Source of the DNA: Pseudomonadota bacterium
GTDB lineage: Bacteria > Pseudomonadota > Alphaproteobacteria > Rhizobiales > JAKPQE01
Direction of reading: 5' to 3'
NCBI GenBank assembly: GCA_029572955.1
Contig: JAKPQE010000113.1
Coordinates: 62,001 to 126,000, forward strand
Length of the DNA stretch: 64,000 nucleotides
The notes beneath the pieces were generated by a model. It saw only the letters and a list, made by a program, of their open reading frames with translations. It ran no database searches and had not been told where the DNA came from. Below are positions 1 to 64,000 of this stretch, one piece after another (positions within the stretch are counted from its first letter, which is position 1; each line of letters begins with the position of its first letter). Made by a program: the position numbers and the translations under genes.

Positions 1-845
1 TTGCCGTGACGGTCGACCGTGGTCACCGTCTTTTCCAGCGGAATGCCGAGCTTTTTGGCCGATCCGTCGATGATGCGCCGGTTCGCCTGGTGCGGCACGA
101 ACCAGTCGACGTCGCCGGCCGAGGTGCCGGTCGCGGCGAACGCATCCTCGATCACGTCGGTGATCATGCCGACGGCATGGCGGAAGACTTCCTTTCCTTC
201 CATGCGCAGATGGCCGACCGTGCGGGTCGAGGACGGGCCGCCGTCGACGAAGAGCTTTTCCTTGTGGCGGCCGTCGGAGCGCAGATGGCAGGTGAGGATG
301 CCGCGGTCGGCGGTGGTGCCCTCGCCTTCGGCGGCCTCGAGCACGATGGCGCCGGCGCCGTCGCCGAAGAGCACGCAGGTCGTGCGGTCGTCCCAGTCGA
401 GGATGCGCGAGAAGGTCTCGGCGCCGATGACGAGGACCCGGCGGGCCTGGCCGGCGCGGATGAAATTGTCCGCCGTCGTCAGCGCGAAGACGAAGCCCGA
501 GCAGACCGCCTGCAGGTCGAAGGCGGCGCCAGTGGTGATGCCGAGGCCGGCCTGCACGGCGCAGGCCGTCGCCGGGAAGGTGTTGTCCGGCGTCGAGGTA
601 CCGACGATGATGAGGTCGATGCTCTCCGGCTCGATGCCGGCGGCGGCGATCGCCTTCTTCGCGGCGGCGAGCGCGAGATCGGAGGTGCACTCCTTCTCGG
701 CCGCGATGTGGCGCTCCTTGATGCCGGTGCGCTGCTGGATCCACTCGTCGGTGGTGTCCACCATGGCGGCGAGATCGTGATTGGTGAGGGTTCGAGCCGG
801 CAGGTAGCTGCCGATGCCACGCACGACGGATCTGATGACGGTCAC
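1..845 (-). CDS. fabH: 3-oxoacyl-ACP synthase III (FabH), C-terminus cut off
   Basis: Condensing enzyme that starts fatty acid synthesis from acetyl-CoA and malonyl-ACP in the cytoplasm. I read 281 codons before the window edge. The chain opens with a GTG that overlaps the plsX stop (GTGA), so plsX and fabH are translationally coupled. Visible landmarks are the nucleophile in AVCSGF (about residue 113), the histidine in PHQAN, and the start of the HGNTSAA asparagine motif, where the window ends. Roughly 45 residues are missing. plsX-fabH is the standard alphaproteobacterial order. Identity is secure; only the truncation by the edge is unusual. Confidence 0.95.
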
Positions 846-1909
846 TGGTTCCCCGCTTGGGCAGCCGCGGCATCGGGATGGAACCCGGCGCGATGATAGA
901 GGCTGAGATCGGCCGCGATCTTGGCGAGGAGATCGTTGCGGACCATGTCGTAGCCGACGTCGACGGCCGCCGCGAAGCCTTCCGCGTCGGTGCCGCCATG
1001 GCTCTTGATGACGATGCCGTTGAGGCCGAGGAAGACGCCGCCGTTGGAACGGCGCGGATCGAGCTTTTCCTTCAGGGCGTTGAAGGCGGAACGGGCAAAG
1101 AGATAGCCGATCCGGGCCATCAGCGTGCGCTGCATCGCGCTGCGCAGGAGGGCGGCGAACTGCTTGGCGGTGCCCTCGGCGGTCTTCAGCGCGATGTTGC
1201 CGGAAAAGCCCTCGGTCACCACCACGTCGACGACGCCCTTGCCGATGTCGTCGCCCTCGACGAAGCCGTGATAGTCGATGCTCGGCAGGTTCGCTTCGCG
1301 CAGGATGCGGCCGGCGGTGCGCACTTCCTCGAGGCCCTTGACCTCCTCGACGCCGATATTGAGCAGGCCGACGGTCGGCCGCTCGACGTCGAACAGGGCG
1401 CGCGCCATGGCGCCGCCCATCATGGCGAAATCGATGAGCTGCTGGGCGTCGGCGCCGATCGTGGCGCCCATGTCGAGCACGACGCTCTCGCCGCGCATCG
1501 TCGGCCAGATCGCGGCGATCGCCGGGCGCTCGATATTGGCCATCGTGCGCAGGCAGAATTTCGACATCGCCATCAGCGCGCCGGTGTTGCCGGCCGAGAC
1601 GCAGACGTCGGCCTCGCCGGTCTTCGTCGCCTCGATCGCCCGCCACATGCTCGAGCGCCAGCGGCCATGGCGCAGCGCCTGGCTCGGCTTGTCGTCCATG
1701 CGCACGGTGACGTCGCAGTGGCGGAATTCGGAGGCGGCGGCAAGGCGCGGATATTTCTCGAGGACCGGCAGGACCTCCGCCTCGTCGCCGAAGAGCACGA
1801 AGCGGACGCCGGGATGGCGGGTCAGCGCGATATCGCAGCCGGGCAGAACCATCGCCGGTCCGGCGTCACCGCCCATCGCGTCGATGGATATCGTTACCCG
1901 ATCCGCCAT
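842..1909 (-). CDS. plsX: Phosphate acyltransferase PlsX
   Basis: Peripheral membrane enzyme that converts acyl-ACP and phosphate to acyl-phosphate, the acyl donor for PlsY in phospholipid synthesis. The 355-residue product is full length, begins [15 protein letters not shown] and carries the family motifs SAGNTGALM and GFSGNIALK. It starts with ATG and its stop overlaps the fabH GTG. The preceding gene encodes a DUF177 protein; rpmF, which often lies between them, is not present in the 189-bp gap. The context fits envelope lipid synthesis. Confidence 0.96.
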
Positions 1910-2098
1910 GGCCCCTTTCCGATCGACCCGTCTTCGTCGGAGCCTGCACGCAGCCGTCGAGACGGCTCGCAGACCTTCCGAAATCGCGTGGAAGATACCC
2001 GTTTCGTCCCGTCAGACAACCGGAATCTTGTCCCGCCGAGATGCGCAGAGTGCGGCTGCCCCGTCGCGGCGATCGCTGCCGGGAGCGCGCGTCCGCGG

Positions 2099-2677
2099 CT
2101 AGTCCTTGCCGTCCGGCTGCTGCCCCTTCAGCGCTTTGAGGACGGAAAACGGCGAGGTCGCGGACGCCACGACGTCCTCGTCGGCCTCTGCCCCCTCCTC
2201 CTCGTCGGCGATCACGACATAGTCGATGCCGGCCTTGCGCGGATAGGGATCGAGGCCGAGCGCCAGGTGTTCGACGACGAGCGCGCCGAGATCGACGGAC
2301 TTGCCGGTGAACGGTTCCGGCGGATCGGTCTCGTCGTGGCCGATGTCGAGTTCGGGCGCGGGCTTCGGCAGACCGCCCTCGCCTTCCGGCAGAAAGCGCG
2401 CCTCGATCTCCTCGTGCACGGTCTCGGGCACCGGCTCGAGGGTGACGCCGCAGGCCTGCGTCACCTCGGCGTCGAGCGTGCCGACGGCCTTGAGACCGCT
2501 GCGGCGCCAGCGCGTGACGGCAAGCGTCGCGCTCAGCTTCTCGACGGAGAGGACGCCGAGATCGGCGGCGAGCGCGGCGCGCTCCTCCGGGCTCGCCTCG
2601 ATGTTCAGGACCGTGCCGGTCGGCGTCAGCGTGCCGACATCGACGGGACGCGAGAGCGGGGTCGCGGTATCGCTCAT
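2099..2677 (-). CDS. DUF177 (YceD-like) protein
   Basis: A 192-residue acidic cytoplasmic protein of the DUF177/YceD family, recognisable from its position before plsX, the RWRRSGLKAVGTLDAEVTQ core, a single CGVTLEPV segment and the acidic tail. YceD proteins have been linked to 23S rRNA accumulation in plants and bacteria, but the biochemical role is unknown to me. Its ATG overlaps the stop of the upstream chaperone gene by four bases (ATGA), so the two are co-translated. rpmF, the usual partner in other bacteria, is absent here. Confidence 0.85.
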   Translation of the reverse strand: MSDTATPLSRPVDVGTLTPTGTVLNIEASPEERAALAADLGVLSVEKLSATLAVTRWRRSGLKAVGTLDAEVTQACGVTLEPVPETVHEEIEARFLPEGEGGLPKPAPELDIGHDETDPPEPFTGKSVDLGALVVEHLALGLDPYPRKAGIDYVVIADEEEGAEADEDVVASATSPFSVLKALKGQQPDGKD

Positions 2678-3237
2678 TCGGTTTCTCCCGGGCCGGCCGG
2701 CGCGAAGGCGTCCGGATCCGGCAGATCGAACCGCCCGGCGAGCACCGCCTCGAGCGGCTGGCCGGCAAGGCCCGTCGCGGCGGCGCGGGCATAGCGGGCG
2801 AGCGCCGCCGCCTCCTCGCCCGAACCATGGCCGCCATGGACATTGCGCCCGATCGCCTCGGCAAGGGCGGCATCGTCGCCGGCGACAAGCGCGGCGTCAT
2901 AGGCGGCCGTGCGGCCATAGAAGCCCTGTGCCATCTTCTTGATGCGCTTGGGGACGGCGAGATCGCCGACGCCGAGTTCGCGCAGGCTGTCGTCCATGTC
3001 GGCAAAGAAGATGTCGAAAACGGCCTGTCCACGGGCGGCGGCGGCCTCGCCCGCGTCCTTCAGGCGGTGGAGCACGAGGAAGACGTGCAGCACCAGGAGG
3101 TCGAAGCGACCCTCGACCGTGTCGGCAACGCCGAAACTGGTGTAGAATGCCGGCAGACGCGCCTGCTCGACGAGCCGGACATAGATGTCGCGGGCGGCGG
3201 CGTCGGCGGTTTTGCGGCGGAACAGGCGGGCGAACAT
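2674..3237 (-). CDS. Ubiquinol-cytochrome c chaperone (CBP3/UQCC1 family)
   Basis: A 187-residue protein with the family landmarks YTSFGVADTVEGRFDLL, HVFLVLHRL, a VFDIFFADMDDSLRELGVGD stretch and GRTAAYDAAL. Its mitochondrial relatives assist cytochrome b maturation in the bc1 complex; a similar role at the inner membrane is an inference. The gene is the first of the minus-strand group CBP3-DUF177-plsX-fabH and overlaps DUF177 by ATGA. The 272 bp upstream is shared with the divergent bamE gene and should hold both promoters. Confidence 0.88.
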   Translation of the reverse strand: MFARLFRRKTADAAARDIYVRLVEQARLPAFYTSFGVADTVEGRFDLLVLHVFLVLHRLKDAGEAAAARGQAVFDIFFADMDDSLRELGVGDLAVPKRIKKMAQGFYGRTAAYDAALVAGDDAALAEAIGRNVHGGHGSGEEAAALARYARAAATGLAGQPLEAVLAGRFDLPDPDAFAPAGPGETE

Positions 3238-3509
3238 ATTGCTGCCGGAATGCTGGTGTTCTCGGTTGCCCCGAGCGGCGTCCTGGACTCGGCCTTGTCA
3301 CCTATCGCAGGATCGGGCAAAAGCCAAGCGGCGGCACGAACCGCAACAGTCCCGGCGCGGCGGCGCGACGGGCGGACGGCCGAAAGGAAAGGGAAAGCCT
3401 TTTGGCCGATGGTTGGAATGGCCTTTCGTCCGCGCGCACGGGCGGAAAGCCAGCGTGGGGAACCGGGAGACGGCAGGTGCCGGTCCCGGCTTGAGGAGGC
3501 CGATCAGTA

Positions 3510-3971
3510 ATGCGTCATTCGACTTCGAAACTCACCTTGCGCGCCGCGACCGCGCTGTCTCTGGTGCTCGCCGCCGGCCTTGGCGGTTGCGTCACGACCG
3601 AGACGCAGCAGCACGGCTACGTGGTGTCCGAGAACGCGCTCGAGCAGGTGCCGGTCGGCTCCAGCCGCGAACAGGTGATGATCGTCCTCGGCTCGCCCTC
3701 GACGACGGCGACGATCGGCAACGAGGTGTTCTACTACATCTCGCAGAAGCGCGTGCGCAACGCCGCCTTCATGAAGGACAAGATTGTCGAGCAGCGCGTC
3801 GTCGCGGTCTATTTCGACGCCGACGGCCGCGTCGAGCGCGTCGCCGACTACGGCCTGAAGGACGGCAAGGTGTTCGACTTCATCAGCCGCTCGACGCCGA
3901 CCTCCGGCAAGGACCTCAACTTCCTGTCGCAGATCCTGCAGGGCCTCGGCCGCGGCTCGCCGTTCGGTTGA
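3510..3971 (+). CDS. bamE: Outer membrane assembly lipoprotein BamE (OmlA/SmpA)
   Basis: A 153-residue lipoprotein of the BAM complex, which inserts beta-barrel proteins into the outer membrane. The signal peptide ends in a lipobox with Cys27 (LGGC). The mature part has the BamE signature: VPVGSSREQVMIVLGSP, then FYYISQK and the VAVYFDADGRV strand, ending in a LGRGSPFG tail. A GAGGAGG ribosome site lies about ten bases before the ATG. It is divergent from the bc1 chaperone gene and followed by a clear hairpin terminator. Confidence 0.92.
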   Translation: MRHSTSKLTLRAATALSLVLAAGLGGCVTTETQQHGYVVSENALEQVPVGSSREQVMIVLGSPSTTATIGNEVFYYISQKRVRNAAFMKDKIVEQRVVAVYFDADGRVERVADYGLKDGKVFDFISRSTPTSGKDLNFLSQILQGLGRGSPFG

Positions 3972-4000
3972 TCGGACGATCCGCTTCCCGGGTTTTTCGG

Positions 4001-4030
4001 ACGGCGCCCCCTGCGGGCGCCGTTCTTCGT
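4001..4030 (+). terminator. Terminator after bamE
   Basis: Perfect 8-bp stem ACGGCGCC/GGCGCCGT at 4001-4008 and 4016-4023 with a 7-base loop, followed by a T-rich TCTTCGTTTC stretch. Confidence 0.65.
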
Positions 4031-4118
4031 TTCGGGCGCCTGCCCGACAATCATGGCGGCAGAACCGGTTCTCGGTCTTGCATCCTTGTCATGACGCAAC
4101 AGGGTTCGGAGGCGTGTC

Positions 4119-4559
4119 ATGGCACAGATCGGCCGGCGGCAGTTTCTTCTCGTGGCGACGGCGGCGCTCATCCTGCCCGGGGCGGCGCTGGCACGGCCCT
4201 ATACGCCGCCGCGCGGCTCGGCCGAGCGCAAGGCGATCCTCGATGCGCTGCGGCCGCGGGTCGAGCGCGAAATCGGCGCGCCGGTCGAGTTCGTCGTCGA
4301 CACGATCCGCATCGACGGCGACTGGGCTTTCGTTTCCGTGACGCCGCAGCGCCCGGGCGGGCGGCCGATCGACTGGGCGCGGACCAAATGGGCCGATGCC
4401 TGGCGGGCCGATTTCATGAGCGACGTGGTCCAGACGCTGTTCCGGCGCAAGGGCCGGGGCTGGCGGATGGTCGAGTTCGCCTTCGGGCCGACCGACGTGC
4501 CGTGGTGGTCGTGGAAGACGACCTACGGCCTGCCGGAATCGTTCTTCATGGGCCGCTGA
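4119..4559 (+). CDS. Secreted protein with twin-arginine-like signal, function unknown
   Basis: A 146-residue protein starting MAQIGRRQFLLVATAAL, with RRQFLL followed by a hydrophobic run and an ALA cleavage site near residue 25, so export by Tat is possible. The mature domain is about 120 residues and reads as an alternating strand/helix fold (VEFVVDTIRIDGDWAFVSV, then FRRKGRGWRMVEFAFG). I do not recognise a named family. The start at 4119 is preferred to an upstream in-frame ATG in another frame because it opens exactly at the signal. It shares a bidirectional terminator with hppA. Confidence 0.7.
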   Translation: MAQIGRRQFLLVATAALILPGAALARPYTPPRGSAERKAILDALRPRVEREIGAPVEFVVDTIRIDGDWAFVSVTPQRPGGRPIDWARTKWADAWRADFMSDVVQTLFRRKGRGWRMVEFAFGPTDVPWWSWKTTYGLPESFFMGR

Positions 4560-4577
4560 GTTTTCGCCGCAAAGAAA

Positions 4578-4607
4578 AAGCCCCGCGGTGTCGCCACCGC
4601 GGGGCTT
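4578..4607. terminator. Bidirectional terminator between two convergent genes
   Basis: A perfect 13-bp stem (AAGCCCCGCGGTG and its complement) with a 4-base loop, A-run on the left and T-run on the right, so it can stop transcription from both the plus gene ending at 4559 and hppA on the minus strand. Confidence 0.85.
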
Positions 4608-4631
4608 TCGTCTTGTCGGATCGTTCGTCGA

Positions 4632-6770
4632 TCAGCCGCCGTGCGCGAGGATCGCGAGCAGCAGCAGGGCGACGATGTTGGTGATCTTGATCATCGGGTT
4701 GACGGCCGGGCCGGCGGTGTCCTTGTACGGATCGCCGACGGTGTCACCGGTGACCGAGGCCTTGTGCGCCTCCGAGCCCTTCAGGTGCTTGACGCCGTCC
4801 TTGTCGACGAAACCGTCCTCGAAGGACTTCTTGGCGTTGTCCCAGGCGCCGCCGCCGGCCGTCATCGAGATGGCGACGAAGAGGCCGGTGACGATGACGC
4901 CGAGCAGCATCGCGCCGAGGGCCGAGAAGGCCTCCGACTTGCCGGCGATCGCATAGACGACGAAGAAGCAGACGATCGGCGAGAGCACCGGCAGCAGCGA
5001 CGGAATCACCATCTCCTTGATCGCGGCGCGGGTCAGCATGTCGACCGCGCGACCGTAATCGGGCCGCTCGGTGCCGGCCATGATGCCCGGCTTCTCGCGG
5101 AACTGGCGACGCACTTCCTCGACGACGGCGCCACCGGCGCGGCCGACGGCGGTCATGCCCATGCCGCCGAAGAGATACGGCAGGAGGCCGCCGAAGAGCA
5201 GGCCGACCACGACGTAGGGGTTCGACAGCGAGAAGTCGACCGTGACGCCCTCGAAGAACGAGCCCGGAGCCGCGTTCTGCGCGAAGAAGGCGATGTCCGA
5301 GGTATAGGCCGCGAACAGCACCAGGGCGCCGAGACCGGCAGAGCCGATGGCGTAGCCCTTGGTGACCGCCTTCGTGGTGTTGCCGACGGCGTCGAGAGCG
5401 TCGGTGGTGACGCGCACTTCCTTCGGCAGGTCGGCCATTTCGGCAATGCCGCCGGCATTGTCGGTGACCGGGCCGAAAGCGTCGAGGGCGACGACCATGC
5501 CGGCGAGCGCCAGCATCGTGGTGACCGCGATGGCGATGCCGAACAGGCCGGCGAGCTTGAAGGCGATGATGATGCCGGCGACGATGACGAGAGCCGGCAG
5601 AGCGGTCGCTTCGAGCGAGACGGCGAGGCCCTGGATGACGTTGGTGCCGTGACCGGTGACCGAGGCCTGGGCGATCGAGCGGACCGGGCGGAAGCCGACG
5701 CCGGTGTAGTACTCGGTGACCCAGATGATGAGGCCGGTCACGCCGAGGCCGACGAGGCCGCAGTAGAACAGGTGACGGCCGGTGAAGGTCAGGCCATTGG
5801 CGGTGGTGAACTCGCTCGAGCCGCCGAGCCAGCCCCAGATGATCGCGGCGAGCGCGACGGCCGAGAGCACGGCGGTGGCGATGAAGCCCTTGTAGAGGGC
5901 GCCCATGATCGAGTTGTTGGCACCGAGCTTGACGAAGAACGTGCCGATGATCGAGGTGATGACGCAGCTCGCGCCGATGGCGAGCGGCAGGACCATCAGG
6001 TTCACCGCGACGTCGGCGGTAAAGAAGATCGAGGCCAGCACCATGGTGGCGACGACGGTCACCGCGTAGGTCTCGAAGAGGTCGGCGGCCATGCCGGCGC
6101 AGTCGCCGACATTGTCGCCGACATTGTCGGCGATCGTCGCCGGGTTGCGCGGATCGTCCTCGGGAATGCCGGCTTCGACCTTGCCGACGAGATCGCCGCC
6201 GACATCCGCACCCTTGGTGAAGATGCCGCCGCCGAGACGGGCGAAGATCGAGATCAGCGAGGCGCCGAAGCCGAGGGCGACGAGCGCGTCGATGACCGCA
6301 CGGCTGGTCGGCTCGAGGCCGAACATGGTGGTCAGCACCGTGAAGTAGACGGCAACGCCGAGAAGGGCGAGACCGGCAACGAGAAGGCCGGTGATCGCGC
6401 CCGACTTGAAGGCGATCTCGAGGCCGGCGCCGAGCGACTGGGAGGCCGCCTGGGCGGTACGGACGTTGGCGCGCACCGAAACCAACATGCCGATGAAGCC
6501 GGCCGCACCCGAGAGGATCGCGCCGATGGCGAAGCCGACCGCGGCCAGACCGCCAAGGAGGAACCAGGCGGCGACGAACACCACGACGCCGACGATGGCG
6601 ATGGTGGTGTACTGGCGCGAGAGATAGGCCGTCGCGCCTTCACGGATCGCGGCCGCAATCTCTTGCATGCGCGCGTTGCCGGCATCGGCGGCCATGACCG
6701 ACCGGATGGCCCACACGCCATATACGATCGACAGCGCCCCGCAGGCGATGATCACCCAAAGTGTGTTCAT
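4632..6770 (-). CDS. hppA: Membrane-bound proton-translocating pyrophosphatase
   Basis: A 712-residue integral membrane enzyme that couples pyrophosphate hydrolysis to proton export. The [11 protein letters not shown] pyrophosphate-binding motif and the [12 protein letters not shown] block are present, with about 16 hydrophobic segments. The segment [14 protein letters not shown] carries Lys and Thr where potassium-dependent enzymes have Ala and Gly, so this is the potassium-independent, proton-pumping type. The start at MNTLWVII is chosen because AGGAAAC lies eight bases upstream; the frame remains open for 75 more codons but without signal or conservation. It is monocistronic with a strong terminator. 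Confidence 0.96.
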
Positions 6771-6957
6771 GAGATCTGTTTCCTGTTGCCCCAACTGTCC
6801 AAAAGATGCCTTGCGAACCGACGCCCGGACATGGCGGCGTGCGGCGAACCGGATTGTTGTTTTTTTGGCATCCCCCCGGCTGGACCGAATTTGTGCCAAA
6901 GAAGCGCCCCCGGCGCAACCGCGCAATAAGGCGGCAACGTGGCTGTTGACTGGCCGA

Positions 6958-8172
6958 TCAACGAATGCGAACCCGCCTGATGCGGCGGCGCACATCGAGC
7001 CAGAGCAGCATGGCGAGGCAGGCGCCGGTGAAGGGGAAGAGCATCCAGTTGATGGCTTCCCAGCCCGAGGCGTCGAGCAATTTGCCGGAGGAAACCGAGG
7101 CGAGCGCGACGAAGGCGAAGACCAGGAAGTCGTTGGTGCCCTGCACCTTGTTGCGCTCCTCCGGGCGATAACAGTCGGTGACCATCGTCGTCGCGCCGAC
7201 GAAGCCGAAATTCCAGCCGACGCCGAGGAGAATCAGCGCCAGCCAGAAATGCATCAGATCGACCCCGGAAAGGGCGACGACGCCGCACCCGGCAAGAAGC
7301 ACAAGACCAGCCATTACAACGGCTTCCTTGCCGAAGCGGGCGATCAGGTGGCCGGTGAAGAAGCTCGGCGCGAACATCGCGATGACGTGCCACTGGATGG
7401 CAAGCGCGGCATCGCCGACCGTGTGGTCGCAGCCGACCATGGCGAGCGGCGCGCCGGTCATGACGAGATTCATCAGCGCATAGGAGGTGATGCCGCAGAT
7501 CGCCGCGACGATGAAGCGGGGCTGGCGGACGATCTCGACGAGCGGTCGGCCGGTGCCGGTCTCGGCGATCGGCCGGGGTGGCGGAATGCGCACGAAGGAG
7601 AGCACCAGCATCGCAAGTGCAGCAACGATTGCCTGCACTGCAAAAGCGCCGGCGAAGGCGATCGGTGCAAAAAGGTCGCGGGTGTAGATGACGAGCTGTG
7701 GACCGATCACGCCCGCCGCGACGCCGCCGGCGAGCACCCAGGAGATCGCCTTGCCGCGAAAGGCGTCCGAAGCGGTGTCGGCGGCGGCGTAGCGGTAGAG
7801 CTGGACGAAGGCGGCGTAGCAGCCGGCGATGAAGGTCGCGAGGGCGAAGAGCCAGAAGTCGGCGATGAAGATCGCCCGCATCGCCGTCAATCCGGCGACG
7901 ATGCCGAGCAGCGAGCCGAGCATGAAGCCGGCGCGCCGGCCGATGCGCCGGGTCAGCATCGAGGCGGGAATCGTCGTCGTCGCCGTGCCGAGCACGAAGC
8001 AGGTGATCGGCAGGGTGGAGAGCGACTTGTCGGCGGCGAGCCAGTGGCCGACGAGGCCGCCGAGGGCGAAGGTGACCGTGCTGTTGGCGCCGCCGAGCGC
8101 CTGGGCGACGGCGAGAATCAGCGCGTTGCGGCGGGCGAGCGCGTCGTCGACGCCGAGATCAGAAGTGCTCAT
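6958..8172 (-). CDS. MFS transporter
   Basis: A 404-residue, 12-segment major facilitator protein. The loop after segment 2 reads [11 protein letters not shown], the usual MFS signature, and a related [13 protein letters not shown] lies in the second half. Substrate cannot be read from the sequence. The start overlaps the 3' end of thiL by 14 bp, so it is the last gene of the rib-nusB-thiL transcription unit. Basic C-terminal tail [10 protein letters not shown]. Confidence 0.85.
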
Positions 8173-9151
8173 AGCCGGCCTTCTCGAAAGCGATCTCGGC
8201 GCCCTCGCCGTCGAGCAGGCGAACGATGCCGGTATCGGCGGTGATCCGGCCGATCGGCGTCAGCGGCACGCCGGTCGCGGCGGCGGCGGCAACGAGGTCT
8301 TCGACCGCGCCGGCTTCGCAGGTGACGACGATCTCGTAGTCGTCGCCGCCGTCGAGAAGGATCGCGAGGAGCGCCGGATCCCGTTCGAGGGCGACGCGGG
8401 CCGCCGCCGACAGCGGGATCGCGGCGACGTCGAGATCGGCGCCGGTGCCGGCGGCGCGGCAGAGCTTGCCGGTATCGGTGACGAGGCCGTCGGAGACGTC
8501 GATGCCGGCGCGGCCATGGCGGCCAAGCGCCGGGCGCAGACCGAGGCGCGGCCGGGGCAAGAGGTAGCGATCGCAGAGGAAATCGACCTCGCCCGCGGCA
8601 AGGCCGAGCAGCGCGGCTCGGCCCGGGTCCTTGCGGATGAGGAGGCCGAGGGCGGCATCGCCGATAGTACCGGAGACGCAGACGATGTCGCCGGGGCGGG
8701 CGGCGGCGCGCTTCAGCGCCCTGCCCTTCGGCACCGTGCCGAGCGCGGTGATCGAAAGGGTCGTCGGGCCGTCGGTGCGGATGGTGTCGCCGCCGAGGAG
8801 CGTGACGCCGAACTCGGCCTGGTCGGCGGCGAGGCCGGCGGCGAAAGCGGCGAGCCAGTCCTCCGTCCAGTCGGCGGCAAGCGCGATCGTCAGGAGATAG
8901 CCGAGCGGTTCGGCGGCCTTGGCGGCAAGATCGGAGAGATTGACGCGCAGCGCCTTGCGGGCGATCGCATCCGGCGCATCATCGGCAAAGAAGTGGATGC
9001 CGGAGCCGAGGGCATCGGCGGTGACGACGAGCTCGCGGCCGTCCGGGACGGCGAGGACCGCCGTGTCGTCGAGGAGGGAAAGGGCGGCCGGGTCGTGCGC
9101 CAGCGGGGCGAAGAACCGTTCGATCAGCTCGACCTCGCCGGGCCGGGTCAT
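8159..9151 (-). CDS. thiL: Thiamine-monophosphate kinase
   Basis: ATP-dependent kinase forming thiamine diphosphate from thiamine monophosphate. The 330-residue product has the Mg/ATP-binding motifs [23 protein letters not shown] and GGDTIRT, and the C-terminal [15 protein letters not shown] and GGDDYEIVV. The ATG at 9151 overlaps the nusB stop (ATGA). Placement after nusB is standard in Rhizobiales. Confidence 0.95.
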
Positions 9152-9684
9152 GCCCCGGTCCCTGCCTGGCCGCCGCCATCCGGTCCGCCCTCGGCGAATT
9201 CGTCGGGACGCAGCTGGCGGGCCAGCGTGTCGAGAACGCCGTTGACCATCCGCGGCTCCTCGCCATCCTCGAAGAAGGCGCGGGCGACCTCGACATATTC
9301 GGAGATGACGACGCGGGCCGGCACGTCGCGGCGCTGCATCAGCTCGAAGCAGCCGGAACGCAGCAGCGCGCGCAGGGTCGCGTCGAGCCGCTTCAACGGC
9401 CAGGCGGCAGTGAGCGCGGCGTGGATGCGCGGATCGATGCGGCGCTGGGCACCGACGACACCGGTCATGATATCGCGGAAGAAATCGGCGTCGGCAGGAA
9501 GATATTCCTCGCCCTCGATCTCGCGACCGAGGCGGAACGCCTCGAACTCGGCCATCACCGAGGCGAGGTCGGCGCCGCCGACATCCATCTGGTAGAGCGC
9601 CTGCACGGCGGCGAGCCGGGCCATGCCCCGCTTGTTGGCGGGACGCGGCGGGCGCCGGTCCGGCTTCTCGTCCTTGCCGCTCAT
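9148..9684 (-). CDS. nusB: Transcription antitermination factor NusB
   Basis: A 178-residue RNA-binding protein of the NusB/E antitermination complex for rRNA transcription. It has the helical core [12 protein letters not shown], the [15 protein letters not shown] segment, and [14 protein letters not shown] near the C-terminus, typical of NusB. Start overlaps the ribH stop and its own stop overlaps thiL start, both as ATGA. Confidence 0.95.
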
Positions 9685-10139
9685 TCGGAAAGTCCAAGCT
9701 CCTCGGCGACGCCGATCATGGCGAGCGCGGCGCGGGCAGCGAAGCCGCCCTTGTTCTTGCCGCCCTCGACGCGGGCGCGGGCCCAGGCCTGGTCGCCGTT
9801 CTCGACGGTCAGGATGCCGTTGCCGACCGCGATGCATTCTTCGATCGCCAGGTCCATGACCGCCCGGGCCGACTCGTTGGCGACGATGTCGTAATGGCTG
9901 GTCTCGCCGCGAATCACGACGCCGAGCAGGACATAGCCGTCGAACTCCTCGCCGCCGGTGCCGGCCGCCTCGAGGGCCATGGCGAGCGCCGCCGGGATTT
10001 CGAGGACGCCCGGCACGGAGACGCGGGTATGGGTCGCGCCCGCCTCGTCGATCGCGGCCACGGCGCCACGGACCAGCTCGTCGGCGAGATCCTCGTAGAA
10101 ACGGGCGTCGATGACGAGAAGATGCGGGCGTTTTGCCAT
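9681..10139 (-). CDS. ribH: 6,7-dimethyl-8-ribityllumazine synthase
   Basis: Penultimate enzyme of riboflavin synthesis. The 152-residue product has the signatures [25 protein letters not shown] and [13 protein letters not shown] start it at [10 protein letters not shown] because a strong AAGGAGG lies eight bases upstream; a longer version with 12 extra residues is open but lacks this. It follows ribE by 80 bp and couples to nusB. Confidence 0.95.
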
Positions 10140-10219
10140 TCGTTCGGCCTCCTTCGGGCGATTTGTCGGCCCCACAGACCACGGACCGGGCCGCTTGTCC
10201 AGTGCGGCGCGCCCGGCGC

Positions 10220-10831
10220 TCAGCCGGCGGCGGCCTCGTTGAGGCGCGCGATGTAGCGGGCCATCAGATCGACCTCGAAATTGAGCCGATCGCCGGCGTG
10301 GCGGCCGCCCCAGCTCGTCACCGCGAGGGTGTGCGGGATCAGGAGGATGGTGAAACGGGCGCCATCGACCGAATTGACGGTGAGCGAGGTGCCGTCGAGG
10401 GCGATCGAGCCCTTGGCGGCGACGAATCTGGCAAAGCCCTTCGGCGCCTCGATGGTGAAGCGGGCGCAGCCGTCCTCGTCGTCGCGCGAGACGATGGTGG
10501 CGACGCCGTCGACATGGCCGGTGACGAGGTGGCCGCCCATTTCGTCGCCGAGGGCGAGCGAGCGTTCGAGATTGACCCTGGTGCCGGGCTTCCAGCCGCC
10601 CATCGTCGTGCGATCGAGGGTCTCGACCGAGGCATCGACCGCATACCAGGTGCGGCCGTCGGCGAGCGTCTTCTTCTCGATCACCGTGAGGCAGGCGCCG
10701 GCATGGGCGATCGAGGCGCCGATGGCGATGCCGTCGGCCGGATAGGAACAGGCGATCTCGAGGCGGCAGCCGGCGCCCTGCGGCGTCACGGCGAGGACCT
10801 CGCCGACATCGGTGATAATTCCAGTGAACAT
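10220..10831 (-). CDS. ribE: Riboflavin synthase, alpha subunit
   Basis: A 203-residue enzyme that dismutates two lumazines to riboflavin. It begins [12 protein letters not shown], has two lumazine-binding halves, and the second copy motif GHVDGVATI and [11 protein letters not shown] are present. It lies four bases downstream of ribD. No FMN riboswitch fold was seen upstream of ribD or ribH. Confidence 0.95.
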
Positions 10832-10835
10832 CGCT

Positions 10836-11999
10836 TCACTCCCAGTCCTTGACCCACCAGTGGCGGTATTCGTCGGTGCCGATCCGGCCGGCAGCGGCGA
10901 GCACGTAGCGGCCGCTCGCCTCGATCGCCTCCGGCCCGGCCGTCGCGAAGGCCGGAAGGCCGCCGGCGCCGATCGTCACGGGCGCCGAAAAGACCATGGC
11001 CTCGTCGACGAGCCCGCCGTCGAGCAGCGCCCGGGCGAGCGTCGCGCCGCCCTCGACCATCAACCGCGTAATGCCCTCACCGGCAATGGCGCGAAGCGCC
11101 GCAACGAGGTCGCTGCGGCCCGTCGCGTCGCGCGGCACCTCGACGAGGGTGGCGCCAGCCTCCTCGAGCGCCGCCCTGCGGTCGGCCGGGGCGCGCGCGT
11201 CGACGACGAGCCAGAGCGGCGCCTCGCCGATGCTCTCGACGAGGGCACTGTCGAGCGGCAGCCGGGCGGCGCCGTCGACGACGACGCGGATCGGCGAGCG
11301 ACGCTCGAGGCCGGCAAGGCGGCAGGTCAGCATCGGATCGTCGGCGAGCGCCGTGCCGATGCCGATCATGATCGCGTCGGCCTCGGCGCGCATCAGGTGA
11401 ACGCGGCCGCGCACCGTCTCGCCGGTGATGGCAAAGCCCGGCGCGCCGGCACGTCCGATCATGCCGTCGGCGGATGTCGCGAGCTTCAGCTGGACGTGCG
11501 GGCGGCCCTTCAGCACGCGGGTGAAATGGCCGGCATGGTCGCGCCGCGCCGCTTTTGCGCAAACGCCGGTGGTGACCGCGATGCCGGCGGCGGCGAGACG
11601 GGCATGGCCGTTGCCGCTGACGCGCGGATCGGGATCCTCGACGGCGCTGACGACGCGGGCGACGCCGGCCGCGACGAGGGCGTCGGCGCAGGGCCGGGTG
11701 CGGCCGTGATGCGAACAGGGCTCAAGGGTGACGTAGCAGGTGGCGCCGCGGGCGAGTTCCCCGGCCTCGGCAAGGGCCAGCGGTTCGCCGTGCGGGCGGC
11801 CGCCCTCGGCGGTCCAGCCGCGGCCGACGACCAGCGGTCCGGACGGGGTGTCGCGCACGATGACGGCACCGACGGCGGGATTGGGCCAGGTCTGGCCGAG
11901 ATTGCGCCGGCCGATGGCGAGCGCCGCACCCATGAAGCGACGGTCGCGGTCGGCATCGACCACGATCGCCTCCGGGGTCTTTGCGGCCGCTACATCCAA
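10836..11999 (-). CDS. ribD: Bifunctional riboflavin deaminase/reductase RibD
   Basis: Performs the second and third steps of riboflavin synthesis. The 387-residue product has an N-terminal deaminase domain (HGEPLAL catalytic histidine/glutamate, zinc ligands in PCSHHGRTRPC) and a C-terminal reductase domain with LMVEGGATLARALL. The start is TTG at 11999: GGAGG sits seven bases before it, while the nearby ATG at 11995 is out of frame and meets a stop at once. HGEP rather than the usual HAEP/HAET is a mild variation. A GTG further in (I-V-V-D) is an alternative. Confidence 0.93.
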   Translation of the reverse strand: MDVAAAKTPEAIVVDADRDRRFMGAALAIGRRNLGQTWPNPAVGAVIVRDTPSGPLVVGRGWTAEGGRPHGEPLALAEAGELARGATCYVTLEPCSHHGRTRPCADALVAAGVARVVSAVEDPDPRVSGNGHARLAAAGIAVTTGVCAKAARRDHAGHFTRVLKGRPHVQLKLATSADGMIGRAGAPGFAITGETVRGRVHLMRAEADAIMIGIGTALADDPMLTCRLAGLERRSPIRVVVDGAARLPLDSALVESIGEAPLWLVVDARAPADRRAALEEAGATLVEVPRDATGRSDLVAALRAIAGEGITRLMVEGGATLARALLDGGLVDEAMVFSAPVTIGAGGLPAFATAGPEAIEASGRYVLAAAGRIGTDEYRHWWVKDWE

Positions 12000-12023
12000 C
12001 TCAACGCCTCCGGACGGCGGGCC

Positions 12024-12062
12024 GGCGCCTTTTCACAATGCATGGAATTGCGAAAAGGCGCC
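12024..12062. repeat. Intergenic hairpin between nrdR and ribD
   Basis: Perfect 11-bp inverted repeat GGCGCCTTTTC/GAAAAGGCGCC with a 17-base, partly self-complementary loop. It lies immediately next to a second palindrome (12079-12123), together filling most of the nrdR-ribD gap. Confidence 0.6.
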
Positions 12063-12078
12063 AAGCCTCTGATTTGTC

Positions 12079-12123
12079 GCGTTTCCGGACGGCGAACCGG
12101 TTCCCACTTCGCCTGGAAACGCT
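12079..12123. repeat. Palindromic repeat, GTGGGAACCGGTT-core family, copy 1
   Basis: On the minus strand it reads AGCGTTTCCAGGCGAAGTGG, then GAACCGG and TTCGCCGTCCGGAA. Outer arms GCGTTTCC/GGAAACGC and inner arms GGCGAA/TTCGCC make it palindromic. A nearly identical copy lies inside a gene at 31667 and a shorter relative follows the NYN gene at 54212. Confidence 0.7.
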
Positions 12124-12136
12124 CTGGCACCGCCAT

Positions 12137-12619
12137 TCACTCTCCGTCGTCCGGCGCTCCGCCGCCGCCGGTCTGCACCAGTTCGTCGAGGAACTCCTCG
12201 AAATCCTTGGCCTCGCGGAAATCGCGATAGACCGAGGCGAAGCGCACATAGGCGACGTCGTCGAGGCCGCGCAGCCCTTCCATCACCAGATGGCCGATCT
12301 GCTCGGAGGCGACGTCGCTCTCGCCCATGCTCTCGAGCTGGCGGACGATGCCGTTGACCATGCGCTCGATGCGGTCCGGATCGACCTGGCGCTTGCGCAG
12401 GGCGACCATCACCGAGCGCATCAGCTTGTCACGGTCGAACGGCACCCGCCGGCCGGTCTTCTTGACCACCGTCAGCTCGCGCAGCTGCACCCGCTCGAAG
12501 GTGGTGAAGCGGCCGCCGCAATCGGCGCAGATGCGCCGCCGGCGGATGGCCGTGCCGTCCTCGGTCGGACGGGAATCCTTCACCTGCGTCTCGGCGCTGC
12601 CGCAATAGGGACACCGCAT
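12137..12619 (-). CDS. nrdR: Transcriptional repressor NrdR
   Basis: ATP/dATP-responsive repressor of ribonucleotide reductase genes. The 160-residue protein has the N-terminal zinc ribbon (Cys3, Cys6, Cys31, Cys34) and the ATP-cone domain from about residue 49 ([16 protein letters not shown]). It sits between glyA (20 bp upstream) and ribD, the normal alphaproteobacterial arrangement. Confidence 0.96.
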
Positions 12620-12638
12620 CCCTCGCCCCCCGGCCCGC

Positions 12639-13949
12639 TCAGTCGCGATAGATCGGGAAGCGGGCGGTCAGCGCCTCGACGCGGCCGCGCACGGCCGCCT
12701 CGGTCAGGGGCGCGCCCTCCTCGCCGGCCTGCGAGACCGCGTTCAGCACCTCGGCGATCATGTCGCCGACCTCGCGGAACTCGGCCGGGCCGAAGCCGCG
12801 CGTCGTGGCGGCGGGCGAGCCGAGGCGGATGCCCGAGGTGACCATCGGCTTTTCCGGATCGAACGGGATGCCGTTCTTGTTGCAGGTGATGCCGGCCCGC
12901 AGCAGCGCCTGCTCGGAGACCTTGCCGGTCAGCCCCTTCGGCCTGAGGTCGACGAGCATCAGATGGGTGTCGGTGCCGCCCGAGACGATGTCGAAGCCGT
13001 GGCTCTTGATGCGCTCGGCGAGCACCTTGGCGTTCTCGACGACGCGCGCCGCATAGGTGCGGAATTCGGGCCGCAGCGCCTCGCCGAAGGCGACCGCCTT
13101 GGCGGCGATGACATGCATCAGCGGGCCGCCCTGGGTGCCCGGGAAGACCGCCGAATTGAACTTCTTGGCGAGTGCCTCGTCATTGGTGAGGATGACGCCG
13201 CCGCGCGGGCCGCGCAGGGTCTTGTGGGTGGTCGAGGTGACGACATGGGCGTGCGGGAACGGATTGGGATGGGCGCCACCGGCGACGAGGCCGGCGAAAT
13301 GGGCCATGTCGACCATGAGATAGGCGCCGACCTCGTCGGCGATCGCGCGGAAGCCGGCGAAATCGATGTGGCGCGGATAGGCCGAGCCGCCGGCGACGAT
13401 GACCTTCGGCTTGTGCTCGCGGGCAAGGCGGGCGACCTCGTCCATGTCGATGCGGTGGTCGTCGGGCCGCACCGTGTAGGGAACGGTGTTGAACCACTTG
13501 CCGGACATGGCGACCGGCGAGCCGTGGGTCAGGTGACCGCCGGCGGCGAGGTTGAGGCCCATGAAGGTGTCGCCCGGCTGCAGCAGCGCGAAGAACACGG
13601 CGGTGTTGGCCTGGGCGCCGGAATGCGGCTGGACGTTGGCGAACTCGCAGCCGATCAGCCTGGTCACCCGCTCGATGGCGAGGCGCTCGGCGACGTCGAC
13701 GAACTCGCAACCGGCATAATAGCGCCGGCCGGGATAGCCCTCGGCATACTTGTTGGTCATCACCGAGCCCTGCGCCTCCAGAACGGCGCGCGAGACGATG
13801 TTCTCGGATGCGATCAGCTCGATCTCGTGCCGCTGGCGACCGAGCTCGTCGGCGATGGCCGCGGCGATCTCCGGATCGGTGGCGGCAAGGCCGCGCGTGA
13901 AGAAATCGGGCGAAACGACCGCATCGGCCGCAGCGTCGGTCTTCGACAT
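12639..13949 (-). CDS. glyA: Serine hydroxymethyltransferase
   Basis: PLP enzyme interconverting serine and glycine with one-carbon transfer to tetrahydrofolate. The 436-residue product is full length; the PLP lysine is Lys243 in [13 protein letters not shown], and IASENIVS and [10 protein letters not shown] are conserved. The start at MSKTDAAAD is chosen over 36 further open codons upstream with no ribosome site or similarity. It probably heads the glyA-nrdR-rib-nusB-thiL unit. I saw no riboswitch in the 147 bp upstream. Confidence 0.96.
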
Positions 13950-14096
13950 GTTCGCAATGTCCCTGTTGGAAGCGGACCGCTCCCGGAACTCCGCCGATTC
14001 CGGTCGATCCATTGGTAACGCGCAGTGGCCATAACACACCCGCCGCGGCGACGCCACCGGCAGGCGAACATCTCGGCCAAGATGTACCGCGTGCGC

Positions 14097-14354
14097 TCAG
14101 ACGAGGCGGCCGGGGCCGCCTCCCCCGGAAGGGGCGTCGGGCTTCTTCGGCGCGCCGCGCCGCTCGAGCAGCGCGTCGAGCTTGCGCACCGCGAGGCGTT
14201 CGAGGTCGCCGCGCGGCGTCGAAACGGGACCGACGATCGACACCTCGTCGCCGCTCTGGCCGTCGACGGCGATCACCTTGACCTGACGGCCGAGGGGGAC
14301 GAACTCGAAATAGACGATCCGGCCACCGCTGGCCTGTTCCTCGTAGTCGTTCAA
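14097..14354 (-). CDS. Small conserved protein, DUF6898-like
   Basis: An 85-residue soluble protein: IVYFEFVPLGRQVKVIAVDGQSG then EVSIVGPVSTP and a basic helix LERLAVRKLDALLERR. The YFEF...VKV.A.D...G.EV...GP pattern matches a small alphaproteobacterial family that I recall as DUF6898; the assignment is from memory. Function unknown. It is 147 bp upstream of glyA on the same strand. Confidence 0.65.
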   Translation of the reverse strand: MNDYEEQASGGRIVYFEFVPLGRQVKVIAVDGQSGDEVSIVGPVSTPRGDLERLAVRKLDALLERRGAPKKPDAPSGGGGPGRLV

Positions 14355-14479
14355 GTCATGTCACCGACACAGCCGCGGCGCGGTCTTCGACCGGCATCGC
14401 GCAAGCTCCCGCCCGACCGGCCGGGCGCGCCCCGCCGGCATGCAACAGGATAGCAAAGTAGAGAAAAAGAACACGAAAA

Positions 14480-14502
14480 AACCCGCGCTCGGCGCGCGGG
14501 TT
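14480..14502 (-). terminator. Terminator of the L,D-transpeptidase gene
   Basis: Nine-bp stem AACCCGCGC/GCGCGGGTT with a 5-base loop, 28 bp past the stop; on the minus strand it is followed by a run of six T residues. Confidence 0.8.
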
Positions 14503-14530
14503 CCTTCGGCGTCGCGAAGATGATCGCAGA

Positions 14531-15772
14531 TCAGTTCTGGGCGTACTGGCCGAGACCGTCGCGGTTGTAGATGTCGTCGCGGAAATTGACGACGCCGCCC
14601 GAGGTCGCCCAGGCCGTGATGTAGGTGGTGTAGATCGGCACCGGCTCGACGAGCTTGACGTCGGTGCGCTCGCCGCTCTGGATCGTCGCGTCGATCTGGG
14701 CGCGCGACCAGCCCGGCGTGTCGCGGAGCAGCCAGGTGACCAGCTCGCGCACGTTCTGGACGCGCACGCAGCCCGAGGAATGGAAGCGATAGTCCTTGCC
14801 GAACAGCGTCTTGGACGGCGTGTCGTGCAGGTAGACGTTGTGCGGGTTGGAGAAGTTGATGCGCACGTTGCCGAGCGAATTGATCTCGCCCGGGTCCTGC
14901 CGGAACATGTACTTGGTGGCCTCGTCGCTGTCCCAGTTGATCTGCTCGGGAAGCAGCTCGCTGCCATAGCCGTCGTAGATGCGGATCTTGTTCTTGGTCA
15001 GGTACTGCGGGTCTTCCTTCATCTTCGGGATCAGATCCTTCTTGATGATGGAGAGCGGCACCGTCCAGAACGGATTGAAGTTGAGCTCGGTGATGCGGCT
15101 GGCGACGATCGGGGTCTGGCGATCGATCTTGCCGACGACGCCGATGTGGCGCGAGGCGACCTGGCCCATGTCGACGGCCTCGATCTCGGCCGCCGGAATG
15201 TTGACCATCACGTAGCGGTCGCCGAGGAAGCCGGACATGGCGCGGACGCGCACGAGGTTGGTCTCGAGCTGCTGCAGGCGGACATCGGCCGGCACGTTGA
15301 GCGCGGCGAAGGTCGAGCCGCGGACGACGCCGTCGGCGATGATGCCGTGGCGTTCCTGGAAGCGGCGCACGGCCTCGGCAACGTAGGAATCGTAGGCGTC
15401 GCCATTGCCGCTGTTGGCATCGAGGTCGCCGGAGATCTTCAGGCGCTGGCGCAGCGTCATCACGGCGGCGGCGCGCACACCGATGCGCAGCGTCGTCTGG
15501 GTCGCCACCTTCGGCCAGCCGCCGCTGGCGACGATCGCCGAATAGCGCTGGATCGCCTGCTCGATGTTGATCGCCGTCTGCGGCGAGAGCGTCGCCTCGG
15601 AACCGCGCACATTGGTGTGCTCGCCGGAATCGAAGCGCTGGGTCCATTCGGCCTGGAGCTTGGCGTTGATCAACGCCTCGAGCGGGCTCTGGGCAAGCGC
15701 CGGACGAACGGTCGCCGAGACCAGCGTGGCCAGGACCAGCGTCAGGGCAGCCCGCATGGCGCGCCGCTTCAT
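14531..15772 (-). CDS. L,D-transpeptidase, YcbB/LdtD type
   Basis: Periplasmic enzyme forming 3-3 peptidoglycan cross-links. From the Met at 15772 the product is 413 residues: signal peptide (MKRRAMRAALTLVLATL...ALA), a peptidoglycan-binding fold around VRRFQERHGIIADG, then the YkuD catalytic domain with RYVMVNIPAAEIE and the HSSGCVRV motif holding nucleophile Cys335. An in-frame ATG at 15850 would add 26 polar residues before the signal and is less likely; neither has a strong ribosome site. The adjacent ldtR regulator is known in relatives to control this class of enzyme. Confidence 0.92.
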   Translation of the reverse strand: MKRRAMRAALTLVLATLVSATVRPALAQSPLEALINAKLQAEWTQRFDSGEHTNVRGSEATLSPQTAINIEQAIQRYSAIVASGGWPKVATQTTLRIGVRAAAVMTLRQRLKISGDLDANSGNGDAYDSYVAEAVRRFQERHGIIADGVVRGSTFAALNVPADVRLQQLETNLVRVRAMSGFLGDRYVMVNIPAAEIEAVDMGQVASRHIGVVGKIDRQTPIVASRITELNFNPFWTVPLSIIKKDLIPKMKEDPQYLTKNKIRIYDGYGSELLPEQINWDSDEATKYMFRQDPGEINSLGNVRINFSNPHNVYLHDTPSKTLFGKDYRFHSSGCVRVQNVRELVTWLLRDTPGWSRAQIDATIQSGERTDVKLVEPVPIYTTYITAWATSGGVVNFRDDIYNRDGLGQYAQN

Positions 15773-16272
15773 CTTGGACAGGGCCTCGGTCCGCTCGCTT
15801 CGATCTTGATGCTGCACTTCAGGTTCCTCGCTGTCCGGGTTCGGCGTCATGCCCGGCCGGATGGTCGTGCGCGGCCCGGAAAGGACAGATTCCGGTATCA
15901 CGGTTATGGTTAACAAACAACGGACGCCCCGGCACCGTTTCCCGAGCCGGTGTCCCGTCGGGCCCCTGCCCGGCCGGTCCGGCCGACGGTACGGCGATGT
16001 ATCGACGACGCCTGCGATTTTGTCCTCGGTCCCATTCCAATGTGGCGAATTGATGTCTCGCCGCCCGCCCCGCGCCGGCGGCGGCGGCGCCCGCCAACGC
16101 CACAAATAGCCGACTAAACGGTTGAAAGGCGCGGCATCGGACCCTAGCGTTCCGATATGGCCGGGACGGGCGCCGGGAGCGGTTCCGCGGGCGGCCGCCA
16201 CGACCGGCCGGCGATGCAAGTCGACGATATCGAAGAACCGGGATCACCCGGTCGAAAACTCGGAGGGATGCC
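15773..16272. other. Divergent intergenic region between ldt and the coiled-coil gene
   Basis: About 500 bp with no supported gene. It should hold promoters for the L,D-transpeptidase (minus) and the coiled-coil gene (plus). No CTTAAG hexamer like those upstream of ldtR was found here. The only clear signal is the ribosome site GGAGGG before 16273. Confidence 0.5.
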
Positions 16273-16947
16273 ATGAACACGTTGATCGAGAGGAGAAATC
16301 TCCTGCCCTTGTGGGCCGCCGCGATGCTCTTCTGTCCGCCGCTCGCGGCGCTTGCGGATGGCGGCGGCAACGAGCCGGGCAGCGGCATCATCCGGCCCTA
16401 CGAGATCGGCAATCCGCCCGCCGGCGCCAAGGAAAAGACGACGACGAAGCCGCCCGCCGGCACGAAGGCAAAGCCCGGCGCGGACAAGTCCCTCGCCGAG
16501 GAAAAGCGCAACCTCGAGAAGGAAATCCGCGACACGGAAAAGGCAAAAAAGAAGAACGACAAGAAGATGACGCGCCTGATCGAGAACGACGAGAAACTCG
16601 AGAAAAAGATCCTCGACGAGCGCGAGAAATTCGAGGACAAGAAATCGGCAATCCGCGAGGAATACGGCCAGCGGATGGAAAACGAAACGCAATGCTGCGT
16701 CAACGAGTACGAGCGCCAGCGGCTCTATACGGAAATGCTCAAGAAGGTCGATGCGGTCGACGCGGCGTTCGGGCGCTTCTACTGGAAGACGGTGAACGAC
16801 GCGCGGAGCTGGGAGGACCCGGCGGCCTATGACGAGTTCCAGGAACTCAGAAAGCAGCAGGCGGAGAACGAGAAGACGCTCGATCGCCTGAACAAAGCTC
16901 TCGAAAAAGTGAAGCGCGCGCTCGAGCGGCCGCTGGTCCAGCCCTGA
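16273..16947 (+). CDS. Secreted coiled-coil protein, function unknown
   Basis: A 224-residue protein with a signal peptide (ending near ALA, residue 28), a low-complexity PAGAKEKTTTKPPAG linker, and a long, highly charged coiled coil (about 73-140, Lys/Glu-rich). A QCCVNEYER segment provides two adjacent cysteines. A second helical region (about 180-218) follows. It lies between the L,D-transpeptidase and ldtR and so may belong to cell-wall remodelling, but no family is recognised. Good ribosome site (GGAGGG) and a strong terminator bracket it. Confidence 0.75.
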   Translation: MNTLIERRNLLPLWAAAMLFCPPLAALADGGGNEPGSGIIRPYEIGNPPAGAKEKTTTKPPAGTKAKPGADKSLAEEKRNLEKEIRDTEKAKKKNDKKMTRLIENDEKLEKKILDEREKFEDKKSAIREEYGQRMENETQCCVNEYERQRLYTEMLKKVDAVDAAFGRFYWKTVNDARSWEDPAAYDEFQELRKQQAENEKTLDRLNKALEKVKRALERPLVQP

Positions 16948-16962
16948 GCGCGGCAACGCGAA

Positions 16963-16987
16963 AAGCCCCGGCGCGCAGCCGGGGCTT
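16963..16987. terminator. Bidirectional terminator between the coiled-coil gene and ldtR
   Basis: Nine-bp stem AAGCCCCGG/CCGGGGCTT with a 7-base loop, A-rich on the left and T-containing on the right, between convergent genes. Confidence 0.75.
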
Positions 16988-17020
16988 CCCTCATCTCGTC
17001 GGCCTCGCTGGCCCGGCCGG

Positions 17021-17533
17021 TTACAGCCGGTAGCGGATCTGGTCGGTCCAGAAGCGCTCGAGGCGAAGCAGCGCCTTGTTCAGGTCGCGGAAGTCGTCCG
17101 CACCGATGCCGCCGACCGTCTCGATCGAGGCGATGTGGCGCTGGTAGAGCGCATCGACGACGTCGGCGATCTCGCGGCCGGATTCGGTCAGCGAAACGCG
17201 CACCGAGCGACGATCCACCTTGGAGCGCTCGTGGTTGATCAGACCGGCGTCGACCAGCTTCTTCAGGTTGTAGGAGACGTTGGAGCCGAGGTAGTAGCCG
17301 CGGCTACGCAGCTCGCCTGCCGTCAGTTCCGCATCGCCAATATTGAAGAGCAGCAGAGCCTGCACACTGTTGACATCGGAACGACCCATACGGTCGAACT
17401 CGTCCTTGATGACATCCAGTAGCCGGCGATGCAGCCGCTCGACGAGGTGCAGTGCCTCGAGGTACAGCGGCTTGACTTCTGCCGACTCCCCTTCGTCGGC
17501 AAATATCTCTGCTGCCCGCTTTGCGTTGATCAT
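17021..17533 (-). CDS. ldtR: MarR-type regulator LdtR
   Basis: A 170-residue winged-helix regulator. The conserved block PLYLEALHLVERLHRRLL, the DNA-binding segment LRSRGYYLGSNVSYNLKKL and the C-terminal RLERFWTDQI match LdtR as known from Rhizobiales and Liberibacter, where it controls an L,D-transpeptidase gene and osmotic-stress tolerance. Start at MINAKRAAEI has GAGAGG upstream. A possible -10 (TATAGT) lies at 17582-17587 with CTTAAG hexamers over and beyond the -35 position, suggesting autoregulation. Confidence 0.93.
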   Translation of the reverse strand: MINAKRAAEIFADEGESAEVKPLYLEALHLVERLHRRLLDVIKDEFDRMGRSDVNSVQALLLFNIGDAELTAGELRSRGYYLGSNVSYNLKKLVDAGLINHERSKVDRRSVRVSLTESGREIADVVDALYQRHIASIETVGGIGADDFRDLNKALLRLERFWTDQIRYRL

Positions 17534-17581
17534 CCGTAGTGCCTCTCTGTGAGTTTTGTTTTTATCCCACCTGATTGCGTG

Positions 17582-17638
17582 ACTATACGGACGGCACGCA
17601 AAAAAACGCTTAAGCGGCAAGCTTAAGATGGGCTTAAG
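17582..17638 (-). promoter_or_regulatory. Candidate ldtR promoter with three CTTAAG operators
   Basis: TATAGT (minus strand, 17587-17582) is a plausible -10. CTTAAG occurs at 17609, 17622 and 17633; the first is centred in the 10-bp palindrome CGCTTAAGCG and overlaps the expected -35. Three AT-only-core hexamers in 30 bp are far above expectation in this high-GC DNA. Their use by LdtR is inference. Confidence 0.55.
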
Positions 17639-17713
17639 GCGGCAATTATTGCCGGGCAGAGAAATAACGGTAATCGAAGTATGAACGGCGCGGCGGCGGC
17701 GCCGATACGAAAA

Positions 17714-17735
17714 CGGCCCCGCCGGGGCGGGGCCG
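17714..17735 (-). terminator. Terminator after mmsB
   Basis: Nine-bp stem CGGCCCCGC/GCGGGGCCG, 4-base loop, with AAAA on the left giving a T-run on the minus strand 40 bp past the mmsB stop. Confidence 0.7.
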
Positions 17736-17775
17736 CCGATGCGCGGAAGCCTCGTCGAGGCCCCCTCGCTGGCCG

Positions 17776-18666
17776 TCACTCCTTGCCGCGCAGCATCCGG
17801 ATGATGCCCGAGAAGTCGACGCCGTCGTGGCCGGCATTGCAGAACAGGCTGTAGAGCGCGGCCGCCTCGGCACCGAGCGGCGTCGCCGCGCCCGAGGTGG
17901 AGGCCGCTTCCTGGGCGAGCTTCAGGTCCTTCAGCATCATGCCCGCGGTAAAGCCGGCCTGATAGTCGCGATTGGCCGGCGAGGTCGGCACCGGGCCCGG
18001 CACCGGGCAATAGCTCGTCAGCGACCAGCACTGGCCGGACGCCGTCGAGGAGATGTCGAACAGCTTCTGGCGGTCGAGGCCGAGACGGTCGGCGAGCACG
18101 AAGGCCTCCGAGACGGCGATCATCGAGATGCCGAGGATCATATTGTTGCAGATCTTGGCGGCCTGGCCGTTGCCGGGCCCGCCGGCATGGACGATGTTGC
18201 GGCCCATCTTCTCGAGGATCGGCTTGGCCGCCTCGAAAGCCTCGGGCGCGCCGCCGACCATGAAGGTGAGCGTGCCGGCCGCGGCCCCGCCGACACCGCC
18301 GGAGACCGGGGCATCGACCATCTTCAGGCCGGCCGCCTCGGCCTTGGCCGAGACCGCGCGGGCGCTCTCCACGTCGATGGTCGAGGAATCGATCAGCAGC
18401 GCGCCGGCCTTGGCGTTCTCGATGATGCCGCCTTCCTCGCCATAGACGGTGCGGACGTGGCGCCCGGCCGGCAGCATGGTGACGACGACGTCGGCGCCGG
18501 CCGCCGCCTCGGCGACAGTCGCGGCCTTGCGGCCGCCGGCCTCGGTGAAGCGGGCGATGGCGTCGGCCGACAGGTCGAAGCCGGTGACCGAATGGCCGGC
18601 CTTGAGAAGATTGGCGGCCATCGGACCGCCCATGTTGCCGAGACCGATGAAACCGATCGCTGCCAT
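17776..18666 (-). CDS. mmsB: 3-hydroxyisobutyrate dehydrogenase
   Basis: NAD-dependent oxidation of 3-hydroxyisobutyrate to methylmalonate semialdehyde in valine breakdown. The 296-residue product has the Rossmann motif GFIGLGNMGGPMA, DAPVSGGVGGA, and catalytic Lys171 in GQAAKICNN. It is the last gene of a minus-strand group with 3-hydroxyisobutyryl-CoA hydrolase and an acyl-CoA dehydrogenase, which together make valine the probable substrate. mmsA, the next step, is not in the window. Confidence 0.94.
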   Translation of the reverse strand: MAAIGFIGLGNMGGPMAANLLKAGHSVTGFDLSADAIARFTEAGGRKAATVAEAAAGADVVVTMLPAGRHVRTVYGEEGGIIENAKAGALLIDSSTIDVESARAVSAKAEAAGLKMVDAPVSGGVGGAAAGTLTFMVGGAPEAFEAAKPILEKMGRNIVHAGGPGNGQAAKICNNMILGISMIAVSEAFVLADRLGLDRQKLFDISSTASGQCWSLTSYCPVPGPVPTSPANRDYQAGFTAGMMLKDLKLAQEAASTSGAATPLGAEAAALYSLFCNAGHDGVDFSGIIRMLRGKE

Positions 18667-18703
18667 CGCGCATTTCCTCCCGATTTGTCGCCGCCCGTCC
18701 GTT

Positions 18704-19105
18704 TCAGGCGTGCGCTTCCTGATGCACCCAGTAGGTGAGCATGAAATAGACGACGATCGTGACCAGGTGGAACACCACGAGGCCGAGATCGAAGCCGAAG
18801 ATCTCGAACAGGCCGACGAACATCACGACCTGGGTCAGCGCCGCCAGCATCCACATGACGCTGCCCCAGGAGACGCCGATCCACAGGCCGACGGCGGCGA
18901 CGAGATCGAGCACGGCGAAATAGACCGTGGAGACGCGCCATTCGATGGTCATGTCGGCAAAGGCCTTGCCGCCGAGCGGCACGCCGAGAATGCGCAGCCA
19001 GTAGACGAGGCCGCCAATGAGGAAGAGCAGCGCCAGCCCCCTCAGATACCAGACCAGCACCGTCTCGAAGGTGATGCGGGTCCTTGCCTTGCGCTCGTCG
19101 GCCAC
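18704..19105 (-). CDS. Four-helix membrane protein, DUF6163-like
   Basis: A 133-residue integral membrane protein with four hydrophobic segments (LRGLALLFLIGGLVYWL, then VYFAVLDLVAAVGLWIGV and two more) ending HQEAHA. The GLVYWLRILG and GLWIGVSWG pattern resembles a Rhizobiales family I recall as DUF6163. The start is GTG at 19105, two bases after the hydrolase stop, with GGAGAG six bases upstream, so it is co-translated with the valine genes. Function unknown. Confidence 0.75.
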   Translation of the reverse strand: MADERKARTRITFETVLVWYLRGLALLFLIGGLVYWLRILGVPLGGKAFADMTIEWRVSTVYFAVLDLVAAVGLWIGVSWGSVMWMLAALTQVVMFVGLFEIFGFDLGLVVFHLVTIVVYFMLTYWVHQEAHA

Positions 19106-19107
19106 GC

Positions 19108-20160
19108 TCAACTCTCCAGCACCAGATCGCCCTCGGCGAGCGGGGCGAAATAGCCGCCGACCGCCTCGTCGGACAGCTCGGCAAGGGTCGCCGGCCGCCA
19201 GTTCGGGGCATTGTCCTTGTCGATGATCTGCGCGCGCACGCCCTCGAAGAAATCGTGGCCGCGCATCACCCGTTCGACGACACGATATTCCATGCGCATG
19301 CAGTCGTCGAACTCGGTGCGGCGCTTGCCCTCGCGCAGCTGGCGCAGGGCGACCTTCATGCTCGTCGGCGAATTGCGGCGCATCGCGGCGGCGGCTTTTC
19401 TCGCCCATTCGACGTCGCCCTCGGCGTCGAGCGCGGCAAGGATTTCCTCGATGCCGGCCTTCGAGAAGATCCGGTCGATGTCGGGCTGCAGGCGGGCGAG
19501 CGGCGCGTGCTTCGGCCAGATCTCGTGCCTGGCGATCACCGCGTCGACGTCGGTCGCGGCGCACAGTTCCTCGACGAGATCGCCGATCCTGTCCGACGGG
19601 CAGCCGTGATTGGCGATGCCGGTCCAGCGCGCGTCCTCGAGGCCGACGCGGGCTCCCGTCAGCGCCAGATAGGTGCCGACCTCGCCGGGCAGGCGCGGCA
19701 GGAACCAGGAGCCGCCGACGTCGGGGAACATGCCGATGCCGACCTCGGGCATGGCGAACATCAGCTTCTCGGTCGCGACGCGGTGCGAGCCGTGCACCGA
19801 GATGCCGACGCCGCCGCCCATGACGATGCCGTCGATGAGGGCGACGTAGGGCTTGCCGTAGTGCTTGATGGCGGCGTTGAGGCGGTATTCCTCGCGATAG
19901 AAGTCGCGCCAGGTCTCGTTGCCCGAGCGGCCCCAGTCGTAGAGGTTGCGGATGTCGCCGCCGGCCGAGAAGGCCTTGCCGCCGACGGCGCGCACGACGA
20001 CGTGGTGGATCTTGTCGTTCCGCGCCCACTTGTCGAGCTTGGCGTGCAGGGCGCGAACCATGCCGAGGGTGACGGCGTTCAGCGCCTGCGGCCGGTTGAG
20101 GGTGACGAGGCCGGCCGGGCCGCGGCGCTCGAACAGGATTTCGTCGGTCTTGTCGGACAT
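19108..20160 (-). CDS. 3-hydroxyisobutyryl-CoA hydrolase (enoyl-CoA hydratase fold)
   Basis: Releases CoA from 3-hydroxyisobutyryl-CoA in valine catabolism. The 350-residue length and the motifs AFSAGGDIRNLY, GGGVGISVHGSHRVATE and PEVGIGMFPDVGGSWFLPRL fit the HIBCH class rather than the shorter enoyl-CoA hydratases. Start MSDKTDEIL has AAGGA upstream; ten further codons are open without a site. The next gene in the path (mmsB) is two genes downstream. Confidence 0.92.
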   Translation of the reverse strand: MSDKTDEILFERRGPAGLVTLNRPQALNAVTLGMVRALHAKLDKWARNDKIHHVVVRAVGGKAFSAGGDIRNLYDWGRSGNETWRDFYREEYRLNAAIKHYGKPYVALIDGIVMGGGVGISVHGSHRVATEKLMFAMPEVGIGMFPDVGGSWFLPRLPGEVGTYLALTGARVGLEDARWTGIANHGCPSDRIGDLVEELCAATDVDAVIARHEIWPKHAPLARLQPDIDRIFSKAGIEEILAALDAEGDVEWARKAAAAMRRNSPTSMKVALRQLREGKRRTEFDDCMRMEYRVVERVMRGHDFFEGVRAQIIDKDNAPNWRPATLAELSDEAVGGYFAPLAEGDLVLES

Positions 20161-20164
20161 GGGA

Positions 20165-20539
20165 TCAGTTCCTTGCGAGGCGGTCGCCATAGAGAAGCGC
20201 CGTCGACAGGACGATCGCGTACCACCAGAGCGTCAGCGAGGCGATGAGGTCGGCCATGGTCGAGGAGAGCCCGGGAAAGAAGTCGCAAAAGGCGATGAGG
20301 CTGCCGGCATAGCCGAAAAGGCCGGGGATGGCGAGGCCGGCACCGAAGCGGGCAACCTTGCCGGGGGTGCAGACATATCTGAGGAGAAGCGCGGTGACGG
20401 CGCCGGCGAGAATGCCGGCGACCAGCATCACGAGCATGAAGTCGGCCATGTCGCCTTCGAGCAGCCAGCCGCCCCAGATCCTGAGGATCATGGTGGTGAC
20501 GAACCACATGGCGAAACCGACGAGGAGCCCCCTGCGCAT
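20165..20539 (-). CDS. Small four-helix membrane protein
   Basis: A 124-residue protein with four hydrophobic segments starting MRRGLLVGFAMWFVTTMILR. It resembles DUF5367-type proteins, an uncertain recollection. It lies 7 bp after the acyl-CoA dehydrogenase and 4 bp before the hydrolase, so it is in the valine operon, but no role follows from its sequence. Confidence 0.7.
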   Translation of the reverse strand: MRRGLLVGFAMWFVTTMILRIWGGWLLEGDMADFMLVMLVAGILAGAVTALLLRYVCTPGKVARFGAGLAIPGLFGYAGSLIAFCDFFPGLSSTMADLIASLTLWWYAIVLSTALLYGDRLARN

Positions 20540-20546
20540 CGCCGCC

Positions 20547-21686
20547 TCACGCGCCGAAGAGGTCGCGGGCGATGATCAGCCGCATGATCTCGTTGGTGCC
20601 CTCGAGGATCTGGTGGACGCGCACGTCGCGCAGATAGCGCTCGAGCGGATAGTCGCGCAGATAGCCGTAGCCGCCATGCATCTGCAGCGCCTCGTTGACG
20701 ACGGTGAAGCCGGTGTCGGTGGCCAGCCGCTTGGCCATCGCCGCCGTCACGGTGGCGCCCGGCGCCTTGGCATCGACCATGGTCGCGGCCTTGTGGAGAA
20801 GAAGGCGGGCGGCGGCGAGCTCGGTGGCGCAATCGGCCATGCGGAAGCGCAACGCCTGGAAGGCGGCGAGCGCCTCGCCGAACTGGCGGCGTTCCTTCAT
20901 GTAGGCGACGGCACGATCGAGCGAGGCGGCGGCGGCGCCGAGCGAACAGGCGCCGATGTTGAGGCGGCCGCCGTCGAGGCCAGCCATGGCAATCCTGAAG
21001 CCGTTGCCCTCGCCGCCGACGAGGTTTTCGGCCGGCACGCGGCAATCCTCGAAAATGACGGCCGCCGTCGGCTGGCTCTTCCAGCCGAGCTTGACTTCCT
21101 GGGCGCCGAAGGAGAGGCCCGGCGTGCCCTTCTCGACGACGATGCAGGAAATGCCCTTCGGCCCCTCGCCGCCGGTGCGCGCCATGACAACATAGACGTC
21201 GGAGACGCCGCCGCCGGAGATGAAGGCCTTCGAGCCGTTGAGCACGTAATGGTCGCCGTCGCGCACGGCGCGGGTGCGGAGCGAGGCGGCGTCCGAGCCG
21301 GCGCCGGGCTCGGTCAGGCAGTAGCTGGCGAACTTCTCCATGGAGCAGAGCGCCGGCAGGAAGCGGGACCGCTGGGCGTCGTCGCCATAGGCGTCGATCA
21401 TCCAGGCCGCCATGTTGTGGATCGAAATGTAGGCCGCCGTCGAGGTGCAGCCGCGGGCAAGCTCCTCGAGGATGAGGGCCGCGTCGAGTCGCGACAGGGC
21501 CGAGCCGCCGACGTCCTCGCCGACATAGATGCCGCCGAAACCGAGGGCGGCCGCGTTTCTCAGCATGTCGACCGGAAAGACCGACTTTTCGTCCCATTCG
21601 CGGGCGAAGGGCTCCATCTCGGCCGCGGCGAAGTCCGCTGCCATCTGGCGGATCAGCCGTTGCTCCTCGGAGAGCTCGAAATCCAT
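20547..21686 (-). CDS. Acyl-CoA dehydrogenase, probable isobutyryl-CoA dehydrogenase
   Basis: FAD enzyme that oxidises a short branched acyl-CoA to its enoyl-CoA and passes electrons to ETF. The 379-residue product has the FAD/substrate signatures [16 protein letters not shown] and [20 protein letters not shown] and the catalytic base Glu362 in [18 protein letters not shown] matches isobutyryl-CoA dehydrogenases (ACAD8). Gene context with valine steps supports that substrate; isovaleryl-CoA cannot be fully excluded. First gene of the group. Confidence 0.92.
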
Positions 21687-21882
21687 GATGTGCCTCCCGC
21701 GCCTTTTCTTGTCGCCAAGGCTTATCGGCGGGCGGCGGGAGCGTCAATCGGCCGGGCGGTTCGCGGCGGCCCTGCGGCGATCGGGCCGCACCGGTCGGAA
21801 CGGCGAAACCGGGCCGGAGGGCTCCGACCCGGGTCGATGTCGCTGGCGATCGAGCCGTGCCGCAATCGGCTCTCGCCTCAGA

Positions 21883-22419
21883 TCATTTCGGGCCGTAGGG
21901 AACGGACGAATGATGCAGATTGATCTTCAGCCGGCCGTCCTTGCCGCGGACGTAGCCGAAACTGTACTCGACCTTGGTTTCCTTGCCGGACGGATCGGTG
22001 AAGTAGTAGTTGCCCATCGCCAGGGCGCTGTCGCTGTCGATGGTGACCGCGTCGTTCTCGAAGCGCACCTTCGTCCAGGGATTGATGGCGAAGCCCTTGT
22101 CCTCGGAAATCGAGCCGCCGACGAAGTACGACAGCGCCTCTTCGGCGGTGCCGCGGAACTGGTCGGCCGCCGCCTTGGTGGGCTTGAACAGGACGGTCCC
22201 GCCCTCGTCGTAGGCGTAGAGGGTGGCGATGTGGTCCTTGGCCGCCTCGACATGCGTGCCGGCCGCCTTGGCCTCGCCGATGGCGACGATGCCGGCGCCC
22301 CAGGCCGCCTGGACCTGGTCGATTTCCGCGGCAGTGATCGGCTTCATTTCGTCAGCGAACGCCTGGGCGCCGAAAAACGCGAATGCGGCGGTCGCGAGCA
22401 GATACTTGGTCTTGGTCAT
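21883..22419 (-). CDS. Secreted iota-class carbonic anhydrase-like protein
   Basis: A 178-residue protein: signal peptide (cleavage near AFA, residue 22), then a SnoaL-like cone fold ending in LKINLHHSSVPYG. The terminal HHSS (169-172) after a long strand is the hallmark of iota carbonic anhydrases (COG4337); relatives of this exact sequence are often labelled phosphoribosyl-AMP cyclohydrolase, which the sequence does not support. Predicted periplasmic CO2 hydration is inference from the family. It is downstream of a two-component pair but separated by 357 bp with a strong hairpin. Confidence 0.8.
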   Translation of the reverse strand: MTKTKYLLATAAFAFFGAQAFADEMKPITAAEIDQVQAAWGAGIVAIGEAKAAGTHVEAAKDHIATLYAYDEGGTVLFKPTKAAADQFRGTAEEALSYFVGGSISEDKGFAINPWTKVRFENDAVTIDSDSALAMGNYYFTDPSGKETKVEYSFGYVRGKDGRLKINLHHSSVPYGPK

Positions 22420-22481
22420 TCCAGCCTCTCCATGGTGGCAGTGTTGACGACACGGTCCCGAGAGCGATCGGGCGCCTGCAA

Positions 22482-22527
22482 GCCTCCCGGCGGTCCGCTC
22501 CTTGCCGGAGCGGTTTTGCCGGGAGGC
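22482..22527. repeat. Nested hairpin in the 357-bp gap upstream of the carbonic anhydrase gene
   Basis: Outer perfect 10-bp arms GCCTCCCGGC/GCCGGGAGGC enclose an inner perfect 7-bp stem CCGCTCC/GGAGCGG; a TTTT tract lies between inner and outer right arms. It may be a terminator for the upstream response regulator or a 5' leader structure. The remainder of 22420-22776 shows no gene. Confidence 0.55.
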
Positions 22528-22776
22528 GACAGGGCGCTTGTGATCGTTCGGCCTTGTCGAGAGACACGCTAGGCAACTTGACCTTTGGGAACTTGAACCC
22601 GCAGTGTCCCGCCGCTAAAGGCTCCATGAATTTTCGATGAAGGCCGGCGGGCGCCGATTCCGGCGGTTCCGGCGAGGCTTTGACACGACTCGGGATGGAG
22701 GCGGACGGGAACCCGAACACGGCCGCGAGGCGCCGCCTCGCACCGGTGACGATCCGACCGGCCGGGGAGCCCGGTA

Positions 22777-23448
22777 TCAGTCGAGCCGGTAGCCGGAGCC
22801 GCGCAGCGTCACGATGCGGCCGCCATAAGGACCGAACCGCTTGCGCAGGCGGCCAATATAGACGTCGACGATGTTGGTCATCGGATCCGACTGCGTTCCC
22901 CAGACGGTGTTGAGGATCCGCTCGCGACTGAGGGCGCGGCCCACATTGCCGAGGAGCAGGACTGCCAGGTCGCGTTCCTTGGCCGAAAGCTCGACCTCGC
23001 AGCCATCGACGAAGAACTTCTGGGATTTCGAATCGAAGCGCAGTCCGGCATGGCTGATGATGCCGACATCGCCGTCGGCCGAGAACTTGGCGGCACGGCG
23101 GTAGAGAGCCTCCAGGCGGGCGAGCAATTCCTCGAAATCGAAGGGCTTCGGCAGATAGTCGTCGGCGCCGGCGCGCAGCCCGGCGATGCGCTCGTCGAGC
23201 GCATCGAGCGCGGTCAGCATCAGCATCGGCGTGGTGTCGCCGCGCGCGCGCATGCGCTGGCACACCTCGGTGCCGGAAATCCCCGGCAGCATCAGATCGA
23301 GGATCACCACGTCGAAGCTGTAGGCGCGCATCAGGTCGAGCGCGGTCTCGCCGTCGGGGCTGTGCTCGACATTGTGCCCTTCGGCCTTCAGGCCGCGGCG
23401 AATGAAATCGGCAACGCGCGTTTCGTCCTCGACCAGCAATATGTTCAT
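22777..23448 (-). CDS. OmpR-family response regulator
   Basis: A 223-residue DNA-binding regulator. The receiver has acidic pocket Glu7/Asp8, phosphoacceptor Asp51 (VILDLMLPG), Thr79 and Lys100 (LPKPF). The C-terminal winged helix contains ELSAKERDLAVLLL, SRERILNTVWG and VDVYIGRLRKRF. Its ATG overlaps the kinase gene stop? No: the kinase lies downstream of nothing here; the kinase gene is transcribed first and its stop overlaps this... see the kinase entry for the four-base overlap. Targets unknown; nearest gene is the carbonic anhydrase-like protein. Confidence 0.94.
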   Translation of the reverse strand: MNILLVEDETRVADFIRRGLKAEGHNVEHSPDGETALDLMRAYSFDVVILDLMLPGISGTEVCQRMRARGDTTPMLMLTALDALDERIAGLRAGADDYLPKPFDFEELLARLEALYRRAAKFSADGDVGIISHAGLRFDSKSQKFFVDGCEVELSAKERDLAVLLLGNVGRALSRERILNTVWGTQSDPMTNIVDVYIGRLRKRFGPYGGRIVTLRGSGYRLD

Positions 23449-25004
23449 CGAGTCCCCTCTGCGGCGGGGGCGTCGGGAATGCCGATCCGCGCCGACATGC
23501 CACCACCTTCCCGTTCGACAATCCAGGCCTTTCCGCCATGCGCCTCGGCGATGGATCTGACGATCGGCAGACCGAGTCCGAGACCGTCAACATACACCTC
23601 CGAGGCGTTCGGGCCCCTGTAAAAGCGCTCGAAGACCCGCTCCCTGTCGGCATCGGCGAGACCGGGGCCGTCATCCTCGACCGCGATCACATAGCCGTCC
23701 GGCGTGCGCTCCAGCCGGATGGCCGTCAGGTCGCCGCCGTGGTGATGGACATTGTGCGCCAGCGCCAGAACCGCCTGCCGCAGCCGCTGCCGATCGGCCT
23801 CGATCGGGGCGGACGACAGGGCGGACTGCACCAGATCGACCTGTCCCGACAGGCCGGCGACCTCGCGCAGCAGCTCGACGAGGTCGAACCGGGCGAGCCG
23901 CAGTCGCACGCGCCCCATTTCGCTGCGGGCGATGAACAGCAGGTCGTTGACCAGCGTTGCCGTGTGAACGGTGGCGTCCCGGATCCGCCGCAGCGCCTCG
24001 CGGTAATCCTCCGGATCCTTTTCGGCACCGCGCAGGGCCACCTCGCTCTCGCCCTGAATGACGGTCAGCGGGGTGCGCAGCTCGTGGCTGACGTCGGCGA
24101 GAAGCTGGCGCCGGTCCTCCTTCGATTCCTGCTCGCGCGCCAGCATGTTCTCGAGTTCCTTCGTGCGTGCCTTCACGGCGAGCTCGAGTTGCTCGTTTCT
24201 CTGGATCAGATCCTTCGACTGCTTCAGAACGACGCCGGCCATCCGGTCGAGCAGAGTTCCGATTTCCGAGAGCTCGTCGCGCCCCTTGAGGTCGATGGCG
24301 GTATCGAAATTGCCCGCCGCGAACCCGTTCACGCCCGCCATCAGCTTGTCGAGAGGCCGGGTCAGGCGCCGCTGGAACACGATTCCGGCGCCGACCGAGA
24401 CCAGCAGAAAGGTCGCGCCGAGAAGGATCGATATTCTGCGAGCAAGAAGATGGGCCGCGGATTCGCTCGCCTCGGCGGCGGCGACCTGTTCGTGTTCGTC
24501 AGCGAGCGCCTCGGCGATGAGCGCGCGGAAGTCCTGCTTGAGGTCGGTGATGAGGATCGTGCCGAGGTCCCGCCAGTTTTCGCGGATATCGCCACGTTCG
24601 GGGGTCTGCTGGGCCTGACGGAAGCGTGCGACCAGATCGCCGATCACCTTCTCGATCTTGTCGACGCGCGCCAGTTCCTCCAATTGCCGCTCGCCGACGA
24701 GCTCGATCTCCTTGCCGATCACCTGCCGCAGCCCCGAAAGCGTGTTCTGCAGTGTGGCGACGAGCTGTTCGTTTTCCGCCTCGCGGTCGGCAGTCCCGCC
24801 AAGCAGCAGGTCACCATACCGCTTGAAGAGCAGATAGGTGTCCGCCGATACCGTCAGATGCAACTCGTAGGATTCATGCGCCAGCTCCAGCAGTTCGTTG
24901 TTGATCGCGCTGCTGCGCACCGACCAGATGGTGAGAAGGACGGAGGCCATGGAGAGTGCGAGCATCACCAGCAGGTAGCTTTTGACGAGGGTAATCAGTT
25001 TCAT
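23445..25004 (-). CDS. Sensor histidine kinase
   Basis: A 519-residue inner-membrane kinase. Order: TM1 (about 9-28), a roughly 160-residue helical periplasmic domain, TM2 (about 191-210), HAMP (to about 265), HisKA with His307 in SHELRTPLT, and HATPase_c with NVHHHGG and VEDDGPGL. It is upstream of the response regulator; in transcription order the kinase stop (23445-23447) lies within the regulator's start (23448), giving an ATGA overlap. The Met before TM1 is chosen; 26 further codons are open. The helical sensor gives no clear ligand. Confidence 0.93.
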   Translation of the reverse strand: MKLITLVKSYLLVMLALSMASVLLTIWSVRSSAINNELLELAHESYELHLTVSADTYLLFKRYGDLLLGGTADREAENEQLVATLQNTLSGLRQVIGKEIELVGERQLEELARVDKIEKVIGDLVARFRQAQQTPERGDIRENWRDLGTILITDLKQDFRALIAEALADEHEQVAAAEASESAAHLLARRISILLGATFLLVSVGAGIVFQRRLTRPLDKLMAGVNGFAAGNFDTAIDLKGRDELSEIGTLLDRMAGVVLKQSKDLIQRNEQLELAVKARTKELENMLAREQESKEDRRQLLADVSHELRTPLTVIQGESEVALRGAEKDPEDYREALRRIRDATVHTATLVNDLLFIARSEMGRVRLRLARFDLVELLREVAGLSGQVDLVQSALSSAPIEADRQRLRQAVLALAHNVHHHGGDLTAIRLERTPDGYVIAVEDDGPGLADADRERVFERFYRGPNASEVYVDGLGLGLPIVRSIAEAHGGKAWIVEREGGGMSARIGIPDAPAAEGTR

Positions 25005-25313
25005 GGCGCGGCCGCCCGGTCGTGGGAGTGAGGAAACGGTTCTCGGCAAGGGAATCTGGCACACCAACCCTGCGGGAATCACAGCGCAAGATTATTTTTC
25101 GCTGAATTCCAGATGAAGATTTCATTCGGCCCGCGCCCGAGGCGCAACCGCCTCCGAATCTTTCCCATCGGTACAAATCCCAGGGCCGGGGACAATTCGT
25201 CCCACCTTAGAGAATCCTCGTTTTTTCGGCTCCCGACACGGGTCGCCTTAGGGCTGCGTTAACCACCCCGCCGAACACTCGTCGAACGCAATTTCAAGTT
25301 GGAGACGAACGCA
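25005..25313. promoter_or_regulatory. Divergent region between the kinase and the NIT/PilZ chemoreceptor
   Basis: No gene in about 309 bp. At 25248-25263 the plus strand reads TTAG, seven bases, TTAAC, one mismatch from the CtrA consensus TTAA-N7-TTAAC, about 50 bp before the chemoreceptor start. CtrA control of chemotaxis genes is common in Rhizobiales, but one imperfect match is weak support. Confidence 0.4.
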
Positions 25314-27647
25314 ATGATGCGGCTGGTCAATAACGCTTCGATCTCGGTACGCATCGCGTTCCTGTCGCTCATCCCGCTCCTGGCGCTGATGGGCCTCGGC
25401 ATTTCCGATCTCGTCGACAGGCGCATGACGGCGGCGGAGGCGACGATGGTCGCCGAAATCGTCGAGCGCGCGCCGGCGATCTCCGGCCTCGTGCACGAGC
25501 TGCAGAAGGAGCGCGGCGCCTCGGCCGGCACCATCGGCTCCAAGGGCAGCGACAAGTTCGTCAGCAAGCTGAAGGCCCAGCGCAAGGCGACCGACAAGGC
25601 GCTCGCCGCCTTCCGCGCCGCCGTTCCGGCCGCCGAAGGCCGCCTCGCCTTCGACGATTTCGCCGCGCCCTTCGCGCGCTCGGCGACCGCGCTCGACCAG
25701 CTCGGCACGACGCGCGGCAAGGTCGACGACCTCTCGCTCACCGTTCCGGACATGGCCGGTTACTACACCAAGCTGATCGGCGATCTCCTCGCCATGGTCG
25801 AGAGCGTCGCGACGGCGACCGACGACGGCCGCGTGGTGCGCTCGCTCGTCTCCTACATGGCACTGCTGCAGGGCAAGGAACGCGCCGGCATCGAGCGCGC
25901 CATGGGCTCGGGCGGCTTCGGCGCCGGCAAGTTCGGGCCGGAGATCTACCGCAAGTTCGTCAGCCTCGCGGCGATGCAGACCGCCTTCGACACCGTCTTC
26001 CGGCGCTTCGGCTCGAACGAGGCCAAGTCGGCGCTCGCCGCCGTCTATGGCAGTCCGGCCCAGGCCGAAGTCGACCGCATGCGGACGATCGGCTACGACG
26101 GGCCGTTCGGCGGCGACATCTCGAGCGTCGCCGGGCCGGCCTGGTTCGACGCCGCGACGGTGCGCATCGACGCCCTGAAGTCGGTCGAGGACAAGGTCGC
26201 CGCGGATATCGTCGCCCAGGCCCATGCGATCGCGTCGGACGCCCAGTCGGCGTTCTGGATGCTGGCCGGCCTGCTCGTCGGCCTGCTCGCCCTGACGATC
26301 GCCGCCTCGACCGTCATCGCCCGCTCGCTGGCGCTGCCGCTCGGCCGCCTCGCCCGCAACATGTCGCAGCTCGCCGGCAACAACACCTCGATCACCATCG
26401 AGGGCACCGAGCGCCTGGACGAGGTCGGCAACATGGCGCGGGCCGTCGAAGTGTTCCGCGAGAACGCCATCGAGCGCGAGCGGCTGGAGGGCAACGCCCA
26501 CGCCGAGCGTGACCGCGAGCGGCACCGGCAGGCCTATCTCGAAAACCTGATCGGCCGCTTCCGCAAGGCGATGGCCGCGACGATGAGCGCCGTCGACGAC
26601 CAGACCGGCGCGATGCGCGGCACCGCGCACAAGCTCTCCGGCGTCGCCACCGCCGCCTCGGTCGAGGCGAACTCGGCCGGCGAGGCCTCGGCCGGCGCAT
26701 CCGGCAACGTGCAGACGGTGGCGGCGGCGACCGAACAGCTCGCCGCCTCGATCCGCGAGATCGCCGGCCAGGCAGGCCGCGCCAACGCCATCGTGGCGAG
26801 CGCGACCGAGACCGCCATGGCCACCGACCGCGACGTCTCGTCCCTCTCGGACGCCGCCGAGAAGGTCGGCGCCGTCGTCTCCCTCATCCAGGACATCGCC
26901 GAGCAGACCAACCTGCTCGCCCTCAATGCCACGATCGAGGCGGCACGCGCCGGCGAGATGGGCAAGGGCTTCGCGGTCGTCGCCGCGGAGGTGAAGTCGC
27001 TCGCCAACCAGACCGCGCGGGCGACCGAGGAGATTTCCGGCCAGATCGCCGGCATCCAGGGCTCGACCCGCAACGCCGTCGAGGCGATCCGCACGATCAC
27101 GCACACGGTCAGCGAGATCAGCGCCGTGACGACGATGATCGCCTCGGCCGTCGAGGAGCAGGAAGCGGCGACGCGGGAGATCGCCGGCTCGGTCTCGCGC
27201 GCCTCGGACGGCACCGCCACCGCCGTGCGCAACGCCAGGAGCGTCGCCGATGCCATCGGCGAGACGGCGCACGAGGCGCACAGCGTGCAGACCGCATCCG
27301 ACGAACTCGGCAAGGCGGCGGCCGAACTGACGGCGGTGGTCGAGAGCTTCCTTCAGGATGTCGCGCGGGATGTCCAGGAGCGCCGCGACAGCCTGCGCGT
27401 CAAGATGAGCGAAGTCGTGGTGATCCAGGCCTGCGGCCGGCGCGCGACGGGCACGATGGTCGACGCCAGCGAGGGCGGCTGCCAGATCGACGCCGCCGCC
27501 GCCGGCTGCACGGTCGGCGAGGCGGTGCGCATCCAGCTCGCGGACGGGCGCACGGTCGACGCGACGGTGGTGCGCAAGGCGGGCGAAGGTCTCGGCCTCA
27601 AGTTCGACGACCGCCTCGACAACGTCGACTGGCTGCGCTCGGCCTGA
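25314..27647 (+). CDS. Chemoreceptor with NIT sensor and C-terminal PilZ domain
   Basis: A 777-residue transmembrane methyl-accepting chemotaxis protein. TM1 (about 15-33) is followed by a periplasmic NIT-type domain ([16 protein letters not shown] near 57-72), TM2 (about 314-334), HAMP, and the signalling hairpin ([19 protein letters not shown], near 530-550). After it comes a PilZ domain with RDSLR (691-695, the RxxxR motif) and DASEGG (717-722, the DxSxxG motif), the residues that bind c-di-GMP. NIT domains respond to nitrate/nitrite in known cases. No CheR/CheB-type tail peptide. Start at the first ATG with GGAG upstream. Confidence 0.9.
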
Positions 27648-27668
27648 CGAAGACACTCCGGAATTGCC

Positions 27669-27709
27669 GCGACGGGCGGGTGGGGCCGAGCGCCTCGCCC
27701 GCCCGTCGC
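27669..27709 (+). terminator. Hairpin after the chemoreceptor gene
   Basis: Perfect 12-bp inverted repeat GCGACGGGCGGG/CCCGCCCGTCGC, 17-base loop, weak T content after it. Confidence 0.5.
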
Positions 27710-28026
27710 CATTTCAGACAGAGCCTCACCGTCATGACAGGATGGCGGTCCGACCGGGTTCGGCACGGCAAGAACCGATCGACCGACCCCGCAGTATCAT
27801 TTTTCTGTTCTACTCGGTCGAAATCGACGTATCGCCTAGTATTCTAATAAACTTATTGAATCTAAACTGAATTTGCCTTTGCCTGGAAGTCTGAAGACCT
27901 TCAAAATCTACATATCTTGTTAACCTGCCACTGCAATCCTCGGGCTAATGACAAATTGGCAGCACCCCTGCCGCCCGCCAGACGAGGTCTGGCCACGGGA
28001 ACCCATCCCAGGAGCACGCGCGTGTC
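27710..28026. other. AT-rich leader region of the PAS chemoreceptor
   Basis: About 317 bp without a gene. 27780-27950 is strikingly AT-rich for this chromosome and probably holds the promoter for the downstream chemoreceptor. CAGGAG precedes its ATG by about 12 bases. Confidence 0.45.
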
Positions 28027-29508
28027 ATGATCTTCAAGAACACCGCCAACGACGATGCCGCCAAGCTCGATGCCATCGGCCGCTCACAGGCGCTGATCGA
28101 GTTCCGGCCGGACGGCACCATCATTACCGCCAACGACAACTTTCTCGCAGCACTCGGCTACTCGCTCGACGAAGTCCGCGGCAAGCATCACTCGATGTTC
28201 GTCGAGCCGACCTATCGTTCCAGCCCCGAATACAAGGAATTCTGGGAGGCGCTCGCCGACGGCCAGTATCAGGCCGACGAGTTCAAGCGGATCGGCAAGG
28301 CCGGCAACGAGGTCTGGATCCAGGCGAGCTACAATCCGGTGCGCGACCGCTCCGGCCGCACGGTGAAGGTGATCAAGATCGCCACCGACATCACCGAGGT
28401 GAAGCTGCGCAACGCCGACTTCGAAGGCCAGATCGACGCCATCAACAAGTCGCAGGCCGTCATCCACTTCAATCTCGACGGCACGATCATCGAGGCCAAC
28501 GACAACTTTCTCTCGACGCTCGGCTACTCGCTGTCCGAGATCAAGGGCCAGCACCACTCGATGTTCGTCGAGCCGAGCCATGCGGCGAGCGCGGAATACC
28601 GGGCGTTCTGGGACAATCTGCGGGCCGGCGAGTTCCAGGCCGGCGAGTTCATGCGGGTCGGCAAGGGCGGCAAGCAGATCTGGATCCAGGCGAGCTACAA
28701 CCCGATCTTCGATGCCTCGGGCAAGCCGTTCAAGGTCGTCAAGTTCGCGACGGACATCACGGCCCAGGTCGCCGAGCGGATACGCCGCGAGGAGGTGCAG
28801 AAGACGATCGACGCCGATCTCGTCGAGGTCGTGCAGGCGGTCGCCAACGCCAATGGCCGGGCCGGCAGCGCGGCTTCGGCCTCGACCGAGGCATCGGCCA
28901 ATGTCCAGACCGTTGCCGCCGCCGCGGAGGAACTCGTCGCCTCGATCGGCGAAATCAGCCGCCAGGTGGACCAGGCCTCCGCGATCGCCCAGAAGGCCGT
29001 GCACGAAGCGACGAGTTCGGGAACGATCATCAACGGCCTGTCGGACGACGCCCAGAGCATCGGCGACGTCATCCAGCTGATCGACAGCATCGCCGCCCAG
29101 ACCAACCTGCTGGCGCTCAATGCGACGATCGAGGCGGCACGCGCCGGCGAGGCCGGCAAGGGATTCGCGGTCGTCGCCTCCGAGGTGAAGAACCTCGCCT
29201 CGCAGACCACCAAGGCGACCGAGGACATCTCCGCCCGCATCCTTTCGGTCCAGGAATCGACGGAAGGCGCCGTGACGGCGATCGATGCCATCAAGGAGAT
29301 CATCAACCAGATCAGCGACATCTCGGCCGGCATCGCGGCCGCGATCGAGGAGCAGTCTGCCGTGACCCGCGACATCTCGGACAACATGCAGACCGCCTCG
29401 CGCGGCGTCACCGTGATCACCGACAATGTCCAGGCGATCTCGGCCGCAACCCAGCAGATCGACGCCGCCGCCCGAAAGGTCCGCGACGCCTCGCGTTCGA
29501 TCGCCTGA
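28027..29508 (+). CDS. Soluble chemoreceptor with two duplicated PAS domains
   Basis: A 493-residue cytoplasmic receptor with no membrane segment. Two PAS domains (about 17-123 and 139-245) are tandem duplicates: both contain [23 protein letters not shown] and WIQASYNP, and I estimate about 65% identity at an offset of 122 residues. The signalling domain follows ([20 protein letters not shown], near 357-376). The layout matches BdlA/Aer-like energy or redox receptors; cofactor unknown. It follows the NIT/PilZ receptor by 379 bp. Confidence 0.9.
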
Positions 29509-29566
29509 GCGGCGCAACAGGTTTCCCGGGTCGGCTCCCCGCCCTCACCTCGCCGTCCCGCGCATG

Positions 29567-29598
29567 GACGCCCGGAAGCCCGCTTCCGGGCGTCTTTC
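29567..29598 (+). terminator. Terminator after the PAS chemoreceptor
   Basis: Perfect 12-bp stem GACGCCCGGAAG/CTTCCGGGCGTC with a 4-base loop followed by TTTCGTTCC. Confidence 0.85.
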
Positions 29599-29647
29599 GT
29601 TCCGGGCGTCCTTCGTTCCGAGCGGGCGCGTCAGGCCGGGCGCCGGC

Positions 29648-30526
29648 TCAGCGCTCGCGCACCGCGCAGGGATCGGCAAGGCCGCCGGTGACGACCCAGG
29701 TCTCGTTGCCGTCGCGGGAAATGTCGCGGCGCACGCAGACCGTGGCGTCGCGATAGACCTGCTGGTCGGCGCCGGCCGTCCAACTGCCGCCACCGACGGC
29801 AAGCACGTCGGCGGTGAAGAACTCCTGCCCGTCGGGCGTTTTCTTCAGGAACTTCTTCTTCGAAATCTCGCGCGTCTCGCCGGCCGCTACCGAGAAATCG
29901 CCGAGCGCGGCGACGCCGTTCGGATGGATGTGCAGCGTCACGCCGGTCTGGTTGACGACGATCAGCGCCCCGTCCTCGCCGCCGCCGGCGATTTCCTTGG
30001 CGCAGGGATGGTTCATCTGCTCCATCGCCGGCTCAAAGCGCGGCAGCTCGGCGCGGGCGGCATCGAGGGCACGCTGGAGACCTGCCCGTTCGGTCTCGTA
30101 GACGCCACGGATCTTGGCGATGAAGGCGTCCTTCTCGGCACTCGCCGGACAGCCGGCATCGGTCTCGACAACGAGGGCGAGGCCCTCGTCGAGGCGGGCG
30201 ATGGCGCTGACGTAGATCGCGATACGGTTTCGCACGACCTGCTGGACGTCGGACCAGGCAACGGCGAGCTCGGTGCGCTTCTTCGCCGCCCCGGTGTTGT
30301 CGCCGGCCTTCAGCGCCGCCTCGCAGGCGGCGGCGACGGCGTTGACGTTCTTGATCGCGACATCGACCGAAGGGCTGATGTTCTGGGCAAGCCGCGAGGC
30401 GGCGACGATTTCGTCGTGCTTGGCCTTGCCGGCCGCCTGGAGCGCGGCGCAATCGGCCCGCGCCGGGAGCGTGCCGATGGCCATCGCCATCGCGACGAAC
30501 GCCGTGGCAACGATCAGTGTCTTCAT
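29648..30526 (-). CDS. Secreted protein, function unknown
   Basis: A 292-residue protein with a signal peptide (cleaved near ARA, residue 24). The first half is helical and Ala-rich with paired cysteines; the second half, from about 180, is strand-rich (ALIVVNQTGVTLHIHPNG, later DATVCVRRDIS). A GGAAGGGG site lies six bases before the ATG. No family recognised. It is flanked by a convergent chemoreceptor gene and a divergent iron-sulphur protein gene. Confidence 0.75.
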   Translation of the reverse strand: MKTLIVATAFVAMAMAIGTLPARADCAALQAAGKAKHDEIVAASRLAQNISPSVDVAIKNVNAVAAACEAALKAGDNTGAAKKRTELAVAWSDVQQVVRNRIAIYVSAIARLDEGLALVVETDAGCPASAEKDAFIAKIRGVYETERAGLQRALDAARAELPRFEPAMEQMNHPCAKEIAGGGEDGALIVVNQTGVTLHIHPNGVAALGDFSVAAGETREISKKKFLKKTPDGQEFFTADVLAVGGGSWTAGADQQVYRDATVCVRRDISRDGNETWVVTGGLADPCAVRER

Positions 30527-30712
30527 GTCGAACCCCTTCCCCGGGTGCGGGGGAATGCCCCGCCCGCTTTCGCCATCCGGCGACCAATCGATCGATTTTC
30601 ACCTCTCCGGCATTGGAAAGCCGGGTGACCATTTGGCGCGCCGGCGTGAAAAAATGCACCGCAGCGCCCTCGCCCCGGCGGCTGGTTTTACAGCCGCGCG
30701 CGCCTTGCCTAG

Positions 30713-33205
<2,493 letters not shown>

Positions 33206-33243
33206 CCGGCCCCTGCGCCGCGCGCACAACCCATCGAGACGCC

Positions 33244-34599
33244 ATGGCCCTCCCCTCCGGATCGCGGCCTCATCCCTTTCGGGTCCGCCTTGCCGTGTTC
33301 GCCGGGCTCCTCCTGCTCGGCGGCTGTTCGGCCGATCTCGTGCAGCAGCAGATCTGCGCCGACGTGATCCCGGCGCTCGAGACCGAGGATCCGATGATCT
33401 CGATCGTCGAGACGCAGAGCGCCGAGGGGGCGCCGGTCGCGATCGTCGACTATGCCACCGGCGGCGAAGGCATTCGCTGGACCTCGAAACGCATCGTCTG
33501 CCGCTTCGCGGGCAAGGGCTTCGCGCGCGGGCGCCAGACCCTCGTCGGGGTCGAGGTCGACAACATGCCGCTGAGCGAGGTCCAGCTCTGGACGCTCAAC
33601 CGGTTCTGGCTCGGCGAGCTCGGCGCGGTGGCGGAAGGCCGTGACCGGATCGTGCGCCGGCCCGACGACGGCAGCTCGCCGGCGATCGGCTATTTCCTGC
33701 AGCAGCTCGTCAACGGCGCCGTCGTCTCCGCGCTCTACGCCCTCATCGCCGTCGCCTACGCGCTCGTCTATGGCGTCACCGGCCGCATCAACCTCGCCTT
33801 CGGCGAGATGGCGACGACCGGCGCCTATGGCGCGGTGATCGGCGTCGTCGCGGCGGTGGCGATCGGCCGGCCGGACATCGCCGGGGCGCTGTCGCTCGGC
33901 GTGGCGATGGCGATCGCCGTCACCGTGCTCTGGGGCAACGCCATCGCGCGCACGATCATCGTGCCGCTGATGCGCAAGCGTTCGGCGGCGACCATCGTTG
34001 CGACGCTCGGCGCGGCGATCGCCCTCGAGGAGGCGCTGCGACTCGCCCAGGGCACGCGCGAGCGCTGGCTGCAGCCGGTGCTCAACGATCCGCACATCCT
34101 CTATGGCGGCTCCTTTCCGGTGATCGTCACGACCATGCAGGGCCTGATCCTGTGGGCGACCCTGCTCACCATCCTCGCCCTCCTCCTCGCCATGCGCATC
34201 ACCGCTTTCGGCCGCGACTGGCGGGCGGTCGCGGACGATCCGAAAATGGCCGCGCTCGTCGGCATCGACGTCCCCGACACGGTGCTGAAGAGCTTTTCGG
34301 CGGCCTCGGTGCTCGCCGCCCTCGCCGGCGCGATCCTGACGCTGCACTATGGCGGCACCAGCTTTTCCATGGGCCTGATGATCGGCCTCAAGGCGCTGGT
34401 GGCGGCGATCGTCGGCGGCATCGGCTCGCCCGGCGGGGCCGCCGTCGGCGGCCTCGTCATCGGCTTTACCGAAACCTTCTGGTCGGCCTACATGCCGATG
34501 GCCTATCGCGACGTGGTGGTGCTCGGCATCCTCGTCGTCGTACTCATTCTGCGTCCCGGCGGTCTCGTCGGGCTCCCGGCGCAAGGAAAACGTCCATGA
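33244..34599 (+). CDS. Lipoprotein-signal domain fused to LivH-type ABC permease
   Basis: A 451-residue protein. Residues 1-28 form a signal with lipobox LLLLGGC (Cys28); 29-149 is an unrecognised domain (SIVETQSAEGAPVAIVDY, later IVCRFAGKG, LSEVQLWTLNRFW); 150-451 is a full LivH permease (YFLQQLVNGAVVSALYALIAV, GRINLAFGEM, VGGIGSPGGAAVGG). LivM, LivG, LivF and LivK are absent nearby. Its stop overlaps the next gene's start (ATGA), so threonine dehydratase is co-translated. Whether the Cys is lipidated or the segment acts as an extra membrane anchor is open. Confidence 0.85.
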   Translation: MALPSGSRPHPFRVRLAVFAGLLLLGGCSADLVQQQICADVIPALETEDPMISIVETQSAEGAPVAIVDYATGGEGIRWTSKRIVCRFAGKGFARGRQTLVGVEVDNMPLSEVQLWTLNRFWLGELGAVAEGRDRIVRRPDDGSSPAIGYFLQQLVNGAVVSALYALIAVAYALVYGVTGRINLAFGEMATTGAYGAVIGVVAAVAIGRPDIAGALSLGVAMAIAVTVLWGNAIARTIIVPLMRKRSAATIVATLGAAIALEEALRLAQGTRERWLQPVLNDPHILYGGSFPVIVTTMQGLILWATLLTILALLLAMRITAFGRDWRAVADDPKMAALVGIDVPDTVLKSFSAASVLAALAGAILTLHYGGTSFSMGLMIGLKALVAAIVGGIGSPGGAAVGGLVIGFTETFWSAYMPMAYRDVVVLGILVVVLILRPGGLVGLPAQGKRP

Positions 34600-35822
34600 C
34601 GGTGACCCTCGACGACATTCGCGCGGCCCAGATGACCATCGCCGGCGCGGTGATGCGCACGCCGTTCCTGCCGGCGCCGAAGCTCTCGGCCCTGACCGGC
34701 GCCGACATCCGCGTCAAATACGAGAACATGCAGGTCACCAACGCCTTCAAGGAGCGCGGCGCCGTGGTGAAGCTCACCTCGCTCGCCCCGGCCGAACGGG
34801 CGCGCGGCGTCATCGCCATGTCGGCGGGCAACCACGCCCAGGCCGTCGCCTACCACGCCGCCCGGCTGCGCATCCCGGCGACCATCGTGATGCCGGAGAC
34901 GACGCCCTTCGTGAAGGTCGCTGCGACGCGCGGCTACGGCGCCCGCGTCGTGCTCGTCGGCGAGACGCTGTCGGAAGCGCAGGCCGAGGCCGAGACGATC
35001 GCGGCGCGCGAAAGCCTCACCTTCGTCCACCCCTATGACGACGAGGACGTGATCCGCGGCCAGGGCACGGTCGCCATCGAAATGCTGGAGGACGAGCCCG
35101 ATCTCGACACGATCGTCGTGCCGGTCGGCGGCGGCGGGCTCATCTCGGGCGTCGCGACGGCCGCCAAGGCGTTGCAGCCGCGGATCGAGGTGATCGGCGT
35201 CGAGACGGTGCACTATCCCTCGATGTGGTCGGCGCTGCGCGGCGAGACGCCGAAATGCGGCGGCAACACGCTCGCCGAGGGCATCGCCGTCAAGAATGTC
35301 GGCAAGCTCACGCTCGAGATCGTGCGTCGCCTCGTCGACGACATCGTGCTCGTCAAGGAGGCCGAGATCGAGCGGGCGGTGAACGCCTATCTCACCCTGC
35401 AAAAGGCGATGGCCGAGGGCGCCGGCGCGGCGGGGCTCGCCGCGCTTCTGGCGGCGCCGGCGCGGTTCCGCGGCCGCAAGGTCGGGCTCATCCTCGCCGG
35501 CGGCAATATCGACGCGCGCATCCTCGCCTCGATCATGGTGCGCGAACTCGCCCGCGAGGAGCGCATCGTCGCGGTCCGCATCACCATTCCCGACCGCCCC
35601 GGCGTGCTCGGCGTCATCACCACGACGATCGGCACCCTCGGCGGCAACATCCTCGAGGTCTCGCACCACCGGCTGTTCCTCAAGGTGCCGGCCAAGGGCG
35701 CCTCGGTCGACGTCACCCTGGAAACCCGCGACGCGGCGCATGCCAACGAGATCATCGCCGGCCTCGAGGCCAAGGGTTTCGACGTCGCCCGCCTCGGCGA
35801 GCCGAGCGAGGAATTGCGCTAG
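34596..35822 (+). CDS. Threonine ammonia-lyase with ACT domain
   Basis: PLP enzyme deaminating threonine (or serine) to 2-oxobutyrate. The 408-residue product has PLP Lys52 in TNAFKERGA, the SAGNHAQAVAY substrate loop, GGGGLISG phosphate-binding turn, and a C-terminal ACT domain (VRITIPDRPGVLGVITTTIG) for amino-acid feedback. This is the short, ACT-containing type (IlvA/TdcB-like); which role it plays is not decided. Four-base overlap with the permease fusion suggests a link to branched-chain amino acid supply. Confidence 0.93.
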   Translation: MTVTLDDIRAAQMTIAGAVMRTPFLPAPKLSALTGADIRVKYENMQVTNAFKERGAVVKLTSLAPAERARGVIAMSAGNHAQAVAYHAARLRIPATIVMPETTPFVKVAATRGYGARVVLVGETLSEAQAEAETIAARESLTFVHPYDDEDVIRGQGTVAIEMLEDEPDLDTIVVPVGGGGLISGVATAAKALQPRIEVIGVETVHYPSMWSALRGETPKCGGNTLAEGIAVKNVGKLTLEIVRRLVDDIVLVKEAEIERAVNAYLTLQKAMAEGAGAAGLAALLAAPARFRGRKVGLILAGGNIDARILASIMVRELAREERIVAVRITIPDRPGVLGVITTTIGTLGGNILEVSHHRLFLKVPAKGASVDVTLETRDAAHANEIIAGLEAKGFDVARLGEPSEELR

Positions 35823-35908
35823 CGGTTCACGCGGGCAAAATCATCCGAACTTGCGAGGGCCGCCCCCACCCCCCATGTAAATGCGGGACGAACAAGGGAG
35901 AGCCCTCG

Positions 35909-36424
35909 ATGAACAGCCTCGACACCAGCCGCTTCCAGGACACCGCGGGCGAGCGGGAATTCGCCTACGATCCGGACACGCAGCCGGAGCTTTTCGAGGG
36001 CGTGAGGAGCCGCCGGTTCCTCGCCTTCCTCATCGACGCGACGATCATCCTGATCCTGACCTTCATCGTCGGGGTGTTCGTGTTCCTGCTCGGCATCCTG
36101 ACGCTCGGCTTCGGCTGGCTGCTCTATGGCGGCATCTTCCCGGCCGTTGCCCTCGTCTACACGGCGATGACGGCCGGCGGGCCGAACTCGGCGACGATCG
36201 GCATGCGCACCATGGGCCTCGAAATGCGGACCTGGTACGGCACCAAGATGTACCACCTGCTGGCCGCCATGCATGCGCTCGTCTTCTACTTCTCGATCTC
36301 GATCCTGACGCCGTTCGTGCTGCTCGTCTGCCTCTTCAACGGCCGCAAGCGCTGCCTGCACGACATGCTGATGGGCACGATCGTGATCAATTCGAAAAAG
36401 CAGGCCGAAGCCTACGGCAAGTGA
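35909..36424 (+). CDS. RDD-family membrane protein
   Basis: A 171-residue protein with three hydrophobic segments and the RDD core: FLAFLIDATIILI, then GPNSATIGMRTMGLEMR and RKRCLHDMLMGTIVI. RDD proteins are small membrane proteins of poorly defined, sometimes transport-related role. AGGGAG ribosome site about nine bases before ATG. It precedes bpt, a common Rhizobiales order. Confidence 0.85.
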   Translation: MNSLDTSRFQDTAGEREFAYDPDTQPELFEGVRSRRFLAFLIDATIILILTFIVGVFVFLLGILTLGFGWLLYGGIFPAVALVYTAMTAGGPNSATIGMRTMGLEMRTWYGTKMYHLLAAMHALVFYFSISILTPFVLLVCLFNGRKRCLHDMLMGTIVINSKKQAEAYGK

Positions 36425-36460
36425 GGACGGCGGGCCCTATCGGCCCACGCCCCCTCCCAA

Positions 36461-36481
36461 CCCTCCCCCGACGGGGGAGGG
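36461..36481. repeat. Hairpin in the gap between the RDD gene and bpt
   Basis: Perfect 9-bp stem CCCTCCCCC/GGGGGAGGG with 3-base loop, preceded by a second CCCTCCC. No T-run, so either a weak terminator or an interspersed palindrome. The rest of 36425-36697 shows no gene. Confidence 0.5.
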
Positions 36482-36697
36482 CTTGGCTCCGTGCCTCGGG
36501 AAAATGCCTTGCCACGCCATCGGCGCAGCCTTCCTGCCCTTGGGCAAGCAGGCTGGATGAGAGGCTGGACACGGCTTCGAGACGCGGGCCGCATCTGCAT
36601 AGCGGGTTGCCATCGAGGCGATTTGCCTGCCGCCGGCCGCTTTCGTGCTATACCTTGTCGCATTCGATGATGTTCGCCGCTTTCCTCGAATGACGCG

Positions 36698-37444
36698 ATG
36701 ACCGAACAGATCACCGACACGCCGCAATTCTACCTGACGGCGCCTGCACCCTGCCCCTATCTGGCGGGGCGGCAGGAGCGCAAGGTGTTCACGCACCTCG
36801 TCGGGCGGCGGGCGGCCGGGCTCAACGACATCCTCACCCAGGGCGGCTTCCGCCGCAGCCAGAACATCGCCTACCGGCCGAGCTGCGAGAGCTGCCGGGC
36901 CTGCGTCTCGGTGCGCGTGCTCGCCGACCGCTTCGAGACGACGAAGAGCTTCCGGCGCATCCTCAAGGCGAATGCCGACCTCATCGGCGCCGAGCGCGGC
37001 GCGCTGCCGACCTCCGAGCAGTATTCGCTGTTCCGGCGCTATCTCGACGCGCGCCATTCCGACGGCGGCATGGCCGACATGACGGTGCTCGACTACGCGA
37101 TGATGGTCGAGGACACCTTCGTCGACACGATGATCGTCGAATACCGGCGGCGCGGACCCGATTCGAGCTTCACCAAGCGCGGCGAAGGTCCGCTGATCGG
37201 CGCGGCGCTCACCGACGTGCTCGGCGACGGCCTTTCCATGGTCTACAGCTTCTACGATCCCGAGCTTGCCGACCGCAGCCTCGGCACCTTCATGATCCTC
37301 GACCATATCCGCCGGGCCCGCTGGCGCGGCCTGCCGCACGTCTATCTCGGCTACTGGGTCGAGGGCTCGGAGAAGATGGACTACAAGCGCCGCTTCTGCC
37401 CGCAGGAGCACCTGATCGGCGAGACCTGGATCCGGGCCGACTGA
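36698..37444 (+). CDS. bpt: Aminoacyl-tRNA--protein transferase (Bpt)
   Basis: Transfers leucine to the N-terminus of proteins for N-end-rule degradation (ClpS/ClpAP). The 248-residue product has [29 protein letters not shown], and [11 protein letters not shown]. The PSCESCRAC cysteine cluster and the length match bacterial Bpt (sometimes labelled Ate). Ends three bases before the convergent arfB. Confidence 0.94.
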
Positions 37445-37446
37445 CC

Positions 37447-37869
37447 TCACTCCGCGTCGGGCTTGCGCGTCCTGAGCGCCTTGACGGCGCCGCGGCGCGA
37501 CTTCTCGTCCATGCGCCGCTTCTTCGAGCCGAGCGTCGGGCGGGTCGGCCGGCGCGTCTCGGGCACCACGGTCGCCTTGGTGATCAGCTCGACGAGGCGG
37601 GCGACAGCATCCTCGCGATTGCGCTCGCGGGTGCGGAAGCGCTGGGCGGTGATGACGACGACGCCGTCGGCGGTAATGCGGCGGTCGCGCGTCGCCAGCA
37701 GGCGCTCGCGCACGGCGTCGGGCAGCGACGGCGAACGGGCGGCGTCGAAGCGGATCTGCACCGCCGTCTCGACCTTGTTGACGTTCTGCCCGCCCGGTCC
37801 CGAGGCGCGGATGAAGCTCTCCTCGATCTCGCGCTCGTCGAGCGATATGCGGCTGGTGATCCGGATCAT
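37447..37869 (-). CDS. arfB: Peptidyl-tRNA hydrolase ArfB (ribosome rescue)
   Basis: Rescues ribosomes stalled without a stop codon. The 140-residue product has the release-factor GGQ motif (ASGPGGQNVNKVETAV) and the basic C-terminal tail (KKRRMDEKSRRGAVK) that enters the mRNA channel. Starts at MIRITSRISL; 20 more codons are open upstream. It complements smpB, the trans-translation factor, encoded at 55088. Its upstream region carries an unusual GATTCA array. Confidence 0.95.
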   Translation of the reverse strand: MIRITSRISLDEREIEESFIRASGPGGQNVNKVETAVQIRFDAARSPSLPDAVRERLLATRDRRITADGVVVITAQRFRTRERNREDAVARLVELITKATVVPETRRPTRPTLGSKKRRMDEKSRRGAVKALRTRKPDAE

Positions 37870-38194
37870 GGCCGCGTTATAGCCCGGCAGGGCCCCGCCT
37901 GTCGCGGCTTTCGCGACCATCCCCGCCATCGGGGAGAGAGTCCGGAACGCGCCCCAACAGCCTGATTTCGAGTCGCTTTTCGGCGTCTCTTCAGACGGTG
38001 ATTCAGGCCGTCCTCAAATCCCGATTCAACGAGTTCGCGCAGCGATTCAGGTCGTTGGCAGATTGATTCAAGAACGGCTTCGCGGCACCGGTCGGCCCGG
38101 CCCGCTCGACGGGCCTTCGGCCCTTGCCTCGCCAAGCGTTCGCGGCGCGCGATGATTCGCTGGATCGTCGCGTCGAGCTATGCCCGAATGCCGC
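37870..38194. repeat. Region upstream of arfB with regular GATTCA repeats
   Basis: No gene in 325 bp. GATTCA occurs at 38000, 38023, 38044 and 38065, spaced 23, 21 and 21 bp (two helical turns). Together with GAGTC at 37938 and 37970 and GATTC at 38154, there are seven GANTC sites (the CcrM methylation target in alphaproteobacteria) in about 220 bp. A 16-bp stretch at 38077 (GCTTCGCGGCACCGGT) is repeated at 55070. Confidence 0.6.
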
Positions 38195-40441
38195 TCACCC
38201 CACAAACTTGTTCGATCTCGGGAAGCCGGAGGGCGGCATGCGGCCGGCACCGGCGCGGTCGCCGATCCACTCCTTCAGCTCGGCCTGCGACCGCGTGAAG
38301 CTGCGGCCGGAGCTGTCGGTCCAGGTGAGGCCCTCGGCGAGGCCGAAGACGCGGGCATCGGAGACGCCGCCGTCCTTGTAGCGCTGCAGGCGCACGCCGC
38401 GACCGCGGGCCATCTCGGGCACCTGGGCGAGCGGGAAGACGAGCATGCGCCGGTTCTCGCCGATGATCGCCACGGTGTCGCCCGCGACCGGCACGGCAAG
38501 GCGCGCCTCCTCCTTGCCGGAGACGTTGAACACCTGCTTGCCCTTGCGGGTGTTGGCGATGACCTCGGCCTCGGGCACGACGAAGCCGCGGCCCTCGGTC
38601 GAGACGAGCAGGCGCTTCCTCGCCGGGTCGTGGACGAAGATGTCGACGACGTCGTGGCCCTCGTCGATGTCGATCATCAGGCGCACCGGCTCGCCATGGC
38701 CGCGCCCGCCGGGCAGCTTGTCCGGGGCGAGGGTGTAGAACTTGCCGCCGGTCGAATAGACCAGCAGCTTGTCGTGGGTGTCGGCGTGCAGCGCGATCTT
38801 GAGGCGGTCGTCGGTCTTGAAGGTGAGCGTCGAGAGGTCGGTCAGGTGGCCCTTCAGGGCGCGGATCCAGCCCTTCTCGGAGATGACGACGGTGACCGGT
38901 TCCTTCTCGATCATCGCCTGCTGGATGTCCTCGTGGCCATGATCGGGCGCCTCGGCAAAGCCGGTGCGGCGCCGGCCGAGCTCGGTGTCCGGCCCGAAGG
39001 TCTTCCTGACCTCGCCGATCTGCCAGGCGACGACGCTCCACTGCTTCTTCTCGGAGGCGAGCAGCGCCTCGATCCCGGCCTTCTCCTTGGAAAGCTCGGC
39101 ATGCTCGCGGCGGATCTCCATCTCCTCGAGCTTCCTCAGCGAGCGCAGGCGCATGTTGAGGATCGCCTCGGCCTGCACGTCGGTGAGCGAGAAGGTCCGC
39201 ATCAGCTCGGCCTTCGGCTCGTCCTCCTCGCGGATGATGCGGATCACCTCGTCGAGATTGAGATAGGCGACGAGATAGCCGTCGAGCACCTCGAGGCGGT
39301 GGATGATCTTGCCGAGGCGATGGCGCGAGCGGCGCTGCAGCACCTCGCGGCGATGCGCCAGCCATTCGCGCATCACCTCGGTGAGGCTCATCACCTTCGG
39401 CACCAGCCCGCGCGACAGCACGTTCATGTTGAGGCCGACCCGGCTTTCCAGCTCGGTCAGCTTGAACAGCGATTCCATCAGCAGCGCCGGGTCGACGCTG
39501 CGGCTCTTCGGCTCGAGGACGATGCGCACGTCCTCGGCCGACTCGTCGCGCACGTCGGCGAGAAGCGGCAGCTTGCGGGCGGTCAGCAGCTCGGCGATCT
39601 TCTCGATCAGCCGCGACTTCTGCACCTGATAGGGCACCTCGGTGACGATCACCGCATAGGTGCCGCGCCCCAGTTCCTCGGTGTGCCAGCGGGCGCGCAG
39701 GCGGAAGGCGCCGCGGCCGGTGCGATAGGCCTCGACGATCTGGGCGCGGTCGTCGACGAGCACGCCGCCGGTCGGAAAGTCCGGGCCCGGCAGCAGCTTG
39801 ACGAGTTCCTCGACCGGCGCCTCGGGCGCCTCGACGAGCTTCAGGGCGACATCGCAGAGTTCGCCGACATTGTGCGGCGGGATCGAGGTCGCCATGCCGA
39901 CCGCGATGCCGGCCGAGCCGTTGGCGAGAAGATTGGGGAAATTGGCCGGCAGGACGACCGGCTCCTCCTCCTCGCCGTCATAGGTGGCGCGGAAGTCGAC
40001 AGCATCCTCGTCGATGCCCTCGAGCAAGAGGCGGGCGACCTCGGTCAGCCGCGCCTCGGTGTATCGCATGGCGGCGGCGTTATCGCCGTCGATATTGCCG
40101 AAATTGCCCTGCCCGTCGACCAGCGGATAGCGCTGGGCAAAGGTCTGGGCGAGGCGCACCAGCGCGTCGTAGACGGCCTGGTCGCCATGCGGATGGAACT
40201 TGCCGATGACGTCGCCGACGACGCGGGCGCATTTCTTGAAGCCCGAGCCGGGGTCGAGCTTCAACAGGCGCATCGCATAGAGCAGGCGGCGATGGACGGG
40301 CTTCAGGCCGTCGCGCACGTCGGGCAGCGCCCGCTGCGTGATGGTCGACAGGGCATAGGCGAGGTAGCGCTCTTCCAGCGCTTCTCGCAGGCTCACATTC
40401 TCGATGTCGCCACCGGGGGGAAGAATCGCCTTTTTACCCAT
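38195..40441 (-). CDS. parC: DNA topoisomerase IV subunit A
   Basis: Decatenates daughter chromosomes with ParE. The 748-residue product starts at [11 protein letters not shown] (12 further codons open upstream); [12 protein letters not shown], the [12 protein letters not shown] segment and the catalytic tyrosine in [10 protein letters not shown] are present, and the C-terminal half has the beta-pinwheel repeats ([28 protein letters not shown]). Length and the tail TDSSGRSF fit ParC rather than GyrA. Confidence 0.95.
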
Positions 40442-40524
40442 GGGAATCGGGGTAACGGCGTTCGCCGGCCGAGGCAAGCGGAAAGCGGGCGGCGAAGGGG
40501 TGCGCCCGCCGGCGCGACCTCATA

Positions 40525-40784
40525 CCAAGGGCCTCGGATTCCGACTCATCCGACCGGGTCGATTTTTCGCCGTGGCACGAAGCGTCCGAGCGTGGCGGTA
40601 CGTGTACCGCGAGCGAGGTGCGACAACGCCACGGCGGAAAAGAACCCGGCCCGTCGGGTGGGCCGGATCGGCCCCTCGGGTGCGTTGCGTCGCTCGCCCG
40701 ATATCCCGTATCGCTCTTCGCACCGCGCCTGCCCGAACGAGCCGATCCGGCTCCATCGGACGGGTCACAATCCAAGGCCCTTGG
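40525..40784. mobile_element. MITE-like inverted-repeat element between parC and hemerythrin
   Basis: Terminal arms CCAAGGGCCTCGGATT (from 40525) and the complement CCAAGGGCCTTGGATT (ending 40784) match at 15 of the first 16 bases and more weakly beyond. TA dinucleotides flank both ends (40523 and 40785). Inside are nested stems: TTTTCGCCGTGG/CCACGGCGGAAAA and the perfect GCGGTAC-GT-GTACCGC (40595-40610). No transposase. It accounts for most of the 345-bp gap; the right end abuts the hemerythrin stop codon. Confidence 0.6.
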
Positions 40785-40786
40785 TA

Positions 40787-41224
40787 TCAGGCGACCGAGT
40801 AGAGGCGCCGGACGTGGGCCTTGCGGCCCTCGGGCGTGGCGAGGAAGGCGCTCATGTCCATGCCGGTGAAATGCGGCAGGAGCTCGGTCTCGAGCCAGCC
40901 GAGCAGATCGTCCAGCGTCTGCGTGTGCGGCCGCTTGCCGAAGCCGTCGATGATGAGGTGGAGCTGCGCCTCGAGCCGGGCATGGGCGATCTTCATGCGC
41001 CGGGCGAGCGGGCTCTTCAGGCGTTCGAGCTCGACTTCCTCGTCGCGGAAATGCTCCTCGGTATAGAGCTTCAGCGCGGCGAGGACCTGGCCCATCACCG
41101 CCTCGTCCTTGTCGACGAGGATCGCATCGGCCATCGCCCGGCAGAGCTTGACGAGGCGCATGTGCTCCTGATCGACCTTCTCGACCCCGATTTCGTATTC
41201 GCGTTTCCAGACAGCTCGCTTCAT
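40787..41224 (-). CDS. Bacteriohemerythrin
   Basis: A 145-residue single-domain, four-helix di-iron oxygen-binding protein. Iron ligands are visible in VDQEH (first helix), EEHFRDEE (second), IAHARLE (third) and LLPHFTGMD (fourth). Soluble and cytoplasmic. Role could be oxygen storage, sensing or delivery; it is not in an obvious operon. Its stop codon touches the MITE-like element. Confidence 0.9.
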   Translation of the reverse strand: MKRAVWKREYEIGVEKVDQEHMRLVKLCRAMADAILVDKDEAVMGQVLAALKLYTEEHFRDEEVELERLKSPLARRMKIAHARLEAQLHLIIDGFGKRPHTQTLDDLLGWLETELLPHFTGMDMSAFLATPEGRKAHVRRLYSVA

Positions 41225-41449
41225 CGCAATTCTCCAGCATCAACGATGCCACTACATTCAACAAATATCCGCGAACAGGCTAATGACAAATTAAAACGAT
41301 TAAATTGCATGTAGTTTTGTGAATAGGAAGTATTTTAATGTTTCGGTTGAACTTGGATTAACCCAGTAAAACATCGACCAACCGGCAGGAGCGCAGCGCA
41401 GCGGCGCCGGCTCCCGCCCGCCCTCGCCCGGTTCCCGGCGGCTGCCGGC
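41225..41449. other. AT-rich gap upstream of the hemerythrin gene
   Basis: 225 bp without a gene, AT-rich from about 41240 to 41360, and the probable hemerythrin promoter. No consensus site is clear. Confidence 0.4.
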
Positions 41450-42388
41450 TCACCGTCTGTCCGCCTGCCCCACCTTGCAGGAAAAGACCGGCTTGGGCAG
41501 GGTGGGTGGGTAATCGGGCCGTTGCCAAGGGCAATCCAGGTATCGCGCCAAGAACTCATCCGGCCAGTGAACCGGGTCGAGGGCGGCATCCTCCGCCTCG
41601 GTGGCAAGATCGGCAGACAGGCCCGCTCGGGCGCGGGGGAGCAGCTCATCGATTTCCGGTCCCGAAAGACCGTGCCGCACCTCGGCGCGGCGCAGCAGAT
41701 AGTAGGCCGCCTCCGGCGGATAGTGGTCGCGCACCCCGGCGAGGCGGTCGCCATAGTCGAGGAGCAGGCGCGCGGCGGCGACCATGAATTCGGGTTGCCA
41801 GTCGTCCGACGCCATGGATACGGCACTGCGAAACGCCTCATCGCGCAAGATGGTGAGATCGTCGTCGTTCTCTGGCAGATCCTGCCAGCGATCCCGCGGG
41901 GCAATGCCGATCGGCCCGCCGCCACGGCCCAATTCGGCGAGCCGCGCCTCCAGATGATCCAAATCGGCAATGTCGTGGCAAAGGGCCAGCGCCCGATAGC
42001 CCCCCATGAGGAGAACGATGCGCGAGCGCCGCGCCGACCAGGGCGCCTCGTCCGGCCGCCGATGCCCCGGTTCCAGGATTTCCGCCATCTCGGGGCAGGC
42101 CTCCTGCAGCCGGGGTGCAAGCAGGCGATCGGCGTCCCTGCAGCGGCGATCGGCAAGAGCGGCCCGATAGGCGGCGAGCTCGTCGGGAGCAAGCAGATCC
42201 CCGACGGCGGGAACCTGCGAAAGCAACCTCCGCATCAAGGCCTTGTCCTCGTCCGTCTTCAGCTCCGGGTAGTCGCCCGTCGCCGGCACACAGGCCGAGG
42301 CACCGAAAGCCGGCGAGCCGAGGAGCGCCAGGCCAGCGTAGACAGCGCACCAAAACCCAATTCGCCTCGCACGGCCGAAATCGAACAT
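41450..42388 (-). CDS. Secreted protein, function unknown
   Basis: A 312-residue protein with a signal peptide (cleaved near FGA, residue 30), helical repeats of acidic and arginine-rich character, and six scattered cysteines. No family recognised. It lies between hemerythrin and a small coiled-coil gene transcribed divergently, a region that interrupts the parC-recO order seen in many relatives. Confidence 0.65.
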   Translation of the reverse strand: MFDFGRARRIGFWCAVYAGLALLGSPAFGASACVPATGDYPELKTDEDKALMRRLLSQVPAVGDLLAPDELAAYRAALADRRCRDADRLLAPRLQEACPEMAEILEPGHRRPDEAPWSARRSRIVLLMGGYRALALCHDIADLDHLEARLAELGRGGGPIGIAPRDRWQDLPENDDDLTILRDEAFRSAVSMASDDWQPEFMVAAARLLLDYGDRLAGVRDHYPPEAAYYLLRRAEVRHGLSGPEIDELLPRARAGLSADLATEAEDAALDPVHWPDEFLARYLDCPWQRPDYPPTLPKPVFSCKVGQADRR

Positions 42389-42418
42389 GCCCGAGATATC
42401 CTCCCCCCGCGGGTCCCG

Positions 42419-42856
42419 ATGGTAGCGTTTGCCGGTCAGTCAATGCAACCAGTTGGTGCGGCCATGCGAATTCGTACGAAAGCAACCTGCGCTGAGATCG
42501 CCATCGAGGAAGGGCAGCTACAAACCGAATTGTTCAATGCCCGGAGCAACTTCCAGGCGGCGCAGGACCGCTTGGCGGACCTCACAAGAGAGATCGCTGA
42601 GCTCGAACGGCAACGGGAGGCGATTGGTTCCGGTCTGCCAATGGCGATACCGGGGTCCGGATTTGCCATCGCGGTGGACGTCATTTCGGCCATCGCACTC
42701 AGCAACAGGCTTGCCGAAATCGACGGACAGTTGAGCAGCCGTCGCAATCAGGCCGACAGAGTTCAGTACGAAAGGGATAGGCTTGCCAGCCAAATCCAGG
42801 AACTCGAGCGCAACCTCAGCTACTTCAGGCAGCGTAGACGTGGCGGCGGTTGCTAG
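42419..42856 (+). CDS. Small coiled-coil protein, function unknown
   Basis: Up to 145 residues. Two coiled-coil helices (EEGQLQTELFNARSNF... and SRRNQADRVQYERDRL...) flank a hydrophobic stretch near IPGSGFAIAVDVISAIALS, a helical-hairpin design. Base composition is visibly lower in GC than its neighbours. Start is uncertain: ATGs at 42419, 42443 and 42464 are all possible, none with a strong ribosome site. Transferred origin is possible. Confidence 0.55.
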   Translation: MVAFAGQSMQPVGAAMRIRTKATCAEIAIEEGQLQTELFNARSNFQAAQDRLADLTREIAELERQREAIGSGLPMAIPGSGFAIAVDVISAIALSNRLAEIDGQLSSRRNQADRVQYERDRLASQIQELERNLSYFRQRRRGGGC

Positions 42857-43021
42857 CACCAGTCGAAGGTGGCGCTGGCTTCCCGTCATTGCAGCGGTGC
42901 GGCGGGCATCATTCTCCCGGAAGCCTCCCGCATCAGATCCTCTCTCTCGTGGAAGGTGATGGCTTTTCGGAGTACTTCGGCAAGTGCCTTCGACAAGACG
43001 AAAAACGAGCCGGTGCCGCGC

Positions 43022-44023
43022 TCAGGCGCCGAGCGCCCGGTCGAGGGCCTTGAGGAACCCGGCGCGGGCGTCGGCGAGGGTGGTGCCGCGCGGTTCGAGA
43101 ACGTGGCGGGTCAGGAAGAATTCGGTGAGGCGGAAGCCGTCGCGGATGGCGGCGGCGTCGATGCGGGCGCCGGTACCCTGCCCTTCGTCGAGGGGCTGGA
43201 TTCCCGCCTGCGCGGGAATGACGGGGGATGACCCGGGCATGGCGGAGGAGAGGTCGGGAATGACGGACGAGAGGTCGGGACCGATGGCGGAGAGGTCGGG
43301 ACTGGCGGTCTCGGGCGCCGAGCTGCCGCGAGGGGCTGCATGGATTCCCGCCTGCGCGGGAATGACGTCCTTGCTTTCGGCGGCGCCCTCCTCCACCGCC
43401 CGCTCTCCCCGTCGGTTCTCCGCCCCCGCCCCTTTCGGGGCGCCGGGGCCGGCGAGGAAGGCCGGCAGGGCGAGGAGCTTGTCGGCATAGGGTGCGCCGG
43501 CCGCCCGGCTGACGGCACGGCCGGAGCGCGGCGAGACCCAGACGAGGTCCTCGGTCAGGCCGGTCGCGGCGCATTCGGAGAGGTCGAGACCGAAGCCGAG
43601 TTCGTCGAGCAGCGCCATTTCGAATCGCACCATCAGGGCGCCGGCATGCAGCGGCTCGTGCAGTTCGTCGAGGACGATGCGCAGCGCGCCATAGAGCGCC
43701 GGGTGCGGATCGCGCTCCGGCAACAGGCGCAGATGGGCGCCGAGAAGCAGCACGCCATAGGTCGCGACCGGCGATTCCATCAGCCGCGCGGCGCGCAGGT
43801 CGGTCGGCTCGACGGTGAAATTGCCGAGATGCTCGTCGAGGCGGGCGCGCCAGACGATATCGACGGCGTTGCCGGGCTGCAGCGCCGCCTGCATGCGCCG
43901 CGACCGGCCGCCGCGCACCAGCCCCATGTGCCGGCCATGCGCCGCCGTCATCACCTCGAGGATGACGCTGCCCTCGCCATGGCGGCGGGCGCCGAGGATG
44001 ATGCCTTCGTCGGTCCACTGCAT
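43022..44023 (-). CDS. recO: DNA repair protein RecO with an in-frame repeat insertion
   Basis: Helps RecFOR load RecA at gaps. The 333-residue product begins [18 protein letters not shown] and keeps the OB-fold and the C-terminal helical part ([18 protein letters not shown]), but is about 85 residues longer than the usual 245-250. The extra part (about 199-283) contains two copies of VIPAQAGI and three PDLS repeats, i.e. translated palindromic DNA repeats. Between them lies the expected linker. The gene lacks the usual zinc-finger cysteines at this place. Otherwise intact. Confidence 0.92.
43198..43223. repeat. Palindromic repeat inside recO, copy 1
   Basis: GGATTCCCGCCTGCGCGGGA then ATGACG: perfect inverted repeat TTCCCGC/GCGGGAA. 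An identical 26-bp copy lies at 43342; both follow GAGGGGCTG. Translates as VIPAQAGI on the minus strand. Confidence 0.85.
43342..43367. repeat. Palindromic repeat inside recO, copy 2
   Basis: Identical 26-bp copy of the repeat at 43198. Between the copies lies a stretch with three GAGAGGTCGGG units, translated PDLS. Confidence 0.85.
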
Positions 44024-44274
44024 CGCCGATTTATGACGCGTCGCGGGGCGGCGCGCAAAGCGTTTCGCCGCACCGGTTCGGCAAGACATTGACCTGGCGC
44101 CGCAATTTCCGAATGATCACGCGACCAGTAAGAATGATATTAGAACCATATTGACAATTATCACTACCCTTTTGCTCTTGTTGAAGAAATCATGCTTCAT
44201 TCCACCGCATTGAGAGCCATTCTAATTCCATTTCAAGATTGCGCATCGAGGCTCCCAACCAAAGGGTGATTTTC
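44024..44274. other. AT-rich gap upstream of the peroxidase gene
   Basis: 251 bp without a gene. 44089-44260 is AT-rich and includes TTGACA at 44151, a possible -35, but no matching -10 at proper spacing was found. Confidence 0.4.
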
Positions 44275-45318
44275 ATGTCGCGCTTCATAGCACTGGCTGC
44301 CGTCCTCGCTTTTGCGGCGACGTCGGCGCATGCGGACGATTCCTTGCTGGCCAAGGCGAAAGAGAATTTCGAGGCCATACCGGCGGTCCTGCCTGCCCTG
44401 AAGGACAATGCGGTCACTCGCGAGAAGGTCGAACTCGGCAAGAAGCTGTTCTTCGATCCGCGGCTTTCGTCGAGCCACCTGATCTCGTGCAACACCTGCC
44501 ACAATCTCGGCATGGGCGGTGACGACAACCTCGAGACCTCGATCGGCCACGGCTGGGCCAAGGGTCCGCGCAACGCCCCGACCGTGCTCAATGCCGTGTT
44601 CAACATCGCCCAGTTCTGGGACGGCCGCGCCGAGGACCTGAAGGCCCAGGCGAAGGGCCCGGTCCAGGCCGGCGTCGAGATGAACAACACGCCCGCGGTC
44701 GTCGAAGAGACGCTGAAGAGCATGCCGGAATACGTCGCCGAGTTCACCGCCGCCTTCCCGGGCGAGAAGGACGCGGTCTCGTTCGACAACATGGCCAAGG
44801 CCATCGAGGCCTTCGAGGCGACGCTGATCACGCCCGCCTCGCGCTTCGACCAGTTCCTCGCCGGCAATGCGGCGGTGATGACCGACGTCGAGCAGAAGGG
44901 CCTCGGCCTCTTCATCGACAAGGGCTGCGCCTCCTGCCACAACGGCGTGAACCTCGGCGGCAACGGCTACTATCCGTTCGGCGTCGTCGAGAAGCCGGGC
45001 GGCGAAGTGCTGCCGTCGGGCGACAAGGGCCGCTTCGCGGTGACCCAGACGGCGAGCGAAGAGTACGTCTTCCGCGCCGGCCCGCTGCGCAACATCGCGC
45101 TCACCGCCCCGTACTTCCATTCGGGCAAGGTGTGGGATCTGCGCCAGGCCGTCGCCATCATGGGTGAGAGCCAGCTCGGCGAGAAGCTGAACGACGAAGA
45201 GATCGATGCGATCACGGCGTTCCTCTACACGCTGAACGGCGAGCAGCCGAAGGTCGAGTATCCGATCCTTCCGGTCTCCAGCCCGACCACTCCGATGCCG
45301 ATCGCGATGGACAAGTAA
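44275..45318 (+). CDS. Di-haem cytochrome c peroxidase
   Basis: Periplasmic reduction of hydrogen peroxide with electrons from cytochrome c. The 347-residue product has a signal peptide (cleaved near AHA, residue 20) and two c-type haem motifs: CNTCH (72-76) and CASCH (218-222), with the HNLGMGGDD context of bacterial CcP. Start at MSRFIALAA, with AGGG upstream. It sits between recO and era, which are neighbours in many relatives, so it may be an insertion. Confidence 0.94.
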   Translation: MSRFIALAAVLAFAATSAHADDSLLAKAKENFEAIPAVLPALKDNAVTREKVELGKKLFFDPRLSSSHLISCNTCHNLGMGGDDNLETSIGHGWAKGPRNAPTVLNAVFNIAQFWDGRAEDLKAQAKGPVQAGVEMNNTPAVVEETLKSMPEYVAEFTAAFPGEKDAVSFDNMAKAIEAFEATLITPASRFDQFLAGNAAVMTDVEQKGLGLFIDKGCASCHNGVNLGGNGYYPFGVVEKPGGEVLPSGDKGRFAVTQTASEEYVFRAGPLRNIALTAPYFHSGKVWDLRQAVAIMGESQLGEKLNDEEIDAITAFLYTLNGEQPKVEYPILPVSSPTTPMPIAMDK

Positions 45319-45351
45319 GCCCCACACGGCACTTCCAGACCAGCGATGCCT

Positions 45352-45380
45352 GGGGAGGCGGCGACGCCTCCCCTTTTTTT
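45352..45380 (+). terminator. Terminator after the peroxidase gene
   Basis: Perfect 9-bp stem GGGGAGGCG/CGCCTCCCC with GCGA loop and a run of seven T residues. Confidence 0.92.
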
Positions 45381-45574
45381 CGTCGCGCGGACCGTGCGCC
45401 GCCGCAACCTTCCAGTGTTGTTCGAAAATTGTCGACGAGCCTTCGTTTCTGCCGTTTTTTTGCCTTGGCGTGGCAATAGCGGTTGCGCCCGGCGCCGGCT
45501 GAAGGCAAGCATCGCCCAGCCGGGCACGGCACCGACGCCGCCATTCGCGATCTGGACTTGGGAGGTCTGCCAGC

Positions 45575-46063
45575 ATGATTCGGAAACTGTTCGCCCTTGC
45601 GGTCGTGTTCATGGCGCCGGTCGCCGCCGGTGCCCAGGACGCGGGCGGATGGCGCGGCGGCGCGGGCGCCGAGGGCAGCTTCGCGGCTTCGCCGACCTGC
45701 GCGGGCTGCACGGCGCCGGGGCTCAATTTCGTCTGCCGGTCGGCCGACAAGTCGGTGCGGCTGTGGATCGGCCTGCCCTTGTCGCAGGGCGCCGAGGGCA
45801 GCGCCGTCGACCTCATCTTTGCCGTCGACGGCCTCATCGACGTGCGGCGCGGCTTCCGGCGCAGCGATCCGCAGGCGGGCCTCCTCGGCACCACCGACAT
45901 CACCGTCGACGACGGCCTGATCGCGGCGCTGAAGCTCGGCCGCACGGTCACCGTGACGGTCGACGGCCAGACCTTCCAGATGGCGCTCGGCGGCTCGGCC
46001 GATGCCTTCAAGGAAATGCGGTCGGCCTGCGGCGTCGCGCCGGTACCGGTCCGGGAAAACTGA
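45575..46063 (+). CDS. Secreted cysteine-containing protein, function unknown
   Basis: A 162-residue protein with a signal peptide (cleaved near AGA, residue 20), a TCAGCTAPGLNFVC cysteine cluster, and a strand-rich body (DLIFAVDGLIDVRRGF, TVTVTVDGQTFQMAL) that closes with SACG. No named family recognised. GGGAGG lies upstream of the ATG. Location after the peroxidase is on the same strand but beyond its terminator. Confidence 0.7.
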   Translation: MIRKLFALAVVFMAPVAAGAQDAGGWRGGAGAEGSFAASPTCAGCTAPGLNFVCRSADKSVRLWIGLPLSQGAEGSAVDLIFAVDGLIDVRRGFRRSDPQAGLLGTTDITVDDGLIAALKLGRTVTVTVDGQTFQMALGGSADAFKEMRSACGVAPVPVREN

Positions 46064-46150
46064 CGACGGGAATTCAGCGCGCGGCGCCCTGGTGCCGCCG
46101 CGCCATCGGGACGGCGGGGCAGTACACCGCGCAAGGCGGGCCGGCGGCGC

Positions 46151-47083
46151 TCAGCGCCGTGGGAACTCCAGCCCCATCTCGCGATAGCGCTCCGGGTCGT
46201 TGGCCCAGTTCTCGCGCACCTTCACGAACAGGAAGAGGTGGACCTTCTGCTCGAGGATCTCGGCGAGCTCGCTGCGGGCCGCCATGGAGATGTCCTTGAT
46301 CGTGCGTCCGCCCTTGCCGAGCACGATCTTCTTCTGGCTGTCGCGTTCGACATAGATCGTCTGCTCGATGCGCACGGAGCCGTCGGGCAGCTCCTTCCAC
46401 AGCTCGGTCTCGACATGGGACGAATAGGGCAGTTCCTCGTGCAGGCGCAGGAACAGCTTCTCGCGGGTGATCTCGGCGGCAAGGCTGCGCATCGGCAGGT
46501 CGGAGATCTGGTCCTCGGGAAAATGCCAAGGGCCCTCCGGCACCGTGCCGGCAAGCCAGGCGAGCAGGTCCTTCGTGCCGTCGCCCGAGAGTGCCGAGAT
46601 CATGAAGGTCGCCTCGAACCTGGCGCGGGCATTGGCGTCGGCGGCGAGCGCCAGAAGGGCATCGCGGCGCACCAGATCGATCTTGTTGAGAACGAGGATC
46701 TTCGGCTGGCGGACATTGTCGAGGCCGTCGAGGATGGCGAGCGTCTCGTCGGAGAGGCCGTCGCGGGCATCGACCAGCACGGCGACGAGATCGGCGTCGC
46801 GGGCGCCGCCCCAGGCGGTGTCGACCATCGCCTCGTCGAGGCGGCGGCGCGGCCGGAAGATGCCCGGCGTGTCGATGAAGACGATCTGGCTCTCGTCGCG
46901 GATGGCGATGCCGCGGATGATCGCCCGCGTCGTCTGCACCTTGTGGGTGACGATCGACACCTTGGCGCCGACGAGCGTGTTCATCAGCGTCGACTTGCCG
47001 GCGTTGGGCGCGCCGATCAGCGCGACGAAGCCGCAGCGCGTGGGGGTTTCGGCGGCGGTGCCGCTCTCGATGTCGTCAGCCAC
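46151..47083 (-). CDS. era: GTPase Era
   Basis: Ribosome-assembly GTPase that binds 16S rRNA. The 310-residue product has G1 GAPNAGKST, G3 DTPG, G4 NKID and the KH-domain LGKGGRTIKDI. The GTG start at 47083 is preceded by CGGAGG and overlaps rnc by eight bases. recO, its usual downstream partner, lies 2 kb away with the peroxidase and a second gene between. Confidence 0.96.
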   Translation of the reverse strand: MADDIESGTAAETPTRCGFVALIGAPNAGKSTLMNTLVGAKVSIVTHKVQTTRAIIRGIAIRDESQIVFIDTPGIFRPRRRLDEAMVDTAWGGARDADLVAVLVDARDGLSDETLAILDGLDNVRQPKILVLNKIDLVRRDALLALAADANARARFEATFMISALSGDGTKDLLAWLAGTVPEGPWHFPEDQISDLPMRSLAAEITREKLFLRLHEELPYSSHVETELWKELPDGSVRIEQTIYVERDSQKKIVLGKGGRTIKDISMAARSELAEILEQKVHLFLFVKVRENWANDPERYREMGLEFPRR

Positions 47084-47792
47084 GATGATCCTCCGACCAG
47101 ACACCCTCGCGCACGAGGAAGGCACGCGCCGCCGCCTGCTCGGCGTTGCGCTTCGAGGTGCCCTCGCCGCGGGCGGGGGCGAAGCCCTCGATCTCGGCCG
47201 AGATGCTGAAGACCGGCGCGTGATCGGGGCCGCTGCGTGCGGCCTCGCGATAGAGCGGCGCCTCGCAGCCGCGGCCGTGGGCCCATTCCTGCAGCATCGT
47301 CTTGGCGTCGCGCAGGGGGCCGGACCAGCCGAGCATGCGCTCCTTCCAGTTGCTCCGGACGAAGGCCGCGGCGGCCGCGAAGCCGGCATCGCGATAGATG
47401 GCGCCGATGACCGCCTCGCAGACGTCGCCGAGGATCGCCTTCTTGCGCCGGCCGCCGGACTGCAGCTCGCCGCCGCCGAGGCGCAGATGGGCGCCGAGAT
47501 CGAGCTCGCGCGCCACCTCGGCGCAGGTCTCGGCCTTGACCATGTGATTGAGGCGGCGGGCGAGTTCGCCCTCCTCGGCCTCGGGAAAGGCCTCGATCAG
47601 CATGTCGGCGACGGTCAGCGCGAGGACGCGGTCGCCGAGGAATTCGAGGCGCTGATAGGTGCGGCCGGCATCGCGCGGATCGGCGATGGCACTCATGTGG
47701 GTGAGCGCGCGCACGAGCAGATCTCGATCGGCGAAGCTGTGGCCGAGCCGTGCCTCGAGGCCGGCGAGATCGGCGTCGGCGGGGCTTTTCAT
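47076..47792 (-). CDS. rnc: Ribonuclease III
   Basis: Double-stranded RNA endonuclease for rRNA and mRNA processing. The 238-residue product has the signature RLEFLGDRVLAL, the AILGDVCEAVIGAIY acidic motif and a C-terminal dsRNA-binding domain (GEGTSKRNAEQAAA). Start overlaps lepB stop by ATGA. Confidence 0.96.
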   Translation of the reverse strand: MKSPADADLAGLEARLGHSFADRDLLVRALTHMSAIADPRDAGRTYQRLEFLGDRVLALTVADMLIEAFPEAEEGELARRLNHMVKAETCAEVARELDLGAHLRLGGGELQSGGRRKKAILGDVCEAVIGAIYRDAGFAAAAAFVRSNWKERMLGWSGPLRDAKTMLQEWAHGRGCEAPLYREAARSGPDHAPVFSISAEIEGFAPARGEGTSKRNAEQAAARAFLVREGVWSEDHRG

Positions 47793-48544
47793 CTCAGGGA
47801 ATCGAACAGGCGGCTCCAGCGCACGGTCCAGGGCCAGCGCCAGATCTCCCAGGCGTGGGCGCCCTCGTCGACCGAGAAGAACAGGATCTCGGCGCGGCCG
47901 ACGAGATTTTCCGCCGGCACGAAGCCGACCTGGCCGAACCGGCTGTCGGTGGAGTTGTCCCGGTTGTCGCCCATCATGAAATAGTGGCCGGCCGGAACCT
48001 TGAAGACGTTGGTGTTGTCGGCGAAGCCCTCGGTGGTCAGGTCGAGGGTGTCGTAGGAAACGCCGTTCGGCAGGGTCTCGCGGAAGCGGGCGACCGTCAC
48101 GGCGCGACCGTTGGCGTCGGTCTCGGTGAAGTCGCCGACGCGCTCGCGCGGCACCGGCTGGCCGTTGATGTGGAGAATGCCGCCGACCACCTGCACCTCG
48201 TCGCCGGGCAGGCCGATCACGCGCTTGATGTAGTCGGTGGCGTTGTCGCGCGGCAGCTTGAAGACGACGATGTCGCCGCGCTCCGGCTCGCTCGCCCAGA
48301 CGCGACCGTCGAACAGGTTCGGCGAGAACGGAAACGAGAACCGGCTGTAGCCATAGGCGTATTTGGAGACGAACAGATAGTCGCCGATGAGCAGCGTGTC
48401 CTTCATCGAGCCCGACGGAATGTTGAAGGGCTGATAGAAGAAGGTGCGCACCACGAGGGCGAGCAGCAGCGCATGGAAGATCACCTTGAGAGTTTCGAGG
48501 AAACCGCCCTCGTTCGCCTTCTTGTCGTTGCCGATCTCGCTCAT
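47789..48544 (-). CDS. lepB: Signal peptidase I
   Basis: Cleaves signal peptides at the inner membrane. From MSEIGNDKK (preceded by GAGG) the product is 251 residues: one membrane segment (HALLLALVVRTFF), catalytic Ser46 in PSGSMKDTL and Lys107 in DYIKRVIGLPGD, and MGDNRDNSTDSR. Upstream in-frame Mets at 48604 and 48628 would add 20 to 28 residues. Overlaps rnc. Confidence 0.95.
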   Translation of the reverse strand: MSEIGNDKKANEGGFLETLKVIFHALLLALVVRTFFYQPFNIPSGSMKDTLLIGDYLFVSKYAYGYSRFSFPFSPNLFDGRVWASEPERGDIVVFKLPRDNATDYIKRVIGLPGDEVQVVGGILHINGQPVPRERVGDFTETDANGRAVTVARFRETLPNGVSYDTLDLTTEGFADNTNVFKVPAGHYFMMGDNRDNSTDSRFGQVGFVPAENLVGRAEILFFSVDEGAHAWEIWRWPWTVRWSRLFDSLR

Positions 48545-48689
48545 CCGCCTCGTCGTCTCCGGCCCTTCGGTGCCCGCGACCGCCGCCGCATCGGCACCCG
48601 TCATATCCGCTCGCCACATCAGGTGCAACGCGTGGCGGGCAAAAGCGGCGGATATTTGTCGAAGGGCGCGGCAATGCCGGCGCGGCGCG

Positions 48690-49097
48690 TCAATCGCCCG
48701 GCGCGGGCACGGCCGAGATGATGACGAAGGCCTGGGCGAGCGGATAGTCGTCGGTGATCGTCACGTGAATGTCGGCGACCATGCCCGGCGGGACCAGCCG
48801 CTCGAGGGCGGCGAGCGCACCGCCGGTCAGTTCCATCGTCGGGCGGCCGGACGGCAGGTTGACGACGCCCATGCCGCGCCAGGCGACACCGTGGCGGATG
48901 CCGGTGCCGAGGGCCTTGGAACAGGCCTCCTTGGCGGCGAAACGCTTGGCATAGGAGGCGGCGCGCTCGGCCCGGCGCTCCGACTTCTTCTGCTCGGTCT
49001 CGGTGAAGATACGCGAGATGAAGCGCTCGCCGAAGCGGTCGAGGGTCTTTTCGATGCGGCGGATGTCGATGAGGTCGCTGCCAATGCCGAGGATCAT
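48690..49097 (-). CDS. acpS: Holo-acyl-carrier-protein synthase
   Basis: Transfers phosphopantetheine to ACP. The 135-residue product has [12 protein letters not shown] and [14 protein letters not shown], with magnesium ligands Asp8 and the Glu in AAKEA. ATG overlaps the DUF2062 stop (ATGA). 145 bp separate it from lepB. Confidence 0.95.
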
Positions 49098-49687
49098 CGC
49101 GGGCGGTTCTCCTCTGCCTCGCCGACGCGGGCGTCCGCCTCGGCCGCCCGGCGGGCCTTGGCGGCGAAGCGCTCGCGGCGGGCATGCTGGAAGGCGCGCA
49201 CGGCGCTGCGGATCGGGAAGTAGCAGGCAAGGCCGGCGGCGATGCCGAGCGGGATGGCGCCGACCGACATCGGCTTGATCAGCGGCAGGATGGTGTCGAT
49301 CGAGCGGCTGAGGACGCCGGGCGACAGGTCGACCTGATCGGCCTTGGCGCCGGTGCGCAGGATGAGGCTGCCGAGCTCGAAGGTCGCGCCGAAGATGAAG
49401 GGAAACGACAGCGGATTGCCGACCGAGGTGCCGAGCGCGGCCGAGACGAAATTGCCGCCGATGAGAAAGGCGATGCCGAAGGCGATGACGAAATGGAAGC
49501 CGAGGAACGGCGTGAAGGAGGCAAAGACGCCGGCGGCGAAGCCCGCCGCGATGGCGTGGGGCGAGGCGGTGAGCCGCAGCACGCGCTTGGAGAAGTAGCG
49601 GAACGAGCGCGTCCAGCTGCGCCGCGGCCAGGCCCAGACGCGGATCTTCTCCAGGATGTGCGGGTCGACACGTCGCCTGAACAGCAT
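49094..49687 (-). CDS. DUF2062 membrane protein
   Basis: A 197-residue protein with the DUF2062 core: [24 protein letters not shown] and [21 protein letters not shown], three to four hydrophobic segments and a basic tail. Common between pyrE and acpS in Rhizobiales. Function unknown. Confidence 0.85.
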
Positions 49688-49768
49688 TCAGGGACCCTCG
49701 CCAAGTCCGATTTCCGCCCTTGCCGCCCGATCGGGCAGCGTCTTCTTGTCTTGCAGCCCCTCCCCGCC

Positions 49769-50353
49769 TCAGCGAAGGCCGCGACTGCCCGGCTTGATCG
49801 CCGGGATCGCCGCCATCTCGGGGGGAACCTGATCGGCTGGATAGGCCGGAACCTCATACTGCGCAAGGGCAATCAGCGGCACGCCGACATCGGCCTTGCC
49901 GGCCGAACGGTCGATGAGGCAGGCGCAGCCGACGACGTCGGCACCGAGGCCCTTGATCGCCTCGATGCATTCGCGGCTGGAAAGCCCGGTCGAGACGATA
50001 TCCTCGACGACGATGACCCGGGTGCCGGGCGCGATCTCGAAGCCGCGGCGCAGCGCGAAGGCGCCGTCCTCGCGCTCGACCCAGATCGCCGGCACGCCGA
50101 GATGGCGGGCTGTCTCGTAGCCGGGAATGATGCCGCCCATGGCCGGCGACACGATCAGGTCGATCGGGCCGATGCCGGCGGCGCGGATCGCCCCGGCGAG
50201 CGCCTTGCAGAGCGCCTCGGTACGATCCGGATACATGAAGACCTTGGCCTTCTGCAGGAACACCGGGCTGCGCAGTCCCGACGAGAGGATGAAATGGCCT
50301 TCGAGGATGGCGCCCGAACGGCGGAAGATGTCGAGGACTTCGTCTCTGGTCAT
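49769..50353 (-). CDS. pyrE: Orotate phosphoribosyltransferase
   Basis: Pyrimidine synthesis: orotate plus PRPP to OMP. The 194-residue product has the PRPP motif [14 protein letters not shown] and the substrate hood [15 protein letters not shown]. Follows rsh by 136 bp on the same strand. Confidence 0.95.
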
Positions 50354-50489
50354 GCCGGTTCCCGTTTCCTTTCGATCGACGCGCCGGCCGATGCGGCGCG
50401 GCGCGGTCCTGCCGATTATTGCCCGAGCGCCGGCTCGTTTCGAAGCCCGGATGCGCCCTTGCGGATCGATGCTCTTTGTCGCGTCCGGC

Positions 50490-52754
50490 TCAGCCGTTGA
50501 CGCGGGTCGCCGAACTCACCACGCGCTTGGCGCGGAGCTGGGCGATGATGCGGTTGAGGTGCTTCAGGTCCCAGACTTCCAGGTCGATGACCATCTCGTG
50601 GAAATCCGGCGAGTGCTTCAGCATCTTGACGTTGTCGATGTTGCCGTCGTTCTCGCCGATGACCTGGGCGATCTGGGCGAGCGTTCCGGGCTCGTTGAGG
50701 GCGTTGATGTGGATCTGGGCGGGGAAGCGCTCGGGATCGTGCTCGTCGACCTCCCAGCGCACGTCGAGCCAGCGGTCCGGTTCGTTGTCGAATTCCTTCA
50801 GCGCCGGCGAATGGATCGGGTAGATGGTGATGCCCTCGCCCGGCGTCAGGATGCCGACGATGCGATCCCCGGGGACGGCGCCGCCGTCGGGGGCGAAGCG
50901 CACCGGCAGTTCGCCCTTGAGGCCGCGGATCGGGATCGAGCGCACGTCCTCCTTCTTCTTGGTCCGGCCGGGAATGCGGAACTTGAGGCTGCCGGCGCGC
51001 TTCAGGCCGAACCAGCCGTCGTCCGGCGTGGCGCGGCGGCCGGTGGCGCGGCTCTCCTGGAAGTCGGGATAGACCGCCCGGATGACGTCGGCGGCGGCGA
51101 CCTCGCCGCGGCCGACGGCGGCGAGCATGTCCTCGACATTGTTGTGGGCGAGGCGCGGCAGGCCGCCCTTCAGCGAATCCTCGGAAAACACCTTGCCGGC
51201 CCGCTCGAAGGCCCGATCGAGGATCTGGCGGCCGAGGCCGGTGTACTGGCGGCGCACCGCGGCGCGGGTGGCGCGGCGGATCGCCGAGCGCGCCTTGCCG
51301 GTGACGACCACCGACTCCCAGGCTGCCGGCGGCACCTGCGCCTTGGAGCAGACGATCTCGACCTCGTCGCCGTTCGACAGCTCGCTGACGAGCGGCATGA
51401 TCTTGCCGTTGATCTTGCAGCCGACGCAGGTGTTGCCGACGTCGGTGTGGACGGCATAGGCGAAGTCGATCGGCGTCGCGCCGCGCGGCAGGGCGATCAG
51501 GCGGCCCTTCGGGGTGAAACAGAACACCTGGTCCTGGAACAGCTCGAGCTTGGTGTGCTCGAGGAATTCCTCGGCGCTGTCGCCTTCGGCGAGGAGCTCG
51601 ATGGTGCGGCGCAGCCAGCCATAGGCCTGGCTTTCCTTCTCGAGGCGCTTGGTACGCGACAGGTGGATGGCGCCGAGTTCGTCGACGGTCGTCGCGGTCG
51701 CGCCATTGCCCCGGTCGCCCGCGGCGTCCTTGTAGAGGGCGTGGGCGGCGATGCCGTATTCGGCGATGCGGTGCATCTCGTCGGTGCGGATCTGCAGCTC
51801 GACGCGCTGCCGGCTCGGGCCGATCACCGTGGTGTGGATCGAGCGGTAGTCGTTCGGCTTCGGCGTCGAGATGTAGTCCTTGAAGCGGCCCGGCACGGTC
51901 GACCAGGTGGTGTGGACGATGCCGAGGGCGCGGTAGCAGTCCTCCACCGTCGAGACGATGACGCGGAAGGCATAGATGTCGGAGAGCTGCTCGAAGCCGA
52001 GCGAGCGGCTCTGCATCTTGCGGAAGATCGAATAAGGCTTCTTCTCGCGGCCGGAGACCTTGGCTGAAATGCCGTGCGCGGCGAGCTTTTCGGACAGCGC
52101 GTGCTCGATCTCGCCGGTGAGGTCGCGGTTCTTCTCGCGCAAATCGCCGAGCCGTTCGGTGATCGCCTCGAAGGCTTCCGGATTGAGGTATTTGAAGGAG
52201 AGATTCTCCAGCTCCTCGCGCATGTCGTGCATACCCATGCGACCGGCGAGCGGCGCATAGATCTCCATCGTCTCCTCGCCGATGCGGGCGCGCTTGGCGT
52301 CGGGCACGAAATGCAGCGTGCGCATGTTGTGGAGACGATCGGCGAGCTTGACGAGAAGCACGCGCACATCGTCGGAGATGGCGAGCAGCAGCTTCCTCAG
52401 GTTTTCCGCCTGGGCCGCCTTCTTGGAGACGAGATCGAGCTTGTCGATCTTGGTGACACCCTCGACGAGCTTGCCGATCTCGACACCGAACAGGCGATCG
52501 ATCTCGGCGCGGGTGGTGTCGGTGTCCTCGATGGTGTCGTGCAGGAGGCCGACGACGATCGAGGCGTCGTCGAGCTTCAGGTCGGTTAGGATCGCGGCGA
52601 CTTCGAGGGGATGGGAGAAGTACGGATCGCCCGAGGCGCGGCGCTGATGGCCGTGGGCGCGCATGGCGTAGACATAGGCCCGGTTCAGAAGCGCCTCGTC
52701 GGCGTTCGGATTGTAGCGGGTGACCTTCTCGACCAGTTCGTACTGACGCATCAT
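50490..52754 (-). CDS. rsh: Bifunctional (p)ppGpp synthetase/hydrolase
   Basis: Single Rel/Spo protein controlling the stringent response. The 754-residue product has the HD hydrolase domain ([19 protein letters not shown]), the synthetase domain ([21 protein letters not shown]), TGS ([18 protein letters not shown]) and a C-terminal ACT domain ([13 protein letters not shown]). Both active sites look intact. It follows rpoZ, whose product is part of the ppGpp target. Confidence 0.95.
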
Positions 52755-52860
52755 GGCGGCTCACCCCGGAGCCCGAGGAACGCGAACGCCGGCCTTGGCC
52801 GGCGCATCCTTGGCGAGACGGCGCCGCCCCCGCGGACGGCGCCCGACCGAGCCCAACGGC

Positions 52861-53265
52861 TCAGACGTCTTCGCGGTTGTCCGGCGGAACGAGATCCTGC
52901 AGGCCGCGCAGCAGCTCCTCCTCGGACATGCGGTCGAAGGCGATCTCGCTGTCGTCGGCGGTGGCGGTCTCTTCGCCCTGGGCGATGTAGCCGGCCGGCT
53001 CGCCGCCCGCCTCGGCCTCGCCCTCGGGCTCGTCGACCTCGACATATTTCTGCAGCGAGTGGATGAAGTCTTCCTTCAGGTCCTCGGCCGAAACGGTGCG
53101 CTCGGCGATCTCGCGCAGGGCGACGACCGGGTTCTTGTCGTTGTCGCGATCGAGCGTGAGCTGGGCGCCGCTGGAGATCATCCGCGCGCGATGGCTGGCA
53201 AGCAGCACCAGTTCGAAACGATTCGGGACCTTGTCGATGCAGTCCTCGACGGTCACGCGGGCCAT
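52861..53265 (-). CDS. rpoZ: RNA polymerase omega subunit
   Basis: A 134-residue subunit: [28 protein letters not shown], then [10 protein letters not shown], and an acidic C-terminal tail. Longer than the E. coli protein but typical for Rhizobiales. Starts the rpoZ-rsh-pyrE-DUF2062-acpS-lepB-rnc-era group. AAGGAGG lies upstream. Confidence 0.95.
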
Positions 53266-53614
53266 CGGCGCACCTCCTTCGCGTTAAGGGATCGAGCGGA
53301 CCTCTTTAGGCATTTCAGCTCAGGAATTCAAGCGAAACAAGGGGCTCGCGGCATGATGCTGCTTTTGGCCAAGATCATCCGCGCCGCCTCGTCCTTGCGA
53401 GCGGTTCGCGACTCCAGTAAAACTGCGCGTGCACGGCATGTTCGCCGCATTGGTTTGATCGCTTTCCAGCGGGCCGCAGGGCCCGAGACTTACAAGAGCT
53501 GCAAAGGCCACCGGACCGCCCTATATGCTTTCTGGCCAGTCGCCACGACTGCCGGTTTCAACCTGTACCCTCACAGATAATGACGGTACACCAAAACGAA
53601 TAGTGAAAGAGAAA
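53266..53614. other. Divergent region between rpoZ and the NYN gene
   Basis: 349 bp without a supported gene. CTATATGC near 53521 could be a -10 for the NYN gene. A palindromic GGGCCGCAGGGCCC lies near 53473. No tRNA or known small RNA recognised. Confidence 0.4.
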
Positions 53615-54211
53615 ATGTTCGATCCCCGTGAGAAAATCGCTCTTTTCATCGACGGCGCAAATCTTTACGCCACGGCCAAATCGCTCGGTGCGGATATCGA
53701 TTACAAGCGCCTGCTGCAGGAATTCCGCTCCAAGGGCTATCTCCTGCGCTGCTATTACTACACCGCCCTGGTCGAGGATCAGGAGTATTCCTCGATCCGG
53801 CCGCTGATCGACTGGCTCGACTACAACGGCTACAAGGTCGTCACCAAGCCGGTGAAGGAGTTCTACGACTCGACCGGCCGGCGCAAGATCAAGGGCAACA
53901 TGGACATCGAGCTCGCGGTCGACGCCATGGAGCTCTCCGACCAGTGCGACCACATCGTGCTGTTCTCCGGCGACGGCGACTTCCGCCGCCTCGTCGAGGC
54001 GATCCAGCGCAAGGGCCGCAAGGTCTCGGTGGTCTCGACGCTGCAGACACAGCCGCCGATGATCGCCGACGAGTTGCGCCGCCAGGCCGACCATTTCATC
54101 GATCTCGCGACGCTGATGCCGAAGATCGGCCGCGATCCGTCCGAGCGGGCGGCCCGCCAGGCCGAGCGCGCCCAGCAGCAGGAAGAAGACTACGACGAAT
54201 ACGAGGACTGA
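53615..54211 (+). CDS. NYN-domain (LabA/DUF88-type) putative ribonuclease
   Basis: A 198-residue PIN-like nuclease fold. Acidic residues are visible in LFIDGANLY, GNMDIELAVDAM and FSGDGDFRRLV, the expected metal site. The C-terminal tail is polar and acidic (EEDYDEYED). NYN proteins are predicted or shown RNases; its site beside smpB and near rnc/rpoZ suggests RNA quality control, an inference. Start MFDPREKIA with AAAGAGA upstream. Confidence 0.88.
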   Translation: MFDPREKIALFIDGANLYATAKSLGADIDYKRLLQEFRSKGYLLRCYYYTALVEDQEYSSIRPLIDWLDYNGYKVVTKPVKEFYDSTGRRKIKGNMDIELAVDAMELSDQCDHIVLFSGDGDFRRLVEAIQRKGRKVSVVSTLQTQPPMIADELRRQADHFIDLATLMPKIGRDPSERAARQAERAQQQEEDYDEYED

Positions 54212-54257
54212 GCATCGGGCCGAAAAGTGGGAACCGGTTTTCGGACAAACCCGATGC
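54212..54257. repeat. Palindromic repeat, GTGGGAACCGGTT-core family, copy 3
   Basis: Arms GCATCGGG/CCCGATGC and CCGAAAA/TTTTCGG enclose the core GTGGGAACCGGT. It begins at the NYN stop codon. Same core as the repeats at 12079 and 31667, with different arms. Confidence 0.65.
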
Positions 54258-54291
54258 GTAACAAAAAGCTAGAGCGGTCGGGCGTTCAGTG

Positions 54292-54933
54292 ATGGCGCGG
54301 GCGATGATCGATCCCGGCCGGGATTGCGCGCTCTGCCCGCGTCTCGTCGCCTTCCGCCGCGCCCAGCGCGCCGCCGAGCCGGCGTGGTTCAACGCGCCGG
54401 TGCCGACCTTCGGCGACCCGAATGCCCGGCTACTGATCGTCGGCCTCGCCCCGGGGCTGCGCGGTGCCAACCGCACCGGGCGGCCGTTCACCGGCGACTA
54501 TGCCGGCGACCTCCTCTATTCGACGCTCCTCGATTTCGGCTTTGCCCGCGGCCGCTACGACGCCCGGCCGGACGACGGCCTCGCCCTCGTCGGCGCGGCG
54601 ATCACCAATGCGGTGCGCTGCGTGCCGCCGGAGAACAAGCCGACCGGGGCCGAGATCTCCGCCTGCCGGCCGTTCCTCGCCAGGACCATCGCCGCCTTCC
54701 CGAAGCTCTCGGCGATCGTCGCGCTCGGCCGCATCGCCCATGATTCGACGCTCTCGGCGCTCGGCGCGGTGCGCGCCCGCCACGCTTTCGCGCACGGCGC
54801 GGCGCACGCCTTCGATCGTCTGCGCCTCTACGACAGCTACCACTGCTCGCGCTACAACACGAACACCGGCCGGCTCACGACCGGGATGTTCCGCGAGGTG
54901 TTCGAGCGGGTGCGGCGGGAGATGCAGGGGTAA
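54292..54933 (+). CDS. Family-5 uracil-DNA glycosylase (UdgB)
   Basis: Removes uracil (and some other deaminated bases) from DNA. The 213-residue product has CALCPRL cysteines, the motif GLAPGLRGANRTGRPFTGD, and SYHCSRYNTNTGRLT, which define UDGb. A GTG three bases upstream is an alternative start. Fe-S cysteines are present: CALC at the N-terminus and NAVRCVPPENK further in. Confidence 0.92.
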   Translation: MARAMIDPGRDCALCPRLVAFRRAQRAAEPAWFNAPVPTFGDPNARLLIVGLAPGLRGANRTGRPFTGDYAGDLLYSTLLDFGFARGRYDARPDDGLALVGAAITNAVRCVPPENKPTGAEISACRPFLARTIAAFPKLSAIVALGRIAHDSTLSALGAVRARHAFAHGAAHAFDRLRLYDSYHCSRYNTNTGRLTTGMFREVFERVRREMQG

Positions 54934-54984
54934 CGGTCAGGCGGTCGGGTTTGTGCGGCATTTGCAGCAAGGCACGGACCGGCC

Positions 54985-55085
54985 CCCGCCCGGCCCGCTC
55001 GACGGGGCCTTGCCCCTTACACTCGCGGGCGTTCGAGCCTTCGATCGACCCACCGGGTCGATCGATGCCGCTTCGCGGCACCGGT
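54985..55085. repeat. Interspersed intergenic repeat between udgB and smpB
   Basis: Shares CGGCCCGCTCGACGGG (54991) with 38098 and GCTTCGCGGCACCGGT (55070) with 38077, plus a similar CTCGC...GCGTTCG segment. It also contains a perfect 11-bp hairpin TCGATCGACCC/GGGTCGATCGA (55041-55065). Confidence 0.6.
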
Positions 55086-55087
55086 TC

Positions 55088-55564
55088 TCACCCACGATCC
55101 CTCAACAACCTTGCCTTCTGGCGGTCCCAGTCGCGCTGGCGCTCGGTCTCGCGCTTGTCGTGCAGTTTCTTGCCGCGGGCGACGCCGAGCAGCACCTTGG
55201 CGATCCCCTTGTCGTTGAAATAGATCTTCAGCGGCACGATGGTCATGCCTTCCTTCTGCACAGCATCGGCGAGCCTGGCGATCTCACGCTTCTTCAGCAG
55301 CAGCTTCCGCGGCCGCCGCGTTTCGTGGTTGAAGCGGTTGGCCTGCAGGTATTCCGGGATATAGGCGTTGTAGAGGAAGAGCTCGCCGTTCTTCTCGGCG
55401 GCATAGGCGTCGGTGATGTTGGCGCGGCCGCCGCGCAGCGACTTCACCTCGGTGCCGCCGAGCACGATGCCGGCCTCGAAGGTCTCGCCGATTTCGTATT
55501 GATGCCGCGCCTTGCGGTTCTCGGCCGCGAGGCGACCGCCGGTGGCGGGTTTCGAGGCGGCCAT
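55088..55564 (-). CDS. smpB: SsrA-binding protein SmpB
   Basis: Carries tmRNA to stalled ribosomes. The 158-residue product has [41 protein letters not shown] and the basic tail [16 protein letters not shown]. Downstream of dapA by 62 bp, as is standard. tmRNA itself is not in the window. Confidence 0.96.
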
Positions 55565-55626
55565 TGCGATCTCTTGTCCGTTGAGGCGCGACGGGGGCCG
55601 GTGCGGCCGGCCCCCGCCCGTTGCCG

Positions 55627-56505
55627 TCAGTTGATGAGGCCGGCGCCGCGCATGGCCGTCTCGACCACGGCGCGGGCACTCGCAGAGGCCGGCACCAGCG
55701 GCAGGCGGACCTCGTCGCTCGACTTGCCGAGCAGCGCGGCACCGTACTTCACCGGCGCCGGGCTGGTCTCGACGAAGAGGCCGCGATGCAGCGGCATCAG
55801 CCGGTCCTGGATCTCCAGCGCCTTGGCGAAATCGCCGGCAAGGCAGGCCGCCTGGAACTCGGCGCAGAGCCGCGGGGCGACATTGGACGTCACCGAGATG
55901 CAGCCATGGCCGCCATGGGCCATGAAGCCGAGCGCCGTGCCGTCCTCGCCCGAGAGCTGGTTGAAGTCCGGGCCCATCATCTCGCGCTGGGTCGAGACGC
56001 GGTCGAGCTTGGCCGTTGCGTCCTTGACGCCGACGATGTTCGGGCAGTCCTCGTAGAGGCGGGCCATGGTCTCGACCGACATGTCGATCACGCTGCGCGG
56101 CGGGATGTTGTAGATGATGATCGGGATCCCGACGGCGGCGTCGATCGCCTTGTAATGCTGGTAGAGGCCTTCCTGGCTCGGCTTGTTGTAATAGGGCGTG
56201 ACGACGAGCAGGCCGTCGGCGCCGGCCTTCTCGGCATGACGCGCAAGGTCGATCGCCTCGGCGGTGTTGTTCGAACCGGCGCCGGCGATGATCGGAATGC
56301 GCCCGGCGGCCGCCTCGATGACGATCTCGACGACGCGCTTGTGCTCGGTGTGCGAGAGCGTCGGAGACTCGCCGGTGGTGCCGACCGGCACGATACCGTT
56401 GGTGCCTTCGGCGATCTGCCACTCGACGAGCCCGGCAAGCGCTTTCTCGTCCACCGCCCCGTTCGCGAACGGAGTAATGAGTGCGGTGATCGATCCCTTG
56501 AACAT
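55627..56505 (-). CDS. dapA: 4-hydroxy-tetrahydrodipicolinate synthase
   Basis: First committed step of lysine/diaminopimelate synthesis. The 292-residue product has [28 protein letters not shown], and the Schiff-base lysine in GVKDATA. Start [13 protein letters not shown]. Divergent from the lytic transglycosylase, both feeding or remodelling peptidoglycan. Confidence 0.96.
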
Positions 56506-56745
56506 CGTCGTCGTCCTGGTGAACTGGCGCATCGGCCATGATTGCGAAGAAATCCGCCCCCGCCGCGCTTTGGTCGCAATCGGCGGGTCGAATGGGGCGT
56601 GAACATAATTGCTGAAAAGGGCGGCGGCAAGGCGCGCTTCGCCCCAGCCGCGGCGAAGGTCCGTAACCGCTTGTTCACCATGCAGCCATAGGTTCGGGAG
56701 TTGGCTACGTCCGGTGCAGGCGCCGCCGATCGCAACCGAAGACAC

Positions 56746-58935
56746 ATGAAGGTTCGGGCAGTCATGACTATCCATGTGCGGGCGTCGCTCAGCGTTCTCG
56801 CCGCGCTCCTCGGACTGGCGGCAACCGGTGGCGGAACCGCCGCGCGCGACGCCGCGCCGAGCGAACTCGACCGCCTCGTCGGCCGCATGACGGCGCCGCT
56901 GCCGCAGCCAAAGCCCGACAGCTCGCGCCTTGCCGAGATGACGATCCCGATCGATCATCCGCGCCCGCCGCAGCGGCCCGATGCGGCGCGCCCGGCCGCG
57001 CCCGCCGTCCCGGCCGTCGCCGAGGTCGCGGCGCCTTCGGGCAAGATTTCCGGCAGCGTCAAGGACGCCCTTGCCGCCGTGCGCAACGGCGACATCGCCG
57101 AGGCGATGCGGCGCCGGCGCGGCCTCGAGGACCCGGTGGCGCGCAACCTCGTCGGCTGGCTGATCTGCCGCAAGGACGATCCGGCGCTGACCACCGCCTA
57201 TATCGCCGAGTTCACGCAGGGCGCGCCGGCCTGGCCGGTCGACGTCGTCATCCGGCGCCGCGCCGAACAGGCGCTGGCCCGCGAGAACGCCTCGGCCGAC
57301 GCCGTTCTCGGCGCCTTCGCCGGCAGCGAGCCGGTCTCGACCGAGGGCTCGATGGAGCTCGCCCGCGCCCACCTCGCCAAGGGCAACCGTGCGGCCGCCA
57401 CCAAGCTGGTGCGCGAGGCCTATATGGCGACGCGCATGTCGGACGCCGACGAGCAGGCGCTCGTTTCCGAATTCGGCAGCCTGCTCGGCGCGGCCGATCA
57501 CAAGCTGCGCATGGACAAGCTGCTCTATGCCGAGCGCACCGCGCCGGCCCTGCGCGCCGCCAAGCGCGCCGGCGGCAGCAACGGCAAGCTCGCCGAGGCG
57601 CGGATCGCCGTGATCAAACGGGCCAAGAATGCCGGCGCCGTGCTCGACGGCCTGCCCGCCGCGGCCAAGAAGGATCCCGGCTACCTCTTCTCGCGCGTCC
57701 AGTATCTGAGGCGCGCCGACCGCATCGAGGAAGCCGCCAAGGTGCTGCTCGGGGCACCGCGCGACGCGGCCGCGCTCGTCGACCCCGACGAGTGGTGGGT
57801 CGAGCGCCGGCTCGTCTCGCGCATGCTCATGGAAGCGGGCGACGCCAGGAACGCCTACAAGATCGCCGCGGCGCATTCGGCCGAGTCGCCGGAGGACGCG
57901 GTCGAGGCCGAGTTCCACGCCGGCTGGTATGCGCTGCGCTTCCTGAAGGACCCGGCTCGCGCCAGCGGCCATTTCGAGAGCATCCTCGGGATCGCCAAGG
58001 GCGCGCGCAGCCGGGCGCGCGGCTATTACTGGCTCGGCCGCGCCGCCGAGGCCCGCGGCGACCGGGGCGGCGCCAGGAAGGCATACGAGTCGGCCGCCCG
58101 ATACGGCACCGTGTTCTACGGCCAGCTGGCCCGCGCCGAGCTCGGCTCGAACTCGGTCGGCCTTGCCAGCCTGCCGAAGGCCGGCGGCGGCGCCAAGGCC
58201 CGCTTCGAGGCCAACGAGGTCGTCAAGGGCATCCGTATCCTCGGCGACAGCGGCAACATCTCGCTCGCCGGCACGCTCTTTCGCCATCTCGCCGAGACGC
58301 TCGCGGAGCCGGAGGACATCGTCCAGCTCGCCGCGCTCGCCGAGCGCTATGGCGACCACCGCACGGCGCTGCAGGTCGGCATCGTCGCCGACGGGCGCAA
58401 TATGGGGCTCGAGCCCCTCGCCTTCCCGGTCAATGCGATCCCGAAGAGCGCCAAGATCGCCGGCGGCGTCGAGCGGCCGCTGGTCTATGCGATCGCCCGC
58501 CAGGAGAGCGCCTTCGATCCCGGCGCCGTCAGCCACGCCGGCGCGCGCGGCCTGCTGCAGCTGCTGCCGACGACCGCCCAGCGCACCGCCAAGAACATCG
58601 GCGTCTCGTTCTCGCGCGCCAAGCTCACCGCCGATCCGGGCTACAACGCCACCATCGGCTCGGCCCATCTCGGCGAGCTCATCGGCGAGTTCAACGGCTC
58701 CTACATCATGACCTTCGCCGGCTACAACGCCGGCCGCGGCCGGGTGACCCAGTGGGTCGAGCGCTTCGGCGATCCGCGCTCCGCCAAGGTCGACGCGATC
58801 GACTGGATCGAGAGCATTCCGTTCACCGAGACGCGCAACTACGTGCAGCGGATCATCGAGAACCTGCAGGTCTACCGGGCGCGCATCGACAACGGCTCGC
58901 TCGGCATCACCAGGGACCTGAAGCGCGGCGGCTGA
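56746..58935 (+). CDS. Soluble lytic murein transglycosylase (Slt70-like)
   Basis: Periplasmic enzyme that cleaves glycan strands to 1,6-anhydro ends. About 729 residues from MKVRAVMTI: signal peptide, long helical superhelix (residues 60 to about 560), and the C-terminal SLT domain with catalytic Glu in [19 protein letters not shown], then LLPTTAQ and [13 protein letters not shown] Met six codons later is an alternative start. Confidence 0.93.
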
Positions 58936-59026
58936 CGGGCGCGCATCGCCGTTGCCTTCTTGTCCCCCCGCCTCCGCCTCGGCTAGGTTTTCCGGCAGAC
59001 CGCCAGCCGGATCGGGGAGACATCGC

Positions 59027-59935
59027 ATGCACGGGACCGAGGAGACGGGCGAAGGCTGGCGCGCCTTCCGCTACAGCGCACAGGACGGACTGTCGCTCTT
59101 TGCCCGCGACTATGGCGAGCGCACCGCGCCGGGGCTTGCCGTCGTCTGCCTGCCGGGCCTTACCCGGTCGGCCCGCGATTTCCACGATCTCGCCCTCGCG
59201 CTCTCCAGCGACGCCGAACATCCGCGCCGGGTGCTGACCTTCGAATATCGCGGCCGCGGCCGCTCCGCCCACGACCCGAACCCGGCCAATTACAATCCGA
59301 TCACCGAGGCGGGCGACGTGCTCGCCGGCCTTGCCGCGGCGGGCGTCGCGGAAGCGGCGGTCGTCGGCACGTCGCGCGGCGGCATCCTCGCCATGATCAT
59401 CGCGGTGATGCGGCCGGGCGTGCTGCGCGCCGTCGTCATGAACGACATCGGCCCGACGATCGACATCGCCGGCCTCATGCGCATCAAGGGCTATGTCGGC
59501 AAGATGGGCTCGCCGAAGACCTTCGAGGAAGCGGCGCGGATGCTGCGGATGGCGCAAGGCGCGAGCTTTCCCGCGCTCTCCGACGCGGACTGGATGGACT
59601 TTGCCCGCATGACGTTCCGCGACGAGGCCGGCGTGCCGACGGTCGACTACGATCCGGCGCTCGTCGCGACGGTCGCCGACGTCTCGCCCGAGACGCCGAT
59701 GCCCGACCTCTGGCCGCAGTTCGAGGCCTTGAAGGAGCTGCCGGTGATGGTCGTTCGCGGCGAGCACTCCGACATTCTCAGCGCCGAGACGGCGGCGCGG
59801 ATGGCGGCGGCGCATCCCGGCCTCGTGCTTCGCCAAGTCCCCGGTCAGGGCCATGCGCCGCTTTTCACCGACCCGGCGCTGAATGGCGAGATCGCCGCCT
59901 TCATCGCGGCGGCAGACAAGAAAACGGCCGGCTGA
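59027..59935 (+). CDS. Alpha/beta hydrolase
   Basis: A 302-residue hydrolase with oxyanion [14 protein letters not shown], nucleophile Ser in GTSRGG, and the terminal histidine in [15 protein letters not shown] ribosome site seven bases upstream. Likely ester or lactone substrate, not further defined. It follows the transglycosylase by 91 bp on the same strand. Confidence 0.88.
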
Positions 59936-59974
59936 GCGCCGGCCGTCGTCTCTCTCCGGGATCGGCGCGCCGCC

Positions 59975-60784
59975 TCAGTCCTTGCTGCTCGGCACGTCAC
60001 CCTCGTCGACGCGTTTGGAGAAGTCGGTCTCCTCGCCGCGTGCGAGCCTTGCGGCCTGCGCCACCCATTCCTCGCGCTCGATGCGGCCGGCGAAGGAGAG
60101 GAAGGTGCCGACCCAGCGGACCTCGGCGGCCGTCCAGGCGGCGATCTGGTCGAAGTGATAGACGCCGAGGTCGCCGAGCTTCTTCTCGTTGACCTTGCCG
60201 ATGCCGCGGATGCGCTTGAGGTCGTCGGCCTTGCCGCCACGCGCCGCGCCGAGCCCGACCGGACGACTGCCGACCGCGTCGGCCTTCTCGGCGGGACTGG
60301 CATCCTGCGGCAGCGCGGCGAGCCTTGCCGCCATCGTGGCCTCGTCGTCGGCGCCGGCTCCGTCAGCCGCCGGAACTGCCTCGGGCTCGGATGCGGCCGC
60401 CGCCTCGGTGGCTTCGGCTTCCGTCGCGGCGGTCTCGGCTTCGGCGCTCTCGGCGCCGGCCGGTTCCGCATCCCCGGCGGCCGTGGCGGCGACCGGAGCC
60501 GCAACCTCGGTGACCGCGGTCTCGGCTTTCTCTGCGGGCGCGGCGCCGCTGTCGGCCGCGACCACCTCGCCCGCCGCGCCGGCTTCGGCATCGGTGGTGC
60601 GCGCCGCCGCCCGGGCGGCAGCCGCCGTCGCGGTCATCGGCGCAGGCGCCGCACGGGCCGGGTCCGTCCCGGTCGCGCGGGTCCGCGCATTGGCGAAGAA
60701 TTGCCGGGCGATGCAGCCGAGGACGGCGCCCAGAATGAACGCTGCAAGGATCAGCAGCGCGGTTTGGATAGTCAGCCAGAACAT
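59975..60784 (-). CDS. Membrane-anchored helix-hairpin-helix protein
   Basis: A 269-residue protein: N-terminal membrane segment (IQTALLILAAFILGAVLGCI), a long Ala/Glu-rich linker (about 45-165), then a helix-hairpin-helix domain (DDLKRIRGIGKVNEKKLGDLGVYHFDQIAAW). Such C-terminal domains resemble DUF4332-type HhH units that bind nucleic acid in some proteins; here it would face the cytoplasm or periplasm depending on topology. Third gene of an OmpA group. Confidence 0.8.
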   Translation of the reverse strand: MFWLTIQTALLILAAFILGAVLGCIARQFFANARTRATGTDPARAAPAPMTATAAAARAAARTTDAEAGAAGEVVAADSGAAPAEKAETAVTEVAAPVAATAAGDAEPAGAESAEAETAATEAEATEAAAASEPEAVPAADGAGADDEATMAARLAALPQDASPAEKADAVGSRPVGLGAARGGKADDLKRIRGIGKVNEKKLGDLGVYHFDQIAAWTAAEVRWVGTFLSFAGRIEREEWVAQAARLARGEETDFSKRVDEGDVPSSKD

Positions 60785-60811
60785 CGCTGTTCGCTCCTCG
60801 TCAGACGCCGG

Positions 60812-60910
60812 TCACGACATGCGCTGGCTGGTCGCGAACCAGCCCGTCGCGAAACCGACGACGAGCGCCAGGAGAAGGAACACCCAGAGCTTCATCATGA
60901 GGTACCACAT
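60812..60910 (-). CDS. 32-residue single-span membrane protein
   Basis: A small gene not obvious from long-frame scanning: ATG at 60910, 32 codons, TGA at 60812. The product begins MWYLMMKLWVFLLLALVV and ends GWFATSQRMS, one membrane segment with a GFATGWF exit. GAGGGAGA lies about ten bases upstream. It sits 5 bp after the OmpA gene and 27 bp before the HhH gene, in an operon-like layout. Confidence 0.7.
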   Translation of the reverse strand: MWYLMMKLWVFLLLALVVGFATGWFATSQRMS

Positions 60911-60915
60911 CGCGG

Positions 60916-62721
60916 TCAGTCTCCCTCTTTGCCGATGATCGACAGCTCGATGCGCCGATTTTCGGCACGCCCTTCGGCGGTGTCGTTGCCGGCGACGGGC
61001 TTGGTCTCGCCGAATCCGGCCGAGGTCATCCGCCCGGCATCGACGCCGGCGGCGGCCAGTTCGTCCGAGACGGCCTTGGCCCGTTGCTCGCTCAGTTTCT
61101 GATTATAGGACGCCGCGCCGATCGAGTCCGTATGGCCGGCGATTTCCAGACGAAGATCGGGACAATCGACGAGCCGGCGGGCGAGCGCGGCGATCGCCGC
61201 GGCGCTCTCGTCGTCGAGTTCCGATCCATCGGTGCGGAAATGCGCGATGATCGGCGGCTCGCCAGCCGCGACGGCGCAGGCCGGACCGTCGGCCTTCTGC
61301 GGCTCGGGGGCCGCGGGCGCCGGTTCGACGAGAGCGGCAGCGGCGGGCGCTTCCATCACCGGCTCGGCAGGCGCGGCGGGCGCCGGTTCGACCACGGCCG
61401 GGGCTGCCGGCGCGACGATCGCGGGCGGTTCTGCGGCGGCCATCGCCTCGGCCGGGATCGGCGGGGCGGCGAGCGGCGGCGCGGCGAAGGGCGGCAGCGA
61501 CGGCGCCTCGACCTTCTGCGGCGCCAGTTCGGCGGGAGCGGCAGCGGCGGGCGCTGCCATCACCGGCGCGGCGGGGGCCACGATCGCGGGCGGCTTTGCG
61601 GCGGCCATCGCCTCGGCCGGGATCGGCGGGGCGGCGAGCGGCGGGCTAGCGAAGGGCGGCAGCGACGGCGCCTCGGCCTGCTGCGGCGCCGGGGCGGCAG
61701 GCTCGGCCGGAGCAGCGGCGGGCGCAGGCTCGACCACGGCCGGGGCTGCCGGCGCGACGATCGCAGGCGGCTTCGCGGCGGCCATCGCCTCAGCCGGGAT
61801 CGGCGGAGCGGCGAGCGGCGGCACGGCGAAGGGCGGCAGCAGCGGGGCAGCGAGTGGTGGCGCGAAGGGCGGTGCCGCGAAGGGCGGCAGCGACGGCGCC
61901 TCGGCCTTCAGCGGCGGCGGAGCGACAGGCGCCACCGGGGCAGCGGGCGGCACCATCGGGGCTGCGGCGGCGGCCGGCGGCGCGGGCGGCGCCATCGGTG
62001 CCGGCGGCGGAGGCAGCATGCCCGGCGGCGGAGGCAGCATGCCCGGCGGCGGCAGCGGCGCGCCAAAGCCGAAGGGACCGCCCGGCGGCGGCAGCATCCG
62101 GTAGGCGCCGCGCGGCGGCAGCGGCGCACCATAGGCGGGCGCGCCCTGCGGTCCGGGGCCGCCCCAATAGGGCGCCCCACCCGGCCCGGCCGGCATCGCC
62201 GGTCCGACCGGCATCACAGGTCCGACCGGCATCGCGGGCCCGACCGGCATCGCCGGTCCGGACGGCAGGGCCGGCGCCCCGGGCGCAGCCGGTCCGAACG
62301 GCGCCGGCATTCCGTAACGCGGCCTCTCAGCCCATCTTGCCACCTCGGCCTGCCGTGCGGCGCGGCGCGCGGCGCGCTCGGCCGCATACCGGTCGGCACG
62401 GGCAAAGCGGTCCGCACCGCCATAGCCCGCCTCGGCCGGGGCATAGCCGCCACGCGGCGTGTAGGGCGCGGCGAAACCACCCGGCGGCGGGCCCCAGGGA
62501 TTGGTGGCAAAGGGAGCGGGCATCGCCGGTGGCGGAACCGGCGTTGCCGCCGGCCGGCCGCCGAGCGGACCGGGCAGGCCCGACACCGGCCCGGGGACCG
62601 GACAGGCGATCGGCGGCGCGGCGGCGGCCGGAGCGCCCTCCGCGGCGATCGCGGTCGCGGACGCACCGGTGATCGCAAAAGTCAGCGCGGCCGCGCCGAG
62701 CATCAGGGTTTCGCGTTTCAT
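60916..62721 (-). CDS. OmpA-domain protein with proline-rich repeats
   Basis: A 601-residue envelope protein. Signal peptide (cleaved near AIA, residue 27), a long Pro/Ala region with MPVGP repeats (62196-62270) and three copies of a 55-59 residue repeat (EAPSLPPFA... [13 protein letters not shown] period 165 and 177 bp, about 61416-61910), and a C-terminal OmpA domain ([20 protein letters not shown]) that binds peptidoglycan. The repeat region may span the periplasm. Downstream: small membrane gene and the HhH protein. Confidence 0.9.
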
Positions 62722-62800
62722 TCATTCCTCCCCTTGCGGCTCCGGCGCCCTGCCCCGGTTGCCCCTGTCGACGGCGTGCCCTGTCGGCTCTTGTCGTCGC

Positions 62801-64000
62801 TCACTGTTCGATCCTGAATTCGGTGCGCCGGTTCTTCGCCTTGCCTTCTTCGGTTGCGTTGTCGGCGACCGGCTCTGCCTCGCCATAGCCGCGGGCATCG
62901 AGACGATCGACGGCGACGCCGGCCCGCACGAGATAGTCGCGGACCGCCGCGGCGCGCGCCTCGCTCAGCGCGAGATTGGCATCCTCGGCACCGTCGGCGT
63001 CGGTATGGCCGCCGATCTCGATCCGGGCTGCCGGGCAGCGCTGGCTGGCGAAGGCGAGCGCGTCGAGGAGGCCGTAGCTCTCGACGGCGATCACCGACTG
63101 GGCGCTCTCGAAATGGATGGTGTTGTTGGAAAGAAGGCCGCTCAAGAGCTGCTGGCATTCGGTGGCGGCGACCTCGGCCGCCGGCGCGGCGACCCGCAGG
63201 CCGCCGGCGGTGGTGAAGCCTTGCGGCAGCGCCCGCTTAAGCCGGTCGAGGATCTCGTCGATCGCCCGCTCGTTATAGGCCTCGCCGGTCAGCTCGATGG
63301 TCCCGTCGAGGACCGCGGCGCGGCCGGTGACGAGGCGCCCGAGGGCGTCGATCGCCGCCTCGACCGCCGCGGCGAAACCCTGCGGCGCGCCGTCGGCGAC
63401 AACGAGCCGGTCGTCGATCGCCCGGTCCGGGAAAAGCCGCGAGACATGCGCGAGGATCGCGCTGCGCGCCGCTTCGTCGGGGACGCGGCCGACGAGCACG
63501 ATGCCGGTCTCGCCGAGCTCCATGGTCCAGCCGTCCGGCACGGTTGCCGGCGCCGGCGCAGCCTCCACCGCCGGCGTTTCGACCGGCTCCGGCTCCGGCG
63601 CGGGTGGCGGCGGCGGTCCCTCGATGTCGCGTCCGGCAAGCGTGACGCCGGCCGGCAAGCCGGTGTCGAGCGTCGCATTGACCTTGGCCAAGACCTCCGC
63701 ACTCGGCGCCTTGCCCGAGACGGACAGCGCCATGCCGGAAAGCTCCGCCCGGCCCGGGGCGAGCCCGGCAAGCGCCGAAAGCGCCGCCCGGGCCGCATCG
63801 AGGAAGCCCTCGGGGGCGCCGCCGGCGACGACCAGCCGGTCGTCGACCGCAAGGCCGAGGCCGGCGGCTGCGTCGCGGATCGCGGCCCGCGCCGCCTCGT
63901 CCGGCACGTAACCGGCAAGCCGCAAGGCGCCGTCGGCGGTTGCGGCCGAGAAGGTGAAGGGGGAGACGGCCGGCGGCGAGATGGCGAACTCAGTCACCGA
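62801..64000 (-). CDS. OmpA-domain protein with BON-like repeats, N-terminus beyond window
   Basis: At least 399 codons; the frame is open to the window edge and the true start lies beyond it. Two tandem BON-like modules (YVPDEAARAAIRDA and RVPDEAARSAILAH, each followed by DDRLVVA-GAP-GF) are joined by a Pro/Glu linker. The OmpA domain has IEIGGHTDADGAEDANLALSEARA. It precedes the Pro-rich OmpA gene by 79 bp, so the two probably form one envelope operon. Confidence 0.88.
   Translation of the reverse strand, partial: SVTEFAISPPAVSPFTFSAATADGALRLAGYVPDEAARAAIRDAAAGLGLAVDDRLVVAGGAPEGFLDAARAALSALAGLAPGRAELSGMALSVSGKAPSAEVLAKVNATLDTGLPAGVTLAGRDIEGPPPPPAPEPEPVETPAVEAAPAPATVPDGWTMELGETGIVLVGRVPDEAARSAILAHVSRLFPDRAIDDRLVVADGAPQGFAAAVEAAIDALGRLVTGRAAVLDGTIELTGEAYNERAIDEILDRLKRALPQGFTTAGGLRVAAPAAEVAATECQQLLSGLLSNNTIHFESAQSVIAVESYGLLDALAFASQRCPAARIEIGGHTDADGAEDANLALSEARAAAVRDYLVRAGVAVDRLDARGYGEAEPVADNATEEGKAKNRRTEFRIEQ

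Follow-up and report, generated by a model that had tools for sequence, protein, structure and literature searches.

Chemoreceptors that end in a PilZ domain have precedents in Tlp1, Aer, and Cbp1 (PMC6406031, PMC6454048, PMC13401364). Receptors with a NIT domain have been described separately. PacN from Pectobacterium and Dd15070 from Dickeya are reported to be nitrate-responsive (PMC13215616, PMC10832524), whereas the NIT domain of PA4520 from P. aeruginosa bound neither nitrate nor nitrite, a PA4520 mutant showed normal nitrate taxis, and the authors suggested that there are NIT subfamilies differing in ligand (PMC6381276). In the antiterminator NasR, residues E175 and R176 have been suggested as lining residues of the nitrate pocket (PMC7496416). 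Our literature search found a NIT domain, a PilZ domain, and a chemoreceptor nowhere combined, although absence there is no proof of absence.

In this study, we analyzed a receptor gene from a stretch of 64,000 nucleotides, hereafter the window (Table 1). The initial annotation had proposed a transmembrane NIT receptor with a PilZ domain at its C-terminus, to be checked by a domain search. When run with Pfam, this search recovered NIT, HAMP, MCPsignal, and PilZ, all above the curated cut-offs, with membrane-spanning-type hydrophobic stretches on both sides of the NIT domain. Because the NIT domain is bracketed by these two stretches, it is placed in the periplasm. NIT was the only sensor recovered, as PilJ or NarX-like sensors gave no Pfam match in the receptor at E up to 1. 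At the other end of the protein, the PilZ domain lies C-terminal to the MCP signalling hairpin, and the two c-di-GMP motifs that had been claimed for it, RxxxR and D/NxSxxG, are both present in the translation at residues 691-695 and 717-722. The architecture is not a product of chance, since full-length homologues with 40-58% identity to the receptor keep the domain order unchanged and the model of the tail resembles known PilZ structures.

Table 1 Features of the receptor gene and its product, with positions in the window
Feature	Residues	Position	Strand	Basis or remark
Receptor gene	777 aa + stop (27645-27647)	25314..27647	+	Order TM1-NIT-TM2-HAMP-MCP-PilZ
GGAG		25301-25304	+	9 bases upstream of receptor ATG
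TM1 hydrophobic stretch	about 7-35	25332..25418	+	Kyte-Doolittle
NIT sensor domain	59-299	25488..26210	+	Pfam PF08376, E 1.2e-64; NasR 4akk, 2.9e-23
R67	67	25512..25514	+	Aligned with NasR R50; NIT-MCP/NasR alignment
R195, proposed nitrate-pocket residue	195	25896..25898	+	Aligned with NasR R176; alignment; PMC7496416
R257	257	26082..26084	+	Aligned with NasR R236; NIT-MCP/NasR alignment
TM2 hydrophobic stretch	about 310-343	26241..26342	+	Kyte-Doolittle
HAMP domain	334-384	26313..26465	+	Pfam PF00672, E 2e-6
MCP signalling domain	499-625	26808..27188	+	Pfam PF00015, E 5.9e-27
MCP hairpin tip	526-553 (28 residues)		+	Invariant columns in alignment
PilZ domain	689-771	27378..27626	+	Pfam PF07238, E 1.2e-10; beta-barrel model; PilZ structure matches
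RRDSLR, c-di-GMP motif 1	690-695 (RxxxR 691-695)	27381..27398	+	Translation; 37-receptor comparison
DASEGG, c-di-GMP motif 2	717-722	27462..27479	+	Translation; 37-receptor comparison

The NIT domain of the receptor keeps all three NasR-type pocket arginines (R67, R195, and R257), and the corresponding columns of our NIT-MCP alignment hold arginine in 38, 37, and 38 of its 38 rows, respectively. NasR R50 and R236 are also said, in the paper on the NasR structure, to have a role in the pocket. NasR residues are numbered here as in chain 4akk_A minus 27, an offset fixed by the E175 and R176 named in the literature (PMC7496416). The conserved arginines support an anion pocket, but fall short of proving nitrate.

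The genome that carries the receptor encodes NapA (L190, above the NapA cut-off), a CheA frame with two CheW matches, and one stand-alone CheW, together with one flagellin-like match, 10 GGDEF matches, 16 MCP signalling domains above the cut-off, and three PilZ proteins. Thus, this organism combines nitrate reduction with chemotaxis and c-di-GMP signalling. The third PilZ protein (L177:6860-7735, minus strand, G000:C66) has 292 aa, in which Pfam finds two PilZ stretches and nothing else. Two molybdoenzymes are encoded on G000:C50; one (L194) is an arsenite-oxidase-type large subunit that exceeds its cut-off, and the other (L191) is NasA/formate-dehydrogenase-like and below all cut-offs. Within the window, genes for a HAMP histidine kinase and an OmpR-type response regulator (22777-25004, minus strand) are oriented divergently to the receptor gene, from which ~300 intergenic bases separate them. 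A PAS-PAS-MCP protein without NIT or PilZ is encoded just downstream on the same strand (28027-29505, plus strand), so that two chemoreceptors are consecutive, and acyl-CoA genes are also found in the neighbourhood. None of the genes adjacent to the receptor is a nitrate-metabolism gene, and the immediate neighbourhood gives no hint of the ligand. A conserved gene neighbourhood was also considered and rejected; the window neighbours recur beside none of nine relatives, and the other matches were only MCPs or antisense frames.

An AlphaFold2 model of the tail (residues 660-777), computed from eight related tails, has a helix that leads into a barrel of six strands (mean pLDDT 81.6). While phmmer with the tail alone against the PDB returned nothing usable, a fold search with Foldseek was successful. 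Its top matches are PilZ structures, with E down to 2.3e-5, and the matches include the c-di-GMP-bound PilZ structures 4xrn, 8u0i, 3kyg, and 2rde as well as the MapZ-CheR1 complexes 5xly and 5y4r. A full-length AlphaFold model, considered for the placement of PilZ relative to the hairpin, was too weak (mean pLDDT 72.8, pTM 0.45) and was not used. Of 37 distinct NIT-MCP-PilZ receptors, 26, including the window copy, retain all five motif residues (RxxxR plus [DN]xSxxG), and the motif is degraded in the other 11. Across the 37 receptors, R691 is invariant and position 690 is arginine in 36, which places both among the most conserved positions of the tail. On the basis of motif and fold, the window tail is predicted to bind c-di-GMP.

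In relatives from family f216, the second arginine is replaced by lysine and motif 2 reads TLSEEG, SLSASG, or TLNEDG, as in tails that pair RRADLK with TLSEEG or SLSASG. The c-di-GMP motif has been lost from the PilZ tails of L230, L231, L232, L235, L236 (family f216), L244, L245, and L248, in which the sensor and the hairpin are still intact; their relatives L226, L227, and L233 keep the motif. The 11 receptors with a degraded motif indicate that canonical binding is not required for the tail to be retained.

The initial annotation had called the pairing of NIT with PilZ less familiar. Each of the two parts is known, and the pairing does appear to be uncharacterized, but it recurs widely in the order to which the window belongs and elsewhere in the Alphaproteobacteria. 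Among 397 sampled genomes of this order, 43 gave alignments from sensor to tail, the genome of the window counted. A full-length alignment was taken as one running from about residue 12 or earlier to residue 727 or later; on this basis, a class-wide sample of 385 genomes added only two further genomes (G335 and G043:C19), and the phylum-wide sample gave no full-length match outside the class at the threshold used. For the full-length relatives whose sequences were retrieved, HMMs built for this study confirmed the architecture, as did a Pfam scan for several, but not every one. Named examples come from Denitrobaculum tricleocarpae (L004) and an uncultured Kiloniellaceae bacterium (L005, 5884-8262).

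Some relatives have additional domains. The 974-aa receptor from G043:C19 (L261:1250-4171) has CZB on its N-terminal side, followed by NIT, HAMP, MCP, and PilZ. Three receptors of 1085-1089 aa (L042:4960-8214, L048:4291-7545, and L074:4306-7572) contain two tandem NIT-like sensor repeats in addition to MCP and PilZ, the repeats being seen by iterated HMM and not by Pfam. Apparent giant fusions in the genus g344, with frames of 2168-3132 aa near relatives, were dismissed as artefacts of runs of N (5000-7500 bases).

In a 38-row tree from which the tail was left out, the window receptor belongs to an eight-row PilZ-tailed clade with an SH-aLRT value of 97. That NIT-MCPs acquired the PilZ tail only once was rejected on the same tree (p-AU 7e-5). 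In a FastTree phylogeny of 101 rows, the PilZ label requires 10 changes, at least eight of which are forced by well-supported branches. Judged from these trees, the PilZ architecture is one that has been gained or lost repeatedly.

The ends seen on NIT-MCPs comprise no tail, PilZ, CZB, and hemerythrin, the last in L204:1390-3987 and L207:1462-3984 (Pfam 3e-15 and 5e-14, respectively). The CZB tail occurs in the same genome as the window receptor, on a second NIT receptor (L175:5297-7777, minus strand, G000:C86) with the order NIT-HAMP-MCP-CZB and no PilZ. This paralogue is about 59% identical to the window receptor in NIT and about 55% in HAMP, but its cytoplasmic part is MCP-CZB, of the zinc-binding type, instead of MCP-PilZ. 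Among the sequences compared, the closest to its hairpin and CZB tail (50%) is a Protoglobin-MCP-CZB-PilZ receptor of the same genome, and the cytoplasmic module of the paralogue appears to derive from a CZB-type MCP. Protoglobin, MCP, CZB, and PilZ are all encoded in one 688-aa frame (L176:8276-10339, minus strand, G000:C129), probably an oxygen/haem sensor with zinc-binding and c-di-GMP-type tails. A hairpin and PilZ tail like those of the window receptor are also found behind a dCache_3 sensor (L180; hairpin 62% and tail 57% identical). From the CZB-tailed paralogue and the dCache_3 receptor, it appears that sensor and cytosolic module have been exchanged as blocks. A tentative extension, which may well not hold, is that NIT chemoreceptors form a family with a swapped cytosolic end (none, PilZ, CZB, or hemerythrin), so that a single external anion signal could be balanced against various internal states. 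Under this reading, the two receptors with similar sensors in this organism may divide a shared cue, one through a c-di-GMP channel and the other through a zinc/redox channel.

The window receptor is probably a Tlp1-like PilZ-tailed chemoreceptor in which a periplasmic NIT domain senses nitrate, nitrite, or a similar anion and c-di-GMP sets gain or adaptation, the ligand, the c-di-GMP binding, and the direction and mechanism of modulation being what we infer. Its most likely function is a nitrate/nitrite-type response tuned by c-di-GMP. The anion would be bound by the NIT domain, and TM2 and HAMP would relay the signal to the CheA-controlling hairpin. Cytosolic c-di-GMP would be bound by the PilZ domain fused right after the second helix of the hairpin, and may shift the RRxxxR linker at the hairpin base so that the gain or adaptation of the receptor is altered. 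An external electron-acceptor or nitrogen cue and the internal motile or sessile state would then be integrated in one receptor, as has been proposed for Tlp1 of Azospirillum brasilense. As for the input, nitrate is plausible, in view of the three conserved pocket arginines and the nitrate responses of PacN and Dd15070 (PMC13215616, PMC10832524), but not certain, given the NIT domain of PA4520. The findings on PA4520, from binding and mutant taxis to the suggested ligand subfamilies (PMC6381276), together with the lack of nitrate genes beside the receptor, would also fit the same architecture with a NIT domain that senses a ligand other than nitrate or nitrite. We consider that rather unlikely, as the same arginines, the NapA encoded in the genome, and the nitrate-responsive NIT receptors elsewhere all speak against it.

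As for the output, sequence cannot distinguish kinase control from an effect on adaptation, that is, a MapZ-like methylation effect in cis. We are inclined to doubt that the tail acts mainly on adaptation, hindering or recruiting CheR/CheB in a c-di-GMP-dependent manner as a cis version of MapZ instead of controlling the kinase directly. That the tail matches MapZ-CheR1 complexes in structure would agree with such a role, as would the reported link that MapZ makes between c-di-GMP and receptor methylation (PMC6370697), and the receptor ends in WLRSA, which seems to offer no obvious CheR-tethering pentapeptide. However, the MapZ match reflects the PilZ fold in general and is uninformative on the partner. 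A structural or vestigial tail, without c-di-GMP control, is improbable; the degraded motifs in 11 of 37 relatives and the frequent gain and loss of tails would be in keeping with it, but the five motif residues are complete in the window copy as well as in 25 others.

The pairing provides a recurrent, sequence-defined case in which one protein could receive both a nitrate-type external signal and c-di-GMP. If it does, the retuning of chemotaxis by c-di-GMP could be tested directly on a receptor that probably binds a simple anion. Untailed, CZB-tailed, hemerythrin-tailed, and motif-degraded relatives are natural controls within the family.

Among described systems, the receptor differs from the nitrate sensors NarX, NarQ, and McpN, which are of the PilJ type with a P-box and a GxxR box and to which it does not belong. 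It has the NIT domain and the three pocket arginines in common with NasR (4akk), a NIT-ANTAR antiterminator with an RNA-binding ANTAR output instead of an MCP hairpin. PacN, Dd15070, and PA4520 are likewise chemoreceptors described with a NIT or nitrate-sensing domain, but a PilZ tail is absent from their descriptions, on which, and not on sequence, this comparison is based. The MCP hairpin and a C-terminal PilZ with conserved motif residues are found in Aer of A. brasilense and Cbp1 of Azorhizobium; in contrast to the window receptor, Aer has a cytoplasmic PAS domain and Cbp1 is soluble and, as described, consists of just an MCP domain and PilZ (PMC6406031, PMC6454048). A Kd of about 15 uM for c-di-GMP has been reported for Cbp1. 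The comparison with Azospirillum Tlp1 made in the initial annotation was apt, as both are alphaproteobacterial membrane chemoreceptors with a C-terminal PilZ. Tlp1 also has a periplasmic sensor, an MCP hairpin, and a PilZ that binds c-di-GMP (PMC6406031, PMC6454048), but, compared by description and not by sequence, its ligand is reported as unknown (PMC6406031) and the sensor here is NIT. The NIT-PilZ pairing is thus a recurrent variant of the PilZ-tailed chemoreceptors and not a new kind of system.
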